Below are positions 1-64,000 of a stretch of DNA of 64,000 bases, piece by piece; the first letter of the stretch is position 1, and each line of letters starts with the position of its first letter. The position numbers were made by a program, and so were the translations under genes. The notes under the pieces are model-generated. The model made no database searches. It saw nothing but the letters and a program-made list of their open reading frames with translations, and was not told where the DNA came from. Source of the stretch: Arthrobacter citreus (GTDB taxonomy: Bacteria > Actinomycetota > Actinomycetes > Actinomycetales > Micrococcaceae); NCBI RefSeq assembly GCF_009192745.1, contig NZ_VTFV01000002.1, forward strand, positions 434,001-498,000. Reading direction: 5' to 3'.

Positions 1-26
1 CCCATCCCGGTACGAACGGTGATGGG
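1..26 (-). terminator. Possible terminator-like hairpin
   Basis: An inverted repeat (CCCATC pairing with GATGGG, extended inward by CCG/CGG across one mismatch) lies just beyond the stop of the minus-strand gene that ends at 39. It has the right place for a terminator but no clear T-run, and the window edge cuts the context. Confidence 0.35.
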
Positions 27-38
27 CATGAACCTCCG

Positions 39-623
39 CTAGGCAGATTCCCGTCCGTGCCGGTAGCCCCGCCGGACCTCGGCGATGGCCCGTGCAATGT
101 TCGGATCCCGCCCGGAGGCGGTCATGATCGTGTCGAAGTCCGTCAGCCCTACGTCGCCGTGGCGGACGGTTACCTCAATCTCCGTGCGCTTGGCGGCGTG
201 CGGACGGCGCGGCGGTCCGGCAATCGCCGCGTTCCCCGCCAGCGCGGCGCGGCCGGTGCGCACCATCCGCATCTCGCCGCCCACGTCATCCCGGAAACGG
301 AAGGTCTTTCCCTTCCTGGTGGTCATCAGCGCACGCCACTGCTCACGCTGCACCTTCGGTGCGGCGGGGAAGAACTGCGCGACGGCGTCGTTCAGGGCAG
401 CGGTCTCCGCCTCCTCGCGGCGCGGACGCAGGACGAGCCGCTCCCTGAGGATGAAGAGCGGGTAAACCACCAGGAGGATGGCCAGTGCCACAGCGATGAA
501 ATTGAAACCGCCGAAAATGATGAACGCTGCGGCCGTGAAGACCAGCCGGCTCACTGCCTTCTCCGAATATGTTCGCGGCGGCGTATACGGAACTCCCACC
601 CGCACGCTGGATTCTTCACTCAT
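39..623 (-). CDS. Hypothetical membrane protein (194 aa)
   Basis: I do not recognise a named family. One or two hydrophobic helices lie at about residues 25-58 (AAAFIIFGGFNFIAVALAI and the following segment). They are followed by a charged cytoplasmic domain rich in Arg and Glu. The start at 623 is preferred to the in-frame ATG at 629 because 623 forms an ATGA overlap with the stop of the upstream gene, which implies translational coupling. The two genes are probably one transcription unit facing away from the penicillin-binding protein gene. A role linked to the cell envelope is only a guess from that position. Confidence 0.7.
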   Translation of the reverse strand: MSEESSVRVGVPYTPPRTYSEKAVSRLVFTAAAFIIFGGFNFIAVALAILLVVYPLFILRERLVLRPRREEAETAALNDAVAQFFPAAPKVQREQWRALMTTRKGKTFRFRDDVGGEMRMVRTGRAALAGNAAIAGPPRRPHAAKRTEIEVTVRHGDVGLTDFDTIMTASGRDPNIARAIAEVRRGYRHGRESA

Positions 624-1219
624 GCCCATCCGCCTTTCAGCTCTGCCAGGGCTTCTGCTTCCCGCGCCAGCCGGGTGGCCTCGCGCAGCTCGGTATCGAA
701 CGGATTGCCGGGACCGGCAGGAATTCCGGCAGGAACACCGCCCAGCCCATCCAGCCTTAGCCGGCTCTGCTCCACGGTGACGGCTAGGCGCAGCTCAGCC
801 TGCGCCTTAACCAGGTCTGCCAGCAGCTGGTGGACCTTTTCACGCCGGGAACGGATCTCCTCGAGGTGGGCGGAGGCCATCTCCCCGCGCTCGGTTGCCA
901 GTGAGTGCATGCGCCGTGCTGTCCCGGCCAGCGTCAGTACTGCGGGGGACGGTTCGGCCGGCATGACGGTCTCCACTGCTTCGCGCCGCAGCCTGTAGGC
1001 CTCGGAGACTGAGGCGAAATGGGCGGCCATTTCTCCCGCTACCCGTTCCTGTTCCTCGAGGGTCCGTCCGGCGGCCCGGGCTGATGTCATGGCGCTTTCC
1101 AGCCGCGCATGGATTTCTTCATGGTTGGCCCGCGGCGGCGGAAGCGTTCCCCGCCGCGCATCAAGGTTCGTCCGCAGGGTGCTGCTCACGCGACGCAAAT
1201 CCTGGAGTAATCGGGCCAT
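620..1219 (-). CDS. Hypothetical coiled-coil protein (199 aa)
   Basis: The protein is almost entirely helical and charged, with heptad-like stretches (for example residues 30-75 and 110-150). It has no signal peptide and no membrane segment. It resembles the small coiled-coil proteins that actinobacteria encode beside membrane partners. Its stop overlaps the start of the downstream membrane protein by four bases (ATGA), so the two products may work together. No catalytic motif is visible and the function is unknown. Confidence 0.7.
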   Translation of the reverse strand: MARLLQDLRRVSSTLRTNLDARRGTLPPPRANHEEIHARLESAMTSARAAGRTLEEQERVAGEMAAHFASVSEAYRLRREAVETVMPAEPSPAVLTLAGTARRMHSLATERGEMASAHLEEIRSRREKVHQLLADLVKAQAELRLAVTVEQSRLRLDGLGGVPAGIPAGPGNPFDTELREATRLAREAEALAELKGGWA

Positions 1220-1510
1220 GATTCTCCTCAGCCGGGAATTGTTCCGGACCCCTAATGCCCCTCAGCTCTCTGCCCCGCAGCTGCCGTGCATCAGAAGGAA
1301 GTGTGCAGGAGTCTAGCAGTGGCGGAGAGCGGCCGGGATGGGGTTGCACAGATTAGTTGTGCGCGCTGCCGGAGTTGGCTGGGCGTGAGTCCTGCCACGT
1401 CGGGCCGGTGCGGATTATCCTCATCTGCCGCCCGGATGCAACGGTGTTGCCCGGTATCGGCAGCTCAACAGAACCAGAAATCCCATGTTCCTGCGTTATG
1501 CTCCCATATC

Positions 1511-3877
1511 ATGGCTGCGCGTAAATCTCCCGTGTTCACCACGGCAACCACATTCGGACGCCTGCTCTCCTTCCTTGGGGTCAGTGTGATCTGCGGAGTG
1601 CTTACTGCCGGGCTGTTCGTGCCCATGGCAGCCGGAGCCGGATCCGCGGCGTCGGCCTCCATTTCCTTCTTCGATGGCCTGCCTGCCGATCTGGAGCGTG
1701 CCACGCTGGCCACGCCAACCCGGATCGTTGCGGCGGACGACTCGCTGATCGCCACCCTGTACGAGGAGAACCGCCAGCCGGTCACCCTCGACCAGATTTC
1801 CCCGCACATGCAGGACGCCTTGATCTCCGTTGAGGATTCCCGTTACTACGAGCACGGGGGTGTGGACATGCAGGGCATCTTTGGTGCCCTTGCCAGCAAC
1901 GTCTCCAAAGGAACCAACCGCGGCGCCTCCACCATCACCCAGCAGTTCGTGACCAACGTGCTGGCCAATGGAGCCAGGGAACGCGGGGAAGAAGCGGTCT
2001 ATAACGGCAGCAAGGGCGTTTCCGACAAGGTCCGGGAAGTCCGGCTGGCCATTGCCGTGGAAAACGAGATGACCAAGGACGACATCCTTGAGGGCTACTT
2101 CAACATTGTTTCGTTCACCGGGAGCACCTACGGCGTCCAGGCAGCAGCCAAGTACTTGTTCAACGTCGATGCCAAGGACCTGAACATCCAGCAGAGCGCC
2201 CTGCTGGCAGGACTCGTCAAGGGCCCCAGCGTCTACGATCCCGTCACCAACCCTGATCTGGCCGTCGAGCGCCGCAACGTGGTGCTGGGCACCATGCTTG
2301 AACACGGCAAGATTGACCAGGCGCAGTACGACGCCGCAGTGGCCAGCGGCCTGGACCTCAGCATTACGCCCACCAAGCAGGGTTGTGTGGCTGCCGAACA
2401 GGCACCGTACTTCTGCTCCTACGTGGAGCACCTGGTCCTGAACAGCGAGGAATTCGGTGCCACCAAGGCGGAGCGTGCATCGGTGCTCTACCGGTCCGGA
2501 CTGACCATCAAGACCACCCTGGACCCTGCAGTGCAGCAGGCTGCGCAGGAAGCCGTCACCGAGACCGCCAATCCGGACACCACCGCCGGCCAGGTGGGGC
2601 ACTCGATGATCAGCCTGCAGCCGGGCACCGGCAACATCCTCTCCATGGCGCAGAACACGCGCTTCATCCCGGGCGAAAACCCCGGCGACTCCGTCCTGAA
2701 CTTCAACGTGGACCAGTACCAGGACGGGGATCCCGAGAAGAGCCTGGGCGGTGTGGGCGGATTCCAGCCCGGATCAACGTTCAAGCCCTTCACCGTTGCT
2801 GCGTGGGTTGACGCCGGCAAGTCGCTGGGGACCCAGCTGGACGGCCGCAAGAAGACCTACCCCCAGGGTGACCGCTGGACCGCCAGCTGCCTCGACGGCG
2901 GAGCCTACGTTGAAGGTGCCGCCAACGGCTGGACTCCGCAGAACTACGGGGACACCAACTATGGGGATGCCACGGTGCTGCGCGGACTCGCGCAGTCGCT
3001 TAACACCATCACCTTCTCCAGCGCCAAGCAGCTGGATCTGTGCCGCATCATGGAAATCGCTCAATCGATGGGCATCCATGACGGAAAGAGCGACTCAGGC
3101 GAAGAAGAGCCGCTGATGATCAACCCGTCCGCCCTCATCGGCGGTGTGCAGGACGTTTCCCCGATGGCGATGGCACAGGCCTTCGCCGGCTTCGCCGCGG
3201 AAGGAAACGTCTGCGAACCGCGGGCGCTGCTGGAGGTCACCGCGGCCAACGGCAAGACCTATGACGTCCCGGAACCTGAATGCGAGCAGGTGATCTCCAA
3301 GGAGACCGCCCGCGGCGTGAACTACGCGACCCAGGAAGTCATGAAGTCCGGCTCCGGCTCCCTGCTTAACTACGGCAACCAGCCCATGGCCGGCAAGACT
3401 GGTACCAATGACTCCCGGTCCCAGACCTGGTTCATTGGCTACAACTCCGGAATGGCCACCGCGTCCTGGATTGGCAACTGGAAGGCCGGAACCGAGTCGC
3501 TCTCCGGGCTGGAGATCGGCGGACGCTTCTACCCTGAAATTGACGGTTCGCTCATTGCCGCCCCGTCCTGGGCAAAGTTCATGCAGCAGGCGGGCAGCCT
3601 TTACCCCGGCCAGCCCTTCGCCAACCCGCCGGCCAACCTGCTGGTGAACCCGAGCCCCAGCCCGAGCCCGTCGGAGACGGAGGAAGCCGAGGAGGACGCG
3701 GACAAGGACCAGGCCACGCCGTCGGCAACTCCGGTGCCGCGGCCGACGACGGCTCCCGCTCCGGCCCCGTCCCCGAGCCCCTCGACCACGACGCCGAACC
3801 CCGCGGTCCCGAACCCCGAAGTGCCGGAGGTTCCGGAGGTGCCGGGGAACCCGCCAGCCGCAGCGCCCAAGCCGTAG
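1511..3877 (+). CDS. Class A penicillin-binding protein (transglycosylase/transpeptidase)
   Basis: This is a bifunctional peptidoglycan synthase of about 788 residues, anchored by one N-terminal membrane helix (about residues 12-40). The GT51 domain carries the EDSRYYEHGG motif with catalytic Glu108, followed by GASTITQQF. The transpeptidase domain has the active-site Ser422 in STFK, an SLN motif and K629-T-G. The tail from about residue 715 is rich in Pro, Ser and Glu and probably lies outside the membrane. The open frame extends upstream to 1286, but ATG 1511 starts directly before the basic residues and membrane helix expected in this family. A hairpin follows the stop. Confidence 0.95.
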   Translation: MAARKSPVFTTATTFGRLLSFLGVSVICGVLTAGLFVPMAAGAGSAASASISFFDGLPADLERATLATPTRIVAADDSLIATLYEENRQPVTLDQISPHMQDALISVEDSRYYEHGGVDMQGIFGALASNVSKGTNRGASTITQQFVTNVLANGARERGEEAVYNGSKGVSDKVREVRLAIAVENEMTKDDILEGYFNIVSFTGSTYGVQAAAKYLFNVDAKDLNIQQSALLAGLVKGPSVYDPVTNPDLAVERRNVVLGTMLEHGKIDQAQYDAAVASGLDLSITPTKQGCVAAEQAPYFCSYVEHLVLNSEEFGATKAERASVLYRSGLTIKTTLDPAVQQAAQEAVTETANPDTTAGQVGHSMISLQPGTGNILSMAQNTRFIPGENPGDSVLNFNVDQYQDGDPEKSLGGVGGFQPGSTFKPFTVAAWVDAGKSLGTQLDGRKKTYPQGDRWTASCLDGGAYVEGAANGWTPQNYGDTNYGDATVLRGLAQSLNTITFSSAKQLDLCRIMEIAQSMGIHDGKSDSGEEEPLMINPSALIGGVQDVSPMAMAQAFAGFAAEGNVCEPRALLEVTAANGKTYDVPEPECEQVISKETARGVNYATQEVMKSGSGSLLNYGNQPMAGKTGTNDSRSQTWFIGYNSGMATASWIGNWKAGTESLSGLEIGGRFYPEIDGSLIAAPSWAKFMQQAGSLYPGQPFANPPANLLVNPSPSPSPSETEEAEEDADKDQATPSATPVPRPTTAPAPAPSPSPSTTTPNPAVPNPEVPEVPEVPGNPPAAAPKP

Positions 3878-3921
3878 CACCGCCCGCCGGATAACCGAGA
3901 AAAGCAGCAGGTCAGGACGCA

Positions 3922-3960
3922 GGGCCCCGAGTCGGATAGTGTTTCGGCTCGGGGCCTTCT
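3922..3960 (+). terminator. Rho-independent terminator after the PBP gene
   Basis: GGCCCCGAG pairs with CTCGGGGCC around a loop of about 16 bases, followed by a short T/C-rich stretch. It lies between the PBP stop and the ribosome binding site of the ABC exporter operon. Confidence 0.6.
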
Positions 3961-4010
3961 GCGCTCCCGCCGCCGGCGGGACCGTGCGGAGAACTCTTCT
4001 GGAGGATGAA

Positions 4011-4967
4011 GTGACTGAAAACCTGCCGGCCATATCGGTCCGGGGCCTTACCAAGAGGTACGGCACAAAGACTGCGGTGGACGGCCTGTCCTTCGACGTT
4101 GAGGCCGGAAGCGTCTTCGCTTTCCTGGGAACCAACGGCGCCGGAAAATCCACCACCATCAGCTGCCTCACCACGGCCATCGCCTTCGATGCCGGCACCG
4201 CCGAGGTTAGCGGGTATGACGTGCGTTCCGCAGGGGAAGGTGTCCGCGCCCGCATCGGCGTCGTCTTCCAGGAGTCCATCCTCGACCCGCTGCTTACGGG
4301 ACGGGAGAACCTGCGTGTGCGCGCCCGCTTCTACTCCGCGGACCGCGCGGCCAACGAGGCACGCATCAACGAGCTTTCGGACCTGATTGGGCTGGGCAGC
4401 TTCATTGACCGCCGCTACGGCACGTACTCCGGCGGCCAGCGCCGGCGCGTGGACATTGCCCGCGCCCTGCTGCACGCCCCGCCCATCATCTTCCTGGACG
4501 AACCCACTGCCGGCCTGGATCCGGCCAGCCGCGCGATCGTCTGGTCCACGATCCACGACCTCCGCGACCGCCACGGACTGACCGTCTTCCTCACCACGCA
4601 CTACATGGAAGAAACCGAGGAGGCAGACCGGGTCTGCATCATCGACAGCGGCCGGATCATCGCTGACGGCACCCCCGCGGAACTGCGGGCGGCCTACAGC
4701 TCCAGCATCCTCACCATTACGACGGCGGACCGGGCAGGCCTGACGGCGGCCGCCGTGGAACTGGGCGGCACAGTGGAAACCGCGGAAGGCGCCGTCGTGC
4801 GCATTGGCGTGGAGACCGCCGAAACTGCCCGGCAGATCCTGGCCCGCCACGGGTCAGCCGTACAGGACTTCGAGTTCCGGCACGGCACGATGGATGACGT
4901 CTTCCTGGCACTGACCGGCCGTGAGACCCCTGCCGCAGACGAGGCAGCTGAAGGAGCCGAAAAGTGA
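4011..4967 (+). CDS. ABC exporter ATP-binding protein, DrrA type
   Basis: The protein is the 318-residue ATPase of an ABC-2 exporter that probably extrudes a drug or lipid. The Walker A motif is GTNGAGKST (residues 40-48), the signature is YSGGQRRR and the Walker B is IIFLDEP, followed by a switch His in TTHYMEE. The C-terminal 80 residues match the extra domain typical of DrrA-like ATPases. GTG 4011 is chosen over the upstream ATG 3939 because GGAGG sits eight bases before it. The stop overlaps the permease start (GTGA), so the pair is translationally coupled. The substrate cannot be read from sequence. Confidence 0.93.
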   Translation: MTENLPAISVRGLTKRYGTKTAVDGLSFDVEAGSVFAFLGTNGAGKSTTISCLTTAIAFDAGTAEVSGYDVRSAGEGVRARIGVVFQESILDPLLTGRENLRVRARFYSADRAANEARINELSDLIGLGSFIDRRYGTYSGGQRRRVDIARALLHAPPIIFLDEPTAGLDPASRAIVWSTIHDLRDRHGLTVFLTTHYMEETEEADRVCIIDSGRIIADGTPAELRAAYSSSILTITTADRAGLTAAAVELGGTVETAEGAVVRIGVETAETARQILARHGSAVQDFEFRHGTMDDVFLALTGRETPAADEAAEGAEK

Positions 4968-5845
4968 ACGTGGTCCTGGACATCACCACCCGCAACCTCA
5001 GGCTTTTCTTCCGGGACCGGCTGGGCGTGTTTTTCTCGCTCGTCTCCGCCCTGGTGGTCTTCCTGCTGTACACGCTGTTCCTGGGCAACCTGCAGACCGA
5101 AGGGCTCGGTGAATCCTTCCCGCAGGCCACCGAGGACGAGATCCGCGGCTTCGTGGACAGCTGGATGTTCGCCGGGATCCTGGGCATCACCACCATTACG
5201 ACGGCGCTGGGCGCCATGGTGGTGTTCGTCGAGGACTCCGGGTCCGGCCGCTTCCAGGACTTCCTGGTCTCCCCGATCCGGCGGGAGAAGCTGATCCTGG
5301 GCTATCTGCTCTCCGCCGTGCTGATCTCGATGGTCATGACTGCCTTGGTCCTGGCAGTGAGCCTGGCCTACCTGTTCGTGGTCAGCGGCGTGACCATCGC
5401 CTTTGTGCCGCTGCTGAAGGTCTGTGCGTATCTGGCGCTGTCCTGCTTCGCGTTCTCCGCCCTGAGTGCGTTTGCGGTGTCCTTCATCCGGACTGCGGGC
5501 GCCTACTCGGCGCTGTCCACGATTGTGGGGACCGTCCTGGGCTTCATTGCCGGGTCCTACATTCCGGTTGGCAACTTTCCCGAGGGCGTGCGCGAATTCG
5601 TGAGCGCCCTGCCGTTCCTGCAGTCCTCCATGCTGGTCCGGCAGGAAATGACCGCTGAAACCCTGCCAGCCATGACCGGGGACCAGCCGGCCGCGATCGA
5701 GGAGATGCAGAGCGTCTTCGGAATCACGGCGCAGGTGGGGGACTGGCAGGTGGGCACCGGGTACGTGATCTTCGTGCTGGTTGCTATGACCGTGGTGTTC
5801 ACGCTCGTGGCGGCCATCCGGATCCGCGGACGGGTCCGCGCCTAG
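4964..5845 (+). CDS. ABC-2 type exporter permease
   Basis: This 293-residue integral membrane protein has about six predicted helices, beginning with FFSLVSALVVFLLYTLFLG. It contains the ABC-2 core segment around residues 85-110 (FVEDSGSGRFQDFLVSPIRR), which contacts the ATPase. It starts at a GTG that overlaps the stop of the ATPase gene by four bases. Together they form a complete DrrAB-like half-transporter pair. No regulator lies beside the operon. Confidence 0.92.
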   Translation: MNVVLDITTRNLRLFFRDRLGVFFSLVSALVVFLLYTLFLGNLQTEGLGESFPQATEDEIRGFVDSWMFAGILGITTITTALGAMVVFVEDSGSGRFQDFLVSPIRREKLILGYLLSAVLISMVMTALVLAVSLAYLFVVSGVTIAFVPLLKVCAYLALSCFAFSALSAFAVSFIRTAGAYSALSTIVGTVLGFIAGSYIPVGNFPEGVREFVSALPFLQSSMLVRQEMTAETLPAMTGDQPAAIEEMQSVFGITAQVGDWQVGTGYVIFVLVAMTVVFTLVAAIRIRGRVRA

Positions 5846-5916
5846 CTCTTTTCCACGGCCTCTGGGCAGGGCCTTCCGGCGGTTCCACACTGGAGGGACT
5901 GCCGAGAGGAGCAGTC

Positions 5917-6894
5917 ATGCCCACCGACTCCGTGATCATCATTGGCTCCGGCCCCGCCGGGTACACCGCCGCCGTCTACGCCGCCCGTGCGGGTTTGTCT
6001 CCACGGGTCATGGCGGGTTCCGTGACGGCCGGCGGAGCGCTCATGAACACCACCGAGGTGGAGAACTTCCCCGGCTTCCCGGACGGGATCCAGGGGCCGG
6101 ACCTCATGGAAGCGCTGAAGCGGCAGGCCGAAAAGTTTGGTGCCGTGGTGGAGTTCGACGACGTCGCCTCCGTGGACCTGTCCGGCCACACCAAGCGGGT
6201 GGCCACGGCTGCCGGAACCACCAGGAAAGCACGCGCCGTCATCCTCGCCACCGGTTCGGCTTACAAGGAACTGGGGCTGCCCGAAGAAAAGAAGCTCAGC
6301 GGCCGGGGGATCTCGTGGTGCGCCACCTGCGACGGGTTCTTCTTCCGCAAACAGCACGTAGTGGTTGTGGGCGGCGGCGACTCGGCCATGGAAGAGGCGC
6401 TGTTTTTGACCCGGTTCGCGGCCTCCGTGACGGTGGTGGTGCGCCGGAACCAGCTGCGTGCCTCCCGGATCATGGCACAGCGGGCCACATGCCATGACAA
6501 GATCCAGTTCGCCTGGAACAGCGAGGTCACCGCCATTCACGGCAGGGACAAGGTCACCGGACTAACCCTGACGGACACCGTGACCGGGCAGTCCCGGGAG
6601 CTGGCGGCGTCGGGCATCTTCGTGGCGATAGGGCATGTGCCGCGCACTGAGCTGCTCCGCGGGCAGGTGGCCTTGGACGAGGCCGGGTACATCAAGGTGG
6701 CTGCTCCCACCACCCAAACGGACATCGACGGCGTCTTTGCCTGCGGAGACGCCGTGGATCACCGCTACCGGCAGGCCATCACAGCGGCCGGTACGGGATG
6801 CTCGGCTGCGCTGGACGCAGAGCGGTACCTGGCCGCCGTGCAGGACGCCGATGCCATCGCGACCGCCCTGGTGGAAGGCGCCCTGGACGATTGA
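5917..6894 (+). CDS. trxB: Thioredoxin reductase (NAD(P)/FAD-dependent)
   Basis: This 325-residue class II pyridine nucleotide-disulfide oxidoreductase reduces thioredoxin or a similar dithiol carrier. The FAD-binding GSGPAGYTAAVYAAR lies at residues 11-25. The redox-active pair is in WCATCDG. The NADPH motif is GGGDSAMEEALFL and the second FAD contact is GDAVDHRYRQAI. GGAG sits upstream of ATG 5917. No thioredoxin gene adjoins it, unlike the trxB-trxA pair near the origin in many actinobacteria, so this may be a second paralogue. Confidence 0.93.
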   Translation: MPTDSVIIIGSGPAGYTAAVYAARAGLSPRVMAGSVTAGGALMNTTEVENFPGFPDGIQGPDLMEALKRQAEKFGAVVEFDDVASVDLSGHTKRVATAAGTTRKARAVILATGSAYKELGLPEEKKLSGRGISWCATCDGFFFRKQHVVVVGGGDSAMEEALFLTRFAASVTVVVRRNQLRASRIMAQRATCHDKIQFAWNSEVTAIHGRDKVTGLTLTDTVTGQSRELAASGIFVAIGHVPRTELLRGQVALDEAGYIKVAAPTTQTDIDGVFACGDAVDHRYRQAITAAGTGCSAALDAERYLAAVQDADAIATALVEGALDD

Positions 6895-6932
6895 CCGCGC
6901 AGGCCGCTCCGGGGCACTTACTGGGCCGCAGC

Positions 6933-8201
6933 CTATCCGGAACCAGTAAACGTCAGGTACAGCAGCACCACGTTCAGCGTGATCAGCAGGCCGGCCACCA
7001 GGACGCCCAGGGCGGTGGTCCACCACCGGTTGCGGTGTTCACCCATCAGGTCCCCCCGCGTGGTCAGCCACAGCAGCGGCACCAGGGCGAACGGAATGCC
7101 GAAGGAAAGCACCACCTGGCTCAGCACCAGCGCCCAGGTAGGGTCCACGCCAGCCGCCAGGATGGCCAGTGCCGGAAGCAGCGTGACCAGCCGCCGCAGC
7201 AGCATGGGGATGCGCACCTTGAGCAGTCCCTGCATGATCTCCGCACCGGCGTAGGCGCCCACCGACGTCGAGGCCAGGCCGGACGCCAGCAGTCCAAGGG
7301 CGAAAAGGAGCGCGACGCCGCTGCCCAGTGCGCCGCCGATTGCGGCATGGGCACCTTCCAGGGTGTCTGTGCCGTCCACGCCCTGCAGGGACGTCGCGGC
7401 GAGCAGCAGGATGGCGAGGTTGACGGTGCCAGCCACCGCGAGGGCAATGGTTACGTCCCAGCGCGTGGCCCGGATCAGCGTGGAGGTTGTCAGGCCGGCG
7501 GTGCGCTGGGGGAACCGGTCCCGGGTCAGCGCGGAGTGTGCGTAGATCGCGTGCGGCATGACGGTCGCCCCCAGAATCGACGCTGCGAGCAGCACCGAAT
7601 CGGGACCGTCAAACCGCGGTACCAATCCTTCCGCCACGGCGCCGGGATCCGGGGGAGCCACAAAGACGCCGGCGGTGAACCCGATAGCGATGATCGCCAT
7701 CATTGAAACAATCACGTATTCGAAACTGCGGTGCCGTCCGCTGCCCTGGACAGCCAGTACGGCCATGGACACACCGCCGGTAATCACGCCGCCAAGCAGC
7801 AGCGGAAGGTCAAAGAGCAGCCAAAGGGCGACGGCGCCGCCAATCACCTCTGCGACGTCGGTGGCCATGGCCACCAGCTCCGCCTGCAGCCAGTAGAGCC
7901 TCCGGCCGGCGGTGGAACGTACCCGTGCGCCAAGCAGCTCCGGCAGGCTGCGTCCGGTGGCCAGGCCCAGCTTCGCGGAAAGGTACTGAACCAGCCAGGC
8001 CATCACGTTTCCGGCGACCACTACCCACACCAGCAGGTAACCGAAGCGGGCGCCGGCGGTCATGTTGCTGGCCACGTTGCCTGGGTCCAGGTAGGCCACC
8101 CCGGCTACGAGTGCAGGGCCAAGGAGCCAGGGCAGGCGCGTGCCCGCCTTGGGCCGGGAGGTCCGGGGCGCAGGGTCCGTGGGGGCTGCCTTGCGGAGCA
8201 T
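6933..8201 (-). CDS. mntH: NRAMP-family divalent metal (Mn2+/H+) transporter
   Basis: This 422-residue membrane protein of the NRAMP family imports Mn2+ (and Fe2+) with protons. The metal-binding DPGN motif in the first core helix is present (YLDPGNVASNMTAGARFGY), and the partner motif MPHAIYAHS appears in helix 6. About eleven hydrophobic helices are visible. The gene stands alone, convergent with trxB. I see no clear MntR or IdeR box in the short upstream gap. Confidence 0.93.
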   Translation of the reverse strand: MLRKAAPTDPAPRTSRPKAGTRLPWLLGPALVAGVAYLDPGNVASNMTAGARFGYLLVWVVVAGNVMAWLVQYLSAKLGLATGRSLPELLGARVRSTAGRRLYWLQAELVAMATDVAEVIGGAVALWLLFDLPLLLGGVITGGVSMAVLAVQGSGRHRSFEYVIVSMMAIIAIGFTAGVFVAPPDPGAVAEGLVPRFDGPDSVLLAASILGATVMPHAIYAHSALTRDRFPQRTAGLTTSTLIRATRWDVTIALAVAGTVNLAILLLAATSLQGVDGTDTLEGAHAAIGGALGSGVALLFALGLLASGLASTSVGAYAGAEIMQGLLKVRIPMLLRRLVTLLPALAILAAGVDPTWALVLSQVVLSFGIPFALVPLLWLTTRGDLMGEHRNRWWTTALGVLVAGLLITLNVVLLYLTFTGSG

Positions 8202-8306
8202 AAGGCCAAGGTAACACCGGGAGTTCGGAGTGCCTAACAGTTTCCGGCAGGTGTGCTCAACAACCCTGGAACTGGTAACCCAGGTCTCAGGGCATCCCGG
8301 CGGGTC

Positions 8307-8552
8307 CTATGCCAGGGGTTCGGTTCCGGACTCTCCGGCGGCCGCTGCACGGGTGCTGTGCTGGAGTACGGCAAGCCACGCTATTGCCCCGGCAACGGGA
8401 AGCAGAAGCACCACCGCAAACCAGAACACCCGCTTTCCTCCTGCGGTTTCCCCGGTCCGGAACAGGCTGATCAGGGCACCGGCCGTCAAGGTAAGGACAA
8501 GCAGTGCCAGCAGGGCCGCGGCAGGTATCCACATGAGGTAATCGACGGACAT
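8307..8552 (-). CDS. Small membrane protein, PLDc_N-like (81 aa)
   Basis: This small protein has two membrane helices (about residues 8-29 and 42-62) separated by a short polar loop (FRTGETAGGKR). The pattern fits the phospholipase D N-terminal-like (PLDc_N) family of short actinobacterial membrane proteins of unknown function. The tail is acidic and Ala-rich. The ribosome binding site is weak. The family assignment rests on overall layout only. Confidence 0.65.
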   Translation of the reverse strand: MSVDYLMWIPAAALLALLVLTLTAGALISLFRTGETAGGKRVFWFAVVLLLPVAGAIAWLAVLQHSTRAAAAGESGTEPLA

Positions 8553-8759
8553 GGTCTTGGGGCACTTTCAGGCAGGTCAATAGGAAGTAGAGCAGGAAGC
8601 GCGGGGGGTCACTGAGTGCCGGAAGAGCTGTTCGGCCAGTGCTGAACCAGCCTATGGCCCGGCAGGGGTCCGGGCCATCATCCCTAAAGATGACTTTTGG
8701 AGGTGGCGGCCTCATCCCGTGGTTCCGGGGACGGGAGCCGCGGAGATTAGTGTTGAAGC

Positions 8760-9254
8760 ATGCCTGACAGTCCGTCCTCCGCTGTGTTCCGAACCTTCAC
8801 CGCCGTCCTGGCTGGCGCAAGCCTTCCGATGGCCCTGGTGATACCGCTGTGGATCACTGCGGGGCGGATGCTTTTTGGCGTCGACGGGCGCCTGGTTTCC
8901 ATTTTCGCGCTGACGGCAGGACCGCTGCTGGCCGTGCTGATGCTTGCGGCGGCAGTGAAGATTACTGCCGCTGCTGCGGCACGCCGCCCGTTCGGAGCGC
9001 CCCTGAAAACCTCGTTGCTGCTGCTGGCGAACTATGTGCTGGCCGGTTGCTTCGGGTTTTTCGTTCCGGATTTCGGCACGCCCCAGGCGGGGTCGGTTTT
9101 CTCCGCCCTGGCCGGACCGGAGGTTCTGGGATACTCGGCAGCCCTGGCCAATCCTTTCGGCATTGCCACCCTCATGGTGACCGTGGCGGTGCTGGTATCC
9201 GCCGTCCGCACGCGGCCCGAGCCTGCTGGACACCAGACCGCAGCACACCTATAG
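8760..9254 (+). CDS. Hypothetical four-helix membrane protein (164 aa)
   Basis: Four hydrophobic helices are visible, at about residues 9-34, 45-69, 84-101 and 122-147, with short loops. This resembles the DUF6069-type membrane proteins of actinobacteria, but I cannot confirm that. The gene is convergent with the DUF1622-like gene, whose stop overlaps its end by six bases. No function can be inferred. Confidence 0.65.
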   Translation: MPDSPSSAVFRTFTAVLAGASLPMALVIPLWITAGRMLFGVDGRLVSIFALTAGPLLAVLMLAAAVKITAAAAARRPFGAPLKTSLLLLANYVLAGCFGFFVPDFGTPQAGSVFSALAGPEVLGYSAALANPFGIATLMVTVAVLVSAVRTRPEPAGHQTAAHL

Positions 9255-9623
9255 CGGCTGCTTCGGGCCGGCTGGCTCCACGGGGCCGGGCTGCCGCTGC
9301 CACGGCAGCCTGCCGGTTACTTCCAGCTGCAGTGAATAGCTCAGGAAGGTCCGGATCAGCACAATGACTGCCAGCACGCCGAGCGACTCGAACGTGGGGG
9401 TTACCGCGACCGTGCGGATGATGTCCGCCGCCACCAGCAGCTCCAGGCCCAGCAGGATGGCCCTGCCCAGCTGCTGCCGGTAAACCTCATAGACCTTTTC
9501 GCGGCGGCGCAGCAGTCCCCGGGCAGCCAGCACTGTAGCAACGACGGCACCGGCCACTATCGCGGCAACTCCGGCGAGGTCCACCAGGGAACCGGCCGCC
9601 TCTATAAGGTCATGAAAGTCCAT
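9249..9623 (-). CDS. DUF1622-like membrane protein (124 aa)
   Basis: The protein has three membrane helices. The stretch RREKVYEVYRQQLGRAILLG followed by LELLVAADIIRTV is characteristic of the DUF1622 family, whose role is unknown. I chose ATG 9623 (MDFHDLIEA) over the longer frame to 9665, because homologues of this type start close to the first helix and a GGGAG lies upstream. Confidence 0.75.
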   Translation of the reverse strand: MDFHDLIEAAGSLVDLAGVAAIVAGAVVATVLAARGLLRRREKVYEVYRQQLGRAILLGLELLVAADIIRTVAVTPTFESLGVLAVIVLIRTFLSYSLQLEVTGRLPWQRQPGPVEPAGPKQPL

Positions 9624-9703
9624 CCCGCTGACCGCTCCCACCCGTCTGGAAGGTGCTCTGCACACGCTTCTCCATCAACTGAGCTCCGGCCGGCAGCGCG
9701 GTG

Positions 9704-10021
9704 TCAACGCGAAGGAGCGCTGGGGGCCTGCACGGACGGATAGTAGAAGTCGAAGTCGTCATAGGGATCCCGCCAGGCTGAGTCGTCCCGCGCAATACGC
9801 ACGACGGCGGCTGCCGGCACCCAGCGGTTGTGGGCCTGGCCGTCGTCGTCCATCCAGTGCACCAGCACCTCGCTGCGCGTCCAGGCTACGGCTTTGCCGT
9901 CCACCGCCAGGGAACCGAAGCGGCAGCGCACGTACGGCTCCTGCCGGTACGGGGCGTGCGAAACCGGGGGGCGGGCGGCTGAGGGGCTGCGGAGCGGGAC
10001 GGGATGCGCGGTAACGGTCAT
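9704..10021 (-). CDS. Hypothetical protein (105 aa)
   Basis: This small soluble protein has a Pro-rich N terminus and a conserved-looking core with many aromatic and acidic residues (VHWMDDDGQAHNRWVPAA, YDDFDFYYPS). ATG 10021 (MTVTAHPVP) is preferred to the frame open to 10108, because the longer version would run into the end of the upstream gene. The function is unknown. Confidence 0.6.
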   Translation of the reverse strand: MTVTAHPVPLRSPSAARPPVSHAPYRQEPYVRCRFGSLAVDGKAVAWTRSEVLVHWMDDDGQAHNRWVPAAAVVRIARDDSAWRDPYDDFDFYYPSVQAPSAPSR

Positions 10022-10086
10022 GTGCCAACTCTTGCCGACGGCACTGACAATGGGCCCGCAGGAGTGTTCCGCGCGGACCGGGCAGG

Positions 10087-10518
10087 CTAGGAAGCCAGGT
10101 CCCGCCATTTCGCGGCGGCGCGGTTGCCCAGGGAAGCGCTGCTGTCCTTGACCTTCCGCGGAATCATCCGGATTACGGGAGCCAGGTCGGCGCGCACCGA
10201 ACGCTGCGGCTGCACTGAACGCTGCGCCGTCGCGGCAGGAGCCTGCTGCCGGGTCGATCTACCCGGCCTGTTCATCAGCAGGTAGGCAAGGGCAACGGGC
10301 GCGATCAGCAGGGAGATCAGAGTGAGGGTGCCCAGCGCGTAGAGCGCAAGCATGGCGTAGAACGGCCGGTCGAACAGGGACGCAACAAAACCGGCACTGC
10401 CCAGGAGCAGCCACAGCCAGAAGAGCACGAGGGCGCCCAGGACAGTCCGGGCGCGCCGGAAAAGCATAACGGAGCGACGGCGTGCCGAAGGCGCGCTTGC
10501 CTGAGACTCACTGCCCAT
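10087..10518 (-). CDS. Hypothetical membrane protein (143 aa)
   Basis: The protein has a basic N terminus, two membrane helices (about residues 24-47 and 55-82) and a long Gln/Arg-rich cytoplasmic tail. I recognise no family. It is probably co-transcribed with the 105-residue gene downstream, which lies 65 bases away. Confidence 0.6.
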   Translation of the reverse strand: MGSESQASAPSARRRSVMLFRRARTVLGALVLFWLWLLLGSAGFVASLFDRPFYAMLALYALGTLTLISLLIAPVALAYLLMNRPGRSTRQQAPAATAQRSVQPQRSVRADLAPVIRMIPRKVKDSSASLGNRAAAKWRDLAS

Positions 10519-10644
10519 TTGGTTCTCCCCCAGCTACAAGAGCCCAAGACCGGCGGACCCTACCGCTGATATTAGTCTCTTTTGGTCTGTAACTCTGGCA
10601 TACACAGGCAACAATGGTCTGTGTCGTCCCACGAGAGGAATATC

Positions 10645-11871
10645 TTGCGTTCCACCCCCGGCCCCGGTTTGCTGTTCGTGCTGGTCTGCGCCATGGGAGC
10701 CGGGCCGGTCATGAACTACGGCATCTCCGCTGCCAGCACGCTGATCATGGATGACCTGGGCATCAGCGAATCCCAGTTCGGCCTGCTCGCGGCCACCTGT
10801 TTCGCCAGCGCGGCGCTGTCCTCGATGTCCCTGGGGCGGTTGAGCGATCACATCAGCTCCCGCTCCCAGATGCTGATCATCTTCGGCGGAACGGCCCTGG
10901 CCCTGGTGCTGATGGCAGTGTCCGGGAACTACCTGTGGCTGCTCGCCGCCGTCCTGCTCTCCGGGCCTGCCCAGGCCATCTCCAATCCCACCACTAACCG
11001 GATCATTATCCACGCGGTCCAGCCGGACAAACGGCCGGGATGGATGGGCATCAAGCAATCCGGGGTGCAGGCCAGCCAGCTGTTCTCAAGCCTGTTCTTC
11101 CCGGCCGCAGCCCTGCTCGCTGGCTGGCGGGGAGCCGCCGTCGGAGCGGCGCTGGTGCTGGGCCTGCTGCTGGCCTACGCCTGGCAGCGGCTGCCCGCAG
11201 AGCCCCGCCGCAAGTCCGGTACAGGGCTGAAACGTCCCCCTGCCGAACGCCGGTTCCCGGCTGCCGTTTGGCTCCTGGCCGCCTTTGCACTCTTCTCCGG
11301 TGCCGGCATGCAGGCCACCAACGTCTACCTGCCGCTCTTCGCCCAGCGGGAACTTGGATTCCCGCTGCTGCTCGCCGGCGCAACAGCCGCTGCTGCCGGC
11401 GTTGTTGGGGTAGCCTCCCGGGTGCTGTGGGGCCGGCGCATGGCCGAAGGTGTCCGTGCCTCCACGCTGCTGCTGATCCTGGCCGCCGGGGCGATCTGCG
11501 GGGCCGGGCTCCTGCTTGCCGCCGGAGAGACCGGGAACCCGGCACTGCTCTGGGCCGGTGTGCTGTTCCACGGTGCGTCCGTCCTCGGCGTGAACGTTGT
11601 GGTGATGGCCGGAGTGCTGCGCGAGGTGCCGAAGGAACGCGTGGGGGCGGCGTCGGGTGCTGTTTCCCTGGGCATGTACGCCGGGTTCGCCTCCGGGCCG
11701 CTGGCGATGGGCCTGCTCCTTGAGTTCTCCGACGGTTTCCTGGACGGCTGGATCTTCATTGGAACGTCCTACCTGGTGTGCGTGCTGGTGGGCCTGGCGT
11801 ATCGCCGTGTGGGCCGGCGGTCGTCCCGATCCGTTCCTCGCAGCCCGCGCACGGCAACGGATCAGGCCTAG
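10645..11871 (+). CDS. MFS transporter
   Basis: This major facilitator permease of about 408 residues has twelve predicted helices and a loop 2-3 motif variant (LGRLSDHISSRSQM). It is probably an efflux pump or an organic-acid carrier of the cyanate/nitrate-like branch. The frame extends upstream to 10582, but TTG 10645 has a good GAGAGGAA site five bases before it and begins at the first hydrophobic segment, so I prefer it. The substrate is unknown and no regulator adjoins it. Confidence 0.85.
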   Translation: MRSTPGPGLLFVLVCAMGAGPVMNYGISAASTLIMDDLGISESQFGLLAATCFASAALSSMSLGRLSDHISSRSQMLIIFGGTALALVLMAVSGNYLWLLAAVLLSGPAQAISNPTTNRIIIHAVQPDKRPGWMGIKQSGVQASQLFSSLFFPAAALLAGWRGAAVGAALVLGLLLAYAWQRLPAEPRRKSGTGLKRPPAERRFPAAVWLLAAFALFSGAGMQATNVYLPLFAQRELGFPLLLAGATAAAAGVVGVASRVLWGRRMAEGVRASTLLLILAAGAICGAGLLLAAGETGNPALLWAGVLFHGASVLGVNVVVMAGVLREVPKERVGAASGAVSLGMYAGFASGPLAMGLLLEFSDGFLDGWIFIGTSYLVCVLVGLAYRRVGRRSSRSVPRSPRTATDQA

Positions 11872-11911
11872 CCAGCCTCCGCAGCTTCGCCGCGGCTCAC
11901 GGCACCGGCAG

Positions 11912-13402
11912 CTATCCCGCGGTGCCCGGTTCCGGCGAGGTGGACGGCGACGGCCCGGTTCCGCCGGAATCCGTATGCCGTGGACTGTCCGGGTTCAGCA
12001 GCGAGTGTTTCCGGCTGTAGAACCAGTACACGGCCATCCCGATGACCAGCCAGACGGCGAAACGCAGCCAGGTTTCCCAATGCAGCTGCGAGATGAGGAA
12101 CGCCGAGGCCAGGACGCCGAAGGCCGGGATCCACGGCATCAGCGGCAGCCGGAACTCCCGCGGTGCATCCGGCTGGGTCCGCCGCAGCACAATCACGGCG
12201 ATGCAGACCACCACGAACGCTGCCAGGATGCCGATGTTGGTCAGGTCGGCCACGGCCCGGATCGGGAAGAACCCGGCCAGCAGCGCTGAGACTCCGCCGG
12301 CGATCCAGGTCACGCGCTGCGGGGTTCCGTTGGAGTCCGTAGCCGAGAACCAGCGGGGAAGCAGTCCGTCCCGGCTCATCGAGAACCAGACGCGGGTGAC
12401 ACCGAGCAGGAAGGTGAGCATTACGGTCAGGATGGACAGGACGGCGAACGCTGAGATCACGGTGGCGATGACCGGCAGGCCCACGTTCTGGAACGCGGAG
12501 GCGAATCCCGCCGTCGGGCTGATCTCGGTGTAGTTCTGCATCCCGGTGAGGACCAGGGTTGCCAGGATGTAGAGCACCATCGCTACGCCCAGCGAGAGCA
12601 GGATGGCCTTGGGCATGTGCTTCTTGCCGTCCTTGGCTTCCTCCGCGGCGGTGCTCATGGCGTCATAACCGAACACCGCGAAGAACACCGTGGCGGCACC
12701 CGTGAACACTGCGCCGAAACCGTTGGGCAGGAACGGGGTGTAGTTGGAGGTGTTGATGAAGAAGATGCCCAGCCCAATGATGAACAGGATCAGCAGGACC
12801 TTCAGGCCCACGGCCACCAGTTCAAAGCGGCCGAAGGTCTTGGTGCCGCGGCTGAGGATGAACGTGATGAACACGCAGACCACCAAGGCCGGCAGGTTGA
12901 CCAGCCCGCCTTCCACGACGTCGCCGGTGCCCTGCATCCACACCGGCACGTCCAGCCCTATGCCGGCCATGAACTCGGTGAAATAGCCGGAGATGCCAAT
13001 GGCGACGACGGCGACGATCGCCGTGTACTCCAGCAGCAGGTCCCAGCCGATAAACCAGCCGATGATCTCCCCCAGGGCCACGTACCCGTAGGTGTAGGCG
13101 GACCCGGCGCGCGGCACCATTCCGGCGAATTCAGCATAGGAGAGCGCTGCCGCGGCGCTCGCGAGGCCAGCGATCAGGAAGGAGATCAGGACCGCCGGAC
13201 CCACGCCCTCGGCGTCGGGCCCCCCGTTTGCCACCAGCCCGGCCAGCGTGAAAATACCGATGCCGATGATGCCGCCGACGCCGATGGCCGTGAGTTGCCA
13301 CAGGCCCAGGCCCTTGAACAGTTTGGAACCGGAGACCTCGTCTTCGGTGAGCTCGATTGGCTTGCGCCGGAAGACGGATCTTTCCTTGTTGGCCGCGGTC
13401 AT
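11912..13402 (-). CDS. APC-family amino acid permease
   Basis: This 496-residue transporter of the amino acid-polyamine-organocation superfamily has the substrate-binding helix 1 motif GVGGIIGIGIFTLAG and about twelve helices. The N-terminal section (MTAANKERSVFRRKPIELT...) and overall pattern fit the cationic amino acid transporter branch (CAT/YfnA type). The C terminus is rich in Ser, Thr and Pro. The gene stands alone. Confidence 0.9.
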   Translation of the reverse strand: MTAANKERSVFRRKPIELTEDEVSGSKLFKGLGLWQLTAIGVGGIIGIGIFTLAGLVANGGPDAEGVGPAVLISFLIAGLASAAAALSYAEFAGMVPRAGSAYTYGYVALGEIIGWFIGWDLLLEYTAIVAVVAIGISGYFTEFMAGIGLDVPVWMQGTGDVVEGGLVNLPALVVCVFITFILSRGTKTFGRFELVAVGLKVLLILFIIGLGIFFINTSNYTPFLPNGFGAVFTGAATVFFAVFGYDAMSTAAEEAKDGKKHMPKAILLSLGVAMVLYILATLVLTGMQNYTEISPTAGFASAFQNVGLPVIATVISAFAVLSILTVMLTFLLGVTRVWFSMSRDGLLPRWFSATDSNGTPQRVTWIAGGVSALLAGFFPIRAVADLTNIGILAAFVVVCIAVIVLRRTQPDAPREFRLPLMPWIPAFGVLASAFLISQLHWETWLRFAVWLVIGMAVYWFYSRKHSLLNPDSPRHTDSGGTGPSPSTSPEPGTAG

Positions 13403-13526
13403 ATTGGCTCCTTGGACATCATGGACGGTGGTGCTGCATGGAAGTATCTGCCGCGTACGCCCCGCCCGGAACCCCCTGCGGCTTTTTCGCAGCCGATCCC
13501 GGCCAAGCGGTTCCCCGCGCGCACGG

Positions 13527-13563
13527 TAAAGGCGCAGCCCGTCCGGGGACTGCGCCTTTACCT
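13527..13563 (-). terminator. Terminator downstream of the M14 peptidase gene
   Basis: GTAAAGGCGCAG pairs with CTGCGCCTTTAC around a short G/C loop. It lies 32 bases beyond the peptidase stop and upstream of the amino acid permease, so it separates the two minus-strand units. Confidence 0.65.
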
Positions 13564-13594
13564 TTGAAGCGCCTTTGACGCGGGGTTTGAGCCG

Positions 13595-14626
13595 TTACTC
13601 GCTGGGACGGGTGGTCTGCTCGGCCAGGGTGTCCCAGATGGAGGTGTCGGTGCTTTCGATCGAGCCGTCGGCGATGGCCCGGGCGGTGGCGTCCAGCGTG
13701 GTGACGGTCTGCTTGATCAGGTAGCCGTTGCTCTTCTGGCCCAGGACGGCGGAGGGGTTGGTGTTGTCCGACATGCCGCGCATCTCGAACAGCAGGGTGG
13801 AGATGCCGTATTCAACCGCGATCCCGTTTCGGCTGATGGTCTCGGCGGAACCGCCCACATAACGGCCCAGGTGACCCCAGCCGGTCGGATCGATCGCGTT
13901 GAAGACCACCGCGCCGAGCTGCTTGGAACCCTCCACCACCTCGGGAGAGGCATTCGGCGTCGTGGGGTAGAGGATGGAACCCGAAACCAGCTCGCCGTCC
14001 CGCTCGCTCTGCGTGCCCTGATGGTGCAGGTCGATCATGTAGTCGATGTTGTAGGCGCGCATCACGTTGTTGTGCAGTGCCTGGGTCTCGGGCTGGATCT
14101 TCGCTACGTGGTCCCGGTTCAGATCCGTGCCGGTGGCGTTGGCACGGGTGAGGGTGCGGCCGCTGGCGATGTAGCCGTCCAGCGGGAAGTCGACGTCGCC
14201 CATCGCCCCGTCCGGGTTGAGCATCGGCACGATCAGGATGTTGACGCCGTCCAGCACGCCCTTGGTCTTGCCGGTGCCCAGGTGCTTCACGAATTCCAGG
14301 GCACCTTCGGTGGTGAGCTGCTCGTTGCCGTGCTGCTGGGTCAGGTACAGGATGGTGGGGTTGGACGGATCGCTGATGTACTTCGCGAGGTAGAGGTCAC
14401 GGCCCTTCACTGACTGCCCGATCACTTCCAGCTCCATTGCCGGCTGCTTGGCGTCCTGTTTCTTCAGCTCCGCCACCATCTCGTCATAGGTGCGCAGGAT
14501 CGAGGTATTGATGGTCTCGTTGCCGTTGTAGTTCGGCCCTTCGCCGACGGCGGCGGCGGGAACTGCGGTGCCGGCTGCAAGCAGGACCGCAATCGAGAGT
14601 GCGGCAGCGGTTTTCGGGATCCTCAT
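13595..14626 (-). CDS. Secreted M14-family zinc carboxypeptidase
   Basis: This 343-residue exported metallopeptidase has a Sec signal peptide (residues 1-27, cleaved near AAAVG). Zinc ligands are visible in QQHGNEQ (His, Glu) and DLHHQG (His). A DLNRDH motif corresponds to the substrate-binding Asn-Arg pair. The catalytic Glu is probably in LLFEMRG. These features place it in the M14 carboxypeptidase A family, acting outside the cell on peptides or peptidoglycan fragments. It is a single-gene unit with a terminator behind it. Confidence 0.9.
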   Translation of the reverse strand: MRIPKTAAALSIAVLLAAGTAVPAAAVGEGPNYNGNETINTSILRTYDEMVAELKKQDAKQPAMELEVIGQSVKGRDLYLAKYISDPSNPTILYLTQQHGNEQLTTEGALEFVKHLGTGKTKGVLDGVNILIVPMLNPDGAMGDVDFPLDGYIASGRTLTRANATGTDLNRDHVAKIQPETQALHNNVMRAYNIDYMIDLHHQGTQSERDGELVSGSILYPTTPNASPEVVEGSKQLGAVVFNAIDPTGWGHLGRYVGGSAETISRNGIAVEYGISTLLFEMRGMSDNTNPSAVLGQKSNGYLIKQTVTTLDATARAIADGSIESTDTSIWDTLAEQTTRPSE

Positions 14627-14854
14627 GGGGGTCTCTCCTCAGATAGCGCGGGGTGCGGTCCAAGCAGTGAAACCGGGCCGGATGGATGTGTCAATCGAAG
14701 TGCCTGCAGTCTGGTCTTTTCGCAGGGCCTCCTATATAAGGCCACGTCAGAGTGCGATTTCCGCTCCCTCAGAGCCAGCGGCCGGGTCCGCCGAATGTGA
14801 GCTGCGGCTCAGCTGCGGATAGGGTTGTTTGATTCGTTCTCTGAAAGGCCAGTT

Positions 14855-16381
14855 ATGCGCGACCGTATTTCCCATCCCGGACTCTCCGAACTCGTTATGT
14901 CTGCGGAGCAGGCAGCAGCGATGATCAAGCCGGGAATGACGGTTGCGATGAGCGGCTTCACGGGCGCCGGCTACCCCAAGGCCGTTCCGCAGGCGCTCGC
15001 CGAACAGATCGAACAGGCGCACACGCGCGGCGAGGATTTCCAGATCAAGGTGCTCACCGGTGCCTCCACCGCCCCGGAGCTCGACGGCGTGCTGGCCAAG
15101 GCCCGCGGCATGGAGCTGCGCCTGCCGTACCAGTCGGACCCCACGCTGCGGAAGCGGATCAATGACGGCGAACTCGAGTACATCGACATCCACCTTGGGC
15201 ACGTGGCCCAGTACGCCTGGTTCGGGTTCTACGGCCACATCGACCTGGCCGTCATCGAGGTAGTGGGCATCAACGAAGACGGCAGCCTCATCCCGTCCTC
15301 CTCGGTGGGCAACAACAAGACCTGGATCGAGCAGGCAGACAAGATCATCCTCGAGGTGAACCGGCAGCAGCCCGCCGCGATGGACGGCATGCACGACGTC
15401 TACTACGGCACCGCACTGCCCCCGCACCGCAAGCCGATCATGCTGGTCAACCCGGACGACCGGATCGGTGAGCCCTACCTGCGGCTGGACCCGGAGAAGG
15501 TCGTCGCCGTCGTCGAGACCGACGCCCCGGACCGGATGACGCCGTTCGCGGCACCGGATGAAACCTCGCAGATGATCGCCGGGCACCTGCTGGACTTCTT
15601 CGAATCCGAAATCAAGGCCGGACGCCTGACGGACAAGCTGTTGCCGCTGCAGTCCGGCGTCGGCAACATTGCCAATGCCGTGCTGGCCGGCCTCTCCACT
15701 GCGGGTTACACCGGGCTCACCGCGTACACCGAGGTGATCCAGGACGGGATGCTGGAGCTGATCCGCGACGGCGTGATCCGGGTGGCGTCGGCTACCTCCT
15801 TCTCGCTGAGCCCGGCAGGCATCGAGGAGTTCAACTCCAACATCGAGTTCTACCGCAAGCGCATCATCCTGCGGACCCAGGAGATCTCAAACCATCCCGA
15901 GCTGATCCGCCGGCTGGGCTGCATCGCCATGAACGGCATGATCGAAGCGGATATCTACGGCAACGTGAACTCCACCCACGTGGGCGGTACGGCCATGATG
16001 AACGGCATCGGCGGCTCCGGGGACTTTGCCCGCAACGGTTTCCTCTCCGCGTTTATGTCACCCAGCACGGCCAAGGGCGGAAAGATCTCCGGAATTGTGC
16101 CGATGGCGTCCCACGTGGACCACACCGAGCACGACACCATGCTCATCATCACCGAACGGGGCCTGGCGGACCTGCGCGGACTCTCGCCCAAGCAGCGCGC
16201 GCGGACGATCATCGAGAAGTGCGCCCATCCGGACTTCCAGCCCCTGCTGCAGGACTACTTCGACCGGGCCAGCCGCGACTCGGTGGGCAAGCACACCCCG
16301 CACCTGCTCGATGAGTCGCTGGCCTTCCACCAGCGGTTCGTGGAGACCGGCACCAGCCTGCCCGAGGCCGCGAGGATCTAG
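14855..16381 (+). CDS. Succinyl-CoA:acetate CoA-transferase / acetyl-CoA hydrolase family protein
   Basis: This 508-residue class I CoA-transferase probably moves CoA between succinyl-CoA and acetate, giving acetate entry to the TCA cycle. The active-site Glu is in AYTEVIQDGM, matching the catalytic Glu of AarC from Acetobacter (from memory of that family). The oxyanion segment SGVGNIANAVL precedes it. ATG 14855 follows GAAAGG at a good distance, so the longer frame from 14825 is not needed. Cat1-like enzymes have the same length. Hydrolase activity cannot be excluded. Confidence 0.88.
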   Translation: MRDRISHPGLSELVMSAEQAAAMIKPGMTVAMSGFTGAGYPKAVPQALAEQIEQAHTRGEDFQIKVLTGASTAPELDGVLAKARGMELRLPYQSDPTLRKRINDGELEYIDIHLGHVAQYAWFGFYGHIDLAVIEVVGINEDGSLIPSSSVGNNKTWIEQADKIILEVNRQQPAAMDGMHDVYYGTALPPHRKPIMLVNPDDRIGEPYLRLDPEKVVAVVETDAPDRMTPFAAPDETSQMIAGHLLDFFESEIKAGRLTDKLLPLQSGVGNIANAVLAGLSTAGYTGLTAYTEVIQDGMLELIRDGVIRVASATSFSLSPAGIEEFNSNIEFYRKRIILRTQEISNHPELIRRLGCIAMNGMIEADIYGNVNSTHVGGTAMMNGIGGSGDFARNGFLSAFMSPSTAKGGKISGIVPMASHVDHTEHDTMLIITERGLADLRGLSPKQRARTIIEKCAHPDFQPLLQDYFDRASRDSVGKHTPHLLDESLAFHQRFVETGTSLPEAARI

Positions 16382-16420
16382 CGGTGCCTTTCGGGGCCGG
16401 GACGGGCTCCCAATCCCGGA

Positions 16421-16777
16421 TTAGGAGTGTGAGCCCTCGGACGGTTCGGAAGCAGGTGCGGGCTTATCCACGAACTTCAGCCCGATCACGCAGCCGATAA
16501 TCCCGGCCAGGAACAGCACCTTCAGCACGCCGGGTTCCTCGGTGCCGGTGAACATGGCCCAGGCCACCGTGAGCACGGCGCCCAGCCCGGTCCACACGGC
16601 ATAGGCGGTGCTGATCGGAATGTGTTTCATGGCGTAGCCCAAGCCGGCCATGGACAGGGCCGCGGCCACGGCAAAGATGATCGACGGCGCCAGGACGGTA
16701 AAGCCGTTGGAAGCCTCCAGGGCAGTGGCCCAGACAGCTTCAAGGACAGCGCTGAGAAGCAGGATGATCCAAGCCAT
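16421..16777 (-). CDS. SMR-family transporter, second subunit (probable guanidinium exporter)
   Basis: This 118-residue four-helix protein belongs to the small multidrug resistance family. The essential membrane Glu is in LLSAVLEAVWATAL and the second motif is AYAVWTGLGAVLT. It differs from the first subunit by a longer C-terminal tail (KPAPASEPSEGSHS), a common trait of heteromeric SMR pairs in which one partner fixes topology. It starts two bases after the stop of the first subunit. With a guanidine-III riboswitch leading the operon, export of guanidinium is the likely job. Confidence 0.9.
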   Translation of the reverse strand: MAWIILLLSAVLEAVWATALEASNGFTVLAPSIIFAVAAALSMAGLGYAMKHIPISTAYAVWTGLGAVLTVAWAMFTGTEEPGVLKVLFLAGIIGCVIGLKFVDKPAPASEPSEGSHS

Positions 16778-16779
16778 GG

Positions 16780-17094
16780 TTATGCCACCAGCTTCAGGCC
16801 GATGACGCAGCCGACGATTCCCATCAGCAGCACCACCTTGATCACGGTGGCTTTTTCCCCACCGAACACCATGGCGTAGCCGGCCGTCAGCACGGCGCCG
16901 ATGCCCACCCACACGGCATAGGCCGTGCCCACCGGGATGCTGAGCATCGCCCAGGCCAGGCCCGCCATACTGGCAGCGAGCGCTACGGCAAACACGAGGG
17001 TGGGAAGGGGTTTCTTGAAATTGTTCGACTTCCCCAGCGCTGTAGCCCACACGGCTTCAAGCATTCCGGAGGCAATGAGGACAACCCATGACAT
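16780..17094 (-). CDS. sugE: SMR-family transporter, SugE/Gdx-like subunit
   Basis: This 104-residue protein is close to Gdx/SugE of Escherichia coli in layout. It begins MSWVVLIASGMLEAVWATAL with the conserved Glu13, contains the segment PVGTAYAVWVGIGAVLT in helix 3 and ends IIGLK-like (VIGLKLVA). Such proteins exchange guanidinium for protons. ATG 17094 follows an AAAGGAG site that abuts a guanidine-III aptamer. The longer open frame to 17217 would run through the riboswitch and is rejected. It forms a tight operon with the second SMR gene. Confidence 0.92.
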   Translation of the reverse strand: MSWVVLIASGMLEAVWATALGKSNNFKKPLPTLVFAVALAASMAGLAWAMLSIPVGTAYAVWVGIGAVLTAGYAMVFGGEKATVIKVVLLMGIVGCVIGLKLVA

Positions 17095-17107
17095 GGCTAG
17101 CTCCTTT

Positions 17108-17148
17108 GGCCAGTCTTGTCGCGTGCCGGGTACTGAACCGTCGTCCGG
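17108..17148 (-). promoter_or_regulatory. Guanidine-III (ykkC-III) riboswitch
   Basis: On the minus strand this 41-base segment has CCGGACGA, TACCCGG and GACAAGAC in order and at the spacing of the Thermobifida fusca guanidine-III aptamer as I remember it. The self-complementary CCGG ends can pair. A second helix can form between GGTTCAGT and ACTGGCC with one G-T pair and one bulge, giving the known pseudoknot. The AAAGGAG ribosome binding site of the SMR operon follows at once, so control is probably at translation. Confidence 0.85.
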
Positions 17149-17542
17149 GGGCCGGAGTGTCACGGCCCTGACCCTAAGGTAGCAAATCCGGCAATCCCGT
17201 GCCGTGGGATTCGCCACCCTTGCGCCGGATGGGACGAGGCGGGGCCAAGGATAAGCACCCGCCTGCGGTGCGCCAAATCAGCTCGGCGGCCGTTCGGGCC
17301 CGGTTCCGGACGACGGCGAATCTTGCCTCCCGGCGCCGATACCCTTAACAGGGTGCCCGCCCAGCACGGGCCTTAGGCGCTGACCGGACCCCCTCCCAGA
17401 GAGCCGGCCCGGCAGCCGCCAAGACACTCCTGCATATCCGTTTACGTCCCCCTGCGGTGCGCAACGGGTGTGTCAGAGAAGGGCACTGCGACGCCGGGAT
17501 TCCGGTCCCTGGCGTCTGGAACCTCAACGAAGCGGAGAAGCA
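17149..17542. other. Gene-free stretch between the SMR and nucleoside operons
   Basis: About 390 bases lie between two divergent operons. Beyond the riboswitch there is a 26-base hairpin at 17190-17215 (GGCAATCCC facing GGGATTCGCC) on the SMR side. The rest is GC-rich and must hold both promoters. I see no convincing operator or small ORF. Confidence 0.4.
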
Positions 17543-18490
17543 ATGCCCCACAAAATCATCCTGGACTGCGATCCCGGCCACGATGATGCGGTCGCCCTGC
17601 TGCTGGCACACGGCAGCCCGGAGATCGAGCTCTTGGCGGTTACCACCGTCGTCGGAAACCAGACCCTGGAGAAGGTAACCCGTAACGCGCTGGCGATTGC
17701 GCGTGTCGCAAATATCACAGGTGTTCCGTTCGCCGCAGGCTGCGACCGGCCACTGGTACGCACCATCGAAAACGCTCCGGACATCCACGGCGATTCCGGC
17801 ATGGACGGCCCCGAGCTGCCCGAGCCGACCGTCGAACTGGATTCCCGCCATGCTGTGGACCTCATCATCGACACCGTGATGTCCCACGAGCCCGGCACCG
17901 TCACGCTGGTTCCCACCGGCGGGCTGACCAACATCGCCATGGCCGTGCGCAAGGAACCGCGCCTGGCTGAGCGGGTGAAGGAAGTCGTGCTGATGGGCGG
18001 CGGCTACCACGTGGGCAACTGGTCCGCAGTGGCCGAGTTCAACATCAAGATTGATCCCGAAGCTGCCCACATCGTCTTCAACGAGAAGTGGCCGCTGACC
18101 ATGGTGGGCCTGGACCTGACCCACCAGGCTCTGGCAACGGACGAGGTAGCCGAGCGCATCGCCGCGGTTGGCACCAAGCCCGCCAAGTTCGTTGGTGAAC
18201 TGCTCGAATTCTTCGGGCACACCTACAAGGACGCCCAGGGCTTCGACTTCCCGCCGGTGCACGACCCCTGTGCCGTCGCCTACGTGATCGACCCGTCCGT
18301 GATGACCACCCAGCGCGTACCGCTGGACGTGGAGCTGACCGGCACGCTCACCCTCGGCATGACCGTGGCTGACTTCCGGGCCCCGGCTCCGGCGGACTGC
18401 AACACCTCCGTCGCCATGGAACTGGACCAGGACAAGTTCTGGGGCCTGGTCGTGGACGCCCTCGAGCGCATCGGTGAGGTGGACCTGTGA
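17543..18490 (+). CDS. Nucleoside hydrolase (inosine-uridine preferring type)
   Basis: This 315-residue enzyme cleaves the N-glycosidic bond of ribonucleosides to give ribose and a base. The family signature is at residues 8-15 (DCDPGHDD), which binds the catalytic Ca2+. The mid-chain VTLVPTGGLTNIAMA and the distal HDPCAVAYVI motif are also present. ATG 17543 is chosen because family members start just before the signature, although the frame is open from 17468. The gene overlaps the following MFS gene by four bases (GTGA), and ribokinase closes the operon. Confidence 0.92.
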   Translation: MPHKIILDCDPGHDDAVALLLAHGSPEIELLAVTTVVGNQTLEKVTRNALAIARVANITGVPFAAGCDRPLVRTIENAPDIHGDSGMDGPELPEPTVELDSRHAVDLIIDTVMSHEPGTVTLVPTGGLTNIAMAVRKEPRLAERVKEVVLMGGGYHVGNWSAVAEFNIKIDPEAAHIVFNEKWPLTMVGLDLTHQALATDEVAERIAAVGTKPAKFVGELLEFFGHTYKDAQGFDFPPVHDPCAVAYVIDPSVMTTQRVPLDVELTGTLTLGMTVADFRAPAPADCNTSVAMELDQDKFWGLVVDALERIGEVDL

Positions 18491-19911
18491 GCGAGACTAC
18501 CCAGCGCCGCGTCAATGTAGGTGCCCTCATGGCAGCACTGCTGGCCGCCTGCGTGGCGTTCCAGCTCAACGCTTCCATGCTCTCCCCGGCCCTGGTCACC
18601 ATCGAAGAGGAACTGAACACCACTTCTGCTGCCGTGGGCCTGACGCAGACGGCGTTCTTCACCGCCGCAGCACTGTTCTCCCTGTTCCTGCCCCGGCTGG
18701 GTGACATCATCGGCCGCAAGAAGGTCCTTGCCGGAATGCTGGTGGTCCTGACCATCGGTTCCGTCGTGGCTGCCCTTGCCCCGAGCATCGAGGTCCTCTT
18801 CATCGCCCGCCTGATCCAGGGCGTCTCCGGACCCGTGGTCCCGCTGACGCTGATCATGCTGCGCGTTGAAATCCGCGACGCGAAGCTCTACGGCACGCTG
18901 ATGGGCGTCATCACCGCCGTCAACGGCGGCATTGCCGGCGTTGACGCCATCGCCGGAGGCTACCTGGCGCAGAACCACGGCTTCGCCTCGGTCTTCTGGG
19001 CCATGGCCGCCGTTGGCGCCGTCGCCACCGCGCTGCTGCTTTTCCTGGCACCTGAATCCACGGCCGAGAAGAAGGAAAAGATGGACTGGGTCGGCGTCGT
19101 GCCGCTGGTCATATCGGTGGGCACCCTGCTGACCGCCTTCAACGAGGCCGGCAAGCTGGCGGACGCCAACTGGCCGCTGGTAATTGGCCTGATTGTCGTT
19201 GCTGTTGTCGCGTTCGCCGTTTTCTGGAAGGTGGAGAACCGCACCGAACAGCCGCTGGTCGCCACCTACCACCTGAAGCAGCGCTCCACCTGGGCCCTGC
19301 TGCTGACCACGCTGCTGACCATGACCGGCGTCTTCGCCGTCATGAACGGCATCATCCCCGCACTGGCGCAGGACGGCGTCATCGGCTTCGGCATGGGTGC
19401 CGAGGAATCCGCCTGGTGGACCCTCACGCCGTACGCCCTCGCGGGCCTGATCGTGGGCCCCATCGCCGGCCGCCTTGCCGCAACCTGGGGTTACGGCAAG
19501 GTGCTGCGCATCGGCATGATCGGTTCCGTCATCGGCCTGACACTGGTGCTCCTGGTGGTTGGCAGCGATTCGAAGCTGGGCCTGCTGGGTGTGTCCCTGC
19601 TGATCGGCGTCACGTACGCCGGCATTGGCAACATCATGCTCAACGGCCTCGGGATTGTGCTCTCGCCCAAGGAGAACCCGGGCTTCCTGCCCGGCCTCAA
19701 CGCCGGCGCGTTCAACCTGGGTGCCGGCCTGAGCTTCGCCGTGATCTACGCAGTCAAGACGGCCACCACGCCGGCCGACGGCGGTGCCGGAGGCTACTAC
19801 GGCGGTATTGTTGCCGGTCTGGTCATCCTGGTGCTGGCCCTCGCCGCGTCCTTCCTTATCCCCAAGCCGGTCGCCGCCGAAGTGTCAGCCGACGCACCGG
19901 CTGACCGCTGA
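18487..19911 (+). CDS. MFS transporter, probable nucleoside/ribose importer
   Basis: This 474-residue major facilitator protein has about fourteen helices, the layout of the DHA2-like branch. It has the loop 2-3 motif LGDIIGRKKVLAG. Members of this branch are usually drug-proton antiporters. However, it starts inside the stop of a nucleoside hydrolase gene and is followed by ribokinase, so uptake of a nucleoside or ribose is the more likely role here. That is inferred from context only. Confidence 0.85.
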   Translation: MSETTQRRVNVGALMAALLAACVAFQLNASMLSPALVTIEEELNTTSAAVGLTQTAFFTAAALFSLFLPRLGDIIGRKKVLAGMLVVLTIGSVVAALAPSIEVLFIARLIQGVSGPVVPLTLIMLRVEIRDAKLYGTLMGVITAVNGGIAGVDAIAGGYLAQNHGFASVFWAMAAVGAVATALLLFLAPESTAEKKEKMDWVGVVPLVISVGTLLTAFNEAGKLADANWPLVIGLIVVAVVAFAVFWKVENRTEQPLVATYHLKQRSTWALLLTTLLTMTGVFAVMNGIIPALAQDGVIGFGMGAEESAWWTLTPYALAGLIVGPIAGRLAATWGYGKVLRIGMIGSVIGLTLVLLVVGSDSKLGLLGVSLLIGVTYAGIGNIMLNGLGIVLSPKENPGFLPGLNAGAFNLGAGLSFAVIYAVKTATTPADGGAGGYYGGIVAGLVILVLALAASFLIPKPVAAEVSADAPADR

Positions 19912-19940
19912 CGCCAGACCGTTCCCAAGGAGAATCCCGC

Positions 19941-20855
19941 ATGCCTGCAGGAAAAGTCGTAGTTGTAGGGTCGCTCAACGCGGACCTGACCGTGCGCACT
20001 GAGCGTTTCCCCTCCCCGGGGGAGACCCTCAACGGATCTGAGCTGGTGATCGTCCCCGGCGGCAAGAGCGCCAACCAGGCCGCCGCCGCGGCGATCCTCG
20101 GCGCGGACGTGCGCCTGTTCGGCGCCGTGGGCGCCGATGGTAACGGGGACCTGCTGCTTGAGGCGGCGGCCGGTGCCGGCGTGGACGCGTCCCGCGTGCT
20201 GCGCCGCGCCGGCACCGCCACGGGCACGGCCATGATCGTTGTGGACGCCTCCGGTGAAAACACGATCATTGTGTCCCCCGGAGCCAACGGAACGGTGACC
20301 GGAACCGAGCTGCCGGCGGACCTGTTCGACGGCGCTGCCGTGCTCACGCTGAGCCTGGAGGTTCCGCTCGAAGCGGTTACCGCTGCGGCGCGGGCAGGGC
20401 ACGACGCCGGCGCCCAGGTGCTGCTGAACCTTTCGCCTTACCGCGAGGTCCCGGCGGAGCTGCTGGAGCTGACGGATGTGCTGCTGCTGAACGCGCACGA
20501 GGCCGCCCTGGTAACGGGACTGGCCGACCCTGCTGCGGACTGGGAAGCGGTTCTCGCTGCCCTGGACGCGCTGGGCGTGCGCCGGACCATCATCACCCTC
20601 GGCGGGGACGGCGCCGTCGTACTTGATGGAACTGCCTCCGGCGAGGGGCGCGTGGTGGCTGTTGCACCAACGAAGGTGAGCGCTGTGGACACCACAGGCT
20701 GCGGGGATGCCTTCACGGCCGCCACCGCGGCGCGGCTGGCTGCGGGGGATAGCCTTGCCGACGCGGCCCGGTTCGCTGCCCGTGCCGGTGCGCTTGCTGC
20801 TACGCGGGAGGGTGCACAGTCCTCCTACCCGGTCCTGCGGGAGCTGCTGGACTAG
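19941..20855 (+). CDS. rbsK: Ribokinase
   Basis: This 304-residue PfkB-family sugar kinase makes ribose 5-phosphate from ribose and ATP. The N-terminal GSLNADLTVRTERFPSPGET and GGKSANQA motifs bind the sugar. The C-terminal DTTGCGDAFT contains the catalytic Asp and the anion hole. An AAGGAG site sits ten bases before ATG 19941. In this operon it handles ribose released by the nucleoside hydrolase. A strong terminator follows. Confidence 0.93.
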   Translation: MPAGKVVVVGSLNADLTVRTERFPSPGETLNGSELVIVPGGKSANQAAAAAILGADVRLFGAVGADGNGDLLLEAAAGAGVDASRVLRRAGTATGTAMIVVDASGENTIIVSPGANGTVTGTELPADLFDGAAVLTLSLEVPLEAVTAAARAGHDAGAQVLLNLSPYREVPAELLELTDVLLLNAHEAALVTGLADPAADWEAVLAALDALGVRRTIITLGGDGAVVLDGTASGEGRVVAVAPTKVSAVDTTGCGDAFTAATAARLAAGDSLADAARFAARAGALAATREGAQSSYPVLRELLD

Positions 20856-20883
20856 TACGGGTAATCCCGGCTTTTGCCGCTTA

Positions 20884-20930
20884 AAACGGAAGAGGCCCTG
20901 CACCGTCCGGTGCGGGGCCTCTTCCGTTTT
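20884..20930. terminator. Strong bidirectional terminator
   Basis: A 22-bp near-perfect stem (AAAACGGAAGAGGCCC at the outside left, its complement at the right, one mismatch) closes a GTCC loop. A-rich and T-rich ends face both ways. It serves the convergent ribokinase and BCCT genes. Confidence 0.9.
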
Positions 20931-20953
20931 ATGCGGGAAGCTGCAGGGGAATG

Positions 20954-22735
20954 TCAGGGTTTGGGGGCCTTGTGGGCCCCGGCAGTCCGCCGCCACTGCT
21001 TCTTCACTGCTGCATCCACCTGGTCAGCCATCTGGTCCTCGTACTGCTCCTGCATGCTGTCCTGGACCTGCTCCGTCACGTGGGCGGTCAGCTCGTCACG
21101 CGCAATCTTCCGCTGTGCCCGCATCAGGGTCTCGTGTTCCTGATGGAAGGCCTTGGCGGTGGCAACGCACATCAGCAGGATCACCACGCTGAACGGAACA
21201 GCCGTGAGGATGGCTGCTGTCTGGATGGCTTCCAGGCCGTTGGCGAGCAGCAGCGCAATCGCAACTGCGGCCGCGGACAGGGCCCAGAAGATCCGGATCC
21301 AGTTCTTCGGTTCCACGTCGCCGCCGGTGGAGAGCATGCCCGTGACCAGGGCGCCGGAGTCGGCGGAAGTGATGAAGAAGATCGCGATCAGCACGATCGC
21401 GCCGATCGTCAGCGCCGTGCCGCCGGGCAGGCCCCCCAGCATGCCAAAGAGCGAGCCTTCCGTGTCTACCGTGCCGTCGGCGCCCACCAGGCCGCCGTCA
21501 CCGAACAGTTCACGGTAAATAGCCGTGCCGCCCAGGACGGAGAACCACAGGAACCCGACGATGCTGGGAACCAGCAGGACGCCGGCAACGAACTGCCTGA
21601 CTGTGCGTCCCTTGGACACACGGGCAATAAAGATGCCCACGAACGGTGCCCAGGAAATCCACCAGCCCCAGTAGAAGGTGGTCCAGGCGGCCTGCCAGGC
21701 CTCACCTTCCGCGCCGGAGAATGCCAGCGTATTGAAGGTCAGGCCAATGACGTTCTGGAGGTAGTTGCCGATCGACTGCACGAATTCGCGCAGCAGGAAC
21801 AGGGTGGGGCCGGCGAACAGCACGAACAGCAACAGCAGGCCGGCCAGCGCCAGGTTGATATTGGAGAGCCACTTCATGCCCTTGCCCACGCCGGAGATAA
21901 GCGAGGCGATGGTGAGGGTGGTGATGCCCAGGATCAGGCCCACCTGCGTCATCTGCGTGGCCTGGAGGATGTTGGCCTCTTCCAGCCCGGCCGAAATCTG
22001 CAGCACGCCCAGGCCCAGCGACGTTGCCACGCCGAAGAGCGTTCCGACGAGGGCAACGACGTCGATCAGGTTGCCCCAGCCTCCGGAGACCCGGCGCTTG
22101 CCCAGCAGCGGCTCCAGGGTCCAGCGGATGGAGATGGGCCGGCCACGGCGGTGCACGGCATAGGCAATGGAGACGCCGACGACGACGTAGATCGCCCAGG
22201 CATGCAGGCCCCAGTGCAGATAGGTCTGGGTCAGCGCCTGCTGGGCCAGCTGGATCGGGGTGCCCTCCACTCCCGGACGCGGGGCTGCGAAGTGGTTCAG
22301 CGGTTCTGCAACGCCGAAGAACACCAGGCCAATGCCCATGCCCGCGGCGAACAGCAGGGAGAACCAGGACCGCAGGGAGAACTCAGGCTCATCGTCGTCC
22401 TTGCCGAGCTTGATGTCCCCGTACCGGCTTAATCCGATCCACAGGGCGAACACCACGAAAATGGCGATGGCGGCGACGTAGTACCAGCCGAACCAGCGGA
22501 TGACGTTGCTCTGCACCGAATTGAACATTTCGGTTGCCGTCCCCGGAAAGATGATGGCGAAGAGCGCGAAAACCACAATAATGCTGGCGGCCGGCCAGAA
22601 CACCCAGCGGGCAATGCCTGTTCCAGGCTGCACGTCGTCAGCGGGAGGTTCCCGGTCTACTTTCCCGGGGACCTCAGCCTTGGCGGCTTTGGATTGTGCG
22701 TCTTCGTCTGTACCTGCGCCTTGTATGGCGGTCAT
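20954..22735 (-). CDS. BCCT-family glycine betaine/choline transporter
   Basis: This 593-residue sodium-coupled osmolyte importer has twelve core helices. The glycine-rich helix is GMGIGLVFFGVAEPLNHF, and the aromatic segment WGLHAWAIY matches the substrate box of BetP. The N terminus is acidic. The C terminus (about residues 525-593) is a charged, Gln-rich helix of the kind that senses osmotic stress in BetP. The gene is monocistronic and ends against the shared terminator. Glycine betaine is the likeliest substrate. Confidence 0.92.
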   Translation of the reverse strand: MTAIQGAGTDEDAQSKAAKAEVPGKVDREPPADDVQPGTGIARWVFWPAASIIVVFALFAIIFPGTATEMFNSVQSNVIRWFGWYYVAAIAIFVVFALWIGLSRYGDIKLGKDDDEPEFSLRSWFSLLFAAGMGIGLVFFGVAEPLNHFAAPRPGVEGTPIQLAQQALTQTYLHWGLHAWAIYVVVGVSIAYAVHRRGRPISIRWTLEPLLGKRRVSGGWGNLIDVVALVGTLFGVATSLGLGVLQISAGLEEANILQATQMTQVGLILGITTLTIASLISGVGKGMKWLSNINLALAGLLLLFVLFAGPTLFLLREFVQSIGNYLQNVIGLTFNTLAFSGAEGEAWQAAWTTFYWGWWISWAPFVGIFIARVSKGRTVRQFVAGVLLVPSIVGFLWFSVLGGTAIYRELFGDGGLVGADGTVDTEGSLFGMLGGLPGGTALTIGAIVLIAIFFITSADSGALVTGMLSTGGDVEPKNWIRIFWALSAAAVAIALLLANGLEAIQTAAILTAVPFSVVILLMCVATAKAFHQEHETLMRAQRKIARDELTAHVTEQVQDSMQEQYEDQMADQVDAAVKKQWRRTAGAHKAPKP

Positions 22736-23000
22736 TCCCAGTTGCTCCTCCTGCGCTTTTTATCAAGCGCTTCAGATGTTTTCTGGCGGATGCTCTTGCG
22801 GCGGCGATGCACACCGTCTATAAGTCTACTGATTTGTGGGCGCGCGGCCTCATCGGGGATATAACAATCCGGGGCGCCGCAGGCTGCCGGCACCGCGCCG
22901 ATGGTGGCAGGACAATCTCCAGTTACCAACGCAGAGCACCGTGCACGGGTTCCGGCATAGGGCCGAACGTCAGCCTTCTCACTCCGGAAGACACCCGCCG

Positions 23001-23041
23001 GCCACTACCGCAGGGCCCTAAGCCCTGCGGTAGTGGCCGGG
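23001..23041 (-). terminator. Terminator overlapping the flavin reductase stop
   Basis: GCCACTACCGCAGGGC pairs perfectly with GCCCTGCGGTAGTGGC around a CCTAA loop. On the minus strand the left arm encodes the last residues (GHYRRA) and the loop contains the stop codon, so stem and coding end overlap. Confidence 0.8.
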
Positions 23042-23638
23042 CCATTCGCCAGCCGGAATCCGGGTGATTTCCCGGACCTCTCCGATGGTTCCCCATTCGT
23101 TGAGGCCCAGCCGGGAGAGCGGGCGCAGGGCCTCGATGCGCGGGTGAGAGTCGCCGTCGAGCGTTTCCGTGCTGATGGCGGCCCGGGTGATTTCGCCGTA
23201 GACCACAAAGCAGTCACCCACGGGATGGATCTCGTGCAGCCGGCATTCCAGGGCCACCGGTGAACCGGCAACCCGGGGTGGACGCACGGTGGCGCTGGCC
23301 TCACGGGTGATCCCTGCGGCGTCGAACTCGCTGACGTCGGCAGCGAAACCGGTGCCGGTGGCGTTGACGGCTTCGAACATGTCCTCCGGCGCCAGGCTGA
23401 TGACAAACTCGCCCGTTTCCCGGATGTTGCGCAGCGAATCCTTCTCGCCCACCGAGGTGAAGGAGACCACCGGCGGGTTGACCGAGGCGATAGTGAAGAA
23501 GGAATGCGGGGCCAGGTTCTCCACGCCGTCAGGGGACACGGTGGATACCCAGGCAATAGGCCGCGGGACCACCACGGAAGTCAGCAGGCGGTAGAAGCTG
23601 CGGCCGCCCATTTCGGCGGGATCGAAGTCCGTTCTCAT
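23018..23638 (-). CDS. Flavin reductase-like FMN-binding protein
   Basis: This split-barrel protein of about 206 residues binds FMN and probably reduces flavin or an aromatic substrate with NAD(P)H. The motif RPIAWVSTVSPDGVENLAPHSFF is the family hallmark, followed by RNIRETGEFVISL. ATG 23638 (MRTDFDP) is more likely than the TTG nine bases upstream. It is divergent from the MhuD-like heme oxygenase gene, 53 bases away. The partner enzyme is not apparent. Confidence 0.88.
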   Translation of the reverse strand: MRTDFDPAEMGGRSFYRLLTSVVVPRPIAWVSTVSPDGVENLAPHSFFTIASVNPPVVSFTSVGEKDSLRNIRETGEFVISLAPEDMFEAVNATGTGFAADVSEFDAAGITREASATVRPPRVAGSPVALECRLHEIHPVGDCFVVYGEITRAAISTETLDGDSHPRIEALRPLSRLGLNEWGTIGEVREITRIPAGEWPGHYRRA

Positions 23639-23691
23639 GGTGCCCAAGCCTAGTCCGGTTTGCGGTCAGGACCGGCAGCCATAATGGGGGC

Positions 23692-24021
23692 ATGACCATC
23701 ATCAAAATCAACGCGATCACTGTTCCCGCGGACTCCGGTGACGAACTGGCCCGCCGCTTTGCCGCACGTGCCGGCGCTGTGGACAACCAGGACGGGTTCG
23801 AAGGCTTTGAGCTCCTGGAACCAACGGACGGCCGGAACACCTGGCTGGTCCTTACCCGCTGGCGGGATGAGAAGTCCTTCCAGGACTGGGTCGCGTCAAA
23901 GAACTTCGGGCACGGACACGGACACGGCGAAGGAGCCGACGCCGAACGCCGCAAACCGGTGGGTGTCAGCGCCGAACTGTGGAGCTACCGTACCGCCGGG
24001 GGCAGCACCCCGGAGGCATAG
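23692..24021 (+). CDS. IsdG/MhuD-like heme-degrading monooxygenase
   Basis: This 109-residue ferredoxin-like barrel closely follows mycobacterial MhuD. It starts MTIIKINAITVPA with the catalytic Asn (residue 6), keeps FQDWVASKNF with the Trp, and has a His-rich stretch (GHGHGHG) where MhuD has its heme-ligand His. The family opens the heme ring to release iron inside the cell. No iron box is visible upstream. It stands apart from the siderophore operon at 57-62 kb but would serve the same need. The assignment relies on recalled MhuD sequence. Confidence 0.82.
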   Translation: MTIIKINAITVPADSGDELARRFAARAGAVDNQDGFEGFELLEPTDGRNTWLVLTRWRDEKSFQDWVASKNFGHGHGHGEGADAERRKPVGVSAELWSYRTAGGSTPEA

Positions 24022-24121
24022 GCGCCGGGGCGAATCTCCGCGCCGGCGTTCCCAAATGCCGGCGCGGCTGGAATCGTGGAAGAGGGGTTTGTTGACCGAC
24101 CTACACGAAACCAGGTGCAGC

Positions 24122-24349
24122 ATGGAACTCATTCCGGGAAACACCCTTCTGACCGCTTCGCCGGAGGAGGGCCGCAAACTGGCCCTGGAACTGGCGCTGC
24201 ACAGCATTTATGCCATCCAGCCGGACGAGAAGGTCCTTAAGGCGGGCCGTGATGTGTACACGACGGACCCGGAAGAACTGATCGCGTCCTCGCACGTGGT
24301 GGCCATCGAGTTCGCCACCATCGCGGCAGCCAACAACTACTGGCGCTGA
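24122..24349 (+). CDS. Conserved small protein (75 aa)
   Basis: This short soluble protein has a clear helical core (GRKLALELALHSIYAIQPDEKVLKAGR) and an end rich in small residues. An AGGTG lies nine bases before ATG 24122, and an in-frame TTG about 30 bases upstream is an alternative start. Codon bias fits a real gene. I do not recognise the family. Confidence 0.6.
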   Translation: MELIPGNTLLTASPEEGRKLALELALHSIYAIQPDEKVLKAGRDVYTTDPEELIASSHVVAIEFATIAAANNYWR

Positions 24350-24369
24350 GCTCACCGCCGGCCGCGCAT

Positions 24370-25797
24370 TTACGCGGCACCCGGGGCGATGTTGTGGTTG
24401 CGCCGGAAAAGGTTGCCCGGATCGACTGCCTGTTTCAGCGCGGCGAGCCGGGCAAGCTTTTCGCCGGAGTACACATCCGGTGCGGCTGAGGCAGGATTCT
24501 CAGCGCCCATAAAGTTCACGTACTGGCCGCCGCCGCTGAAGGGTTCCGCGTCCGCTGCCACTCCGCGGACAAATGCGGTGTGGTGCACGTCGTTTGCCGG
24601 GTCGGTCCAGAAGCCGTAGACGTTCAGCCAGTAACGCGCGTCGCGGACCGGGAACGACGTCGCCTCCTCCGGGATCCTGCCGAACGCGCCGCCCATGTGG
24701 TGCAGGTCGAACCCGGTGCCGCGCCAGGACTGTTCCCGTGCACGCCGGGCCAGGACATCGATGAGCCCGGCGTCCAGCGCGTTGAAGGACGTGTTCTTCC
24801 AGTAGGCGCGAGAGCCGTGCGGAAACAGGCCATCCACGGCCGACTGCCAGTCCAGCCACGGCACCGGCTGTACCAGTTCGGCATCCGGGACGGCCAGATC
24901 CCGCAGCCGGTCCACCACGGCGGCGGCCGCCTCCTGGTCCTCTCCCGCCCAGGCGAAGCCGACCGCCATGATCGGCTGATCTCCCTGCTCCCATTCCGGC
25001 GGCGGCACCAGGAAGGACACGATAGTGGTGAGTTCATCCGGAACGTCTGCGCTCCACGCGGAGAAGGCATGCAGCGCGTTCTCGAAGCGGTCCGCTGTGT
25101 AGATGAGGTTGCCGCTGTAGACCTCCTGCGGCAGCGGCCAGGCCTGGAAGGTCAGCGAGGTAACGACGCCGAAGTTCCCGCCTCCGCCGCGCAGCCCCCA
25201 GAAAAGTTCCGGTTCCTCGCCGGCCGAGGCGTGGACGGCGGTGCCGTCCGCGAGCACGACGTCGGCGCCCAGAATGTTGTCAACGCTCAGTCCGTGCGAG
25301 CGGGTCAGCCACCCCACGCCGCCGCCCAGGGCCAGGCCGGCGACGCCGGTGCGCGACACGACGCCCAGCGGAACGGCCAGCCCGAACGGCTCCGTCGCCA
25401 GGTCGATGTCGCCCAATGTCGCGCCGCCGCCGGCCGTCACGGTTTGCGCAATCGGATCGACTTCCACGCTGCGCAGCCCGCCGACGTCGAGCACTATGCC
25501 GCCGTCCACGGTTCCGTTGCCTGCCACGTTGTGCCCGCCGCCGCGTACTGCCAGCGGCTGCCCGGTCCGGCGCGCGAACGCGAGGACGGGTGCGACGTCG
25601 GCAGGGGTGAGCGCCCGGATGACGGCGGCCGGCTGCACGTCCACCATTCCGTTCCAGACCCGGCGCCCGGTGTCATAGGCCGGGTCTCCGGGCAGCGTCA
25701 CCGTGCCTGCGATGGCATCCGCCAGGGCGGGGTAGAGACTGGAATCGGGCTGCGGCCAAGGAACGGCCGGTGCTGTTGAGGCTGTAACTGGGTTCAT
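24370..25797 (-). CDS. FAD-linked oxidoreductase, berberine-bridge-enzyme type
   Basis: This 475-residue flavoenzyme has the PCMH-type FAD domain (residues about 45-220). VRGGGHNVAGNGTVDGG carries the His that often links covalently to FAD. GVAGLALGGGVGWLTR and the C-terminal BBE segment (YVNFMG...LAALKQAVDPGNLFRRN) are present. Such enzymes oxidise sugars or small alcohols and amines. ATG 25797 is taken because the upstream extension to 25896 is Pro/Arg-rich and unlike the family. Confidence 0.88.
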   Translation of the reverse strand: MNPVTASTAPAVPWPQPDSSLYPALADAIAGTVTLPGDPAYDTGRRVWNGMVDVQPAAVIRALTPADVAPVLAFARRTGQPLAVRGGGHNVAGNGTVDGGIVLDVGGLRSVEVDPIAQTVTAGGGATLGDIDLATEPFGLAVPLGVVSRTGVAGLALGGGVGWLTRSHGLSVDNILGADVVLADGTAVHASAGEEPELFWGLRGGGGNFGVVTSLTFQAWPLPQEVYSGNLIYTADRFENALHAFSAWSADVPDELTTIVSFLVPPPEWEQGDQPIMAVGFAWAGEDQEAAAAVVDRLRDLAVPDAELVQPVPWLDWQSAVDGLFPHGSRAYWKNTSFNALDAGLIDVLARRAREQSWRGTGFDLHHMGGAFGRIPEEATSFPVRDARYWLNVYGFWTDPANDVHHTAFVRGVAADAEPFSGGGQYVNFMGAENPASAAPDVYSGEKLARLAALKQAVDPGNLFRRNHNIAPGAA

Positions 25798-25921
25798 GGT
25801 CCACCGCCTGGGGACAAGCCCGGCCGTCCGGACCGGGACGGGAAAGCACTCGGGAGGGTCTGCTCCCATTCTTGGCCCGTCCCGGACCGGGTTCAATGCC
25901 TTCCCGAAACCGCAGGGATGT

Positions 25922-27715
25922 CTACCGCCGGTGGTGCACCTCCTGCAGCCCGTAGACCGGGGTGGGCAGGCCTTCCATCCGCGCCTTGAGCTGGAGGGCC
26001 AGGAAGATCGAGTAGTGCCGGCTCTGGTGCAGGTTGCCGCCGTGGATCCAGAGGTTGTCCACGTTGGTCGGCTTCCACATGTTCCTCAGCTCGCCCTCCC
26101 ACGGACCCGGGTCCTTCGTGGTGCCGGAGCCGTAGCCCCAGCACTTGCCCACCTGGTCGGCCACCTCCGGTGAGATTAGGTCCGCGAGCCAGTTGTTCAT
26201 GGACCCGTAGCCGGTGGCGTAGATGATGACGTCCGCGTCCAGCTCCGTGCCGTCGTCGAGCACCGCACCGTTGCCGGTGAGCTTGGAAACCTGGCCCTGC
26301 TTCAGCTTCACCCGTCCGTCAATCATCAGCTGGGAGGCGCCTACGTCGATGTAATAGCCGGAGCCGCGGCGGAGGTATTTCAGGAACAGGCCGGAACCGT
26401 CTTCACCGAAGTCCAGGTTGAACCCCGCCTCGCGGAGCTGGTCATAGAAACCGGCGTCGTGTTCGGCGATTCTCTCGTAGATGGGGATCTGGGCGTCGGG
26501 CAGGATCCGGTAGGGGAGCGAGGCGAAGAGCATGTCCGCCTTCTCCGTGGTGGTGCCGGCGGCCAGGGCACGTTCGGAATACAGGTCTCCAAGGGCGAAT
26601 TCCATCAGTGAGTCGCTGCGGACAATGTGCGTGGAGGAACGCTGCAGCATGGTCACATCCGCACCGTGTTCCCAGAGATCCGCCGCGATGTCATGGGCCG
26701 AGTTGTTGGATCCGATGATCAGGGCCTTCTTGCCGGTCTGGTCGCCGCCGCCGGGGTACTTGGAGGAGTGGTACTGCTCGCCGAGGAACGCGTTGGCCCC
26801 TTCGAACTCGGGGACGTTGGGGTAGCCGGAGACTCCGAGGGCGAAGACGAGCTGCTGCGGGCGGAGTGTCACGTCCTCGCCGCGGCGGCGGACCCGCAGT
26901 TCCCAGGTGCCGGCGTCGTCGTCGTACCGGGCGCCCAGGCACTCGGTGCCGGACCAGTAGCCCAGCTCCATGAGCGCGGTGTAGTGCTCCAGCCAATCGC
27001 CGATCTTGTCCTTGGGTGCGAAAACCGGCCAGTCATCGGGGAACTTCAGGTACGGAAGATGGTCGTACCAGACCGGGTCATGCAGGGCGAGGGACTTGTA
27101 CCGTTTGCGCCAGGAGTCGCCGGCGTTCTCATTCCGCTCGATCACGATGGTGGGAACGTTCAGCCGCCGCAGCCGAGCCGCCAGTCCGATGCCGCCCTGA
27201 CCGCCGCCGACGATTACGCAGTACGGCTGGTCCTCATAGCCCAGCCGGTCCTGGTGGTCCTGTTTCTGCTCGAGCCAGGATTTCCGGCCGCGTTCCACCG
27301 TGTGCTCCACACCCTTGGGACGGTTGGTGCCCTTCTGCTCCTCGAAGCCCTTCAGCTCCTGCATGGTGGTTAGCAGCGTCCACGCCTTGCCGTCCCGCAG
27401 GCGCAGATGGCCCCATCCCCGGGAGGCAGCCGTTTCGAAGCTGATCCATGCCTCGGTCACGCCGTCTGCCGCGGTTGGCTGCTCGGTGAGCTGCCAGTTG
27501 GCGGGCTGGACGTCATCGAGGACCGTATCCAGCATGTCCGAGATTTCCCGGCGGCCCTCCAACGTTTTCAGGTTCCAGGTGAAGGACACGAAATCCCGCC
27601 AGAGCCCGTCTTGTTCGAACAGTTCCGCGGCGGCCGTGGTGTCCCTCCCGGTCAGCGCAGTGCTGAAGGCGTCCAGCCAGGTTTCGACGCCGGTCTCCAG
27701 TGCAGAATCAGCCAT
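25922..27715 (-). CDS. Flavin-containing monooxygenase with N-terminal SnoaL-like domain
   Basis: This 597-residue two-domain protein begins with a SnoaL/NTF2-like fold of about 140 residues (WLDAFSTALTGRDTTAAAELF...WRDFVSFTW). A flavin monooxygenase of the YUCCA/Baeyer-Villiger kind follows. FAD is bound at VIVGGGQGGIGLAARL, NADPH at ALIIGSNNSAHDIAADL, and an ATGYG motif lies near the C terminus. It probably oxygenates a lipophilic ketone or an indole-type acid. ATG 27715 is the natural start; the open frame to 28429 crosses another gene and a palindrome. Confidence 0.88.
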   Translation of the reverse strand: MADSALETGVETWLDAFSTALTGRDTTAAAELFEQDGLWRDFVSFTWNLKTLEGRREISDMLDTVLDDVQPANWQLTEQPTAADGVTEAWISFETAASRGWGHLRLRDGKAWTLLTTMQELKGFEEQKGTNRPKGVEHTVERGRKSWLEQKQDHQDRLGYEDQPYCVIVGGGQGGIGLAARLRRLNVPTIVIERNENAGDSWRKRYKSLALHDPVWYDHLPYLKFPDDWPVFAPKDKIGDWLEHYTALMELGYWSGTECLGARYDDDAGTWELRVRRRGEDVTLRPQQLVFALGVSGYPNVPEFEGANAFLGEQYHSSKYPGGGDQTGKKALIIGSNNSAHDIAADLWEHGADVTMLQRSSTHIVRSDSLMEFALGDLYSERALAAGTTTEKADMLFASLPYRILPDAQIPIYERIAEHDAGFYDQLREAGFNLDFGEDGSGLFLKYLRRGSGYYIDVGASQLMIDGRVKLKQGQVSKLTGNGAVLDDGTELDADVIIYATGYGSMNNWLADLISPEVADQVGKCWGYGSGTTKDPGPWEGELRNMWKPTNVDNLWIHGGNLHQSRHYSIFLALQLKARMEGLPTPVYGLQEVHHRR

Positions 27716-27819
27716 CTCCACTCCTTTGTGGTTGCGGTTTGGAGGGTTCCAGTAAACGCCGCCGTGCCGCAGATAGGTAGGGGTCCGAACTGAATCAGTC
27801 CCCGCTTCCCCCCAACGGC

Positions 27820-27874
27820 CGAGAGGCCAGTTACGGCTGTTTTGAGGGGCTAAGGAGCCGTAACTGGCCTCTCG
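27820..27874. repeat. Palindromic repeat, 19-bp arms (TTTGAGGG family)
   Basis: A perfect 19-bp inverted repeat (outer arm CGAGAGGCCAGTTACGGCT) surrounds a 17-base centre containing GTTTTGAGGGGCT. It sits between divergent genes and lacks a T-run. Its centre resembles those of the repeats at 28243, 43351 and 45506. Confidence 0.75.
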
Positions 27875-27919
27875 ATGAGCGGGGTTAGGCTGGGAGCAGT
27901 CCAATCGAAGGAGAAAACC

Positions 27920-28219
27920 GTGGCATCTTTGCTGACCCCGCTCATCACTTCCGCCGGCCTGATCGGCGGCTACAAGACCGCCCGCGACACCGGAAACCGC
28001 CAGCTCGGGGGAGCCGTCCTCGCCGCAGCAGGGGCTGCTGCGTTCGCGGTCTGGAAGCGCGACGCCGGCACCGGCACCGCCGTCGCCCTCACCACCACCT
28101 ACGTGGCCGCCTTTGGACTCTCCCATCCGCTGGCCAAGAAGCTTGGTGCCTGGCCGTCGGTCTACACGGTGACTGCGGCTACCGCGCTCGCGTCGCTGGT
28201 GTTCGGGCGCAAGAAGTAG
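27920..28219 (+). CDS. Small membrane protein (99 aa)
   Basis: Three or four short hydrophobic helices fill this protein (ITSAGLIGGYKTA, LAAAGAAAFAVW, ATALASLVFG), which ends in a basic RKK. A GAAGGAG site precedes GTG 27920 at a good distance. It resembles small actinobacterial membrane proteins of unknown function. It stands alone between two palindromic repeats. Confidence 0.65.
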   Translation: MASLLTPLITSAGLIGGYKTARDTGNRQLGGAVLAAAGAAAFAVWKRDAGTGTAVALTTTYVAAFGLSHPLAKKLGAWPSVYTVTAATALASLVFGRKK

Positions 28220-28242
28220 CCTGCCCTCCTCCCTCCCCACCC

Positions 28243-28302
28243 ATCCACATAGCAGAAACTGCCCGTTTGGAGGCTCAAACGGGCAGTTTCTGCTATGTGG
28301 AT
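28243..28302. repeat. Palindromic repeat, 27-bp arms (TTTGAGGG family)
   Basis: A perfect 27-bp inverted repeat surrounds a GAGGCT loop. The inner arm GCAGAAACTGCCCGTTTG is shared base for base with the repeat at 45506, while the outer bases differ. Confidence 0.85.
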
Positions 28303-28364
28303 TTGTAGGACGCCGCGCATTCGCCGTCGAAGGCCTGGACCGTGCCAGTGTTAGGCTCCCTGCC

Positions 28365-28838
28365 ATGCGCCGACGCCGATACCTGCTCGTCATTCCTGCC
28401 ACGCTCGCGGTCGGGCTGGCGTCCTGCACATCACCGCCGGAACCTGATTGGGGGGCCGCTCAGGCACAGGCGGACGCCTTCATCGAGACTGTTAGGAAGA
28501 GTGGGGACTTCCTCGGCGCTGGCACTCTGCGCGCAACGCAGGACGATGAAGTCCCGTTGGACGGGGAAGGCATAACGCTGGACTACCCGTCGGAGGTACG
28601 CGTCGACGGCATCCGCGCAGTCTGTTTCGGCGGCGGCGAAGCTACCTTCGGTCTGCTCGTGCGCGCAGAGTCCTCTTGGGAGGTCATCGGTCCCCCCGCG
28701 CTGACCTGCGACGGCGAACCGCGCACGGTGCCCCTCGACGAACCGCTCGAACGGATCAACGCGGTACGCTTCAACGGTCAGATCCAAGACGGCGCCGGCG
28801 CAGTCATCGCCGCCGCCCTCACTGGAGTCTCCCAGTGA
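28365..28838 (+). CDS. Putative lipoprotein (157 aa)
   Basis: The N terminus has a basic stretch (MRRRRYLL), a hydrophobic core and the lipobox LASC, so it is probably exported and lipid-anchored with Cys22 as first residue. The mature part is acidic, with two further Cys (VCFGGG, LTCDGE) that could form a disulfide. It has no recognised domain. It ends ten bases before the convergent LLM pseudogene. Confidence 0.7.
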   Translation: MRRRRYLLVIPATLAVGLASCTSPPEPDWGAAQAQADAFIETVRKSGDFLGAGTLRATQDDEVPLDGEGITLDYPSEVRVDGIRAVCFGGGEATFGLLVRAESSWEVIGPPALTCDGEPRTVPLDEPLERINAVRFNGQIQDGAGAVIAAALTGVSQ

Positions 28839-28847
28839 ACCGGTCGT

Positions 28848-29618
28848 TTACCTCCAGCCGGCGTCGGGCGCCACAAGCTTGACGATGTTCTCCAGCAGCG
28901 CCGCGTTGTAGTCGACGCCGAGCTGGTTCGGCACGGTGACCAGCACGGTGTCAGCAAGCTGGACGGCGGCGTCGTCGGCCAGTTCCTTGGCGATGACATC
29001 CGGCTCGCCGACGTAGCTGCGCCCGAACCGAGCCAGCCCGCCTTCGAGGCGGCCCACCTGGTCCTTGGCATCTGCCTGTGCGCGGAGACCGAAGTAGCGC
29101 CGGTCCTGGTCGCTGACCAGCGGGATGACGCTGCGGCTGACGGAGACCTTGCCCTGCCCGGGGTGCCCGGCGGCCTTCCACGCCTCGTGATAGGCATGGA
29201 TCTGCTCGGCCTGCAGTTCGTCGAATGGAACGCCGGTGTCCTCGGTGAGCAGGGTGGAGCTCATCAGGTTCATGCCCTGTTCGCCGGTCCACTTTGCCGT
29301 CGCCCGGGTGCCTGAACCCCACCAGATCCGGTCACGGAGACCGGGGGACTGGGGCTCGATCGGCAGCAGACCGGTGTGCCCGGTCATCTGCGGGTTCGCG
29401 GGCGCCATGCCGCGGCCGGTGATGGCGGCACGGAAGATCTCGGTGTGGTGGCGGGCCATGTCCGCGTCGGTCTGTCCGTCGCCGGGCACGTAGCCGAACG
29501 ATTCAGCGCCGCGGAGCGCAGGCTCGGGGGATCCCCGGCTGATGCCGAGCTGCAGCCTGCCCCCGCTGATCAGGTCCGTTGCGGCGGCTTCTTCAGCCAT
29601 GTACAGCGGGTTTTCGTA
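28848..29618 (-). pseudogene. LLM-class flavin-dependent oxidoreductase, 3' part of a gene split by an element
   Basis: These 256 codons are the C-terminal three quarters of a luciferase-like monooxygenase (YENPLYMAEEAAATDLISGGRLQLGISRG...). The first 83 codons lie 11.5 kb away at 41117-41365. Joined at the TA crossover, the reading frame is restored (IDMR then YENPLY) to 339 residues, the usual family length. An ATG at 29624, supplied by the element's att arm, leaves an open frame, but without the N-terminal strands it is unlikely to make an active enzyme. The parent probably used FMN or F420. Confidence 0.9.
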
Positions 29619-29643
29619 GCACATCTCGGGGTTGTGGCACCCG
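29617..29643. other. attL of the integrative element
   Basis: The chromosomal half ends ...GGGTTTTCG, then the TA core at 29617-29618, then the element arm GCACATCTCGGGGTTG. The arm is the inverted partner of the arm at attR with one mismatch in 16 bases. Confidence 0.85.
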
Positions 29644-29907
29644 TTGTTTTTGGAAGCTCCGCATCGGACCCGCGTAAATATGGCGCTTGTAGGGTATCTT
29701 GTTCATCTCGCCCGTCGGGCGGCGATGACACCCCTATTAGTATGCCCGGGAACGTGACGGCTCACTCCAGTTCGGGGCGCCACCCTGCGCCTCAGATCAA
29801 ATACAGCACGTAGTGGATCGCTCGATAATGTTGCTCGCCCGGGCTATTGCGCGGTAACTTCGCGTGCCTAAAACAGCTTTTGGAGCCCTGGGGGGACAAT
29901 GTAAGCC

Positions 29908-32739
29908 ATGAGTGAGATCTGCTTATATGGTCGCGAGAGCGAGCGGGACACCATAATGGCAACGCCTGCTGGGTTCGTGCTCGTCGTAGGTGATTCCGGC
30001 ATCGGGAAGTCGAGTTTTCTCTCGAGTCTGACAACTTGGCCGGGTTCACCCCTGGTATCAAGCCCAATCGTTCTGAAGTCGGTCGAGGGTTCATTGCAGA
30101 CAGCTCTCGCCGACGCGATTAGTGATTGCATGTCGCAGTACCTGACCGATGAGCCAGACGCGCGCACCGCTTGGACCATCGTGAAATCCGTTGGGGATCG
30201 AGCGAAGACGATCACAGGCGGTGAAATTGGTCGTGCAGTCTTCGCACGCGTTCTTACCTATGCCGAGTCGAAGCTCGGCGAAGAAGTCGTCGAAATTGGT
30301 CGAAAAGTGCTTGGTGACGTTTCCAAGGGGGGGATTTTAGGCTTTGACGATCAACTAGCGTCGATCCGAGTTCCTGATCGCGCGAAAGAATTGTGCGATA
30401 TAGCTGCAGAATTCAGCCAAGCTGTGGATCGACCAATTGTGCTCCGACTCGATAACGCCGAGCGCCTCGTCCCATCCGATCGCGGGCTTATGGCAGAACT
30501 TGTCGACGCCTGTGTCGGCCCGGTGTGGATCGTGGCTTGTGTTACACCTCATCATGCGGCGGGCGACGAGATCATTCAGCAGGTGAGGATGCGAGGCGCT
30601 GAGCCGCATGAGCTACTTCCCCTCGCCCCTCCCGCTATCGAGGAGTGGCTCATTGCCAGTCATGTGCCCCCGGCTCGCTGGGACACAATTGTTCGGCTCT
30701 CAAACGGGTACCCGTTCTTCGTTGCCGATGCCATCCAGTTATCAGGCGCAGGTGCATCCCTGGATGGAATCACCGCTCCGAATGGTTTTGAGGCGCTAAT
30801 GCGCGAGTCCTGGAACAACATCCCTGAGAATCTTCGAGCGATCGCGGCTCGGCTGGCCCCATTCGTTGACCCACCGAGCGACGATTTCCTTCTTCGATAC
30901 CTTAGATTCGATGTTCTGGAATGGGCCATTTTGACCGATTCGTTGCTTGAGTCCGGCATCTTCGTCCGCCGCTCGGATGGTTCAGCATGGTTCCACGAAC
31001 GGCGGCGCACCTTCATTTGGGAACGGATCGGTGATAAAGCGCGCAAGCATGTTGCTGGGAAGGCATTCGCCGACGTGTCGTCGTGGGTGGACGGTCGGAG
31101 CAATTTTGAGCTGTGGGTGCCCTCCGCAACAGCGGTTCTCGTAAGAGCCGCCGACATGTCCGCTATGGGGAGCCTCACTCAGGACCTTCTCGCCCTGCCC
31201 GACGAAGGCATCGCGCTGCTGTGGGGTCTGATCGAGGTGATAGAGCCAGCTTCTACACTCGCTCCCTTCGCCGAGATCGGACAGGTGGTGCGCCATGCCG
31301 AGGCGCGTTCAGGGCAAGTGATAGACGCGCTGACCACCATGACCCAACTCGAAGCGAAAGGCCTGATTGAGACGGGAGAGGTGGGTCGCACCCGCCTCGC
31401 GCGCAGCAATGTGCGACAAAACACCGACTACGCAGCCCTGCTCGGTGAGATTCAACTGCGCTTCCACGCCACTCCAAGGCCCCGTCTCGCAACGGCAGCC
31501 TTCGACGGGTTTATTCGACCCGTGATCGGTTCTTTCGACGGAGCGATGATTACTTTGGGCAAATCGAGCCTCGTCACCCATAAGGATGAGACGGAGATGC
31601 TGCGGGATCCTTCCGTCCTCGGAAGTGCTGGCGAGCCGATATTTCTCGGAGCAACGGTGACCGTTGATGGCCAGCAGTTCAGCTTCACTGCTAAATTCCC
31701 CAATCGGGAGGCTAGAGATGAGGCAAAGCGCGCGGTGCTTGCCATCACCGACGTGACCTCTCGTGCGCAACCCGACCGAGTGCTTGACCTACCACGACCC
31801 CGCCTGCGCCACGCCCGCTATCGAATGGCGACAAAATTACTAAAGCTAAAGCTGGCGAACACTTCGGCACCTACGCCCGAAGACATCATCACCTTTTTGG
31901 ATTCGCGGGCGCATTACGCGGAAGCACTCGGAACAGTCAGTACAACCGATGAGATTGAAGTACTCAACCTAGGGCGGCGACGCTTCATCGTTGACACGCG
32001 GACAGCGCCTGACTCCTGGACCTGGTTCGATGTTGCCACTGACAACTTGCGGTCTACACAAGACATCGCGGGCTTTGGGCCAGACATTCACGATCCTCTT
32101 CTCGAGCTCCAGCTACGTGCTGGCGGCTTTTTGGCTGGAGAGGAACACATCGTTAGGACCGTGACTCAGCACGGCTCGAAGCCGTCGATTCCACATCCAC
32201 TGACGGCAGTACTTGACGACATAGACGCAGCTGGCAAGGAGTACAACTCCGGGCTCCGCTCGGTGCTTTTCATGCCGGATGCCGAGATGCTCGAGCGAGA
32301 GATTCGCGCCGAGCGTCAGCGGCTCTTCAGCGTCGTCGACGCGTTGGCCTCGGTTGGCGTCGAAGGGGCGACAGATCACCAACCATCGTTACTCGTCGGT
32401 TTTTGGGAAGACACAGACGCGGGATGGGTGAGCGACTTCGGTAACTGGAGTGCGTGCGCTTTAGAGGTTGATGATGGCGAGGGCGCCGTGGTCGTTCGGA
32501 GACTTCCAGGATCGCCCTTTGATCCCTCCGCTTGGCCCACTCTCACTGTGCCTAGCGTGTTTTCGGACCACGCCGGCGCAACTGTTTCCTCATGGACGAG
32601 CGGCTTTGCGGACTCAGTTATCTCGCCGCTGCTGGGGTACCTCGATCGTGACGCACGGATGATGGATCTAGATACGCCGATCGGCCGAATGGTTCGCAGC
32701 ACGCATGACATCGTTGGAGAGAGCGACATCGCCCCGTAA
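29908..32739 (+). CDS. STAND-like P-loop NTPase of unknown family (943 aa), candidate defence protein
   Basis: This large cytoplasmic protein opens with YGRESERD and a Walker A motif GDSGIGKSS (residues 28-36). A Walker B-like IVLRLDNAE follows at 177-185, then WIVACVTPHH at the sensor position, and LSNGYPFFVADAIQ at a place where AAA_16/ORC-type STAND proteins have a conserved GNP(F) turn. A winged-helix-like region follows. The last 550 residues match nothing I know and show no membrane helices. STAND ATPases with unknown C-terminal parts are common antiphage sensors. It is the only gene between attL and the internal att-like arm. Codon use is less GC-biased than in the chromosome. Confidence 0.75.
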   Translation: MSEICLYGRESERDTIMATPAGFVLVVGDSGIGKSSFLSSLTTWPGSPLVSSPIVLKSVEGSLQTALADAISDCMSQYLTDEPDARTAWTIVKSVGDRAKTITGGEIGRAVFARVLTYAESKLGEEVVEIGRKVLGDVSKGGILGFDDQLASIRVPDRAKELCDIAAEFSQAVDRPIVLRLDNAERLVPSDRGLMAELVDACVGPVWIVACVTPHHAAGDEIIQQVRMRGAEPHELLPLAPPAIEEWLIASHVPPARWDTIVRLSNGYPFFVADAIQLSGAGASLDGITAPNGFEALMRESWNNIPENLRAIAARLAPFVDPPSDDFLLRYLRFDVLEWAILTDSLLESGIFVRRSDGSAWFHERRRTFIWERIGDKARKHVAGKAFADVSSWVDGRSNFELWVPSATAVLVRAADMSAMGSLTQDLLALPDEGIALLWGLIEVIEPASTLAPFAEIGQVVRHAEARSGQVIDALTTMTQLEAKGLIETGEVGRTRLARSNVRQNTDYAALLGEIQLRFHATPRPRLATAAFDGFIRPVIGSFDGAMITLGKSSLVTHKDETEMLRDPSVLGSAGEPIFLGATVTVDGQQFSFTAKFPNREARDEAKRAVLAITDVTSRAQPDRVLDLPRPRLRHARYRMATKLLKLKLANTSAPTPEDIITFLDSRAHYAEALGTVSTTDEIEVLNLGRRRFIVDTRTAPDSWTWFDVATDNLRSTQDIAGFGPDIHDPLLELQLRAGGFLAGEEHIVRTVTQHGSKPSIPHPLTAVLDDIDAAGKEYNSGLRSVLFMPDAEMLEREIRAERQRLFSVVDALASVGVEGATDHQPSLLVGFWEDTDAGWVSDFGNWSACALEVDDGEGAVVVRRLPGSPFDPSAWPTLTVPSVFSDHAGATVSSWTSGFADSVISPLLGYLDRDARMMDLDTPIGRMVRSTHDIVGESDIAP

Positions 32740-32810
32740 AGCCAGCAAGATTGTAGTTGCCCGATGAGGTGAGCCAGACGGCTCACAAGAGGAACGATCA
32801 CGATAATGTG

Positions 32811-32840
32811 TGCTAGCGCATCTTGGGGTTGATGCACTCG
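32811..32840. repeat. Internal att-like arm
   Basis: TGC, a TA core (32814-32815) and the arm GCGCATCTTGGGGTTG with its continuation to 32840 match the inverted arm at attR (41090-41114) in 23 of 25 bases. That is closer than the attL arm matches attR (20 of 25). It lies between the NTPase and the membrane operon. Confidence 0.75.
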
Positions 32841-32976
32841 CGCGGTCCGCAGCTATCACGGTCCGACCCCGAGTGTCCTTTAGAACTTGGTCTACCGCCT
32901 GACGTCCATCATCGATGGAAGGAAAGGACTCTTAAACAGAAGGACCGCCGGTGTGTTTGCTCGGTACGGGTGTCCA

Positions 32977-33444
32977 ATGCCAGCCGGTATGGTTATGGAC
33001 ATGCTGACCTGGGAATATTATCTAACCGTCCTCCTGCCGATGCTGTCAGTGTTGACTACTATGCTGCTGGCCTACTGGATGCTCCTGCGGCAGCGCTACG
33101 AGCGCCGCCATCAACGCGTCCTTGACGAGATCAGGCTTCGCGAAACCGAGCTTAGGTACGCTTCTGCGGTCAGCACGCGGGGCACGCACGAACTGATCGA
33201 ACTCGTGTGGAAAAGCGTGCATACGGTGAACGAGTTAGAGAAGGATGAGGCCGCACAGCAGTCAGCGGCGCTGCAACACGGCCTAAACGAGCTTCGCGAG
33301 ATCCAGTACCGGGAGATCGAGATGCTCCTGGCAAACCTCGACGATGATCGCGGAGAGCGGGAATTAGCGCCCTTGCGTCGGCTGCTGGACGAACGTCGTA
33401 CAGAGTTGAGCGATCTGACAGATTCGGGAAGAAGCGACGCATGA
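32977..33444 (+). CDS. Membrane-anchored coiled-coil protein (about 155 aa)
   Basis: One membrane helix lies near the N terminus (about residues 13-37, YYLTVLLPMLSVLTTMLLAYWML). A long charged helix of about 110 residues follows, predicted to form a coiled coil (RQRYERRHQRVLDEIRLRE and onward). Start sites at 32977, 32989, 32995 and 33001 are all in frame and none has a strong ribosome binding site, so the start is uncertain. The stop overlaps the next start by four bases (ATGA), so the two products are probably made in equal amounts and may form a membrane complex. No known family. Confidence 0.65.
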   Translation: MPAGMVMDMLTWEYYLTVLLPMLSVLTTMLLAYWMLLRQRYERRHQRVLDEIRLRETELRYASAVSTRGTHELIELVWKSVHTVNELEKDEAAQQSAALQHGLNELREIQYREIEMLLANLDDDRGERELAPLRRLLDERRTELSDLTDSGRSDA

Positions 33445-33929
33445 CCGAAGGAACTCAAACTTCCGCCGCGCTGATTCCGAATGCCGATACCGACGCAGCT
33501 CCAGAGAACTTCTCATCTGGACCGGCTGAGGCGATCGTTGCGGCATTCAAGACCAACCCTTCGGTCAAGATTGTACTTAACGACGCGCAGCATGCCCTCG
33601 TCAACATGTCGGACGACTTCACACGGGATGTGGGGGTCCGTGCTGTTGAGATCGCCGGAGCACGAAAGGCGAGCGCCGTCGACGTGCCAGACGTAGTGGC
33701 AGCTTTGGCTGAAATTCGTCCCAAAGACCCGGAACGTGGTCCTGCTTGGGCATGGGGCGTGCTCGGAATCGTGGCCGGAGGATTGTTGTCATTACTGATA
33801 ACGCTAGTCGCGCCAAACGTTCCCAATGACTGGAAGGGACTTGTCACCACCGGTGTGATGGTGGCCATTCTCATCTGCGGCATCTGGGGGTACAAGCTGG
33901 TCTTCCCCAAACGTGCGAAGAAGATATGA
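33441..33929 (+). CDS. Histone-fold-like domain fused to two membrane helices (162 aa)
   Basis: Residues 1-28 look disordered. Residues 41-92 (NDAQHALVNMSDDFTRDVG, then VRAVEIAGARKASAVDVPDV) follow the archaeal histone pattern: helix 2 with M..D..RD, a run of A.E.A, then RK-x-VxxxDVxxAL. Two membrane helices follow at about 104-123 and 133-153, and the C terminus is basic (KRAKKI). A histone fold held at the membrane would be unusual in bacteria. The match is by eye and the fold could instead be another three-helix bundle. The gene is translationally coupled to the coiled-coil gene upstream. Confidence 0.65.
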   Translation: MTEGTQTSAALIPNADTDAAPENFSSGPAEAIVAAFKTNPSVKIVLNDAQHALVNMSDDFTRDVGVRAVEIAGARKASAVDVPDVVAALAEIRPKDPERGPAWAWGVLGIVAGGLLSLLITLVAPNVPNDWKGLVTTGVMVAILICGIWGYKLVFPKRAKKI

Positions 33930-34380
33930 TCAGCGATTGCGATTGGGGATTGCGCCGGCTGCACAAACCCACAGAGCAAATCCCGCCGGCTCGCCTACGA
34001 TCTCCCCAACGAGAATGAGTGCAACGCACAGAACACCTCGTAAACGAGGCTTGAGACGCGGTGACGTTTCACGAGCGTTAGAGACTAGGCTGGCTCCGCG
34101 TCGACGTATTGCCTGATCGCCCGCTCATCCGCCGCCTCGACGCATGACGACGACCTTCGTCTCGGCTCGCTCCAGCGACGGTCACCAGGTGATGGAGGCG
34201 ATTTCTCCTAGCCGTGCCGTCCCCAGATTTAGCATGGACACAACGAAACCGCAGCGAGGCGATCCGCTTGGCTGACTCCGCGTGAAGGCATCCACCTCCG
34301 TCGACAAGCCGGTTGCGCCTCAACACTCTGGCTTCAAAGCCCACAACATAACTGACATTATGGTGTGCCATATTCTTCGG
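33930..34380. other. Gene-free stretch inside the element
   Basis: These 450 bases separate the convergent histone-fold gene and the membrane-anchored protein. A short hairpin at 34036-34049 (CCTCG, TAAA, CGAGG) may end transcription. I see no ORF with codon bias or ribosome binding site and no other repeat. Confidence 0.4.
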
Positions 34381-34989
34381 TTACAGGGTGAAAAACATTG
34401 GGCCGCCTGGGGTGGCAGGGTCCTCTGATGCAAGCCGCAGCTTGCCAAATTCATCCCTGATCCAGCGCTGTCCCAGTCCGTCTCCAAACATGACCCATCG
34501 TTCCGTAGGGCGAACCACGGGGGACTCGTTCGGCTCATACTTTCGTCCTTCTATCGTCCGCTGCCCCCCGCCCTCGATAATGGGCCAATTACCTATTACG
34601 TGGTGGGTGGAACTCAGCTCACCGTTCACGAACGGACGCTCGGTGATCTGCACAGCAGTAATCGGTTCCTCCCCGCCGTTGTGAACCCGGTATATCCGAA
34701 ATCGTTGACCGAAATCGTTGTATGCTCCCTCGGAGGAAAGTGTGACTCGACTTGCCAGCCGCCTCATCCGCTGCTCGGCTTCTTGAGCCTGCATTCGGCG
34801 GAACTCTGCGCGATCTTCCGCAGCCTCTGCCCTCTCAGCCTTCAGACGTTGCCCGTCGCGCGAAGCGAGATAAACGGATATTCCGACTGCGACTAGGGTC
34901 CCTGCTGCAGTTAGCCACTCGGGGAGCGCACTCCAGTCAAAGCCAGTATCACCAGCGGGGGCATGCATGGGAGGCATCGTGGGCAGCAC
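34381..34989 (-). CDS. Hypothetical membrane-anchored protein (up to 202 aa)
   Basis: A membrane helix at about residues 24-43 (WLTAAGTLVAVGISVYLAS) is followed by a charged coiled coil (about 44-78, RDGQRLKAERAEAAEDRAEF) and a beta-rich domain (YRVHNGGEEPITAVQITERP). Proteins with this layout are common in actinobacterial chromosomes and mobile elements, with unknown role. Starts at 34989, 34977 and 34968 are all possible. The upstream end overlaps the small ORF that follows rep. Confidence 0.65.
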   Translation of the reverse strand: MLPTMPPMHAPAGDTGFDWSALPEWLTAAGTLVAVGISVYLASRDGQRLKAERAEAAEDRAEFRRMQAQEAEQRMRRLASRVTLSSEGAYNDFGQRFRIYRVHNGGEEPITAVQITERPFVNGELSSTHHVIGNWPIIEGGGQRTIEGRKYEPNESPVVRPTERWVMFGDGLGQRWIRDEFGKLRLASEDPATPGGPMFFTL

Positions 34990-35117
34990 CGGTCAGGGGC
35001 CCTCCGGGGGCCGCTGCGCGGGGCCTTCTCGGCGCTGCGCGCCTCGATCCAATGACCCGCCAGCGCTCCACTGGAGCCCTGGCGGATCGGCTGCTGCTGG
35101 CCGTCGAAGGTGCTCAT
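34911..35117 (-). CDS. Possible small protein coupled to rep (68 aa)
   Basis: The ATG overlaps the rep stop by four bases (ATGA), as the other genes of this operon do with one another. The first 35 residues (MSTFDGQQQPIRQGSSGALA) look protein-like, while the remainder is Pro/Cys/Arg-rich and overlaps the next gene by 79 bases. It may be an accessory factor or merely a chance frame. Confidence 0.3.
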   Translation of the reverse strand: MSTFDGQQQPIRQGSSGALAGHWIEARSAEKAPRSGPRRAPDRCCPRCLPCMPPLVILALTGVRSPSG

Positions 35118-37435
35118 CGCGCACCTCCCGCGACCAGCAGACCGCCGTTCGCCCGGAGCCGCTCGACCTTCCGATCAAGCTCGGCCCGGCGCGCTTCGAG
35201 GCGCTGGCGACGGTCCTCCTCGGTGAGCACCGGGCAGGCGTCCCCATGCCTCCCGTAGGAGCCGGCGGGGCGCGGCGTGCATGTGCACATCGCCGCCAGA
35301 CGCTGCTCCGCCTGCCAGCGCTCGATCTCCTTCAGCCGCTTCTTGGCCGCAATCTCGGCAGCACGCTGCTCGGCCTCCTCGGCGGCTGCGGCAGCGGCCT
35401 GCCTGCGCCGTTCGCTTTCCTCGGCAGCCGCGACCTCGATAGCAGCTTTCTGCGCGAGGTACGCGGCCAGCTCGGATTCCGGGATCAGCTCGATCACGTC
35501 CCGGTTGTTTTCCATCAGGATCGACACGGCGAGGAAGCGGGCCGCATCCTGAGCACCCTTCACTACTGCGACCGGAGCCATCTCGTGCGTCGTCGTGATC
35601 TCGCCCAGCGGCTGGCCTTCGCGATTCAGCACCGGCTCGATCCGGCGCACGGAGTTCACCCTGACCCTGCGGATGCTCACGAGCATCTCGGCGCGGATCA
35701 CCGGGTAATCCTCATGATCGTTGCCGGTCAGCTGCAGCGACTCCGGGATCGAAACCTCGACTGCCCACCCAATGCGGCGCAGGAACTCGTCGATGTCCAC
35801 AGGAGGGAACCGCTTCGCACCCTGAGCGTTGAACGCCAGCACGTCGCTGGGCTTGCGCGCCTTCATGGTAAGTCCGAGCGACTGCGGCGTCTCGGTGCTC
35901 GACATCATGATCAGCCGCGGCGCGACCACCTGCCCGCTGCGGCTGTGCCGCTTGTACGCTTCCGTGGCGCGGTGGTTATCCGTGTACCGCAACGTCTCGT
36001 CGTACGTCGGCGTGATGTCGAAGCGGGCATCATCGTGATGCGTGATCTTCGCATCCCCGACGGCTTCCAGCGCGTTGCGCCCCGGAGGCTGCACGTACGG
36101 CCAGTCATAACCAGCCAGAGCCACCAGCGCCTGAGTCTGCGTGGCGACCTCATCAGCAAGGATGCCCTTGCCAGACCCCTTCGGGCCGCAGATCGCCAGC
36201 ACCGACTTGTGCCACGTCGTACCGAGCCCGTCGGCGACCAGAGCGCCACGCTTCTGCTCGTACCGCGAGTGGAGCATCTCCAGCCGCGGCAGATCGTCGG
36301 CGAACGCGTCTCGATCAGCGACCTCGGCCACATCGAGCGTCATCCCGTCCATCACCGCGCGCCGAAGCTTCCGCTTCCTGGCAGTGAGGCTCTTTCCTCC
36401 CTCGGCAGCCGACACGCGGCCAACCATGTGCGCGTCCAGTTCGGCGCTGAAATCGAAGTTCGCCACGATGCGCCCGCGCCCGTACTGGTACTTGCCCGGA
36501 TTGCCATCCTGCTTGTTGTCTGTTAAGTACGTACGCTCGATCTGACGCACGCCCGGAATCGCATCTGCCCGCCGCGACTCGTGCGGCAGGTACTCACAGA
36601 GGTCGAAGAACGCCTTCGGTGCAGCACCGGAACCCTTGTGCTCGTCCCCGCCCTCCTCGGCCACGACCTCCTTCGGCACCCGCACGCGAGCACTCGGGAT
36701 CTCCAGCGCGTTCGAGACCGTTCGGGTCTTCGGGCGCTTTTCCTTGAACCACAGCACGAGGTGCCAGTGCAGGCCCTTGAGACCGGTACACCGACAGTCC
36801 ACTGTGCCCTCGTCCACTTCCACGATCCGATCGAGCGGGTGAGCTATGAAGGCCGACCACATCGTGCCGAACTGCTCTTCGAGGAGAGCGAGGCCGGCTT
36901 CAAGCTGCTCCTGGCTATACATCGGCTCGCCCGTCTCCGGGTGGTTCGCGTACTGCATCACTGAGAACACCCGCGAGAGCGTCTGAGCACGCTTCACCTG
37001 CTCCTGCGTCTCGGAGTTCTTCTGCCTCTCGAAGAAGGCGCGCGCAGCCTCAATGTGATCAGGCGACGAAGCCACCTCGAACGGTTCCACGTCGTCGCTC
37101 GAATCAGCTCCCGGCACCTCGAACGTGGAGTAGTCGACCGGGGTATCCGTTGGAGCAGATGAGGTATCCGTTTCTGAAACGGATACGCGCGAACCCAAGG
37201 AGTCGCGCGTGCACACAGGCTTTTGACCTGCGGAAACATCGTTCTCGGTGGTGTGGTCGTCGGTCGTGTATCCGATATCGGTATTCTGAGCGGGATAAAA
37301 TTCCGGCTCAGACCCCATGTTTTCGCTGTTCGGAGCGGCGACGGGCAGCCCGCCTGCGGCGGGTGCCAGGCTGGGCCCTCCGGGCGGGTTCAGATCGGCG
37401 GGAGCAGTGCTGCTGGCGCGGTCCGGGGCGCTCAT
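35114..37435 (-). CDS. Replication initiator: HUH endonuclease plus SF3-like helicase
   Basis: This 773-residue multidomain protein has a disordered, Ser/Thr/Asp-rich N terminus of about 120 residues. The HUH nuclease motif GLHWHLVLWF is at 221-230, with the likely catalytic Tyr282 in CEYLPHES. A P-loop GPKGSGKG at 417-424 marks a superfamily 3-type ATPase. The C terminus is an Ala/Glu/Arg coiled coil with a small Cys/His cluster (CTCTPRP...HGDACPV). Such proteins nick an origin and unwind DNA for rolling-circle replication, so the element can probably exist as a replicating circle. ATGA overlaps join it to the genes on either side. Confidence 0.85.
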   Translation of the reverse strand: MSAPDRASSTAPADLNPPGGPSLAPAAGGLPVAAPNSENMGSEPEFYPAQNTDIGYTTDDHTTENDVSAGQKPVCTRDSLGSRVSVSETDTSSAPTDTPVDYSTFEVPGADSSDDVEPFEVASSPDHIEAARAFFERQKNSETQEQVKRAQTLSRVFSVMQYANHPETGEPMYSQEQLEAGLALLEEQFGTMWSAFIAHPLDRIVEVDEGTVDCRCTGLKGLHWHLVLWFKEKRPKTRTVSNALEIPSARVRVPKEVVAEEGGDEHKGSGAAPKAFFDLCEYLPHESRRADAIPGVRQIERTYLTDNKQDGNPGKYQYGRGRIVANFDFSAELDAHMVGRVSAAEGGKSLTARKRKLRRAVMDGMTLDVAEVADRDAFADDLPRLEMLHSRYEQKRGALVADGLGTTWHKSVLAICGPKGSGKGILADEVATQTQALVALAGYDWPYVQPPGRNALEAVGDAKITHHDDARFDITPTYDETLRYTDNHRATEAYKRHSRSGQVVAPRLIMMSSTETPQSLGLTMKARKPSDVLAFNAQGAKRFPPVDIDEFLRRIGWAVEVSIPESLQLTGNDHEDYPVIRAEMLVSIRRVRVNSVRRIEPVLNREGQPLGEITTTHEMAPVAVVKGAQDAARFLAVSILMENNRDVIELIPESELAAYLAQKAAIEVAAAEESERRRQAAAAAAEEAEQRAAEIAAKKRLKEIERWQAEQRLAAMCTCTPRPAGSYGRHGDACPVLTEEDRRQRLEARRAELDRKVERLRANGGLLVAGGAR

Positions 37436-37683
37436 CGGCGACCACCGCCCTTACCGTAGCGCTTGATGGCAGCCTGGTGCGTGACGCCGAGGGCATCAGC
37501 GATCTTGACCCAGGTCGCGCCGTCGGCGCGGGCGTCAGCGACGGCCATCTCGACGACCTCGTTGAGCACGGATCGGAGTATGCCGAGGTCGTAGAGGCGG
37601 GCCTCGGCGTCGGTCAGGGAAGGGTCTCCCAGGCGCCAGCGGAAGCCTTCGATGTGGTGGGACGCGGCGGCGTTGGCGTTCAT
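37432..37683 (-). CDS. Small helix-turn-helix protein (83 aa)
   Basis: The C-terminal half contains a helix-turn-helix of the sigma-like/MarR-small kind (WVKIADALGVTHQAAIKRY), ending in a basic KGGGRR. It is translationally coupled to rep (ATGA overlap at 37432-37435) and to the small gene upstream (ATGA at 37680-37683). It probably binds DNA at the element's origin or controls rep expression. Confidence 0.7.
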   Translation of the reverse strand: MNANAAASHHIEGFRWRLGDPSLTDAEARLYDLGILRSVLNEVVEMAVADARADGATWVKIADALGVTHQAAIKRYGKGGGRR

Positions 37684-37892
37684 CGGACACCGCCCATCAC
37701 GGAAGCGACGACGGCGCATTGTCTCGGGGTCAGGGGCGTGCAGGCGAGTCGCTCACCAGCCAGACGGCCGGCAGCGAGGGCAGCGGAAAGCACGGGATCA
37801 AAGCCATCGGCTTTCTGATCTGAGGTCGAGTCCGGGACCTGAGCTGGGCGGCCCGGCGCGAATGCGCGCGGAGTGTCAATAACGACAGACAT
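37680..37892 (-). CDS. Small hypothetical protein of the rep operon (70 aa)
   Basis: This is the first gene of the rep operon, with AAGGAC upstream of ATG 37892. The protein is helical at its C-terminal half (DPVLSAALAAGRLAGERLA, then TPRQCAVVASVM). It has no known family. Its stop overlaps the helix-turn-helix gene by four bases. Confidence 0.6.
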   Translation of the reverse strand: MSVVIDTPRAFAPGRPAQVPDSTSDQKADGFDPVLSAALAAGRLAGERLACTPLTPRQCAVVASVMGGVR

Positions 37893-37934
37893 CACGAGTG
37901 TCCTTACAGGAGGAGCTTTCCGCTCCACTCCCAA

Positions 37935-38144
37935 CAGCGGGGGCGGACTGTTCCCCGTCGCCTTGGACTTATTCTCGGTTCAACCGGTGGTTACGGTCTC
38001 CCCGTGTCTCGGTCTGTCGCCACCCGAGACGCCATGAGCGAGGTGGAAACCCGGTGGCGAACCGGGCTGGCGCCGACCTCTGTGATGTCTGCAACTATTC
38101 TCACATGACACGACTTGCACCGCAATGACCGATTAACCCGTGCG
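37935..38144. other. Candidate replication origin / rep operon control region
   Basis: This gap between the rep operon and the integrase holds inverted repeats at 38006-38030 (GTCTCGG facing CCGAGAC) and 38050-38066 (CCCGGT facing ACCGGG). A nick site for the HUH protein would be expected near rep, so this is the best candidate. I cannot identify a nick sequence. Confidence 0.35.
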
Positions 38145-39554
38145 TCAGTTGCGACGCGCCTCTATTCGTACAAGGTCCGGGTCGAACTTCACATGCCCCG
38201 GCTGGATCGGATCAATGGTCACAGTTACCAGCTCGTTCACCAGCATCCGGCGACGATCCATGTCCAACGCCTCCCACTTCCGCGCGACTGATTGGTGGCG
38301 CTGCCGGGTGCCCGCCGGATCGTCGATGCCGGCCAGCAAGCCGGCCGACGGCGACACGGTACGGTCCAACAACGCGACGTCGAGCTCAGTGATGCGCGCC
38401 TGGGCCAGCGCGAGCCCCTCGCTGATTTTCTTGACAGGCTGACGAATGTCAGCGAGCAGCGGGGTCAACTCCTCAATTCTCTCAACCAATGCCTTGCGCT
38501 CGGAGAGCAGCGCTTCGCGGTCGACCGACACGTCCTCCGGAGGTGCGACCAGGTCATGCACGTCCACCGCTGACAGCCGGGTGAGCACGGCCTCGATCAC
38601 CATCGCATCGACCGGATCACGCTGACGCGACAAGTGGAAGTGCACGCCGCACTTGTACGTCCCGACGCCCCGGCTGTTGTTCCCCGAGACGAGGGTCGCC
38701 CCGCACTTCCCGCACAGGCCGACCGATGACAGCAGATATTTCGGCTGATTGCCCTGTTTGCCCGCCCGCCGCACGTTGTCCTCCAGCTTCACCACCGCCG
38801 CCCGCCACGTCGGCTCGCTGACGATAGACGGGAACTTCTCGCCCTGGACCGGGAACAGCTCCCCGGTCGAGTACTTCTTGATGAAGCCGGCGTAGAGCGG
38901 GTTCGCCAGCAGATACCGAACAGCGTCGATGGAGAACGCAGAGTTTCGGGCCGTGCGGTGACCGGCGGAATTGAGATCCTCGCGGATGCGGCGGATGGAC
39001 AGCGAAGGCTCGCCGAGGAAGGCATCAAACGCCCTGCGGACCGCAGCCGCCTGCTCGGGGATAAGCTCGCCATCTTTCGTCCAGCCGAACGGAGTCCAGG
39101 CCGAGGCGGGGATCCCTTCAGCCCGTCGCCGGGCATTCGACCGCAGCTGACGTTCGGACTTTCGACGGGTCTCGAACCGCGCCATGATCGTAAGGAACCC
39201 AGCGCGCATCTCGCCGTCCGCCGTGGAGAGATCGATCTCTCCGTCCACCGTCGCCACGTTGACTCCGGTGTCCATCAGTGTGTTCATGTCGCGTGTCGAG
39301 CGCAGCAGCCGATCGATGTCGACGGCGACGACCAGCTCGAACTGTCCCGCCTCGGCGTCGCGGAGCATCCGTGCCCAGTCCGACTTCGGCCCACGGGGCT
39401 TTGAAGCCGAGACATCATTGTCTTCGTACCACTCCACGATCTGCCAGTCACGGGCGCTGGACAACTCCGCGATCTTTCGCCGCTGCGTCTCGACGCCCCA
39501 CCGCTCGCCAGTAGCGTCCATTGAGATCCGTACATACGCGGCGACCCTTTTCAT
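38145..39554 (-). CDS. Serine integrase (site-specific recombinase)
   Basis: This 469-residue large serine recombinase has catalytic Ser11 in YVRISMDATGER. The resolvase fold continues through VVAVDIDRLLRSTRDMN to about residue 150. The recombinase domain and a zinc ribbon (LCGKCGATLVSG...YKCGVHFHLS) follow, with a coiled coil at about 345-395. Such enzymes join attP and attB at a two-base core without other factors, matching the TA core seen at both ends of the element. No excision factor gene is evident; one of the small genes could serve. Confidence 0.93.
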   Translation of the reverse strand: MKRVAAYVRISMDATGERWGVETQRRKIAELSSARDWQIVEWYEDNDVSASKPRGPKSDWARMLRDAEAGQFELVVAVDIDRLLRSTRDMNTLMDTGVNVATVDGEIDLSTADGEMRAGFLTIMARFETRRKSERQLRSNARRRAEGIPASAWTPFGWTKDGELIPEQAAAVRRAFDAFLGEPSLSIRRIREDLNSAGHRTARNSAFSIDAVRYLLANPLYAGFIKKYSTGELFPVQGEKFPSIVSEPTWRAAVVKLEDNVRRAGKQGNQPKYLLSSVGLCGKCGATLVSGNNSRGVGTYKCGVHFHLSRQRDPVDAMVIEAVLTRLSAVDVHDLVAPPEDVSVDREALLSERKALVERIEELTPLLADIRQPVKKISEGLALAQARITELDVALLDRTVSPSAGLLAGIDDPAGTRQRHQSVARKWEALDMDRRRMLVNELVTVTIDPIQPGHVKFDPDLVRIEARRN

Positions 39555-39745
39555 GCAGCCAACGCTACAACCTCGACGTGCGCGACCTCACACCGCTGGT
39601 CAGGGTCTTGTCGGCCCATGGCTTCGGGAGACGGCAGCCAAGACGTCCGCCCCGCCGAACAGGACTCAGTTGCTTCCCCCCGCCGCAGATTCCGCGGCTC
39701 CTAGAAAGTCGCCGATGGCTAAATCCGCCCACTGTCGAACCTACA

Positions 39746-40882
39746 ATGAGACGCGTGCATCAATCGGATGGAGAACCTGACTCGTTTGTCCCTCCTGACT
39801 GGGGAGGCTGGGCGGTGCCGGCTGCCACAAATCCTCCTGACTGGTCCGGCAACTGGGGAGCGCCAGTCCCTGCCACGAATCCTCCTGACTGGTCCGGCAA
39901 CTGGGGAGCGCCAGTCCCTGCCACGAATTCCCCTGACTGGTCCGGCAACTGGGGAGCGCCAGTCCCTGCCACGAATTCCCCTGACTGGTCCGGCAACTGG
40001 GGAGCGCCAGTCCCTGCGCCCGCACCCACCCCTGACCCTGCCCTGGTTCTCTTCGAGACACCCAGCCAGCACAAGGTCTTACCGAAGGTTCACGTCTTCG
40101 TTGATGAGTACGGTGATAGGAACTTCAAGAACAACCGTGAATCCGAATGGTTCACCATGACCGCTCTCATGGTCGAACAAGAGCATGTGGATCACATGCG
40201 GGCGGCCGTAGCTGGGCTGAGGTCCGTCTACAGGATCCCGGCGGGCAACAAACTGCACTGGGTTGACCACTTCAAGGTGAAGCAAGAAGCCAGGAGATTC
40301 ACTGCCCTCCACCTTCTGACCTCGATCCCCAACATAAGGTTGGTCAACGTTCTGCTACACAAGCCTTCGGTGGGCCTTGGAGCCCACATGCGCAACGAAC
40401 AAGCACGCTCATACCATTTGATGACGCAGTACCTCATGGAACGAGTAGCACGCGCGGCCGCAGGTTGGCCTGGCGGTCCGCGACTTGCCAAAGTTTCACT
40501 TGGCGTCGTCGGAGGTGTGGACCACGATGAAACCATGATGCAGCTTCATGCTGCCGCACTTCGCAATGATGCCCGAACACCCTTCGGCAACCTCCTCTGG
40601 CCATTCAAGTGGTTCGATTCCGCGAGGCTCGATGGCCTTCAGGCCGCCGATGTGTTCTCCGGCTTTTTGACCGCTGCCCTAGTTAGTGGTGACGGACGCT
40701 ATTACTCCCGCGTCTTACAACTGGTCTGTACAGATCCTCGTGGAAACCACTTGGGCGAGGGGATGAAAATTTTTCCGAACAACGCCATCCGACTGGTGAC
40801 GGAGTCCGCCTGGTGGCGAAGCTGCCCAGGTGCTCATTACTGGGATGAGCAGGGACTCCGGATAGTTTCGGGACAAAACTAA
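39746..40882 (+). CDS. DUF3800 protein with N-terminal tandem repeats (378 aa)
   Basis: The N terminus carries four 16-residue repeats (core PDWSGNWGAPVPAT, residues 29-92), preceded by a degenerate copy. From about residue 115 a DUF3800 domain follows, with the acidic motif VFVDEYGD and a distal D-rich motif (DSARLDGLQAADVFSG) that suggest an RNase H-like metal site. DUF3800 proteins are frequent in mobile elements and defence islands, with unclear function. ATG 39746 begins just before the repeats. The frame open to 39521 crosses the integrase start and is rejected. It is divergent from the integrase. Confidence 0.8.
   Translation: MRRVHQSDGEPDSFVPPDWGGWAVPAATNPPDWSGNWGAPVPATNPPDWSGNWGAPVPATNSPDWSGNWGAPVPATNSPDWSGNWGAPVPAPAPTPDPALVLFETPSQHKVLPKVHVFVDEYGDRNFKNNRESEWFTMTALMVEQEHVDHMRAAVAGLRSVYRIPAGNKLHWVDHFKVKQEARRFTALHLLTSIPNIRLVNVLLHKPSVGLGAHMRNEQARSYHLMTQYLMERVARAAAGWPGGPRLAKVSLGVVGGVDHDETMMQLHAAALRNDARTPFGNLLWPFKWFDSARLDGLQAADVFSGFLTAALVSGDGRYYSRVLQLVCTDPRGNHLGEGMKIFPNNAIRLVTESAWWRSCPGAHYWDEQGLRIVSGQN
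39830..40021 (+). repeat. Four 48-bp tandem repeats inside the DUF3800 gene
   Basis: Four nearly identical 48-bp units encode NPPDWSGNWGAPVPAT or its Ser variant. Differences are confined to a few bases, mainly the second codon of each unit and the end of the last unit. Unit number could vary between strains. Confidence 0.9.
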
Positions 40883-41089
40883 GGCCTTTGGGCGGGGCTC
40901 GGGTGGCGTTTCTCGTGTGGTGGCGAGTGATCCGGTGTCCCGGCTCCGGCCAATTCCTCGCAGCCCCTTCCGAAGGCCTTAGTGGTCTCAACCCTAATGA
41001 TTCGCGCGGTCCTGTGCAATCCTCCGGCGTAGGCGTTCATGAGGGGGCTCTGGTCCCCGTGACGGTTCTGTGACCGCCTAGGTTCTGCT

Positions 41090-41116
41090 CAAGTGCATCA
41101 ACCCCGAGATGCGCTA
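41090..41116. other. attR of the integrative element
   Basis: The element arm CAACCCCGAGATGCGC (41099-41114) is followed by the TA core at 41115-41116 and the chromosomal half CCTCATGTCG. Joined to the attL arm around TA it gives a palindromic attP. Confidence 0.85.
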
Positions 41117-41365
41117 CCTCATGTCGATTACGCCGGTGCCCAGATCGATCCGGGACGTGCGCGCAGCCATCGCGGCGAGCAGCGGGAACGGCGACGCCTG
41201 CTGCGGCGCGAAGTGGTGCACACGTACGAACGCACCATCGCCGCCGACCTCTTCAGCCGCGACCGCCAGGTCGATGGCCTGCAGCAGCGCGTCGCCGGCC
41301 GTGGGGGTCAGGGAACCCGGGACGTCCTGATAGTGGCCAAAGGAAAGGAATCCAATCTTCTTCAC
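41114..41365 (-). pseudogene. LLM-class flavin-dependent oxidoreductase, 5' part of a split gene
   Basis: These 83 codons run from GTG 41365 (VKKIGFLSFGHYQDVPG) to IDMR, where the element supplies an immediate TAG stop. GGAGAAGG precedes the start at a good distance. The sequence is the N-terminal barrel segment of the LLM monooxygenase whose remainder is at 28848-29618. The upstream promoter should still be active, so a short useless peptide may be made. The enzyme is lost unless the element excises. Confidence 0.9.
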
Positions 41366-41460
41366 ACCTTCTCCAGCGCCCACGCACCGGGGGTTATTCC
41401 GGCGTGCAGTTTCCTTCGCTCCCTGTCGGTTCGCCTGCGGCGCGTCTACACTCCCGGACC

Positions 41461-41832
41461 ATGGAAAACGAACTCGTGGAACTTGAAACGGCCGGCTGGC
41501 ACGCGCTGTCCACCGGACCGGAAGAGGCAACCGCCTTCTACTCCGAGGTGCTGGCGAGCCAGCCTGTGGTCCTGCTGACCAACGGGCTGCGGATCACCGA
41601 CCGGGAGCAGATCATCGAGTCGATGGGCGGACCGCCCTGGACTGCCTTCGAGATCATCGAACCCCGGGAGGACTACCTGGGGAACGACGTCGGTGTCCTC
41701 ACCTACAAGGTGCGGGCGGACCGCGAAGGAACCCCCTATACGGCCCTGCTCAGCAGCGTGTATGCCAGGGAAGACGGCAGCTGGAAACTCGCGCTGCACC
41801 AGCACACTCCGTTTGAGGGGCAGCAGCTGTAG
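41461..41832 (+). CDS. SnoaL/DUF4440-like protein (123 aa)
   Basis: This small alpha+beta protein has the NTF2-like cone layout: an N-terminal helix (ETAGWHALSTGPEEATAFYSE), then strands ending in DGSWKLALHQHTPF. Members bind or isomerise small molecules, but the active site is not diagnostic here. It is divergent from the LLM gene fragment. The frame open upstream to 41404 is not needed; ATG 41461 fits the fold. Confidence 0.75.
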   Translation: MENELVELETAGWHALSTGPEEATAFYSEVLASQPVVLLTNGLRITDREQIIESMGGPPWTAFEIIEPREDYLGNDVGVLTYKVRADREGTPYTALLSSVYAREDGSWKLALHQHTPFEGQQL

Positions 41833-41939
41833 CTACGCACTCACCAAAGGTTCGCTCGTTTTAGGCGTTTTGCACTTGTACCCAACCTCGATTAGGGAAT
41901 GATGTTTACAATAGTTGGACTAGAAATTTAGGGCTAGGG

Positions 41940-42500
41940 ATGCTCAGAAGAGCCGAAAATGTATCTTTCAGTCATCGCAGGGGTTTTTGGACCAGCAATG
42001 GTCCCGCCGTCATAACGATTGGGAGAAAGTCTTACGAGCTGAGGAAGATCACCGAGCGTGAATTTCTGGATCATTATGAACGGCAGAGGCAATATCCCAA
42101 ACTTGTGGCGCGCGTCAGTGGGCGCCGATATTGGCACTATCAGGATAGGTTTTATTGGGAAGCTGAAGGCCTCAATGCCGATCAGGTGTATGCGCTCATC
42201 ACTTCGAAGGCTCATCGGCAGCGTCAGCAGGTGGAGCGGGCTCAGGCCATCGTCGCCATGGGCTCAAACCCCAGGCAGAATACGAAGAGAGCGCACATAC
42301 CGGACGACCTGAAACAGCTGGTGTGGCTAAGGGACGGCGGAAGCTGCCAGGCATGTGGATCTTCGTCGGAATTGCAGTTTGACCACGTTATCCCAGTAGC
42401 GCTGGGAGGAAGTAGTACAGAGGATAATCTCCAAATCCTCTGCGGGCCGTGCAATCGGTCCAAATCCTCAGGGCTCACCGTGCGGAGAGGGAGAAACTAA
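41940..42500 (+). CDS. HNH endonuclease (186 aa)
   Basis: The C-terminal 70 residues are a Cys-type HNH nuclease: a CQACG zinc knuckle, FDHVIPVALGGSSTEDNL with the catalytic His and Asn, then CGPCNRSKSS. The N-terminal half is basic and may bind DNA. The gene and its 100-base leader are richer in A+T than the neighbours, which suggests transfer. It ends overlapping the convergent HAD gene. It could be a stray restriction nuclease, since no methyltransferase adjoins it. Confidence 0.85.
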   Translation: MLRRAENVSFSHRRGFWTSNGPAVITIGRKSYELRKITEREFLDHYERQRQYPKLVARVSGRRYWHYQDRFYWEAEGLNADQVYALITSKAHRQRQQVERAQAIVAMGSNPRQNTKRAHIPDDLKQLVWLRDGGSCQACGSSSELQFDHVIPVALGGSSTEDNLQILCGPCNRSKSSGLTVRRGRN

Positions 42501-43192
42501 GCCGAAGCGGAAACCCGCTCCGCAACCAGCGCCTGCAGATCCTCAACGGTGTGGCCGGCCAGGGTTTCCCAGCGGGTAATCCCGGGCTGCTGGGGAACCT
42601 CGACGGCGTTGGGCACGGCGAGGGTGACCGCACCTGAGGCCTTGGCAGAGGCAACTCCTGGGAGTGAATCCTCCACTGCAACAATGCGGTCCAGGTCCAT
42701 GGACGTGCCCAGTTCTTCCCCCATCAGCTTTGCCGCCAGCAGATAGGGCTCCGGATCGGGTTTGCCCAGGGAGACCATCTCGCCGGTGACCAGGAAACGG
42801 AAGGTTCCCTCCGGGAGCTGATCGGCAATGACGTGGGCCAGCAGCGCTTCACTCATGGTCACCATGGCGCACGGGATCTCGGCGGCATACAGCTCGGCCA
42901 ACAGTTCCCGGGCTCCGGGACGCCAGGGGATTTCCTGCTGGACGGAGCGGACAACGCTGTCCAGCATCCCGTCAAGGATCTCCCGGATCCCCAGCTCGGC
43001 CCCCGCAGCCTGCAGTGCACGGGCAGAATCCGGAAGCGCATTGCCCACCAGTGCCATGGCCTGCTCGTCGCTCCAGCTCACCCCAAACCGGGCCATGAGT
43101 TCTTTCTCGGCAGCGAACCAGTACGGTTCGGTGTCCACCAGGGTTCCGTCCATGTCCCAGAAAACTGCCTGCAGGGCGGGGTTGGGTGCCAA
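42497..43192 (-). CDS. HAD-family phosphatase / beta-phosphoglucomutase-like (231 aa)
   Basis: This HAD hydrolase has the nucleophile motif FWDMDGTLVDTEPYW, the Thr motif (VTMSEA), the Lys in LGKPDPEPY and the acidic motif VEDSLPGVASA. Its helical cap domain places it with phosphoglycolate phosphatases and sugar phosphatases. It starts at TTG 43192, preceded by a strong AGGAGGAC site. The substrate is unknown. Confidence 0.88.
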   Translation of the reverse strand: MAPNPALQAVFWDMDGTLVDTEPYWFAAEKELMARFGVSWSDEQAMALVGNALPDSARALQAAGAELGIREILDGMLDSVVRSVQQEIPWRPGARELLAELYAAEIPCAMVTMSEALLAHVIADQLPEGTFRFLVTGEMVSLGKPDPEPYLLAAKLMGEELGTSMDLDRIVAVEDSLPGVASAKASGAVTLAVPNAVEVPQQPGITRWETLAGHTVEDLQALVAERVSASA

Positions 43193-43503
43193 AAGTCCTC
43201 CTGGACAAGCGCCGCAGGAGCCCGCGGCAGATCAAGCGAATAGTCGATAACGGCTGGGCGCCAGGTGGAGCGCAGCGCACTCACTGATCGTGGCAGTGCC
43301 GCCGGGTTCCGTCAAAACAGAAGACGCCGGGCAGAGTCCTGGCGAACCTTCGGGGAGCTGACGTCCCTTAGGGACCTTCAGCGACAACCCTCGGGGAGTA
43401 AACGCTGCTTTGGGGCGTTCAAAGCGACGTTATCTCCGCAATGGTTTGGGCTGGCGCCCTCAAAGCGACGTGATCTCCCCGGAGGTTGCGACCAGCCCTG
43501 CCG
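43193..43503. other. Gene-free stretch with repeated motifs
   Basis: No gene is visible. Four related 20-base motifs lie at 43351-43370, 43392-43412, 43420-43439 and 43461-43480. They are copies of CAAAGCGACGTGATCTCC or its complement and differ at a few bases. One copy adjoins GGGCGCC next to CTCAAAG, echoing the TTTGAGGG centre of the palindromes elsewhere in the window. Confidence 0.6.
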
Positions 43504-44172
43504 CTAACTCCGGTGGGAACGCATGAAGTCCAGCACCGGCGCGGCCAGTGACGCCCCGATCACGTCCTGCGGCCGCTTGTTCCCGGCGACCTCGAACATG
43601 TGGTTTCCGCCTTCAATACGCTCGACGACGGCGTTCGGCCCGATCCTTTCGGCCACCGGTTCCAGCTCACCCGGCAGCGCGAACGGATCCCGGGTGCCTT
43701 GGAGGAACAGCATCGGCAGGGTGAGCCCATACAGGTGCTCGTCGCGCAGCTTCTCCGGCTTACCCGGCGGGTGCAGCGGGTAACCGAGATACACCAGGCC
43801 CGCAGCCTGCATCCCCTCGGCCACGGCCATGGAAGCCATCCGCCCGCCAAAGGACTTGCCGCACGCCCACACGGGCACGCCGCCGGCATTGTCCTCCGCC
43901 GCAAACATCACGGCCCGCCACGCGGCAATCGCGGCCGGCGCACGGTCAGGGAACTTCTTGCCGGCCTCCCGGTAGGGGAAGTTGAACCGCCAGGTCGCCA
44001 CGCCGCCGTCGTTCATCGCGTCGGTGAAACCGGTGAGGAAGGGGTGCTCCATGCCGGACCCGGCTCCATGCGCCACCACCATGGACGCCCACGCATCGGC
44101 GGGCCTGGCGAACACGGCACTAACGGTCCCGTCCCCAACGTTGACGGTAAGTTCCTCGGTTTCAGTGGGCAT
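43504..44172 (-). CDS. Alpha/beta hydrolase, KANL3/Tex30-like (222 aa)
   Basis: This small hydrolase has the start of the fold at VVAHGAGSGMEHPFL and the nucleophile elbow CGKSFGGRMAS, with Ser as the nucleophile. The acid is in GTRDPFALP and the His in GGNHMF. This layout fits the KANL3/Tex30 (DUF7379-like) hydrolases with unknown substrate. ATG 44172 is preferred, though a GTG at 44208 would couple it to the Lrp gene upstream. The two are probably co-transcribed. Confidence 0.82.
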   Translation of the reverse strand: MPTETEELTVNVGDGTVSAVFARPADAWASMVVAHGAGSGMEHPFLTGFTDAMNDGGVATWRFNFPYREAGKKFPDRAPAAIAAWRAVMFAAEDNAGGVPVWACGKSFGGRMASMAVAEGMQAAGLVYLGYPLHPPGKPEKLRDEHLYGLTLPMLFLQGTRDPFALPGELEPVAERIGPNAVVERIEGGNHMFEVAGNKRPQDVIGASLAAPVLDFMRSHRS

Positions 44173-44209
44173 AGGTTCCAATTTACGGGAGGCCTCCGCG
44201 CCGCTCACC

Positions 44210-44659
44210 TCACAGCGGCAGACCGGCTTCTTCCTTGACGGTCTTCATCACGATGGTGCTGGTGAGCTTCTCCACCCCGGGCAGGTTCACCAGCACATCG
44301 TCGTAGAACTGCTGGTAGCCGGGAAGATCCGCCGCAATCACCTTCAGCAGGAAATCCGGATCACCGAAGAGGCGGTCCGCCTTCACAATCTGCTCGTGCC
44401 GGCCGACGGCCTCCTCGAAAGCCAGCATCTGCGTGCGGTCGCGCAGGGTCACGAACACCAGGGTCTGGAAGCCCAGCCCGACGGCGGCAGGATCCACCAC
44501 GGCACGGTATCCGGTAAGCACCCCGGCTCGTTCAAGCTCCTTGATCCGGCGGTGGCACGGTGCGACGGTCAGTCCCACCCGGGCGGCCAGCGCCGTCGCA
44601 CTCATCCGTCCGTCATTTTGGAGCAGGCGCAAGATTTCACGGTCAATGGCGTCAATCAC
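44210..44659 (-). CDS. Lrp/AsnC family transcriptional regulator
   Basis: This 149-residue regulator has an N-terminal helix-turn-helix (DGRMSATALAARVGLTVAPCHRRIKELERAG) and a C-terminal RAM ligand domain (TLVFVTLRDR...). Lrp proteins bind amino acids and often control adjacent exporters. GTG 44659 is the family-typical start; a longer frame to 44752 would overlap the divergent LysE gene. It probably regulates the LysE-type exporter 80 bases away. Confidence 0.88.
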   Translation of the reverse strand: MIDAIDREILRLLQNDGRMSATALAARVGLTVAPCHRRIKELERAGVLTGYRAVVDPAAVGLGFQTLVFVTLRDRTQMLAFEEAVGRHEQIVKADRLFGDPDFLLKVIAADLPGYQQFYDDVLVNLPGVEKLTSTIVMKTVKEEAGLPL

Positions 44660-44739
44660 GCAAAAACCATATCGTGAAACCCGTTTGTGCAGCATATTCC
44701 GGTCAGCACTTCGCGCCATGTTTTTCCTAGGGTTGAGGA

Positions 44740-45474
44740 ATGGATCTTTCACAGCTCGCGGGGTTCGCGGCGGTTTCGATCACCCTGGCCATGACCCCGG
44801 GTGCTGACTGGGCGTACTGCATCTCCTCCGGCCTGCGCGCTCGGCGCGTGGCCCCCTCCGTGGCCGGGCTCTGCGCCGGCTACCTGGTCCACACCGCGCT
44901 GATCGTCGCCGGGCTCGCGGCATTGATCGCGGCTTCACCCGGGCTGCTCACCGGCCTGACCCTGGCCGGCGCGGCGTACCTGTTGTGGCTGGGCATCTCC
45001 ACGATGCGTTCCTGGCGCGGCGCCGGATTTACAGACGGAAGTACGACGCCGGTGCCCGCGTCTGGGGCGGAGTCAGAACCGGCCGTAGCGGAGGGCTCCG
45101 GTTCAAGTGGCTCCGGGTCCGTGGCCCTGGCCGTCCGCGCGCCGGTCCGCTCCCGCCGCGCCGTCGAACGCCGCGAGTTCCTCAAGGGGCTGGGAACCTC
45201 AGGCACCAACCCGAAGGCGCTGCTGCTGTACCTGGCCCTGATCCCGCAGTTCGTGGATCCGGCGGCAGCCCTGGCGCTGCCGCTGCAGTCCCTGGTGCTG
45301 GGGCTGTCCCACTTCGGTGTCTCCGTGCTCGTCTACACCCTGGTGGCGCTCGGTGCCCGGCGGTTGCTCCGCTCCCGGCCTGCAGCAGCCCGCGCGGTCA
45401 CCCTGGCCAGCGGCATCCTGATGGTGTGCGTGGCACTGGTCCTGCTCGGCGAGCGGCTCCTGCTCCTCGCCTGA
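44740..45474 (+). CDS. LysE/RhtB-family amino acid exporter
   Basis: This 244-residue exporter has about six helices and the opening motif MTPGADWAYCISSGLRA of the RhtB family. A central loop of about 55 residues (GFTDGSTTPVPASGAESEP and onward) is rich in Ser and Gly and longer than usual. It probably exports an amino acid or a related metabolite. The divergent Lrp gene is its likely regulator. A palindromic repeat follows the stop. Confidence 0.87.
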   Translation: MDLSQLAGFAAVSITLAMTPGADWAYCISSGLRARRVAPSVAGLCAGYLVHTALIVAGLAALIAASPGLLTGLTLAGAAYLLWLGISTMRSWRGAGFTDGSTTPVPASGAESEPAVAEGSGSSGSGSVALAVRAPVRSRRAVERREFLKGLGTSGTNPKALLLYLALIPQFVDPAAALALPLQSLVLGLSHFGVSVLVYTLVALGARRLLRSRPAAARAVTLASGILMVCVALVLLGERLLLLA

Positions 45475-45505
45475 CCCGGCCCGCCTACCCCGGCCCGGCC
45501 CGCTA

Positions 45506-45565
45506 ATCGAGATGGCAGAAACTGCCCGTTTGAGGGCTCAAAAGAGCAGTTTCTGCCATCTCGAT
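45506..45565. repeat. Palindromic repeat, 20-bp arms (TTTGAGGG family)
   Basis: ATCGAGATGGCAGAAACTGC at 45506-45525 pairs perfectly with 45546-45565. The inner 11 bp pair with two mismatches around GTTTGAGGGCTC. The core GCAGAAACTGCCCGTTTG is identical to that of the repeat at 28243. It lies between convergent genes. Confidence 0.85.
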
Positions 45566-45594
45566 GGGGAGCGGGAGGGGGGAGGGGGAGGAGG

Positions 45595-46839
45595 CTAAGC
45601 GGACGACGACGCCGCGACGGCCTGCCGCGCCAGTGCCTTCAGGCTGAAGCCGGGGGCAGCAGCCTCCTCAAGCGCCGGACTGATCCCGGCCGCCAGCAGC
45701 TTCCGCGCACCCAAATGCTCCCCGGGCGAATTCACCGACTCCACGGCGGCCAGCCGTTCGTTCCGGAAACACAGCACAGAGAACTTTCCGGACTCCGGAT
45801 CGCCGCTGAACACGGTCCGGTCCCCGGGTGCGGACAGACCGGCGATCTGCAGCCGCAGGCTGCCCTGGTTGCTCCAGAACCATGGCAGGTCCGTGTACGG
45901 CTCGGCCGGTCCGAGGATGGACCGCGCCGCATGCCGTCCCTGGTCCGTGGCGTTCTGCACCGACTCGACCCGGATCCGCGTGCCCGCATGCACCGACGGG
46001 AAACTGGCGCAGTCACCCACGGCCAGGACCGACGGATCCGAGGTGCGCAGGGAGGCGTCCACCACTATGCCGTTCCCGGTTTCCAGCCCGGCCGCGGCGG
46101 CCAGCGCATCATTGGGCACGACGCCGATGCCTGCCACCACCAGATCCGCCCGGTACCGGGAACCGGTCGTGGACACCGCCCAGCCAACCCTGCCGTCCAT
46201 GCCCGGCTCGAAGGAGGCGATGCCTTCGTTGAAGCGCAGCCGGATTCCGGCACGGGCGTGGGCCCCGGCGAACCAGGTACCCATGGCGGGGCTCAGGGCC
46301 CGGCCCATGGGACTCGGCGCGAACTCCAGCACCGTCACTTCACAGCCGCGTGCCCGGGCAGCGGCGGCGACTTCCAGTCCGATGAAGCCGGCACCCACCA
46401 CCACCACCCGGCGGGCCGCAGCCAGGGCAGAGTGGAGTGCCTCGGCGTCGGGCAGTGTCCTCAGCAGATGCACGCCGGGAAGGTCTGCGCCCGGGCAGGT
46501 GAGCGCACGGTTCGCGGTGCCGGTGGCAAAGACCAGGTGCCGGTAGCCCACCTGTTCCCCGCCGGATAGGGTCACGGTCCGGGCAGTGCGGTCCACAGCG
46601 GCTGCACGCACGCCGCTGCGCAGCGTGATCTCCTTGTCCGCAAAGAACGATGCCGCGCGGAGCGGCAGCGGTGCAGGGTTGCCCTCGGGTGCCAGATAGT
46701 CCTTGGACAAGGGCGGACGCTGGTAGGGCAGGCCCGGTTCCTCGGCGATGACCGTGATGCCGTCCTGGTAGCCGCCGCTGCGCAGCGAGTCCGCAACCTG
46801 CAGCCCGGCCTGCCCGCCGCCGATGATGACTACGGACAT
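45595..46839 (-). CDS. FAD-dependent ferredoxin reductase (P450 system)
   Basis: This 414-residue NAD(P)H:ferredoxin reductase of the rhodocoxin/putidaredoxin reductase type has FAD motif VVIIGGGQAGLQVADSLR at the N terminus and the active-site PYQRPPLSKDYL. The NADH motif is VVVVGAGFIGLEVAAAAR and the second FAD contact is VLAVGDCASFP. It passes electrons to the ferredoxin encoded one base upstream. The operon order is P450, ferredoxin, reductase. ATG 46839 is set by the family start; the frame open to 46971 runs inside the ferredoxin gene. Confidence 0.92.
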   Translation of the reverse strand: MSVVIIGGGQAGLQVADSLRSGGYQDGITVIAEEPGLPYQRPPLSKDYLAPEGNPAPLPLRAASFFADKEITLRSGVRAAAVDRTARTVTLSGGEQVGYRHLVFATGTANRALTCPGADLPGVHLLRTLPDAEALHSALAAARRVVVVGAGFIGLEVAAAARARGCEVTVLEFAPSPMGRALSPAMGTWFAGAHARAGIRLRFNEGIASFEPGMDGRVGWAVSTTGSRYRADLVVAGIGVVPNDALAAAAGLETGNGIVVDASLRTSDPSVLAVGDCASFPSVHAGTRIRVESVQNATDQGRHAARSILGPAEPYTDLPWFWSNQGSLRLQIAGLSAPGDRTVFSGDPESGKFSVLCFRNERLAAVESVNSPGEHLGARKLLAAGISPALEEAAAPGFSLKALARQAVAASSSA

Positions 46840-46840
46840 C

Positions 46841-47164
46841 TCAGACCTGTTCCGACGGAACGTCGACAACGATCCCGTCCAGTTCCGCACAGGCCTTGAT
46901 CTGGCAGCCCAGGCGGGAAAGCTCCGTCCGTTCAGCTGTGGTGCAGTCCAGCATCTCCTCTTCGTCGTCACTGGGCTCCGGGAGCGCGGCGGCGAACTCG
47001 GGGCGGACGTAAACGTGGCAGGTGGCGCACATCGCCTGGCCGCCGCATTCCCCGACGATGCCGTCCACTCCGTTGGTGACGGCAGCGCGCATCAGGGACG
47101 TGCCCGGCTCCACGCTCACAGTGGCCGGCGCGCCCGAGGGCTGGATAAAGGTAACGGTGTTCAT
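46841..47164 (-). CDS. 2Fe-2S ferredoxin (P450 system)
   Basis: This 107-residue adrenodoxin/putidaredoxin-type ferredoxin carries the cluster ligands in GECGGQAMCATCHVYV and the last Cys in LGCQIKA. It carries single electrons from the reductase to the P450. The ATG at 47164 lies 23 bases after the P450 stop with AGGA upstream. Confidence 0.93.
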   Translation of the reverse strand: MNTVTFIQPSGAPATVSVEPGTSLMRAAVTNGVDGIVGECGGQAMCATCHVYVRPEFAAALPEPSDDEEEMLDCTTAERTELSRLGCQIKACAELDGIVVDVPSEQV

Positions 47165-47186
47165 GGTTCTCCTAGGAAAGTCGGGG

Positions 47187-48491
47187 TTAGTCCCAGCGCA
47201 CGGGCATCTTGAGCATGCCGCGGAAGACCCAGCCGGCGTCGACCGTTTCTGCCGCCGGGTCCAGGCGCAGGCGCGGGAAACGGTCAAAGAGTGCGGGCAT
47301 GGCCACCTGGGCCACCTGGGTGCGGGCCACCCAGGTGCCGGCGCAGAAGTGCGTTCCGCCGCCGAAACCCAGGTGCGGTTTCCTGGGCCGGTGAATGTTG
47401 TAGGTTTCCGGGTCCTCGAAGACCGCCGGGTCACGGTTGGCGGCACCAATCACGACGCCGATGCGCGCTCCCTTGGGCAGGCGAATGCCCTCCAGCACGG
47501 TGTCCCGGGTGGCTTCCCGCGGGTACATGCCGATGGGGGCCACCCAGCGGACGGATTCTTCGAAGGCCGCGGCGTACAGCTTGGGGTCCTCCTGGAGCGA
47601 GGCGAGCTGGTCCGGATTCTCCAGCAGTGCCCAGACCGTGGTGCCCAGGACGTCCCGCGGCTCGTTCAGCCCGCCGCCAATGGTCATCTTCAGGTTTGCG
47701 CGGATGGCTTCCAGGGGGATCGGCATCGAGGCCAGCCCGGAGAGCAGCGAGTGGTCCGGGTTCTTCCGGAAGTACGGCAGCATTTCGTCGATCGCGGCAT
47801 CCACCTCCGCAGAGGAGCGGGCGCTCTTTTCCCAGACATCGGCGTCGTCCGCGTAGTTCCCGGTGCCGTCGATCATCGTCTGGCTCCAGCGCTGCAGGTC
47901 CTGCTGCGTGGCGTTCTTAAACCCGCAGACCAGGCGCAGGTTCTCCGCGGCGTAGGGCGCTGCGTAGTCCCAGACGAAGTCGGCGCCGGAGCCCTTGGCC
48001 TCCAGCTCCCCAAGGTACTTCTCGTTGTTCGCCTCGAAGAGGGCTTTCCAGTGGTTCTTGATGGTTCCCGGACGCAGTGTGGACCCGTAGGAGTCCCGTT
48101 CAACCCGGTGTTCCGGATCGTCCTTGCGGAGCATTGAATGGCCCATGGACCGCTTCATCAGTGAACCGGTTTCATCGGCGGAGAAGGTTGCGTCGTCCTG
48201 CTCGATGGTGTGGCAGGCGGCGTAGCTGGTCACCATGTAACGGTTCACCGCCGGCACCCAGTGCACCGGGGCTTCCTCGCGCATCCGCCGGTAGATCGGG
48301 AACGGGTCCCGGTAAAGGTCGGGGATGGTTACCCAGTCGGCCACGGGCGCCTCGCGGATTCCCCCGGCCGGGGGAATGGTGCCGGGAGCGCCGGCGGCCG
48401 CACCAGGGAAGACGGCTTCGGTGGAGCCGTTGTCCGCCGGCACGCCGGAAAAGGGGCAGCCGGGGGACTGGGTGGTATCCGGGGTGGTCAT
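47187..48491 (-). CDS. Cytochrome P450
   Basis: This 434-residue bacterial P450 has the heme-binding loop FGGGTHFCAGTWVAR with the Cys ligand, and the ExxR pair in FEESVRW. The I-helix reads IGGGLNEPRD in place of the usual AGxET, so the proton-delivery Thr is absent; subfamilies with Asn-Glu there exist. It heads a P450-ferredoxin-reductase operon, the arrangement of rhodocoxin-type monooxygenases. The substrate is unknown; an aromatic ether or terpenoid is plausible. A LysR gene lies upstream and divergent. Confidence 0.93.
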   Translation of the reverse strand: MTTPDTTQSPGCPFSGVPADNGSTEAVFPGAAAGAPGTIPPAGGIREAPVADWVTIPDLYRDPFPIYRRMREEAPVHWVPAVNRYMVTSYAACHTIEQDDATFSADETGSLMKRSMGHSMLRKDDPEHRVERDSYGSTLRPGTIKNHWKALFEANNEKYLGELEAKGSGADFVWDYAAPYAAENLRLVCGFKNATQQDLQRWSQTMIDGTGNYADDADVWEKSARSSAEVDAAIDEMLPYFRKNPDHSLLSGLASMPIPLEAIRANLKMTIGGGLNEPRDVLGTTVWALLENPDQLASLQEDPKLYAAAFEESVRWVAPIGMYPREATRDTVLEGIRLPKGARIGVVIGAANRDPAVFEDPETYNIHRPRKPHLGFGGGTHFCAGTWVARTQVAQVAMPALFDRFPRLRLDPAAETVDAGWVFRGMLKMPVRWD

Positions 48492-48609
48492 CGGTGATCT
48501 CCTCGTGTGCGTTGCGGCGGCACCCGCCTGCCTCCCAGTGTGCCGTGCGTCATATCCCCGGTAAAGTACAAGAAATCATTGAATATCCACGCTTTGAGTG
48601 AGGTTAAGT

Positions 48610-49506
48610 ATGCTCAGGTACACCCTGCGGCAACTGGAGGTCTTCGCCGCCGTCGCTGACCAGGGCAGTATTGCGGCTGCGGCCCAGAGTCTGCATGTCT
48701 CCGAGTCGGCAGTGGCCGGGGCGCTGAACAACCTTGAACGGGCCTTCGGGGCGCAGCTGGCGATCCGGCGGAAGGCGCACGGCATCACACTGACCACGGC
48801 CGGGCAGAACGTGCTCGGCCGGGCGCGGAGCCTGCTGGTGGACGCCGTTGACCTGCAGCTCCACGCCGGCGGCAGCGACGTCGAGGTGCGCGGTTCACTG
48901 GTCCTGGGCTGTTACCTGACGCTGGCCCCGACGGTGCTGGCCCGCCTGATCGAGCACTACGGGCGGCGGTATCCGCTGGTGGAGCTGGACTTCTATGACG
49001 GTCCGCAGTCGGAGATCCACCGGCGGCTGGCGGACGGACAGCTCGACGTCGCCATCGCCTACGATCTCTCGCTTCCGGCGGGGCTGAACCGGCAGCCGCT
49101 GTTCGCGGCCGAACCGGCCGTGGTGCTCTCGGCAGGGCACCCGCTCGCGGAACGGACCGAATTGTCCCTGGCCGATGTGGCGCCCGAACCCATGATCCTG
49201 CTGGACGTTGATCCCAGCCGGGAGAACACCATGACCATGTTTGATGCCGCCGGCCTGGTGCCGAACGTCCGGTTCCGCACTACTGACTATGAGGTGACGC
49301 GCTCGCTGGTGGGACGCGGGATGGGCTACGCCATCCTCGTCCAGCAGCCGGCCGGGGAACTGTCCTATGAAGGCCGTCCGCTGGTAGTGCGGCCGCTTAG
49401 CCCCGCGGTCCGTCCGGTTCCGGTCTCCATGGTGTGGCCGTCGGCCCTGCGGCCCTCCCGGAGTGTGGCCGCGATGCTCGGCCTCGCCGCCGAGCTGTAC
49501 GGCTGA
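48610..49506 (+). CDS. LysR-family transcriptional regulator
   Basis: This 298-residue regulator has the N-terminal helix-turn-helix (LRQLEVFAAVADQGSIAAAAQSLHVSESAVAGALNNLE region, residues 4-42) and a two-lobed ligand domain. It is divergent from the P450 operon, with a 118-base A/T-rich gap. That is the standard layout for control of a catabolic operon by LysR. ATG 48610 follows GAGG at a good distance. Its ligand is likely the P450 substrate or a product. Confidence 0.92.
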   Translation: MLRYTLRQLEVFAAVADQGSIAAAAQSLHVSESAVAGALNNLERAFGAQLAIRRKAHGITLTTAGQNVLGRARSLLVDAVDLQLHAGGSDVEVRGSLVLGCYLTLAPTVLARLIEHYGRRYPLVELDFYDGPQSEIHRRLADGQLDVAIAYDLSLPAGLNRQPLFAAEPAVVLSAGHPLAERTELSLADVAPEPMILLDVDPSRENTMTMFDAAGLVPNVRFRTTDYEVTRSLVGRGMGYAILVQQPAGELSYEGRPLVVRPLSPAVRPVPVSMVWPSALRPSRSVAAMLGLAAELYG

Positions 49507-49585
49507 ACAGCAACGGGGTGCCCGCAGCAGCCGGGGAAGGCTCCGGATTAGTCCGGCACCGCAGTACCCCCGGATACTTGGAAAC

Positions 49586-50197
49586 ATGACATCAACGCAC
49601 ACTGACACCCTTCCGGCCCGCGGGCCGGAGGCGGTGACGGTCTCCATCACCCGGCGGGTCGATCCCCGCCGTGTGCCTGAGGCCACCCACTGGGTCCAGG
49701 AGGGCGTCAACCTCGCCAACACCTGGCCCGGGTTCCTCGGCTCCGGATGGGTCCGCACCTCCGCCACCTCCGATGAATGGCACATGCTCTACCGCTTCTC
49801 CGACGCCGCTGCCCTGGATGCCTGGGAGCATTCCGAACCGCGCAGGGAATGGCTGGAACGCGGCCGGGACATGGTTGAAGACCGCACCGTCACCCGCCGC
49901 ACCGGGATTGAAGGCTGGTTCGACTCGCCGTCGTCCACCACCGACCTTCAAGCTCCGGTAAAGCCACCGCGCTGGAAGCAGGCCGTGGCCATCTGGCTGG
50001 GCTTCTTCCCGGTGAACCTGGCTTTCACCTGGTTGGTGGGCCTGGCGGTTCCGGAGTGGGACAGCCTGTTTATGCCGCTGCGCGTGCTGATCACGACGGC
50101 GATCCTCACCCCGATCATGGCCTATTGGGTGCTGCCCTGGGTCACGGGCCTGCTCCAGCCGTGGCTTCAGCGCCGTCGTGGTTTATCCGGTGCCTAG
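49586..50197 (+). CDS. Antibiotic-biosynthesis-monooxygenase domain fused to two membrane helices (203 aa)
   Basis: Residues 15-110 form an ABM/ferredoxin-like barrel (VTVSITRRVDPRRVPEATHW...WHMLYRFSDAAALDAWEHS). The C terminus has two membrane helices (about 137-158 and 166-188). Such fusions are known in bacteria and may anchor a quinol or heme-like monooxygenase fold at the membrane. Function is unproven. It ends four bases inside the convergent gene. Confidence 0.75.
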   Translation: MTSTHTDTLPARGPEAVTVSITRRVDPRRVPEATHWVQEGVNLANTWPGFLGSGWVRTSATSDEWHMLYRFSDAAALDAWEHSEPRREWLERGRDMVEDRTVTRRTGIEGWFDSPSSTTDLQAPVKPPRWKQAVAIWLGFFPVNLAFTWLVGLAVPEWDSLFMPLRVLITTAILTPIMAYWVLPWVTGLLQPWLQRRRGLSGA

Positions 50198-51174
50198 CGC
50201 ACGGTTGCCGGTGCCTGCGCCGGACGTCCGGCCCTGAAGGCCTTGAGGAAACCGTCCCCGATGTCCCACAGTCCGATGAACAGGACCACTGCGGCGGTAA
50301 TTCCACCGATCCAGGTGGATGCGTCCGCACCCCAGTCGACGTTCGCGAGGAAGCTCCAGTCAAAGACCTGGTCCGTGGACAGCAGCCACAGCACCGGCAC
50401 CATAAAGGCCAGCGCAAGCACGGTGTTCACTGCGGCAAAGGCATAGGTCCAGCGTCCGGCCAGATAAAGCACGACGGCGAAACCCGCCTCGAGGACCAGC
50501 AAAACGATCACGTACGGGAGCCAGAAACTCCACAGGTCTTCCTGCAGCACCACCACGGGTTCGCCGTTGAGGTACAGCAGCGACCCGATCCGCTGCCAGA
50601 GCAGCACGCCGATGAAGAAGGCAACCAGCACCACCGAGGCGATGGTGTCGCCGAGGGTGACCTGGGACTTTCGCGGTACCTGCGGCAGCGCGGCGGGGGA
50701 CCACGGCTGCAGGCCCAGATCCTTCCGCCGGGTGCCGTTGAACTGGATGATCGCGAAAACCAGGGTGACCCAGAAACCGAGGTGCACCAGTACGCTGATG
50801 GCCGTGCCGATCGCGGCGCCGAAGGCTCCGGCTGGCTCGCCGGGCTCGAGGGCCATCCGCACCACTATCGACCCGACAAAGGAGAGCGGCGTGATGATGA
50901 TGGCGAGCGTCTTCAGCAGGCGCCACCAGTCCAGGAAAAGGTCCGGGCCGATCAGGTAGAGCTCACGGCCGGTGTACTGCGCGGCAAGCCGGGCGGGGTC
51001 CCCAAGTTCGGTGAGGACGGCGGTTTCGGCCTCGGCCGGTGACTGCCCGCCTTCCACCCGCGCCTCGACGTCGTCGGTGATTGAACCGCGCAGTTCCCGC
51101 TCGATGTCGCCGCGCTGGCCTTCCGGGATGGAGCGCAGGGCCGCAAAGACGTAACGGTCAGTGAGGGTACTCAT
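50194..51174 (-). CDS. Multi-pass membrane protein with HAAS-like N terminus (326 aa)
   Basis: The N-terminal 75 residues (YVFAALRSIPEGQRGDIERELRGSITDDVEARV) form the HAAS/DUF1700-type helical domain usually paired with PadR regulators. About six membrane helices follow. The gene overlaps the PadR gene by four bases (ATGA). In such pairs the membrane protein is thought to sense or sequester the regulator. The start at 51174 is fixed by this overlap. Confidence 0.85.
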   Translation of the reverse strand: MSTLTDRYVFAALRSIPEGQRGDIERELRGSITDDVEARVEGGQSPAEAETAVLTELGDPARLAAQYTGRELYLIGPDLFLDWWRLLKTLAIIITPLSFVGSIVVRMALEPGEPAGAFGAAIGTAISVLVHLGFWVTLVFAIIQFNGTRRKDLGLQPWSPAALPQVPRKSQVTLGDTIASVVLVAFFIGVLLWQRIGSLLYLNGEPVVVLQEDLWSFWLPYVIVLLVLEAGFAVVLYLAGRWTYAFAAVNTVLALAFMVPVLWLLSTDQVFDWSFLANVDWGADASTWIGGITAAVVLFIGLWDIGDGFLKAFRAGRPAQAPATVR

Positions 51175-51509
51175 GATGACTGTCCTTCGTTGAGCTGGCG
51201 GATGGAGTTGTGCAGGTTCTCCCAGTCCTGAAGCAGGGCCCGGAGCAGTTCCCGGCCTTCCTCGGACGTGGTGTAGAACTTCCGCGGGCGTGCCTCTTCG
51301 GTATCCCACGAGCTGGTGAGCAGTCCCTGCTTTTCAAGGCGGCGCAGCAGCGGGTAGAGAGTGTTGGCTTCCACGCCGAAACCTGCCTGTTCCAGCGCTT
51401 CCAGCAGCCCGTAGCCGTAGCCGGGCTGTTTCAGGATGGAGAGGCAGGCCAGCACCACAGTTCCGCGGCGCAGTTCCTGGAGATGTCCACCCAGCAGTTC
51501 TTCGTCCAT
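51171..51509 (-). CDS. PadR-family transcriptional regulator
   Basis: This 112-residue winged-helix regulator has the family core LSILKQPGYGYGLLEALEQ, LYPLLRRLEKQGLL and KFYTTSEEGRELL. It leads a two-gene operon with the membrane protein. A short palindrome just upstream is a likely autoregulatory site. The inducing signal is unknown. Confidence 0.92.
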   Translation of the reverse strand: MDEELLGGHLQELRRGTVVLACLSILKQPGYGYGLLEALEQAGFGVEANTLYPLLRRLEKQGLLTSSWDTEEARPRKFYTTSEEGRELLRALLQDWENLHNSIRQLNEGQSS

Positions 51510-51512
51510 GCC

Positions 51513-51530
51513 TCACACTATGGTGTGTGA
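51513..51530. promoter_or_regulatory. Probable PadR operator
   Basis: TCACAC and GTGTGA form a palindrome around TATGGT immediately upstream of the padR start, with another CACAC half-site 13 bases further. The position suits autorepression. Confidence 0.5.
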
Positions 51531-51558
51531 CGCACACTAATGCAAGAGGCAGATTGTT

Positions 51559-52191
51559 TTATTTTCTCCGAACGGGTTGGCGCAGCACGGTCTTCAGCCT
51601 CTCCGGGGCAGTGCGGCGGGGGTCGCTGAGATAGATCTCGTGGTGGTCCCCGTTGAAATCCAGGTGGTTCTCCGGCATGAACTCATGGTGCAGCCGGGCC
51701 AGCAGTGGAGCTTCGTCGTCGTAGGAACCAATATGGAGCACCTGCACCGACAGGCCCTCGCGAAGTTCCAGCCAGCGGATGCGAGCGGCTGCCTCCAGGC
51801 CCTTCTTGGTCCGTACCTCCGCAGCAGTTTCCCCGGCCATTTCCGGGCTGATCCACTCCGGCTGGCTGATCAGCATGGTCCAGTCCCAGGAGTCTTTGTT
51901 CCCCTCCGCGAAAACCTGCGGGTTCTCCGCCCGCCACAGCCCTTCCAGCGGCGCCACCACCGAGTCCCGCCCCAAACTGCGCTTCGCAGCGAACTTCAGG
52001 GCATAGGCCACTGAGTAGAGCGCCTGCACGGCGGCGGCGTAATCCGGGGAGGTGTTCGGGTTCCCATGGCCGTCAACGGCCAGGAAACGCTGCGGCGGAA
52101 CCTCCACCAGCGTGAAGCTGCGCCCGGGGGAGTAGATTTCCCGCTCTGCCTTTTTGACGTCGTACTTCGCCCTGCCTGCGGATGAGTCCAT
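51559..52191 (-). CDS. GyrI-like small-molecule-binding protein (210 aa)
   Basis: The domain matches the GyrI-like (SOUL/Rob-type) ligand-binding fold seen in proteins such as YdhR-like hydrolases (VEVPPQRFLAVDGHGNPNTSPDYAAAV, PLEGLWRA and the C-terminal DPRRTAPERLKTVLRQPV). This is the stand-alone form of about 210 residues often called GyrI-like domain protein. ATG 52191 follows AGGAGGAAC, which decides the start. The ligand is unknown. Confidence 0.85.
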   Translation of the reverse strand: MDSSAGRAKYDVKKAEREIYSPGRSFTLVEVPPQRFLAVDGHGNPNTSPDYAAAVQALYSVAYALKFAAKRSLGRDSVVAPLEGLWRAENPQVFAEGNKDSWDWTMLISQPEWISPEMAGETAAEVRTKKGLEAAARIRWLELREGLSVQVLHIGSYDDEAPLLARLHHEFMPENHLDFNGDHHEIYLSDPRRTAPERLKTVLRQPVRRK

Positions 52192-52315
52192 GGCTGTTCC
52201 TCCTGGGTTCATTGAAAGGGCACCCGGTGCCGGCGGGCAACGGTGCTGAGCCGGAGCGTGCGTTCGTTACGATCCATGGAGGAAACAAGTCCTTGGACAG
52301 GGAAATGACAGGGGA

Positions 52316-53023
52316 ATGATGACACTGGTTGGCACAGCCGCAACGGTGGTCCTGCTGCGCGACGGCGAGCATGGGATTGAGGTCCTGCTGCTGGAGCGGC
52401 CGCGGCACACGGGGACGTTTGCCGGTGCCTGGGTTTTCCCCGGCGGACGGGTGGATCCGGAAGACTACGACGCCGCCGGGTCGGTGCCGCCGGACCTGGA
52501 GGCTGAGCCGCGGAACCCTGAAAAGGACCTGCCCGCAGCGAGGATCGCCGGGGTGCGGGAGACTGTTGAGGAAACCGGACTGGAGCTCGCACCGGAGTCA
52601 CTTGTTGAACTCTCCTGCTGGGTTCCCCCGCTGCAGGCGCCGAAGCGGCTGGGCACCTGGTTCTTCCTGGCACCGGCGCCGGCGGGGGAGATCAGGCTGA
52701 ACCCCGGCGAGCTAATCGACTATGCCTGGCTGAGGCCGGGTGATGCCCTGCAGCTGCACCGCACGGGCAAAATGCTCCTGGTTGCTCCGACCTTTGTCAC
52801 GCTGACGCTGCTGCAGCGGTTCCAGGATGCTGCTGCCGCACTGGAGCATGCTGCCGGTGCCGTGCCGGAGACCTTCATCAGCCGCCTGCTGGACGGCTAC
52901 GAACCCGACGCCGTTATTGCCTGGCACGGCGACGAAGAGTATCCGGGGGAGGGGACGGGGCAGCCCGGTGACCGGCACCGCCTGGTGATGCGGGGCAGCG
53001 ACTGGCGCTACGAGCGGAATTAG
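52316..53023 (+). CDS. Nudix hydrolase, NUDT19-like (235 aa)
   Basis: The Nudix box is split: FPGGRVDPEDYD is followed by an insertion of about 25 residues before RIAGVRETVEETGLEL, where the metal-binding Glu residues lie. This long insertion is seen in NUDT19-type hydrolases that act on CoA derivatives. The gene is divergent from the GyrI-like gene and overlaps the convergent CynX-type permease by four bases. ATG at 52316 or 52319 both fit. Confidence 0.85.
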   Translation: MMTLVGTAATVVLLRDGEHGIEVLLLERPRHTGTFAGAWVFPGGRVDPEDYDAAGSVPPDLEAEPRNPEKDLPAARIAGVRETVEETGLELAPESLVELSCWVPPLQAPKRLGTWFFLAPAPAGEIRLNPGELIDYAWLRPGDALQLHRTGKMLLVAPTFVTLTLLQRFQDAAAALEHAAGAVPETFISRLLDGYEPDAVIAWHGDEEYPGEGTGQPGDRHRLVMRGSDWRYERN

Positions 53024-54303
53024 CTGCCAGGCTGTGCCGCGGGCCGCTGCCGGGGCAGTTCCGGCAGCACGCGGTCGCGGCCGGCGAGGAAGGCCATGGC
53101 GCAGCTCAGCCCCATAATCCCGGCGCTCGCGGCCAGCGGGACCGTCCAGCCGCCGCTGAGGTCGTACAGGAAGCCGAAGAGCACAGGTCCCGCGGCTCCG
53201 ATTGCATAGCCGACTGACTGGGCCATGCCGGACAGGGCTGCCGCCTGGACGTGGTTGGTGGTCCGCAGGCTAAACAGGGACAGGGCCGTGACGATCATGC
53301 TGCCGCAGCCCGAGGCGCTGACAACCACCCACACCAGGGACAGCTCGGGAGCAGCCAGCAGTCCGAGGAAGCCGGCCATGGCCAGCAGGCTGCCCGCCAT
53401 GCCCAGCAGGCGCTGGTCGGCAAACCGGCCCAGGACGGCGCCGGTCAGCAGGGATGACGCTGTGCCCACCACCAGGAAAGCGGAGACGTGCAGTCCGGAC
53501 GTGGTCTCGGAAATTCCCTGGTCACGTTCAATGCTGGGCAGCCAGGTTGTCACGACGAAGAATCCAACGGACTGCAGGCCCATGAACAGGGTTACCTGCC
53601 AGCCAAGCAGAGTCCGCCAGGGGGAGCGGAACCGGACCGGCGCGGACGGCTCCTCTACTGCCGAACCGGCTGCATCGCCGTCGGCCTTCCCGCGTTTCAG
53701 GCCCGGGAGCAGGATCGCCATGGCGATCAGCGCCAGCCCGGCCCAAATGCCCAGCGCCAGGCGCCAGCCTGAACCGGGGACCAGGGAAACCGGGACGACG
53801 ACGGCGGCGCCCAGGGCCGTGACCAGGCTCTGGGCGGCAATGTAGAGGCCTGTGAGCTGGCTGATCCTGCCCGGGAAATCGCGTTTGATCAGCGAGGGCA
53901 GCAGCACGTTGAGGAACGCAATCGCGATGCCGATCAGGACGGTTCCCGTCCAGAGTGCTGTGGGAACTGGTGTGGATCGGAAGACGGTGCCGGCCGCAAG
54001 CAAAGCCAGCGAGAGCCACAACGCCCGGTCCAGGCCGATCCTTATGGCAACGGCGGGAGCCAGCGGCGAGAACAGTGCGAACGCGATGAGGGGCAGTCCC
54101 GTGAGGAGGCCGGACTGGGCGCTGCTGAAGTCGAATTCGCGGCCGATGTCTGCGAGCAGCGGGCCCACGGAGACGAAGGCTACGCGGAGATTTACGCCAA
54201 TCAGGAGGACGCCGGTGAGTGCCAGTCCCGCCCTGACAGGGGGCGTCCTTCGGGTCCTGCTGAAAACCGCCACGCTTCTCCCTTGCAGCTGCGGATGTGT
54301 CAT
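53020..54303 (-). CDS. CynX/NimT-family MFS transporter
   Basis: This 427-residue permease of twelve helices begins with LTGVLLIGVNLRVAFVSVGPLLADIGREF, the hallmark of the cyanate/2-nitroimidazole transporter (CP) branch of the major facilitator superfamily. Whether it takes up cyanate or exports another small compound is not clear, as no cynase gene lies nearby. Confidence 0.88.
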   Translation of the reverse strand: MTHPQLQGRSVAVFSRTRRTPPVRAGLALTGVLLIGVNLRVAFVSVGPLLADIGREFDFSSAQSGLLTGLPLIAFALFSPLAPAVAIRIGLDRALWLSLALLAAGTVFRSTPVPTALWTGTVLIGIAIAFLNVLLPSLIKRDFPGRISQLTGLYIAAQSLVTALGAAVVVPVSLVPGSGWRLALGIWAGLALIAMAILLPGLKRGKADGDAAGSAVEEPSAPVRFRSPWRTLLGWQVTLFMGLQSVGFFVVTTWLPSIERDQGISETTSGLHVSAFLVVGTASSLLTGAVLGRFADQRLLGMAGSLLAMAGFLGLLAAPELSLVWVVVSASGCGSMIVTALSLFSLRTTNHVQAAALSGMAQSVGYAIGAAGPVLFGFLYDLSGGWTVPLAASAGIMGLSCAMAFLAGRDRVLPELPRQRPAAQPGS

Positions 54304-54400
54304 GGAACACGTTAGCGCGAGGTGGGGGGACTCGGGCTAAGAGTACTTATATGACACGCTGCTGCGGTTGCGGCGAGAAGCGTGGCGGGGGCTGCTGTGA

Positions 54401-54649
54401 CTAGGAGGCGGTGCCTTCGGCGGAGATCTTCTCGATTTCTTCCGTGGTCATGCCGGCCACGGCTGCGATGCTGCCTGTCTCCAGTCCTTCGCTGACGGCG
54501 CTCTGCACCAGCTCGGTGAGGACCTGCTCGGCACGGTCAACTGCCCACTGCTGTGCTTCCAGGTTGGAGGCGGCCATGGCCAGGGAGGAGAGGGGCTCGT
54601 CGTCCGGGGCGGGGTTGGCGGGGACCTGCTGTGAATCTACGACCGTCAT
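54401..54649 (-). CDS. Hypothetical small protein (82 aa)
   Basis: This acidic, helical small protein has a helix-turn-helix-like end (LETGSIAAVAGMTTEEIEKISAEG). AAGGG lies at a good distance before ATG 54649, and a strong promoter sits further upstream. It lies beside a MarR gene facing the same way but has its own promoter. I do not recognise the family. Confidence 0.65.
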   Translation of the reverse strand: MTVVDSQQVPANPAPDDEPLSSLAMAASNLEAQQWAVDRAEQVLTELVQSAVSEGLETGSIAAVAGMTTEEIEKISAEGTAS

Positions 54650-54696
54650 GAACTGCACCCTTCGATAGGTAGGCTAGCAACTAGCTAGCTTGACTA

Positions 54697-54725
54697 TTTA
54701 TAATGTAAGGTTCCTAGGATGTAAA
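54697..54725 (-). promoter_or_regulatory. Sigma-70-type promoter
   Basis: On the minus strand a TTTACA box (54720-54725), a 17-base spacer and a TATAAA box (54697-54702) lie upstream of the 82-residue gene. Between it and the start, GCTAG and CTAGC form an inverted repeat near 54673-54689 that could bind the neighbouring MarR regulator. Confidence 0.6.
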
Positions 54726-54740
54726 GTTTGGAGACCTATC

Positions 54741-55238
54741 CTACCCGTCGCTCTCCAGGACCCGGGTCATTTCCTGCAGGAAGCGCGTGATAATCACGGC
54801 CTCCTCAGGAGTCAGTGATTCGGCGGTGTCCAGCATCTTGCGGTGCATTTTTCCGAGGGTTTCCCGTACCTCATGGTCAGCATTCTCGGTGGGGATGATC
54901 TCCAGGGCGCGCCGGTCCGTGGGGTGCGGCCGCCGGGTCAGGTAACCGCCCTTCTGCAGCCGGTCTATCAAGGCGGTCGTGGAGGCGGTGGAGATGCTCA
55001 GGACGCGGGACAGATCCTTGGGGCCAATGGATTTGCCGGCCTGGCGGGCCTGCATGACGTAGCGGATGGCCAGCAGGTCCGTCTCGTTCATCCGCATCGA
55101 GTCGCGGGTTCTGCGGCGCATGGCAGCTTCGGCTGCGCGGTAGGCGCGGAGCGCGTTCAGGACGTCTACACCGCCGGCGGTCTCAGCTGACTGGTTGTAC
55201 CAGTAGCCCGCGCCTGTCGGGTTCGCGGTTTCAGGCAT
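54741..55238 (-). CDS. MarR-family transcriptional regulator
   Basis: This regulator of about 165 residues has a winged helix (MNETDLLAIRYVMQARQAG, then LSRVLSISTASTTALIDRL) and the wing RPHPTDRRALEIIPT. A GTG two codons upstream of ATG 55238 is also possible. It lies divergent from the acidic protein gene, across an A/T-rich gap. The IR downstream of the neighbouring promoter may be a target. Confidence 0.88.
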   Translation of the reverse strand: MPETANPTGAGYWYNQSAETAGGVDVLNALRAYRAAEAAMRRRTRDSMRMNETDLLAIRYVMQARQAGKSIGPKDLSRVLSISTASTTALIDRLQKGGYLTRRPHPTDRRALEIIPTENADHEVRETLGKMHRKMLDTAESLTPEEAVIITRFLQEMTRVLESDG

Positions 55239-55409
55239 GCGCACAATTCTAGCCCAACGGAATACTAGTCAGTCTACTTATTCGAACTGGTCGATACTCA
55301 GTTCGGCAGCAGTCTTATGGCATAGGGTGGAAACCCCGGCAATTACCGCACCTTCCGGCCCGGCCGATGCAGGGCAGGATCGTGCACGTGCTGCAAAGGA
55401 GAATCCGCA

Positions 55410-55664
55410 ATGGCCACACCCTTTGAAGAACCCGCAATTCCTTCCGGCAACGAAGAAGACACCCTGGAGCAACAGCTCCCCGCCGCGCCGGAACTGGAAG
55501 AGGACGAAAACGCCGGCGATCCGGTCCGCCCACACGGGGATCCACTCCTGCCCGGAGGTTCAGAGGCAGACCGGCTGGACCAGGAACGCGACGGCACGGC
55601 CCCCGACGGCGAGGACGACTACCCCCGGGACACCGGCGAGGAGTACCCGGAAGCCGGGGAATAA
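55410..55664 (+). CDS. Small acidic protein (84 aa)
   Basis: Nearly a third of residues are Asp or Glu, with many Pro and Gly, so it is probably disordered. AAAGGAG precedes ATG 55410 at a good distance. It has no known domain. Such proteins recur in actinobacteria without known role. Confidence 0.6.
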   Translation: MATPFEEPAIPSGNEEDTLEQQLPAAPELEEDENAGDPVRPHGDPLLPGGSEADRLDQERDGTAPDGEDDYPRDTGEEYPEAGE

Positions 55665-55683
55665 CGCAGCCGGCTCCCGCCGC

Positions 55684-57054
55684 TCAGCCTGTCAGGATCC
55701 CCGCCAGGCCGTGAATCAGGCGGGGATGCCACCAGGCCCAGTCGTGTCCTCCGGTGATGGACTGGAAACCCGCATCAACCCCGCCGTTCACCAGGGCACG
55801 GCTGAGCGCTTGTGCCGGTTCATGGATGCTGGGCTCGTAGATCCCTGCCTGCAGCCTGACCAGGAGCCGGCCCGGGGCCGTCAGCAGCGGCTGCTCCAGG
55901 CTGTACCGCCACAGCGAGGGCGACTGCGCCAAGGCAGCAGCTGCCGTATGGGGGTATCGAGCCACCTGCCAGAGGGCAGCGAGCCCTCCGTAGCTGGCTC
56001 CGGAAATGATCGTTCGCAGCGGATCCGGTGAGAGGGGCAGGGAGCGCCGCAGCTCCGGGATGAGGTCACAGGCGGTGAAATCAACGGTGCCCGTCGGACC
56101 GGAGAGCTCCAGGCTGCGGGTCGGCACGTCCACGGAGTCCACCATGGCCACGTGCAGCGGCGGGATGATGCCGGCAGCAATCGCGGCGTCCAGGGTGCCC
56201 GCCAGGTTTTGGTACTTGGCCCACACCTGCCCGTCGTGCAGTACCAGGAGCGGGGTTGAACCGGAATTGGCTGCCTGCGGCCGGTAGAGCCACACATTCC
56301 GCAGCCGGCCGGCACGACGGTCACGGACCCGGCGCAGTTCAAGCCCCCGGACAAAGTTGCCCAGGACCCGCGGCGGTGCCGGTGCCCTGCTGCCCGCCCC
56401 GGTATCCTCCCGGCCAAGTCTGCGCAGGGCGGACGGCTCACCCATGATGCTGGTGCCGCGCGGGGCGGATGGAACCGGAGCGGCAAGCCAGGGGGAAGGC
56501 GGCACGGCAGGCAGCCGGACCACCGACGTCGCCGCCCCCGACATGCCCGTGGACTGCGCTTCGTTCCGGGGATCCGGCCCTCCTGCATCCGCGGCAAGGC
56601 GGACGCTGCGGCGGTCCGTGGCAGCGCGCCAGGGCGGGGTGCCGGGTCCGCTGTGTGCGGTGATCCGGTAGCTGGCTTCCCAGGAAGCCGGCATCCGCCA
56701 GCTCAGTGCCCAGAGACCGTCCGGCAGGGCTTCGAACTCACAGGCCCCGAGAGTGTCCGGGTGCACCATCGCATTGGCGGAGAGGACTACGGCGGACGCG
56801 GCCGGGTTCCGGTACAGGAACGTGACGGCACGGTAACCCGGGTCTGCCTCGGGGTCGTCTTCGATGAGCGGCGTTTCCCAGGCGTCCCGATCTGCCAGCA
56901 GCTGCTGGCGTTCCGGCGCGGACAGGGTGTCCCAATGGGCACGGAAATGTCCGGCCAGGACACGGATGGGAACGGGCGGCTGCGGGACAGGCTCGCGCGG
57001 GGGAGGGAACGCCGGCGCGGTCGCCGGAGGCTCAGTGGGCATGGGCGTGGGCAT
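55684..57054 (-). CDS. Enterochelin esterase-like protein (Fes family)
   Basis: This hydrolase of about 456 residues probably cleaves iron-loaded trilactone siderophores in the cytoplasm. An N-terminal Fes-type domain (FLYRNPAASAVVLSANAMVHP...LWALSWRMP) is followed by an esterase-D-like domain with nucleophile elbow SGASYGG and the His in GGHDWAWW. It overlaps the siderophore-interacting protein gene by 23 bases and ends the iron operon. ATG 57054 follows GGAAGAG; ATG 57042 is an alternative. Confidence 0.88.
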   Translation of the reverse strand: MPTPMPTEPPATAPAFPPPREPVPQPPVPIRVLAGHFRAHWDTLSAPERQQLLADRDAWETPLIEDDPEADPGYRAVTFLYRNPAASAVVLSANAMVHPDTLGACEFEALPDGLWALSWRMPASWEASYRITAHSGPGTPPWRAATDRRSVRLAADAGGPDPRNEAQSTGMSGAATSVVRLPAVPPSPWLAAPVPSAPRGTSIMGEPSALRRLGREDTGAGSRAPAPPRVLGNFVRGLELRRVRDRRAGRLRNVWLYRPQAANSGSTPLLVLHDGQVWAKYQNLAGTLDAAIAAGIIPPLHVAMVDSVDVPTRSLELSGPTGTVDFTACDLIPELRRSLPLSPDPLRTIISGASYGGLAALWQVARYPHTAAAALAQSPSLWRYSLEQPLLTAPGRLLVRLQAGIYEPSIHEPAQALSRALVNGGVDAGFQSITGGHDWAWWHPRLIHGLAGILTG

Positions 57055-57892
57055 GGCGCCGCTCTTCCTGGCCGGGGAGAACCGTATCCAGCTCCCCGTC
57101 CACCCGGTCGTGGTCCGTGGCACGTCCGTAGGCCACTTCGTCGATTCCGCGGTTCCAGTAGCCGATGATCAGCTGCTTCCGGCGCGGGAACCCCGCCTCC
57201 TTCAAATGGCGGCGGGCGAATCGTACGACGGCGGATTCCGCTGACACCCACACCGCCACCTGCCCGGCTGACAGCTCGGCGGCGGGCAGTGCCACCGCAG
57301 CCAGCGCATCGGCCAGCAGCGTGGTGGTCCCCGGAGCGGCCCCGTTCCGGTGCAGCCAGCGCACCTGGACCCCGTCCGGTGCAGGAAGGACCTGCTCTTC
57401 CTCCGGGCCCGCCACCTCAATGACTGCCAGTCCGCGCTGCTGCGGACCGAAGCGTTCCAGCGTCCCGGCGATGGCAGGAAGGGCGGTTTCATCACCGGCC
57501 AGCAGGACCCACTCCGCTTCGCCTACTACCGCGCCGCCTCCGGCGAGGGCCGCTATCTGGTCACCGCGGGCGGCGGATTCGGCCCAGGACGCGGCAACGG
57601 ACGTTCCGCGGTGCCGGACGAAGTCCACGGCCATAGTGGAGGCATCCTCTGCCAGGCGGCTGACGGTGTAGGTGCGCACCCGTTCACGCTGCCCCGGCTT
57701 CCAGTCCCAGCCATGCTCGCCCCGATCCGGCAGGTCAAGCGGCCGGCCAGGGGCCGGGAAGTAGAGCTTGACGTTGGGAACATGGGGGCCGGCGTTGACG
57801 TAGCCGGCAATTCCGGGCCCGTCGAAGTGGACCCGCCGCATGCGCGGGGTGAGGTCTTCGATGTGTGTAACGGTGAGCAGGTGGCCGCTCAT
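57032..57892 (-). CDS. Siderophore-interacting protein (FAD-dependent ferric reductase)
   Basis: This 286-residue protein of the ViuB/YqjH family reduces ferric siderophores using NAD(P)H. The FAD-binding RVRTYTVSRL and the NAD-binding region (VLLAGDETALPAIAGTLE) are present, as is the terminal aromatic motif LIIGYWNRGIDE. The C terminus is His-rich (RRHAHAHAH). It starts in a four-base overlap (ATGA) with the ATPase gene and works with the esterase next to it. Confidence 0.92.
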   Translation of the reverse strand: MSGHLLTVTHIEDLTPRMRRVHFDGPGIAGYVNAGPHVPNVKLYFPAPGRPLDLPDRGEHGWDWKPGQRERVRTYTVSRLAEDASTMAVDFVRHRGTSVAASWAESAARGDQIAALAGGGAVVGEAEWVLLAGDETALPAIAGTLERFGPQQRGLAVIEVAGPEEEQVLPAPDGVQVRWLHRNGAAPGTTTLLADALAAVALPAAELSAGQVAVWVSAESAVVRFARRHLKEAGFPRRKQLIIGYWNRGIDEVAYGRATDHDRVDGELDTVLPGQEERRHAHAHAH

Positions 57893-58743
57893 GCGGGAGC
57901 TCCTTCGGTCAGCGACAGCGGAACATCCGGTCCGCTTCGGGGTGTTTCAGGTCCGGAATGTCCGGGTTCCAGGGGCACCACCAACGGTCCTCCCGTAGCC
58001 GGATCCGGGATGACAAGGGCGTCAATCCCGTAAATCTCCTTCATAAGTTCCGGCGTCGCGATCTCCGCCGGAGGGCCCTGGGCTACGATCCGCCCGTCTT
58101 TCATGGCGATCACATGGTCCGCGAAGCGGAACGCCAGTCCCAGTTCATGCAGCACTGTCACCAGTGTGTAATTGCCGGTCCGGTGCAGGGTGCGGCACAG
58201 GCGAAGGACTTCAAGCTGGTGGGAAATGTCCAGGAACGTCGTGGGTTCATCCAGCAGCAGCACGGGAGTGTCCTGTGCCAGCACCAGGGCCAGCCACACC
58301 CGTTGGCGCTGCCCGCCCGAAAGCTCGCCCACCGTCCGGTCAGCGAGGTCCTGCACGCCCGTGGCTTCCAGCGCCGCGCTCACGGCTTCCTGGTCCGCGG
58401 CCGACCACTGGCGCAGCAGGGACTGGTGCGGGAAGCGTCCCCTCGCCACCAGGTCCGCCACAGTGATGCCGTCCGGAGCGGTGGAACTTTGCGGCAGGAG
58501 CGCAAGCCGCCGGGCCACGTCCCGGGTTGGATAGGACTCGATGTCCTTTCCCTGCAGGAAAACGTGCCCGGCCTGAGGTTTCAGCAGGCGCGAGAGCGCG
58601 CGCAGGAGCGTTGACTTGCCGCAGGCGTTCGGGCCAATGATGGCAGTGAAGGATCCTGGCGGAATCCTCACATCCAGGTGTTCGGAGACGGTTCGGCCGT
58701 CATAGCCGATGGTCAGGCCGCGCCCGGAGAGGACGTCTTCCAT
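57889..58743 (-). CDS. Iron-siderophore ABC transporter ATP-binding protein (FepC-like)
   Basis: This 284-residue ATPase has Walker A GPNACGKST, signature LSGGQRQR and Walker B VLLLDEPTTFLD. The FecE/FepC pattern (VTVLHELGLAFRFADHVIAMKDG) is clear. ATG 58743 has AAGGAG at ideal spacing, so it is chosen over ATG 58764. It is the fourth gene of the iron operon. Confidence 0.93.
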   Translation of the reverse strand: MEDVLSGRGLTIGYDGRTVSEHLDVRIPPGSFTAIIGPNACGKSTLLRALSRLLKPQAGHVFLQGKDIESYPTRDVARRLALLPQSSTAPDGITVADLVARGRFPHQSLLRQWSAADQEAVSAALEATGVQDLADRTVGELSGGQRQRVWLALVLAQDTPVLLLDEPTTFLDISHQLEVLRLCRTLHRTGNYTLVTVLHELGLAFRFADHVIAMKDGRIVAQGPPAEIATPELMKEIYGIDALVIPDPATGGPLVVPLEPGHSGPETPRSGPDVPLSLTEGAPA

Positions 58744-58767
58744 GGGGTTCTCCTTGGTGTTCATGGG

Positions 58768-59817
58768 TTAGACCTGCTTGCTTCGGGTCAGGAGCCAGAG
58801 CAAATACACGCCGCCCACCAGTCCGGTCATCAGCCCGATCGGCACGGCTGCCTGGATGGGCAGCCGCTGCGAGAGAAGGTCCGACCCGGCAACCAGCACC
58901 GCGCCCATCAGCGCACCGGTGCCGAGGTGGACGCCGGGTGAACGGGTCAGCCGCGAGGCAAGCTGCGGTGCGGCGAGGGCCACGAAGACAATCGGACCCG
59001 CAGCCGCGGTAGCCACCGCCGTCAGTCCCACTGCCGCGGCCATCGCCAGGATCCGCGTGCGTTCGGTGCGGATTCCCAGTGCGCGGGCGGCGTCGTCGCC
59101 CATTTCCATCTGGTTCAGGTTCCGGGACAGCGCCAGCAGTACGGGCAGCAGGATCACGACGGCGGCCAGGACCGGCACGGCGTGCCCCCACGTGCGTGCG
59201 GCCAGGGAACCGGAAAGCCACAGGTGCGCCTGGGCCGCGAGATCCGAGTCGCCCTTGGCCAGCAGGATGGTGTTAACGGCCGTCAGCATGGCACCGACAC
59301 CGATGCCGACCAAGACCAGCCGGTATCCGCCGGTAATTCCGCCGTTGAGCGAGAGCAGGTAGACGATTCCGGCCGCGAGCAGTCCGCCGGCAACCGCTGC
59401 CAGCGCAGTGGCCCCCGGACCGGCGTCGAACAGCACGATTTGGGCCACGGCCCCGGTCGCGGCGCCGGTGGTGAACCCGATGATGTCCGGCGACCCCAGA
59501 GCGTTGCGGGAAATCGACTGGAACGTGGCCCCGGCGGCGCCCAGGCAGGCGCCGACCCCCAGGGCCGTGAGCGTGCGCGGCAGCCTGATCTTCTGGACAA
59601 CCTTGACGCTGCGGTTCTCGCCCTGGCCGAAAACCGCACCCAGGACGTCGCCAAAGGCCAGCGCGATGGTGCCGGTCTGCATGCCGGCAAGGCCAAGCAC
59701 GACGGCGGCGGCAGCCAGGACCACGCCGGTCATGAGCGTCCGGCGCCGGCAGCGCAAGAGGACCGGGCCGAGGGACAGGGTGCGGGTGCGCGGGGGAGAG
59801 CTTTTGGAGATGGTCAC
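58768..59817 (-). CDS. Iron-siderophore ABC transporter permease (FepG-like)
   Basis: This 349-residue FecCD-family permease has about ten helices and the family motif GAALGxAGATFQSISRNALGSPDIIGFTTGA variant, and the C-terminal PQLASRLTRSPG contact for the ATPase. It starts at GTG 59817, overlapping the preceding permease stop by four bases (GTGA). It forms a heterodimeric channel with its partner. Confidence 0.93.
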   Translation of the reverse strand: MTISKSSPPRTRTLSLGPVLLRCRRRTLMTGVVLAAAAVVLGLAGMQTGTIALAFGDVLGAVFGQGENRSVKVVQKIRLPRTLTALGVGACLGAAGATFQSISRNALGSPDIIGFTTGAATGAVAQIVLFDAGPGATALAAVAGGLLAAGIVYLLSLNGGITGGYRLVLVGIGVGAMLTAVNTILLAKGDSDLAAQAHLWLSGSLAARTWGHAVPVLAAVVILLPVLLALSRNLNQMEMGDDAARALGIRTERTRILAMAAAVGLTAVATAAAGPIVFVALAAPQLASRLTRSPGVHLGTGALMGAVLVAGSDLLSQRLPIQAAVPIGLMTGLVGGVYLLWLLTRSKQV

Positions 59818-60833
59818 AGTTTTGCCAGCTTTCGCCGCCGGGCCAGGGCAATAAAGAAGGGTGCACCTACCAGCGCGCTCATGACACCGGCGCCGATTTC
59901 CGCCGGAGCGGCCACCAGGCGTCCGGCTACGTCGGCGAACAGCAGCAGCAGCGCCCCGAAGAGCATGGACAGCGGGAGCAGCCGCCGGTGGCTGGGGCCG
60001 GTGACGAGCCGCGCCACATGGGGTGCCGCCAGTCCGAGGAAGGCGATAGGGCCGGCAGCAGCAGTGGCAGCGCCTGCCAGCACGAGGATGGCGACGGCAC
60101 CGAGGACCCAGATGCTGCGGGTCCGCACGCCCAGGGTCCTGCCGAGGTCAGCGCCGAGGGCCAGCGAATCCAGGCTTTGGGAGAGCGGCAGCGCTGCCAG
60201 TACGGCGATCAGGCAGGCCCCGAAGACCCAGGGGAGCACGTCGTAACCGCGGCCTTGGAGGGACCCGGAGGCCCAGGCGGCATAGGCGGTGATCGTCTCG
60301 TCGGGTCCGCCGATAAGGATGATCTTGGTTCCGGCGCCGAGCATGACGGAGAGCCCGGCGCCGGCCAGGACCAGCCGAACCGGGTTGGTGCCGGCGTCAT
60401 GGGCCCGGCCCAGCAGGTACACCAGCACGGAGGTGGCTGCCGCTCCGGCAAAGCCCAGCCACATGTACTGGTAGGGGGAACGCATGTTAAGGAAGCCCAG
60501 GCCTATGGCCACGGCGAATGCGGCGCCCGCGTTCACACCGAGCAGCCCGGGCTCGGCCAGGGGATTGCGGGTGAGCGCCTGCATCAGCGCTCCCGCCAGG
60601 CCAAGGGCGGCACCAACGGTGATGGCCAGGAAGGTGCGCGGCAGCCGCAGTTCACGGACCAGCAGGTGCGAATCCCGGGAAGGATCGAAGGCGGTCAGGG
60701 CTGCCCAGGTATCGGCCAGGGCGATGGTGCGTGACCCCGAGGCGAAACTGGCAAACGCCAGCAGCACCAGCAGGGCCAGGCCGAGGGCCCAGGTGATTGC
60801 CTGCCGGTGCTGCCTGCGCGGTGTTTTGAACAC
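59814..60833 (-). CDS. Iron-siderophore ABC transporter permease (FepD-like)
   Basis: This FecCD-family permease of about 339 residues has LAGALMQALTRNPLAEPGLLG as the hallmark substrate-pathway motif and APHVARLVTGPSHRRLLP near the C terminus. The frame is open to a GTG at 60887 inside the binding-protein gene, but GTG 60833, 23 bases after that gene's stop, gives the usual family length. The start is uncertain. Confidence 0.9.
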   Translation of the reverse strand: MFKTPRRQHRQAITWALGLALLVLLAFASFASGSRTIALADTWAALTAFDPSRDSHLLVRELRLPRTFLAITVGAALGLAGALMQALTRNPLAEPGLLGVNAGAAFAVAIGLGFLNMRSPYQYMWLGFAGAAATSVLVYLLGRAHDAGTNPVRLVLAGAGLSVMLGAGTKIILIGGPDETITAYAAWASGSLQGRGYDVLPWVFGACLIAVLAALPLSQSLDSLALGADLGRTLGVRTRSIWVLGAVAILVLAGAATAAAGPIAFLGLAAPHVARLVTGPSHRRLLPLSMLFGALLLLFADVAGRLVAAPAEIGAGVMSALVGAPFFIALARRRKLAKL

Positions 60834-60856
60834 TGAACGTGCCAGCCGGGGTGTTG

Positions 60857-61864
60857 TTACTTCGCCGGGAAGGAGGCCGTGAACCACTCCACGATGTCGC
60901 TGGCGCTGAAGTAGTCGAGACGGAAGGACTCCGGGCCCATGGAATAGACCTTGCCGGCCTGGACCGATGGCAGGTTGGCGAGGGTCGGGTCGGCAGTGAA
61001 CGCTTCGACGGTCTTCTCGGTGGAGCTGATCAGGAAGGTGTAGTCACCTGTCACCGATGCAGAAAGGCCTTCGTAGGACGTGAAGGCGAAGTCTTCGCGC
61101 TTCTGCGTGGAGGTGTCGTACTGCTCGTCCGGTTCCGCGACGGTGAAGCCCAGGGCGGTGAGCAGCTGGGAGTGCGGGCCGGTGCCCTTGCCCACCGGGG
61201 AAACGTCGCCGGCGTTGTAGCTGACAATCGACGCCGTCGTGCCTTCTGCGACGTCCAGTTTCCTGGCCGCCTCGGCGAGGGAACTGTCGAACTCCTCCAC
61301 CACGGAGGCGGCCTTGTCCTCCAGACCGGTGGCCTCGCCCAGCTCCACGGCAAGGTCCTGCCACGTCTGGTCGCCGTAGTTGACCACGATGGTTGGGGCA
61401 ATATCGCTCAGTGCGTCGTACTGATCCAGCACGGAGTCAGCTCCGGAGGTGGAGACGACAATCAGGTCCGGGTCCTCGGCGATGACGGCTTCGAGATCCA
61501 GTTCTCCGATGGTGTAGAGGGGTTCGACTCCGCGTTCTACGGCGACGTCGGCCCACTGCGAGAAGAAGCCGTTTTCGTCGGCGGTGCCGCTGCGGGCCGT
61601 GCTCACGGACGTAGCCGTGACGGGGGCGTCGATTGCCAGCAGGGTGCCGGTGACGGACAGCGAGGTGGAGACGATCGTTTCCGGCATGGCGTCAATGACC
61701 GTTTCGCCGGCTTCGTGCGTGATGGTGCGCGGCCACTCGGTTGAGGGCGAGCTGCTTGCGGCCGGATCGGCGTCGGCAGCCTCGCTGCTGCAGGCGCCGA
61801 GGGTGAGGGCCAGAACAGCCGTGGCTGAGAGTGCCAGGGCCTTTTTGGGCAGGGGAAAGCGCAA
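60857..61864 (-). CDS. Iron-siderophore ABC transporter substrate-binding lipoprotein
   Basis: This 335-residue FepB/FatB-type lipoprotein has a signal peptide with lipobox LGAC (Cys25) and the periplasmic-binding-protein class III layout (DLDLEAVIAEDPDLIVVS-like region, IAPTIVVNYGDQTW). It starts at TTG 61864 after AGGAG. As first gene of the operon it lies just behind an iron box, so expression should rise when iron is scarce. Confidence 0.92.
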   Translation of the reverse strand: MRFPLPKKALALSATAVLALTLGACSSEAADADPAASSSPSTEWPRTITHEAGETVIDAMPETIVSTSLSVTGTLLAIDAPVTATSVSTARSGTADENGFFSQWADVAVERGVEPLYTIGELDLEAVIAEDPDLIVVSTSGADSVLDQYDALSDIAPTIVVNYGDQTWQDLAVELGEATGLEDKAASVVEEFDSSLAEAARKLDVAEGTTASIVSYNAGDVSPVGKGTGPHSQLLTALGFTVAEPDEQYDTSTQKREDFAFTSYEGLSASVTGDYTFLISSTEKTVEAFTADPTLANLPSVQAGKVYSMGPESFRLDYFSASDIVEWFTASFPAK

Positions 61865-61944
61865 GAGGTACTCCTAGGGTGCTCGCCGCCGCGGCAATAA
61901 ACGTGCGGCGCTTGACGGTGAAGTATGCGGACTCAATTCCGCAG

Positions 61945-61963
61945 CAGGGTTAGCCTAACCTAA
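61945..61963 (-). promoter_or_regulatory. DtxR/IdeR iron box
   Basis: On the minus strand TTAGGTTAGGCTAACCCT matches the known 19-bp DtxR/IdeR palindrome TTAGGTTAGSCTAACCTAA at 17 of its bases. It lies 81 bases before the binding-protein start and probably represses the whole six-gene operon when iron is plentiful. Confidence 0.85.
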
Positions 61964-62107
61964 CTTGGAGCGAATTACGCAACGTTACTGTTCGCTAATA
62001 CTCTGACGTGGGTCCGTGCCCCTCGAATGCTCCAATTTGGGCCGGCTCAGTGAACCTCAATCTAAAACCTCTGGTGTTGAAGGCCGTGCGGACCTAGGGT
62101 AATTCGC

Positions 62108-63007
62108 ATGCGAAATATTGAGGCGCCCCGAACTGAGGCGCGGCAGGTCAGCATCGGTGTGCGGACCGCGGGAACCATCTTCGGTACGCTGCGTCTTCCC
62201 CTGGAGGATGAGCCGCTTGCCGCCGTCGCAATCCATCCGGCCACTGCGGTTCCGCAACGGCTGTACAGCGGCTTCGCGGAGTATCTGGCAACCCGTGGGT
62301 TCGCCGTGCTCTCCTACGACTACCGCGGCACCGGCGCATCCGGCAGCGCCCGGGAGAACCGCCGGCTGCGGATGCGTGACTGGATGGACGTGGACGTTCC
62401 GGCCGCCGCAGCCTGGCTGCGCGAACGCTACCCGGAGCTGCCGCACGTCGCGGTGGGACACAGCCTGGGCGGGCATGCGCTCGCGCTGAACAATGGCGGG
62501 GAAGGCCTGCAGGGTTTTATGACGGTGGCCTCGCACGCCGGTGTCACCCGCTCCATACCCGACCGTGCCGAGCGCGCCCGGGTGGAACTCATCCTGCGCG
62601 TCCTGGGGCCCGGAGCGGCACGCGTCCTGGGCTATGTTCCCGGACGCAGGATGGGCCTCGGCGAGGACATGCCTGCTGCTGCCATGCTGGAATGGAGCAA
62701 ATGGTCCCGCACGCCCGGGTACTTCTTTGATGACCCCACCATGCATGCCCGGGAGCGGACAGCGCGGGTGCGGACCAGGGTGCTGTGCGTTGGGCTCGAC
62801 GACGATCCCTGGGCTACGCCGGAACAGATCGGCGTGATTGCCCGCCAGCTGGTCAACGCGCAGGTTCAGACCCGAACCTACGCGCCGGAGGACGCCGGTG
62901 TGCCGGCAATAGGGCATATGGGATATTTCCGCCGCGGTCCCGGCGCGGTGCTGTGGCCCGACGCCGCTGCCTGGCTCGCCGCGCGTGCGGGAATAAGCGG
63001 GTCATGA
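62108..63007 (+). CDS. Alpha/beta hydrolase (serine aminopeptidase-like, 299 aa)
   Basis: This hydrolase has the fold start at AIHPATAVPQRLYSGFAEYL, the oxyanion DYRGTGASG, the nucleophile elbow VGHSLGGHA and the late His in GHMGYFR. It resembles monoacylglycerol-lipase/serine aminopeptidase S33 hydrolases, with unknown substrate. Its stop overlaps the start of the MarR gene (ATGA). Confidence 0.85.
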   Translation: MRNIEAPRTEARQVSIGVRTAGTIFGTLRLPLEDEPLAAVAIHPATAVPQRLYSGFAEYLATRGFAVLSYDYRGTGASGSARENRRLRMRDWMDVDVPAAAAWLRERYPELPHVAVGHSLGGHALALNNGGEGLQGFMTVASHAGVTRSIPDRAERARVELILRVLGPGAARVLGYVPGRRMGLGEDMPAAAMLEWSKWSRTPGYFFDDPTMHARERTARVRTRVLCVGLDDDPWATPEQIGVIARQLVNAQVQTRTYAPEDAGVPAIGHMGYFRRGPGAVLWPDAAAWLAARAGISGS

Positions 63008-63429
63008 ACGGCGGTAAGCCTCCTCGGCTGGTCTTCCTCACCCTGGAAGCCCAACGGCGGCTGGCGAGGTGGATCAGCCGGCGCGGGCGCCCGCACGGCA
63101 TCAGCGCACCGGCTGCCGGAGTGCTGTTCCACGTCGCGGCCGCGCCAGGGACCACCACGGGCGAGGTTGCCTCAGCGCTGCACGGCTCGGCGGCAGGTAC
63201 TTCCGGGCTGCTGTCGAGGATGGAACAGTCCGGGCTGATCACCCGCAGTCCTGACCCCGCGGACCGGCGGACCATCCGGGTGGAGCTCGCTCCAGCCGGG
63301 GAAGACGCGATGGCTGACATCCGCGAAGCGATCACCGACCTCAACGCCCTGATCACCGACGGCTTCAGCGCGGAGGAACTCGAGACCGTGGCACGCTGGC
63401 TGCGGCATGTTTCCCGTTCCGTGGGATAG
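63004..63429 (+). CDS. MarR-family transcriptional regulator
   Basis: This 141-residue winged-helix regulator has the core GTTTGEVASALHGSAAGTSGLLSRMEQSGLITRS and the wing DPADRRTIRVEL. It is translationally coupled to the hydrolase upstream and probably controls that operon. Confidence 0.88.
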   Translation: MNGGKPPRLVFLTLEAQRRLARWISRRGRPHGISAPAAGVLFHVAAAPGTTTGEVASALHGSAAGTSGLLSRMEQSGLITRSPDPADRRTIRVELAPAGEDAMADIREAITDLNALITDGFSAEELETVARWLRHVSRSVG

Positions 63430-63439
63430 CAGCGCCGCG

Positions 63440-64000
63440 CTAGGGCTGGTCCACCGCAGCCGGCAGAGTGAGGACGCCGTCCCGCATCCTCACCACGACG
63501 TCCGCAAGCGGGAGGAACTCGACGTCGTGCGTCACCAGGATGGTGGCGACATTGAACTCCTCCGTGACGTCCCTGAGCAGTTTCATGATGGAGGCGGACC
63601 GGTCATGGTCCAGTGCGGCGGTGGGCTCATCCACCAGGAGCAGTGACGGATTCCCCATCAGCGCCCGGGCAATGTTCACGCGCTGCCGCTGGCCGCCGGA
63701 GAGCTGGTGGGGCCGCTGGTTCACCTGTCCGCCCAGCCCGACGAGGTTGAGCAGTTCTCCGGCGCGCTCCGCGGCCGGACCGGTGCGTTCCCCGCGCAGA
63801 TGGGCAACGGCCACGAGCTGCTCCACGGCGGTGAGTGCCGGCAGCAGGTTGGGCTGCTGGAAGACGATGCCGATCTCCTCCCGCCGAAGACGGGCACGCT
63901 CAGCGTCATCCAGCCCGCCGACGTCGGCCCCGTTGACCAGGACTGTTCCGGAGGTCGGTGGGATCAAGGTTGCCGCGACGGCGAGCAGGCTGGACTTGCC
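63440..64000 (-). CDS. ABC transporter ATP-binding protein, LolD/MacB type (partial)
   Basis: The N-terminal end lies beyond the window; the visible part begins inside Walker A (GKSS). Q-loop FQQPNLLPALTA, signature LSGGQRQRVNIARAL, Walker B LLLVDEPTAALD and the His of VTHDVEFLP are intact. The short DEP-to-end spacing and signature fit the lipoprotein-release/FtsX-like exporter family. The partner permease should be upstream, outside the window. Confidence 0.9.
   Translation of the reverse strand, partial: GKSSLLAVAATLIPPTSGTVLVNGADVGGLDDAERARLRREEIGIVFQQPNLLPALTAVEQLVAVAHLRGERTGPAAERAGELLNLVGLGGQVNQRPHQLSGGQRQRVNIARALMGNPSLLLVDEPTAALDHDRSASIMKLLRDVTEEFNVATILVTHDVEFLPLADVVVRMRDGVLTLPAAVDQP

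Follow-up and report, generated by a model that had tools for sequence, protein, structure and literature searches.

The locus raises two questions: what divided a gene for a luciferase-like monooxygenase (LLM) into two distant halves, and whether the DNA between them had to enter in the direction in which it now lies. In the window, by which we mean the whole stretch of 64,000 nucleotides that was analysed, the minus-strand LLM gene was cut between its IDMR and YENPLY codons by an element of ~11.5 kb (Table 1). As evident from the junctions, 11,496 bp (29619-41114) separated two copies of the dinucleotide TA, and joining the LLM halves at TA (29617-29618 / 41115-41116) gave a single open frame that ran through IDMR-YENPLY to the stop. 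The original prediction, which had described an integrative element splitting this gene, was borne out to the base by the restored frame, and attL, attR, attP and attB could all be rebuilt, as it had claimed. The frame of the 5′ part entered a TAG stop created at the junction, and the element end supplied an in-frame ATG two codons upstream of the 3′ part, which gave an ORF at 28848-29624.

Table 1. Features of the integrative element and of the divided LLM gene, in window coordinates.
Feature	Position	Strand	Basis
LLM 3′ part (YENPLY...)	28848..29616	-	PF00296, 3.7e-11
Core TA, junction with LLM 3′ part, distal to integrase	29617..29618	.	junction comparison
attP arm, distal; LLM sense CAACCCCGAGATGTGC	29619..29634	.	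15/16 symmetric with integrase-side arm
943-aa AAA_16 ATPase, cargo	29908..32739	+	PF13191, 2.5e-8
185-aa protein, probably membrane-anchored (by eye)	32887..33444	+	ORF; Pfam scan
162-aa protein, probably membrane-anchored (by eye)	33441..33929	+	ORF; Pfam scan
202-aa protein, function unassigned	34381..34989	-	ORF; Pfam scan
773-aa replication-initiator-like protein	35114..37435	-	distant relation to relatives' Rep_OBD/RNA_helicase Rep
95-aa protein, weak HTH_23 match under cut-off, family-conserved	37432..37719	-	Pfam; relatives' matches
Large serine integrase, 469 aa, Resolvase + Recombinase domains	38145..39554	-	PF00239, 1.3e-22; PF07508, 1e-10
DUF3800 protein, between integrase and att site	39521..40882	+	Pfam
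attP arm, integrase side; LLM sense GCGCATCTCGGGGTTG	41099..41114	.	15/16 symmetric with distal arm
Core TA, junction with LLM 5′ part, integrase side	41115..41116	.	junction comparison
LLM (luciferase-like monooxygenase) 5′ part, 83 aa ending IDMR	41117..41365	-	PF00296, 6.5e-13

The uninterrupted gene was looked for in related genomes. An LLM match was present in 52 of the 59 genomes searched, and 30 loci were fetched, one of which was the window's own. In all 29 other loci the LLM alignment ran uninterrupted through the predicted attB (74.7 to 92.4% DNA identity), as had been foreseen. Of these loci, 27 were from same-genus genomes, one from a same-family genome and one from a same-order genome. 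A further same-genus genome (G157), the 28th besides the window's own and outside the 29 loci, had its LLM match broken into two pieces that lie in different frames. A close integrase was absent from all seven other same-genus genomes in the host-family sample of 149 genomes. From this absence, together with the empty attB in relatives, we conclude that the element is a recent visitor of the window genome. It is a horizontally acquired integrative element whose attB lies in a conserved stretch of the LLM gene. Two observations that had been named as speaking against this reading, relatives that carry the element but lack an intact LLM allele and a differing crossover, were not encountered.

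The expectation of a large serine integrase on the element was confirmed by the two domains of the 469-aa protein, in which the PF07508 match scored 42.2 bits (cut-off 21.1) and the profile matched the catalytic domain of the TP901-1 integrase at 9e-14. In particular, S11, which we take to be the catalytic serine, was invariant in all eight aligned sequences, as were C281, C284, C302 and H307; Pfam gave no zinc-ribbon match in the protein. Identity with the SCCmec Ccr recombinases was considered and rejected, as the NCBIfam CcrB equivalog gave 74.8 bits (cut-off 900).

The 149 host-family genomes contained eight others with an integrase 66-73% identical, and all eight elements were found inside the same LLM gene; the far LLM half of one (G081) was located separately, and a fragmentary 62% match in G016 (L014) was left out. 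A scan of genome contigs gave 57 loci, and the final set comprised 55 loci including the window, with integrase identities of 65.9% or more. L063, L065, L066 and L069 were dropped as duplicates of L114, L090, L104 and L117, and seven loci with integrase identities below 45% (L118, L119, L121-L124 and L126) were also dropped. An E-value of 1e-100 was reached in a class-wide sample of 394 genomes by the window genome and G012 alone, and the family is therefore rare. Phage and plasmid collections yielded 721 and 183 matching records, respectively, all below 60% identity and none of them a family member; the best phage identity among the matches listed was 33.8%.

The attP rebuilt from the window carried arms around TA that were symmetric at 15 of 16 positions, and equal or better symmetry was obtained in 2 of 200,000 random TA-site pairs from the window. 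The window attB arms were symmetric at just 5 of 16 positions; the family means were 12.8 of 18 positions for P against P′ and 4.8 of 18 for B against B′. Roughly symmetric half-sites are usual in large serine integrases. The near-palindrome described in the original prediction was thus present in the arms, but its statement that large serine integrases require a palindromic centre did not stand, as A118, Bxb1 and phiC31 are described as relying on a non-palindromic central dinucleotide (PMC3556126; PMC3783163; PMC10661055). The two window junctions had TA alone in common. Both ends could be read in 41 insertions; TA stood at the boundary of both junctions in every one, and the bases common to both were exactly TA in 23. 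To the right of TA, 40 of the 41 had no further common base and one had a single base; to the left, 23 had none and the others had up to 10, owing to the similarity of the attP arm to the 5′ side of attB. Since 23 of the 41 insertions had no further common base on either side, the junction comparison places the crossover at TA, a 2-bp core, in agreement with the prediction that it is fixed to these two bases.

An LLM half adjoined the integrase end of the element in 51 of the 55 family loci. The main finding, judged by these junction sequences, is that relatives of the element face both ways at one site: the integrase end lay beside the LLM 5′ half in 22 insertions, the window among them, and beside the 3′ half in 29 (two-sided binomial p=0.40 against 1:1). 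One of the 51 orientations, that of L078, was assigned by eye from the 5′ flank. The 41 complete elements were divided into 17 one way and 24 the other. Near-identical elements, defined by at least 99% identity across 95% of the length, fell into seven groups, of which five included both orientations. For example, the 8.6 kb elements of L098 (Gulosibacter) and L099 (Tessaracoccus) were 100.0% identical and oppositely oriented, and the same was true of L083 (Actinomyces bowdenii) and L084 (Arachnia) at 99.9%, L090 (Glutamicibacter) and L120 (Janibacter) at 99.9%, and L102 (Nigerium) and L107 (Bowdeniella) at 99.7%. Orientation was unclustered on the integrase tree (54 rows, 51 of them labelled, the short L125 left out), which showed 14 orientation changes against a shuffled-label mean of 16.0, with 101 of 500 shuffles as low; four sets of identical tree rows carried both labels. 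The elements apparently face both ways because TA is its own reverse complement. The LLM gene is disrupted alike by either insertion direction, as the 5′ part runs into TAG and the 3′ part gains an ATG: the TAG stop directly followed the 5′ junction in 44 of 45 family insertions, and the ATG stood two codons ahead of the tyrosine codon at the 3′ junction in 45 of 47.

Both orientations were also found in six of the eight genera having at least two cases. All seven Brevibacterium insertions faced the same way (p=0.015, uncorrected and picked post hoc; L074, L077, L087, L091, L105, L106 and L113), and the host family of the window was divided 8 to 2 in the opposite sense (p=0.013, likewise uncorrected and picked post hoc). 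Orientation is not fully host-independent; some hosts are biased in an otherwise mixed family.

We consider it very probable, from this comparison, that these elements represent a natural serine-integrase family whose palindromic TA core does not dictate the orientation of integration. The integrase would recombine the element-end attP with attB inside the conserved LLM stretch, and both sites would be cut at the central TA. The resulting 3′ overhangs TA would be self-complementary, joining would be possible whichever way attP and attB synapse, and the orientation would be left open at each integration event. As attL and attR would each be half P and half B, parallel pairing would be preferred, and under the published structural model excision could stay direction-specific, in which case such a core would be only a small burden to the element. 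The palindromic TA core would therefore predict that integration goes both ways and that excision stays directed. Two-way integration matches the genomes, and directed excision is what we infer. The site, the 2-bp core and the presence of both orientations among relatives with the same integrase are established by genome comparison, and the contrast with non-palindromic cores is drawn from published systems.

In those systems (A118, Bxb1 and phiC31), a non-palindromic central dinucleotide is reported to set orientation by itself, and symmetric-core mutants to recombine both ways (PMC3556126; PMC3783163; PMC10661055). For A118 integrase, whose native core is GG, the core bases alone are described as setting orientation, and both synapses were productive with symmetric-core mutants, giving deletion/inversion values of 64.5/35.5 and 52.5/47.5 (PMC3556126). 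A toolkit review states that Bxb1 with a palindromic GC core gives both orientations (PMC10661055). On structural grounds, attP × attB synapsis has been argued to possess two-fold symmetry, and attL × attR to favour parallel alignment (PMC3783163).

Opposite copies could in principle have arisen after integration. If integration were orientation-specific, a later in-place attL × attR inversion via the palindromic core would account for them, as antiparallel attL × attR recombination at a TA core would turn the element round where it lies, with the observed junctions as the outcome, and would likewise mix the orientations on the integrase tree. However, antiparallel attL × attR is disfavoured in the model published for A118-type integrases (PMC3783163), and a self-complementary core makes orientation-specific integration hard to obtain. 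In addition, the opposite Arachnia copies L084 and L086 differed at 3 of 1480 element bases and at 12 of 249 bases in their LLM 5′ parts, and are therefore not one clone caught flipping. We regard this explanation as improbable; some opposite pairs could be in-place inversions. That the family also flips in place, with the integrase, with or without a directionality factor, inverting the element between attL and attR, is a tentative and rather unlikely addition to two-way integration. If it were true, one strain population would hold both orientations at the LLM gene, which would form a slow invertible switch with host-dependent bias.

The mixed orientation might otherwise be an assembly artefact at a palindromic junction. 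The junctions have imperfect inverted repeats of ~18 bp (on average symmetric at 12.8 of 18 positions) and the L092 contig breaks at TA, but the repeats are far below read length, host LLM flanks stood on both sides in 41 of 41 complete cases, and two cases are in chromosome-level records by title (L088, NZ_CP017298; L091, NZ_CP073089), and we find such an artefact very hard to credit. The opposite biases of Brevibacterium and the window's host family would fit two orientation-specific sub-families, with opposite gene order or different integrases, that share a common site. This is already contradicted by near-identical whole elements (up to 100.0%) lying both ways and by the identical integrases with both labels in four sets of identical rows, which leave it virtually no probability.

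Two-way integration through a native palindromic core was compared with known systems. The A118, Bxb1 and phiC31 integrases are similar in their Resolvase and Recombinase domains, roughly symmetric attP half-sites and central 2-bp crossover, as described in PMC3556126; in contrast, their native cores are non-palindromic and orientation is fixed, whereas the present family has a palindromic TA core and faces both ways. A Resolvase domain, PF07508 and a 2-bp core common to attP and attB, by which large serine integrases are recognised, were all present, and the usual, though not strictly defining, non-palindromic core that fixes orientation was replaced by TA with 22 versus 29 insertions. The A118 symmetric-core mutants (G1C, G2C) and GC-core Bxb1 share the self-complementary core and both orientations, but these are laboratory constructs, whereas the palindromic core here is native to a natural family. 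Integrative and mobilizable elements (IMEs) with a serine recombinase, such as Tn4451 and the Streptococcus rumA IMEs, are likewise described as having a serine integrase, a disrupted dispensable gene and a 2-bp crossover (PMC5704250). IMEs have a relaxase according to the same account, and a relaxase match was present in 45 of 50 relatives' loci; the window element had the integrase and precise att junctions of an IME, but no relaxase was found in it by two tblastn relaxase queries and Pfam searches of its eight proteins. Actinobacterial AICEs also combine Rep and integrase, and serine recombinases were counted in 19 of 144 AICEs in one survey (PMC3218068), but a TraB/FtsK-type transfer protein was not found among the eight scanned proteins of the window element by Pfam. 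ICE_SsuBM407_mutT of Streptococcus, compared by description alone, is a serine-integrase element inside a luciferase-like gene, but that target is described as secondary for this triplet-integrase ICE (PMC4701971).

A literature search, which covered mainly open-access papers, returned no report of a natural palindromic-core large serine integrase or of these elements. In a survey of thousands of large serine integrases, TT and AA cores are named, and "palindrom-" is absent from the main text (PMC10083194). That orientation is set by the central dinucleotide alone was established with engineered sites; the present family is a natural experiment, in which one integrase family, one target site and a palindromic core are combined in 51 scored insertions. 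It shows that a mobile element can do without control of its orientation. With att sites now defined to the base, it may be asked whether excision is direction-specific via the asymmetry of attL and attR, and why a single orientation is seen in some hosts.

Only part of the element is shared with its relatives. The 95-aa protein was matched in 52 of the 65 loci L062-L126 (duplicates counted). The 773-aa protein was 87% identical over its full length to L068; its own Pfam match was not found, and its sole link to Rep is a weak helicase match to the Rep_OBD/RNA_helicase protein of L099 (25% identity, 6e-6). The 943-, 185-, 162- and 202-aa proteins and the DUF3800 protein had no match in L062-L126. 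The AAA_16 ATPase and the two small membrane-anchored-looking proteins that follow it (29908-33929) are absent from relatives' elements and could form an undescribed defence or cargo module; PADLOC assigned no family to any of the eight element proteins, this ATPase included. Relatives' elements carry the Rep_OBD/RNA_helicase Rep with a MobA/VirD2-like or Mob_Pre relaxase. Those scanned as examples also had a mercuric-reductase-like flavoprotein, or a P-type ATPase with an ArsR-type regulator, for which we infer mercury and cadmium roles, Pfam giving the folds alone.

Four loci departed from the simple pattern (L092, L096, L116 and L125). The contig of L092, from a Brachybacterium MAG, starts exactly at the core TA, as though the assembly had forked, and the same MAG carries a second family element, L078. 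In L096 (Kocuria carniphila, near 9900), another gene lies at the integrase end and the LLM 3′ half is distal; a 5′ half of this LLM family was not found in that genome, which suggests that the att region has undergone deletion or rearrangement. The elements of L116 (near 9930) and L125 (near 6600) lie in other genes, with TA again at the integrase-side junction, and these insertions are secondary sites, whose distal element ends did not turn up; the L116 genome is without a close LLM, and that of L125 has an LLM of 82%.

At C3:1259906-1261282 (L129, G000:C3:1252000-1270000), the window genome (3.55 Mb) encodes another serine recombinase, a distant one of 27% identity. It was rejected as a non-palindromic-core comparison family, as its four relatives in 395 host-family genomes, at 42-49% identity, were too few and too distant. 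In L113 (7383-9926), another insertion, of ~1.7 kb, splits the LLM 3′ half that flanks the element. The DUF3800 protein starts with roughly four near-identical repeats of 18 residues (PDWSGNWGAPVPATN...).
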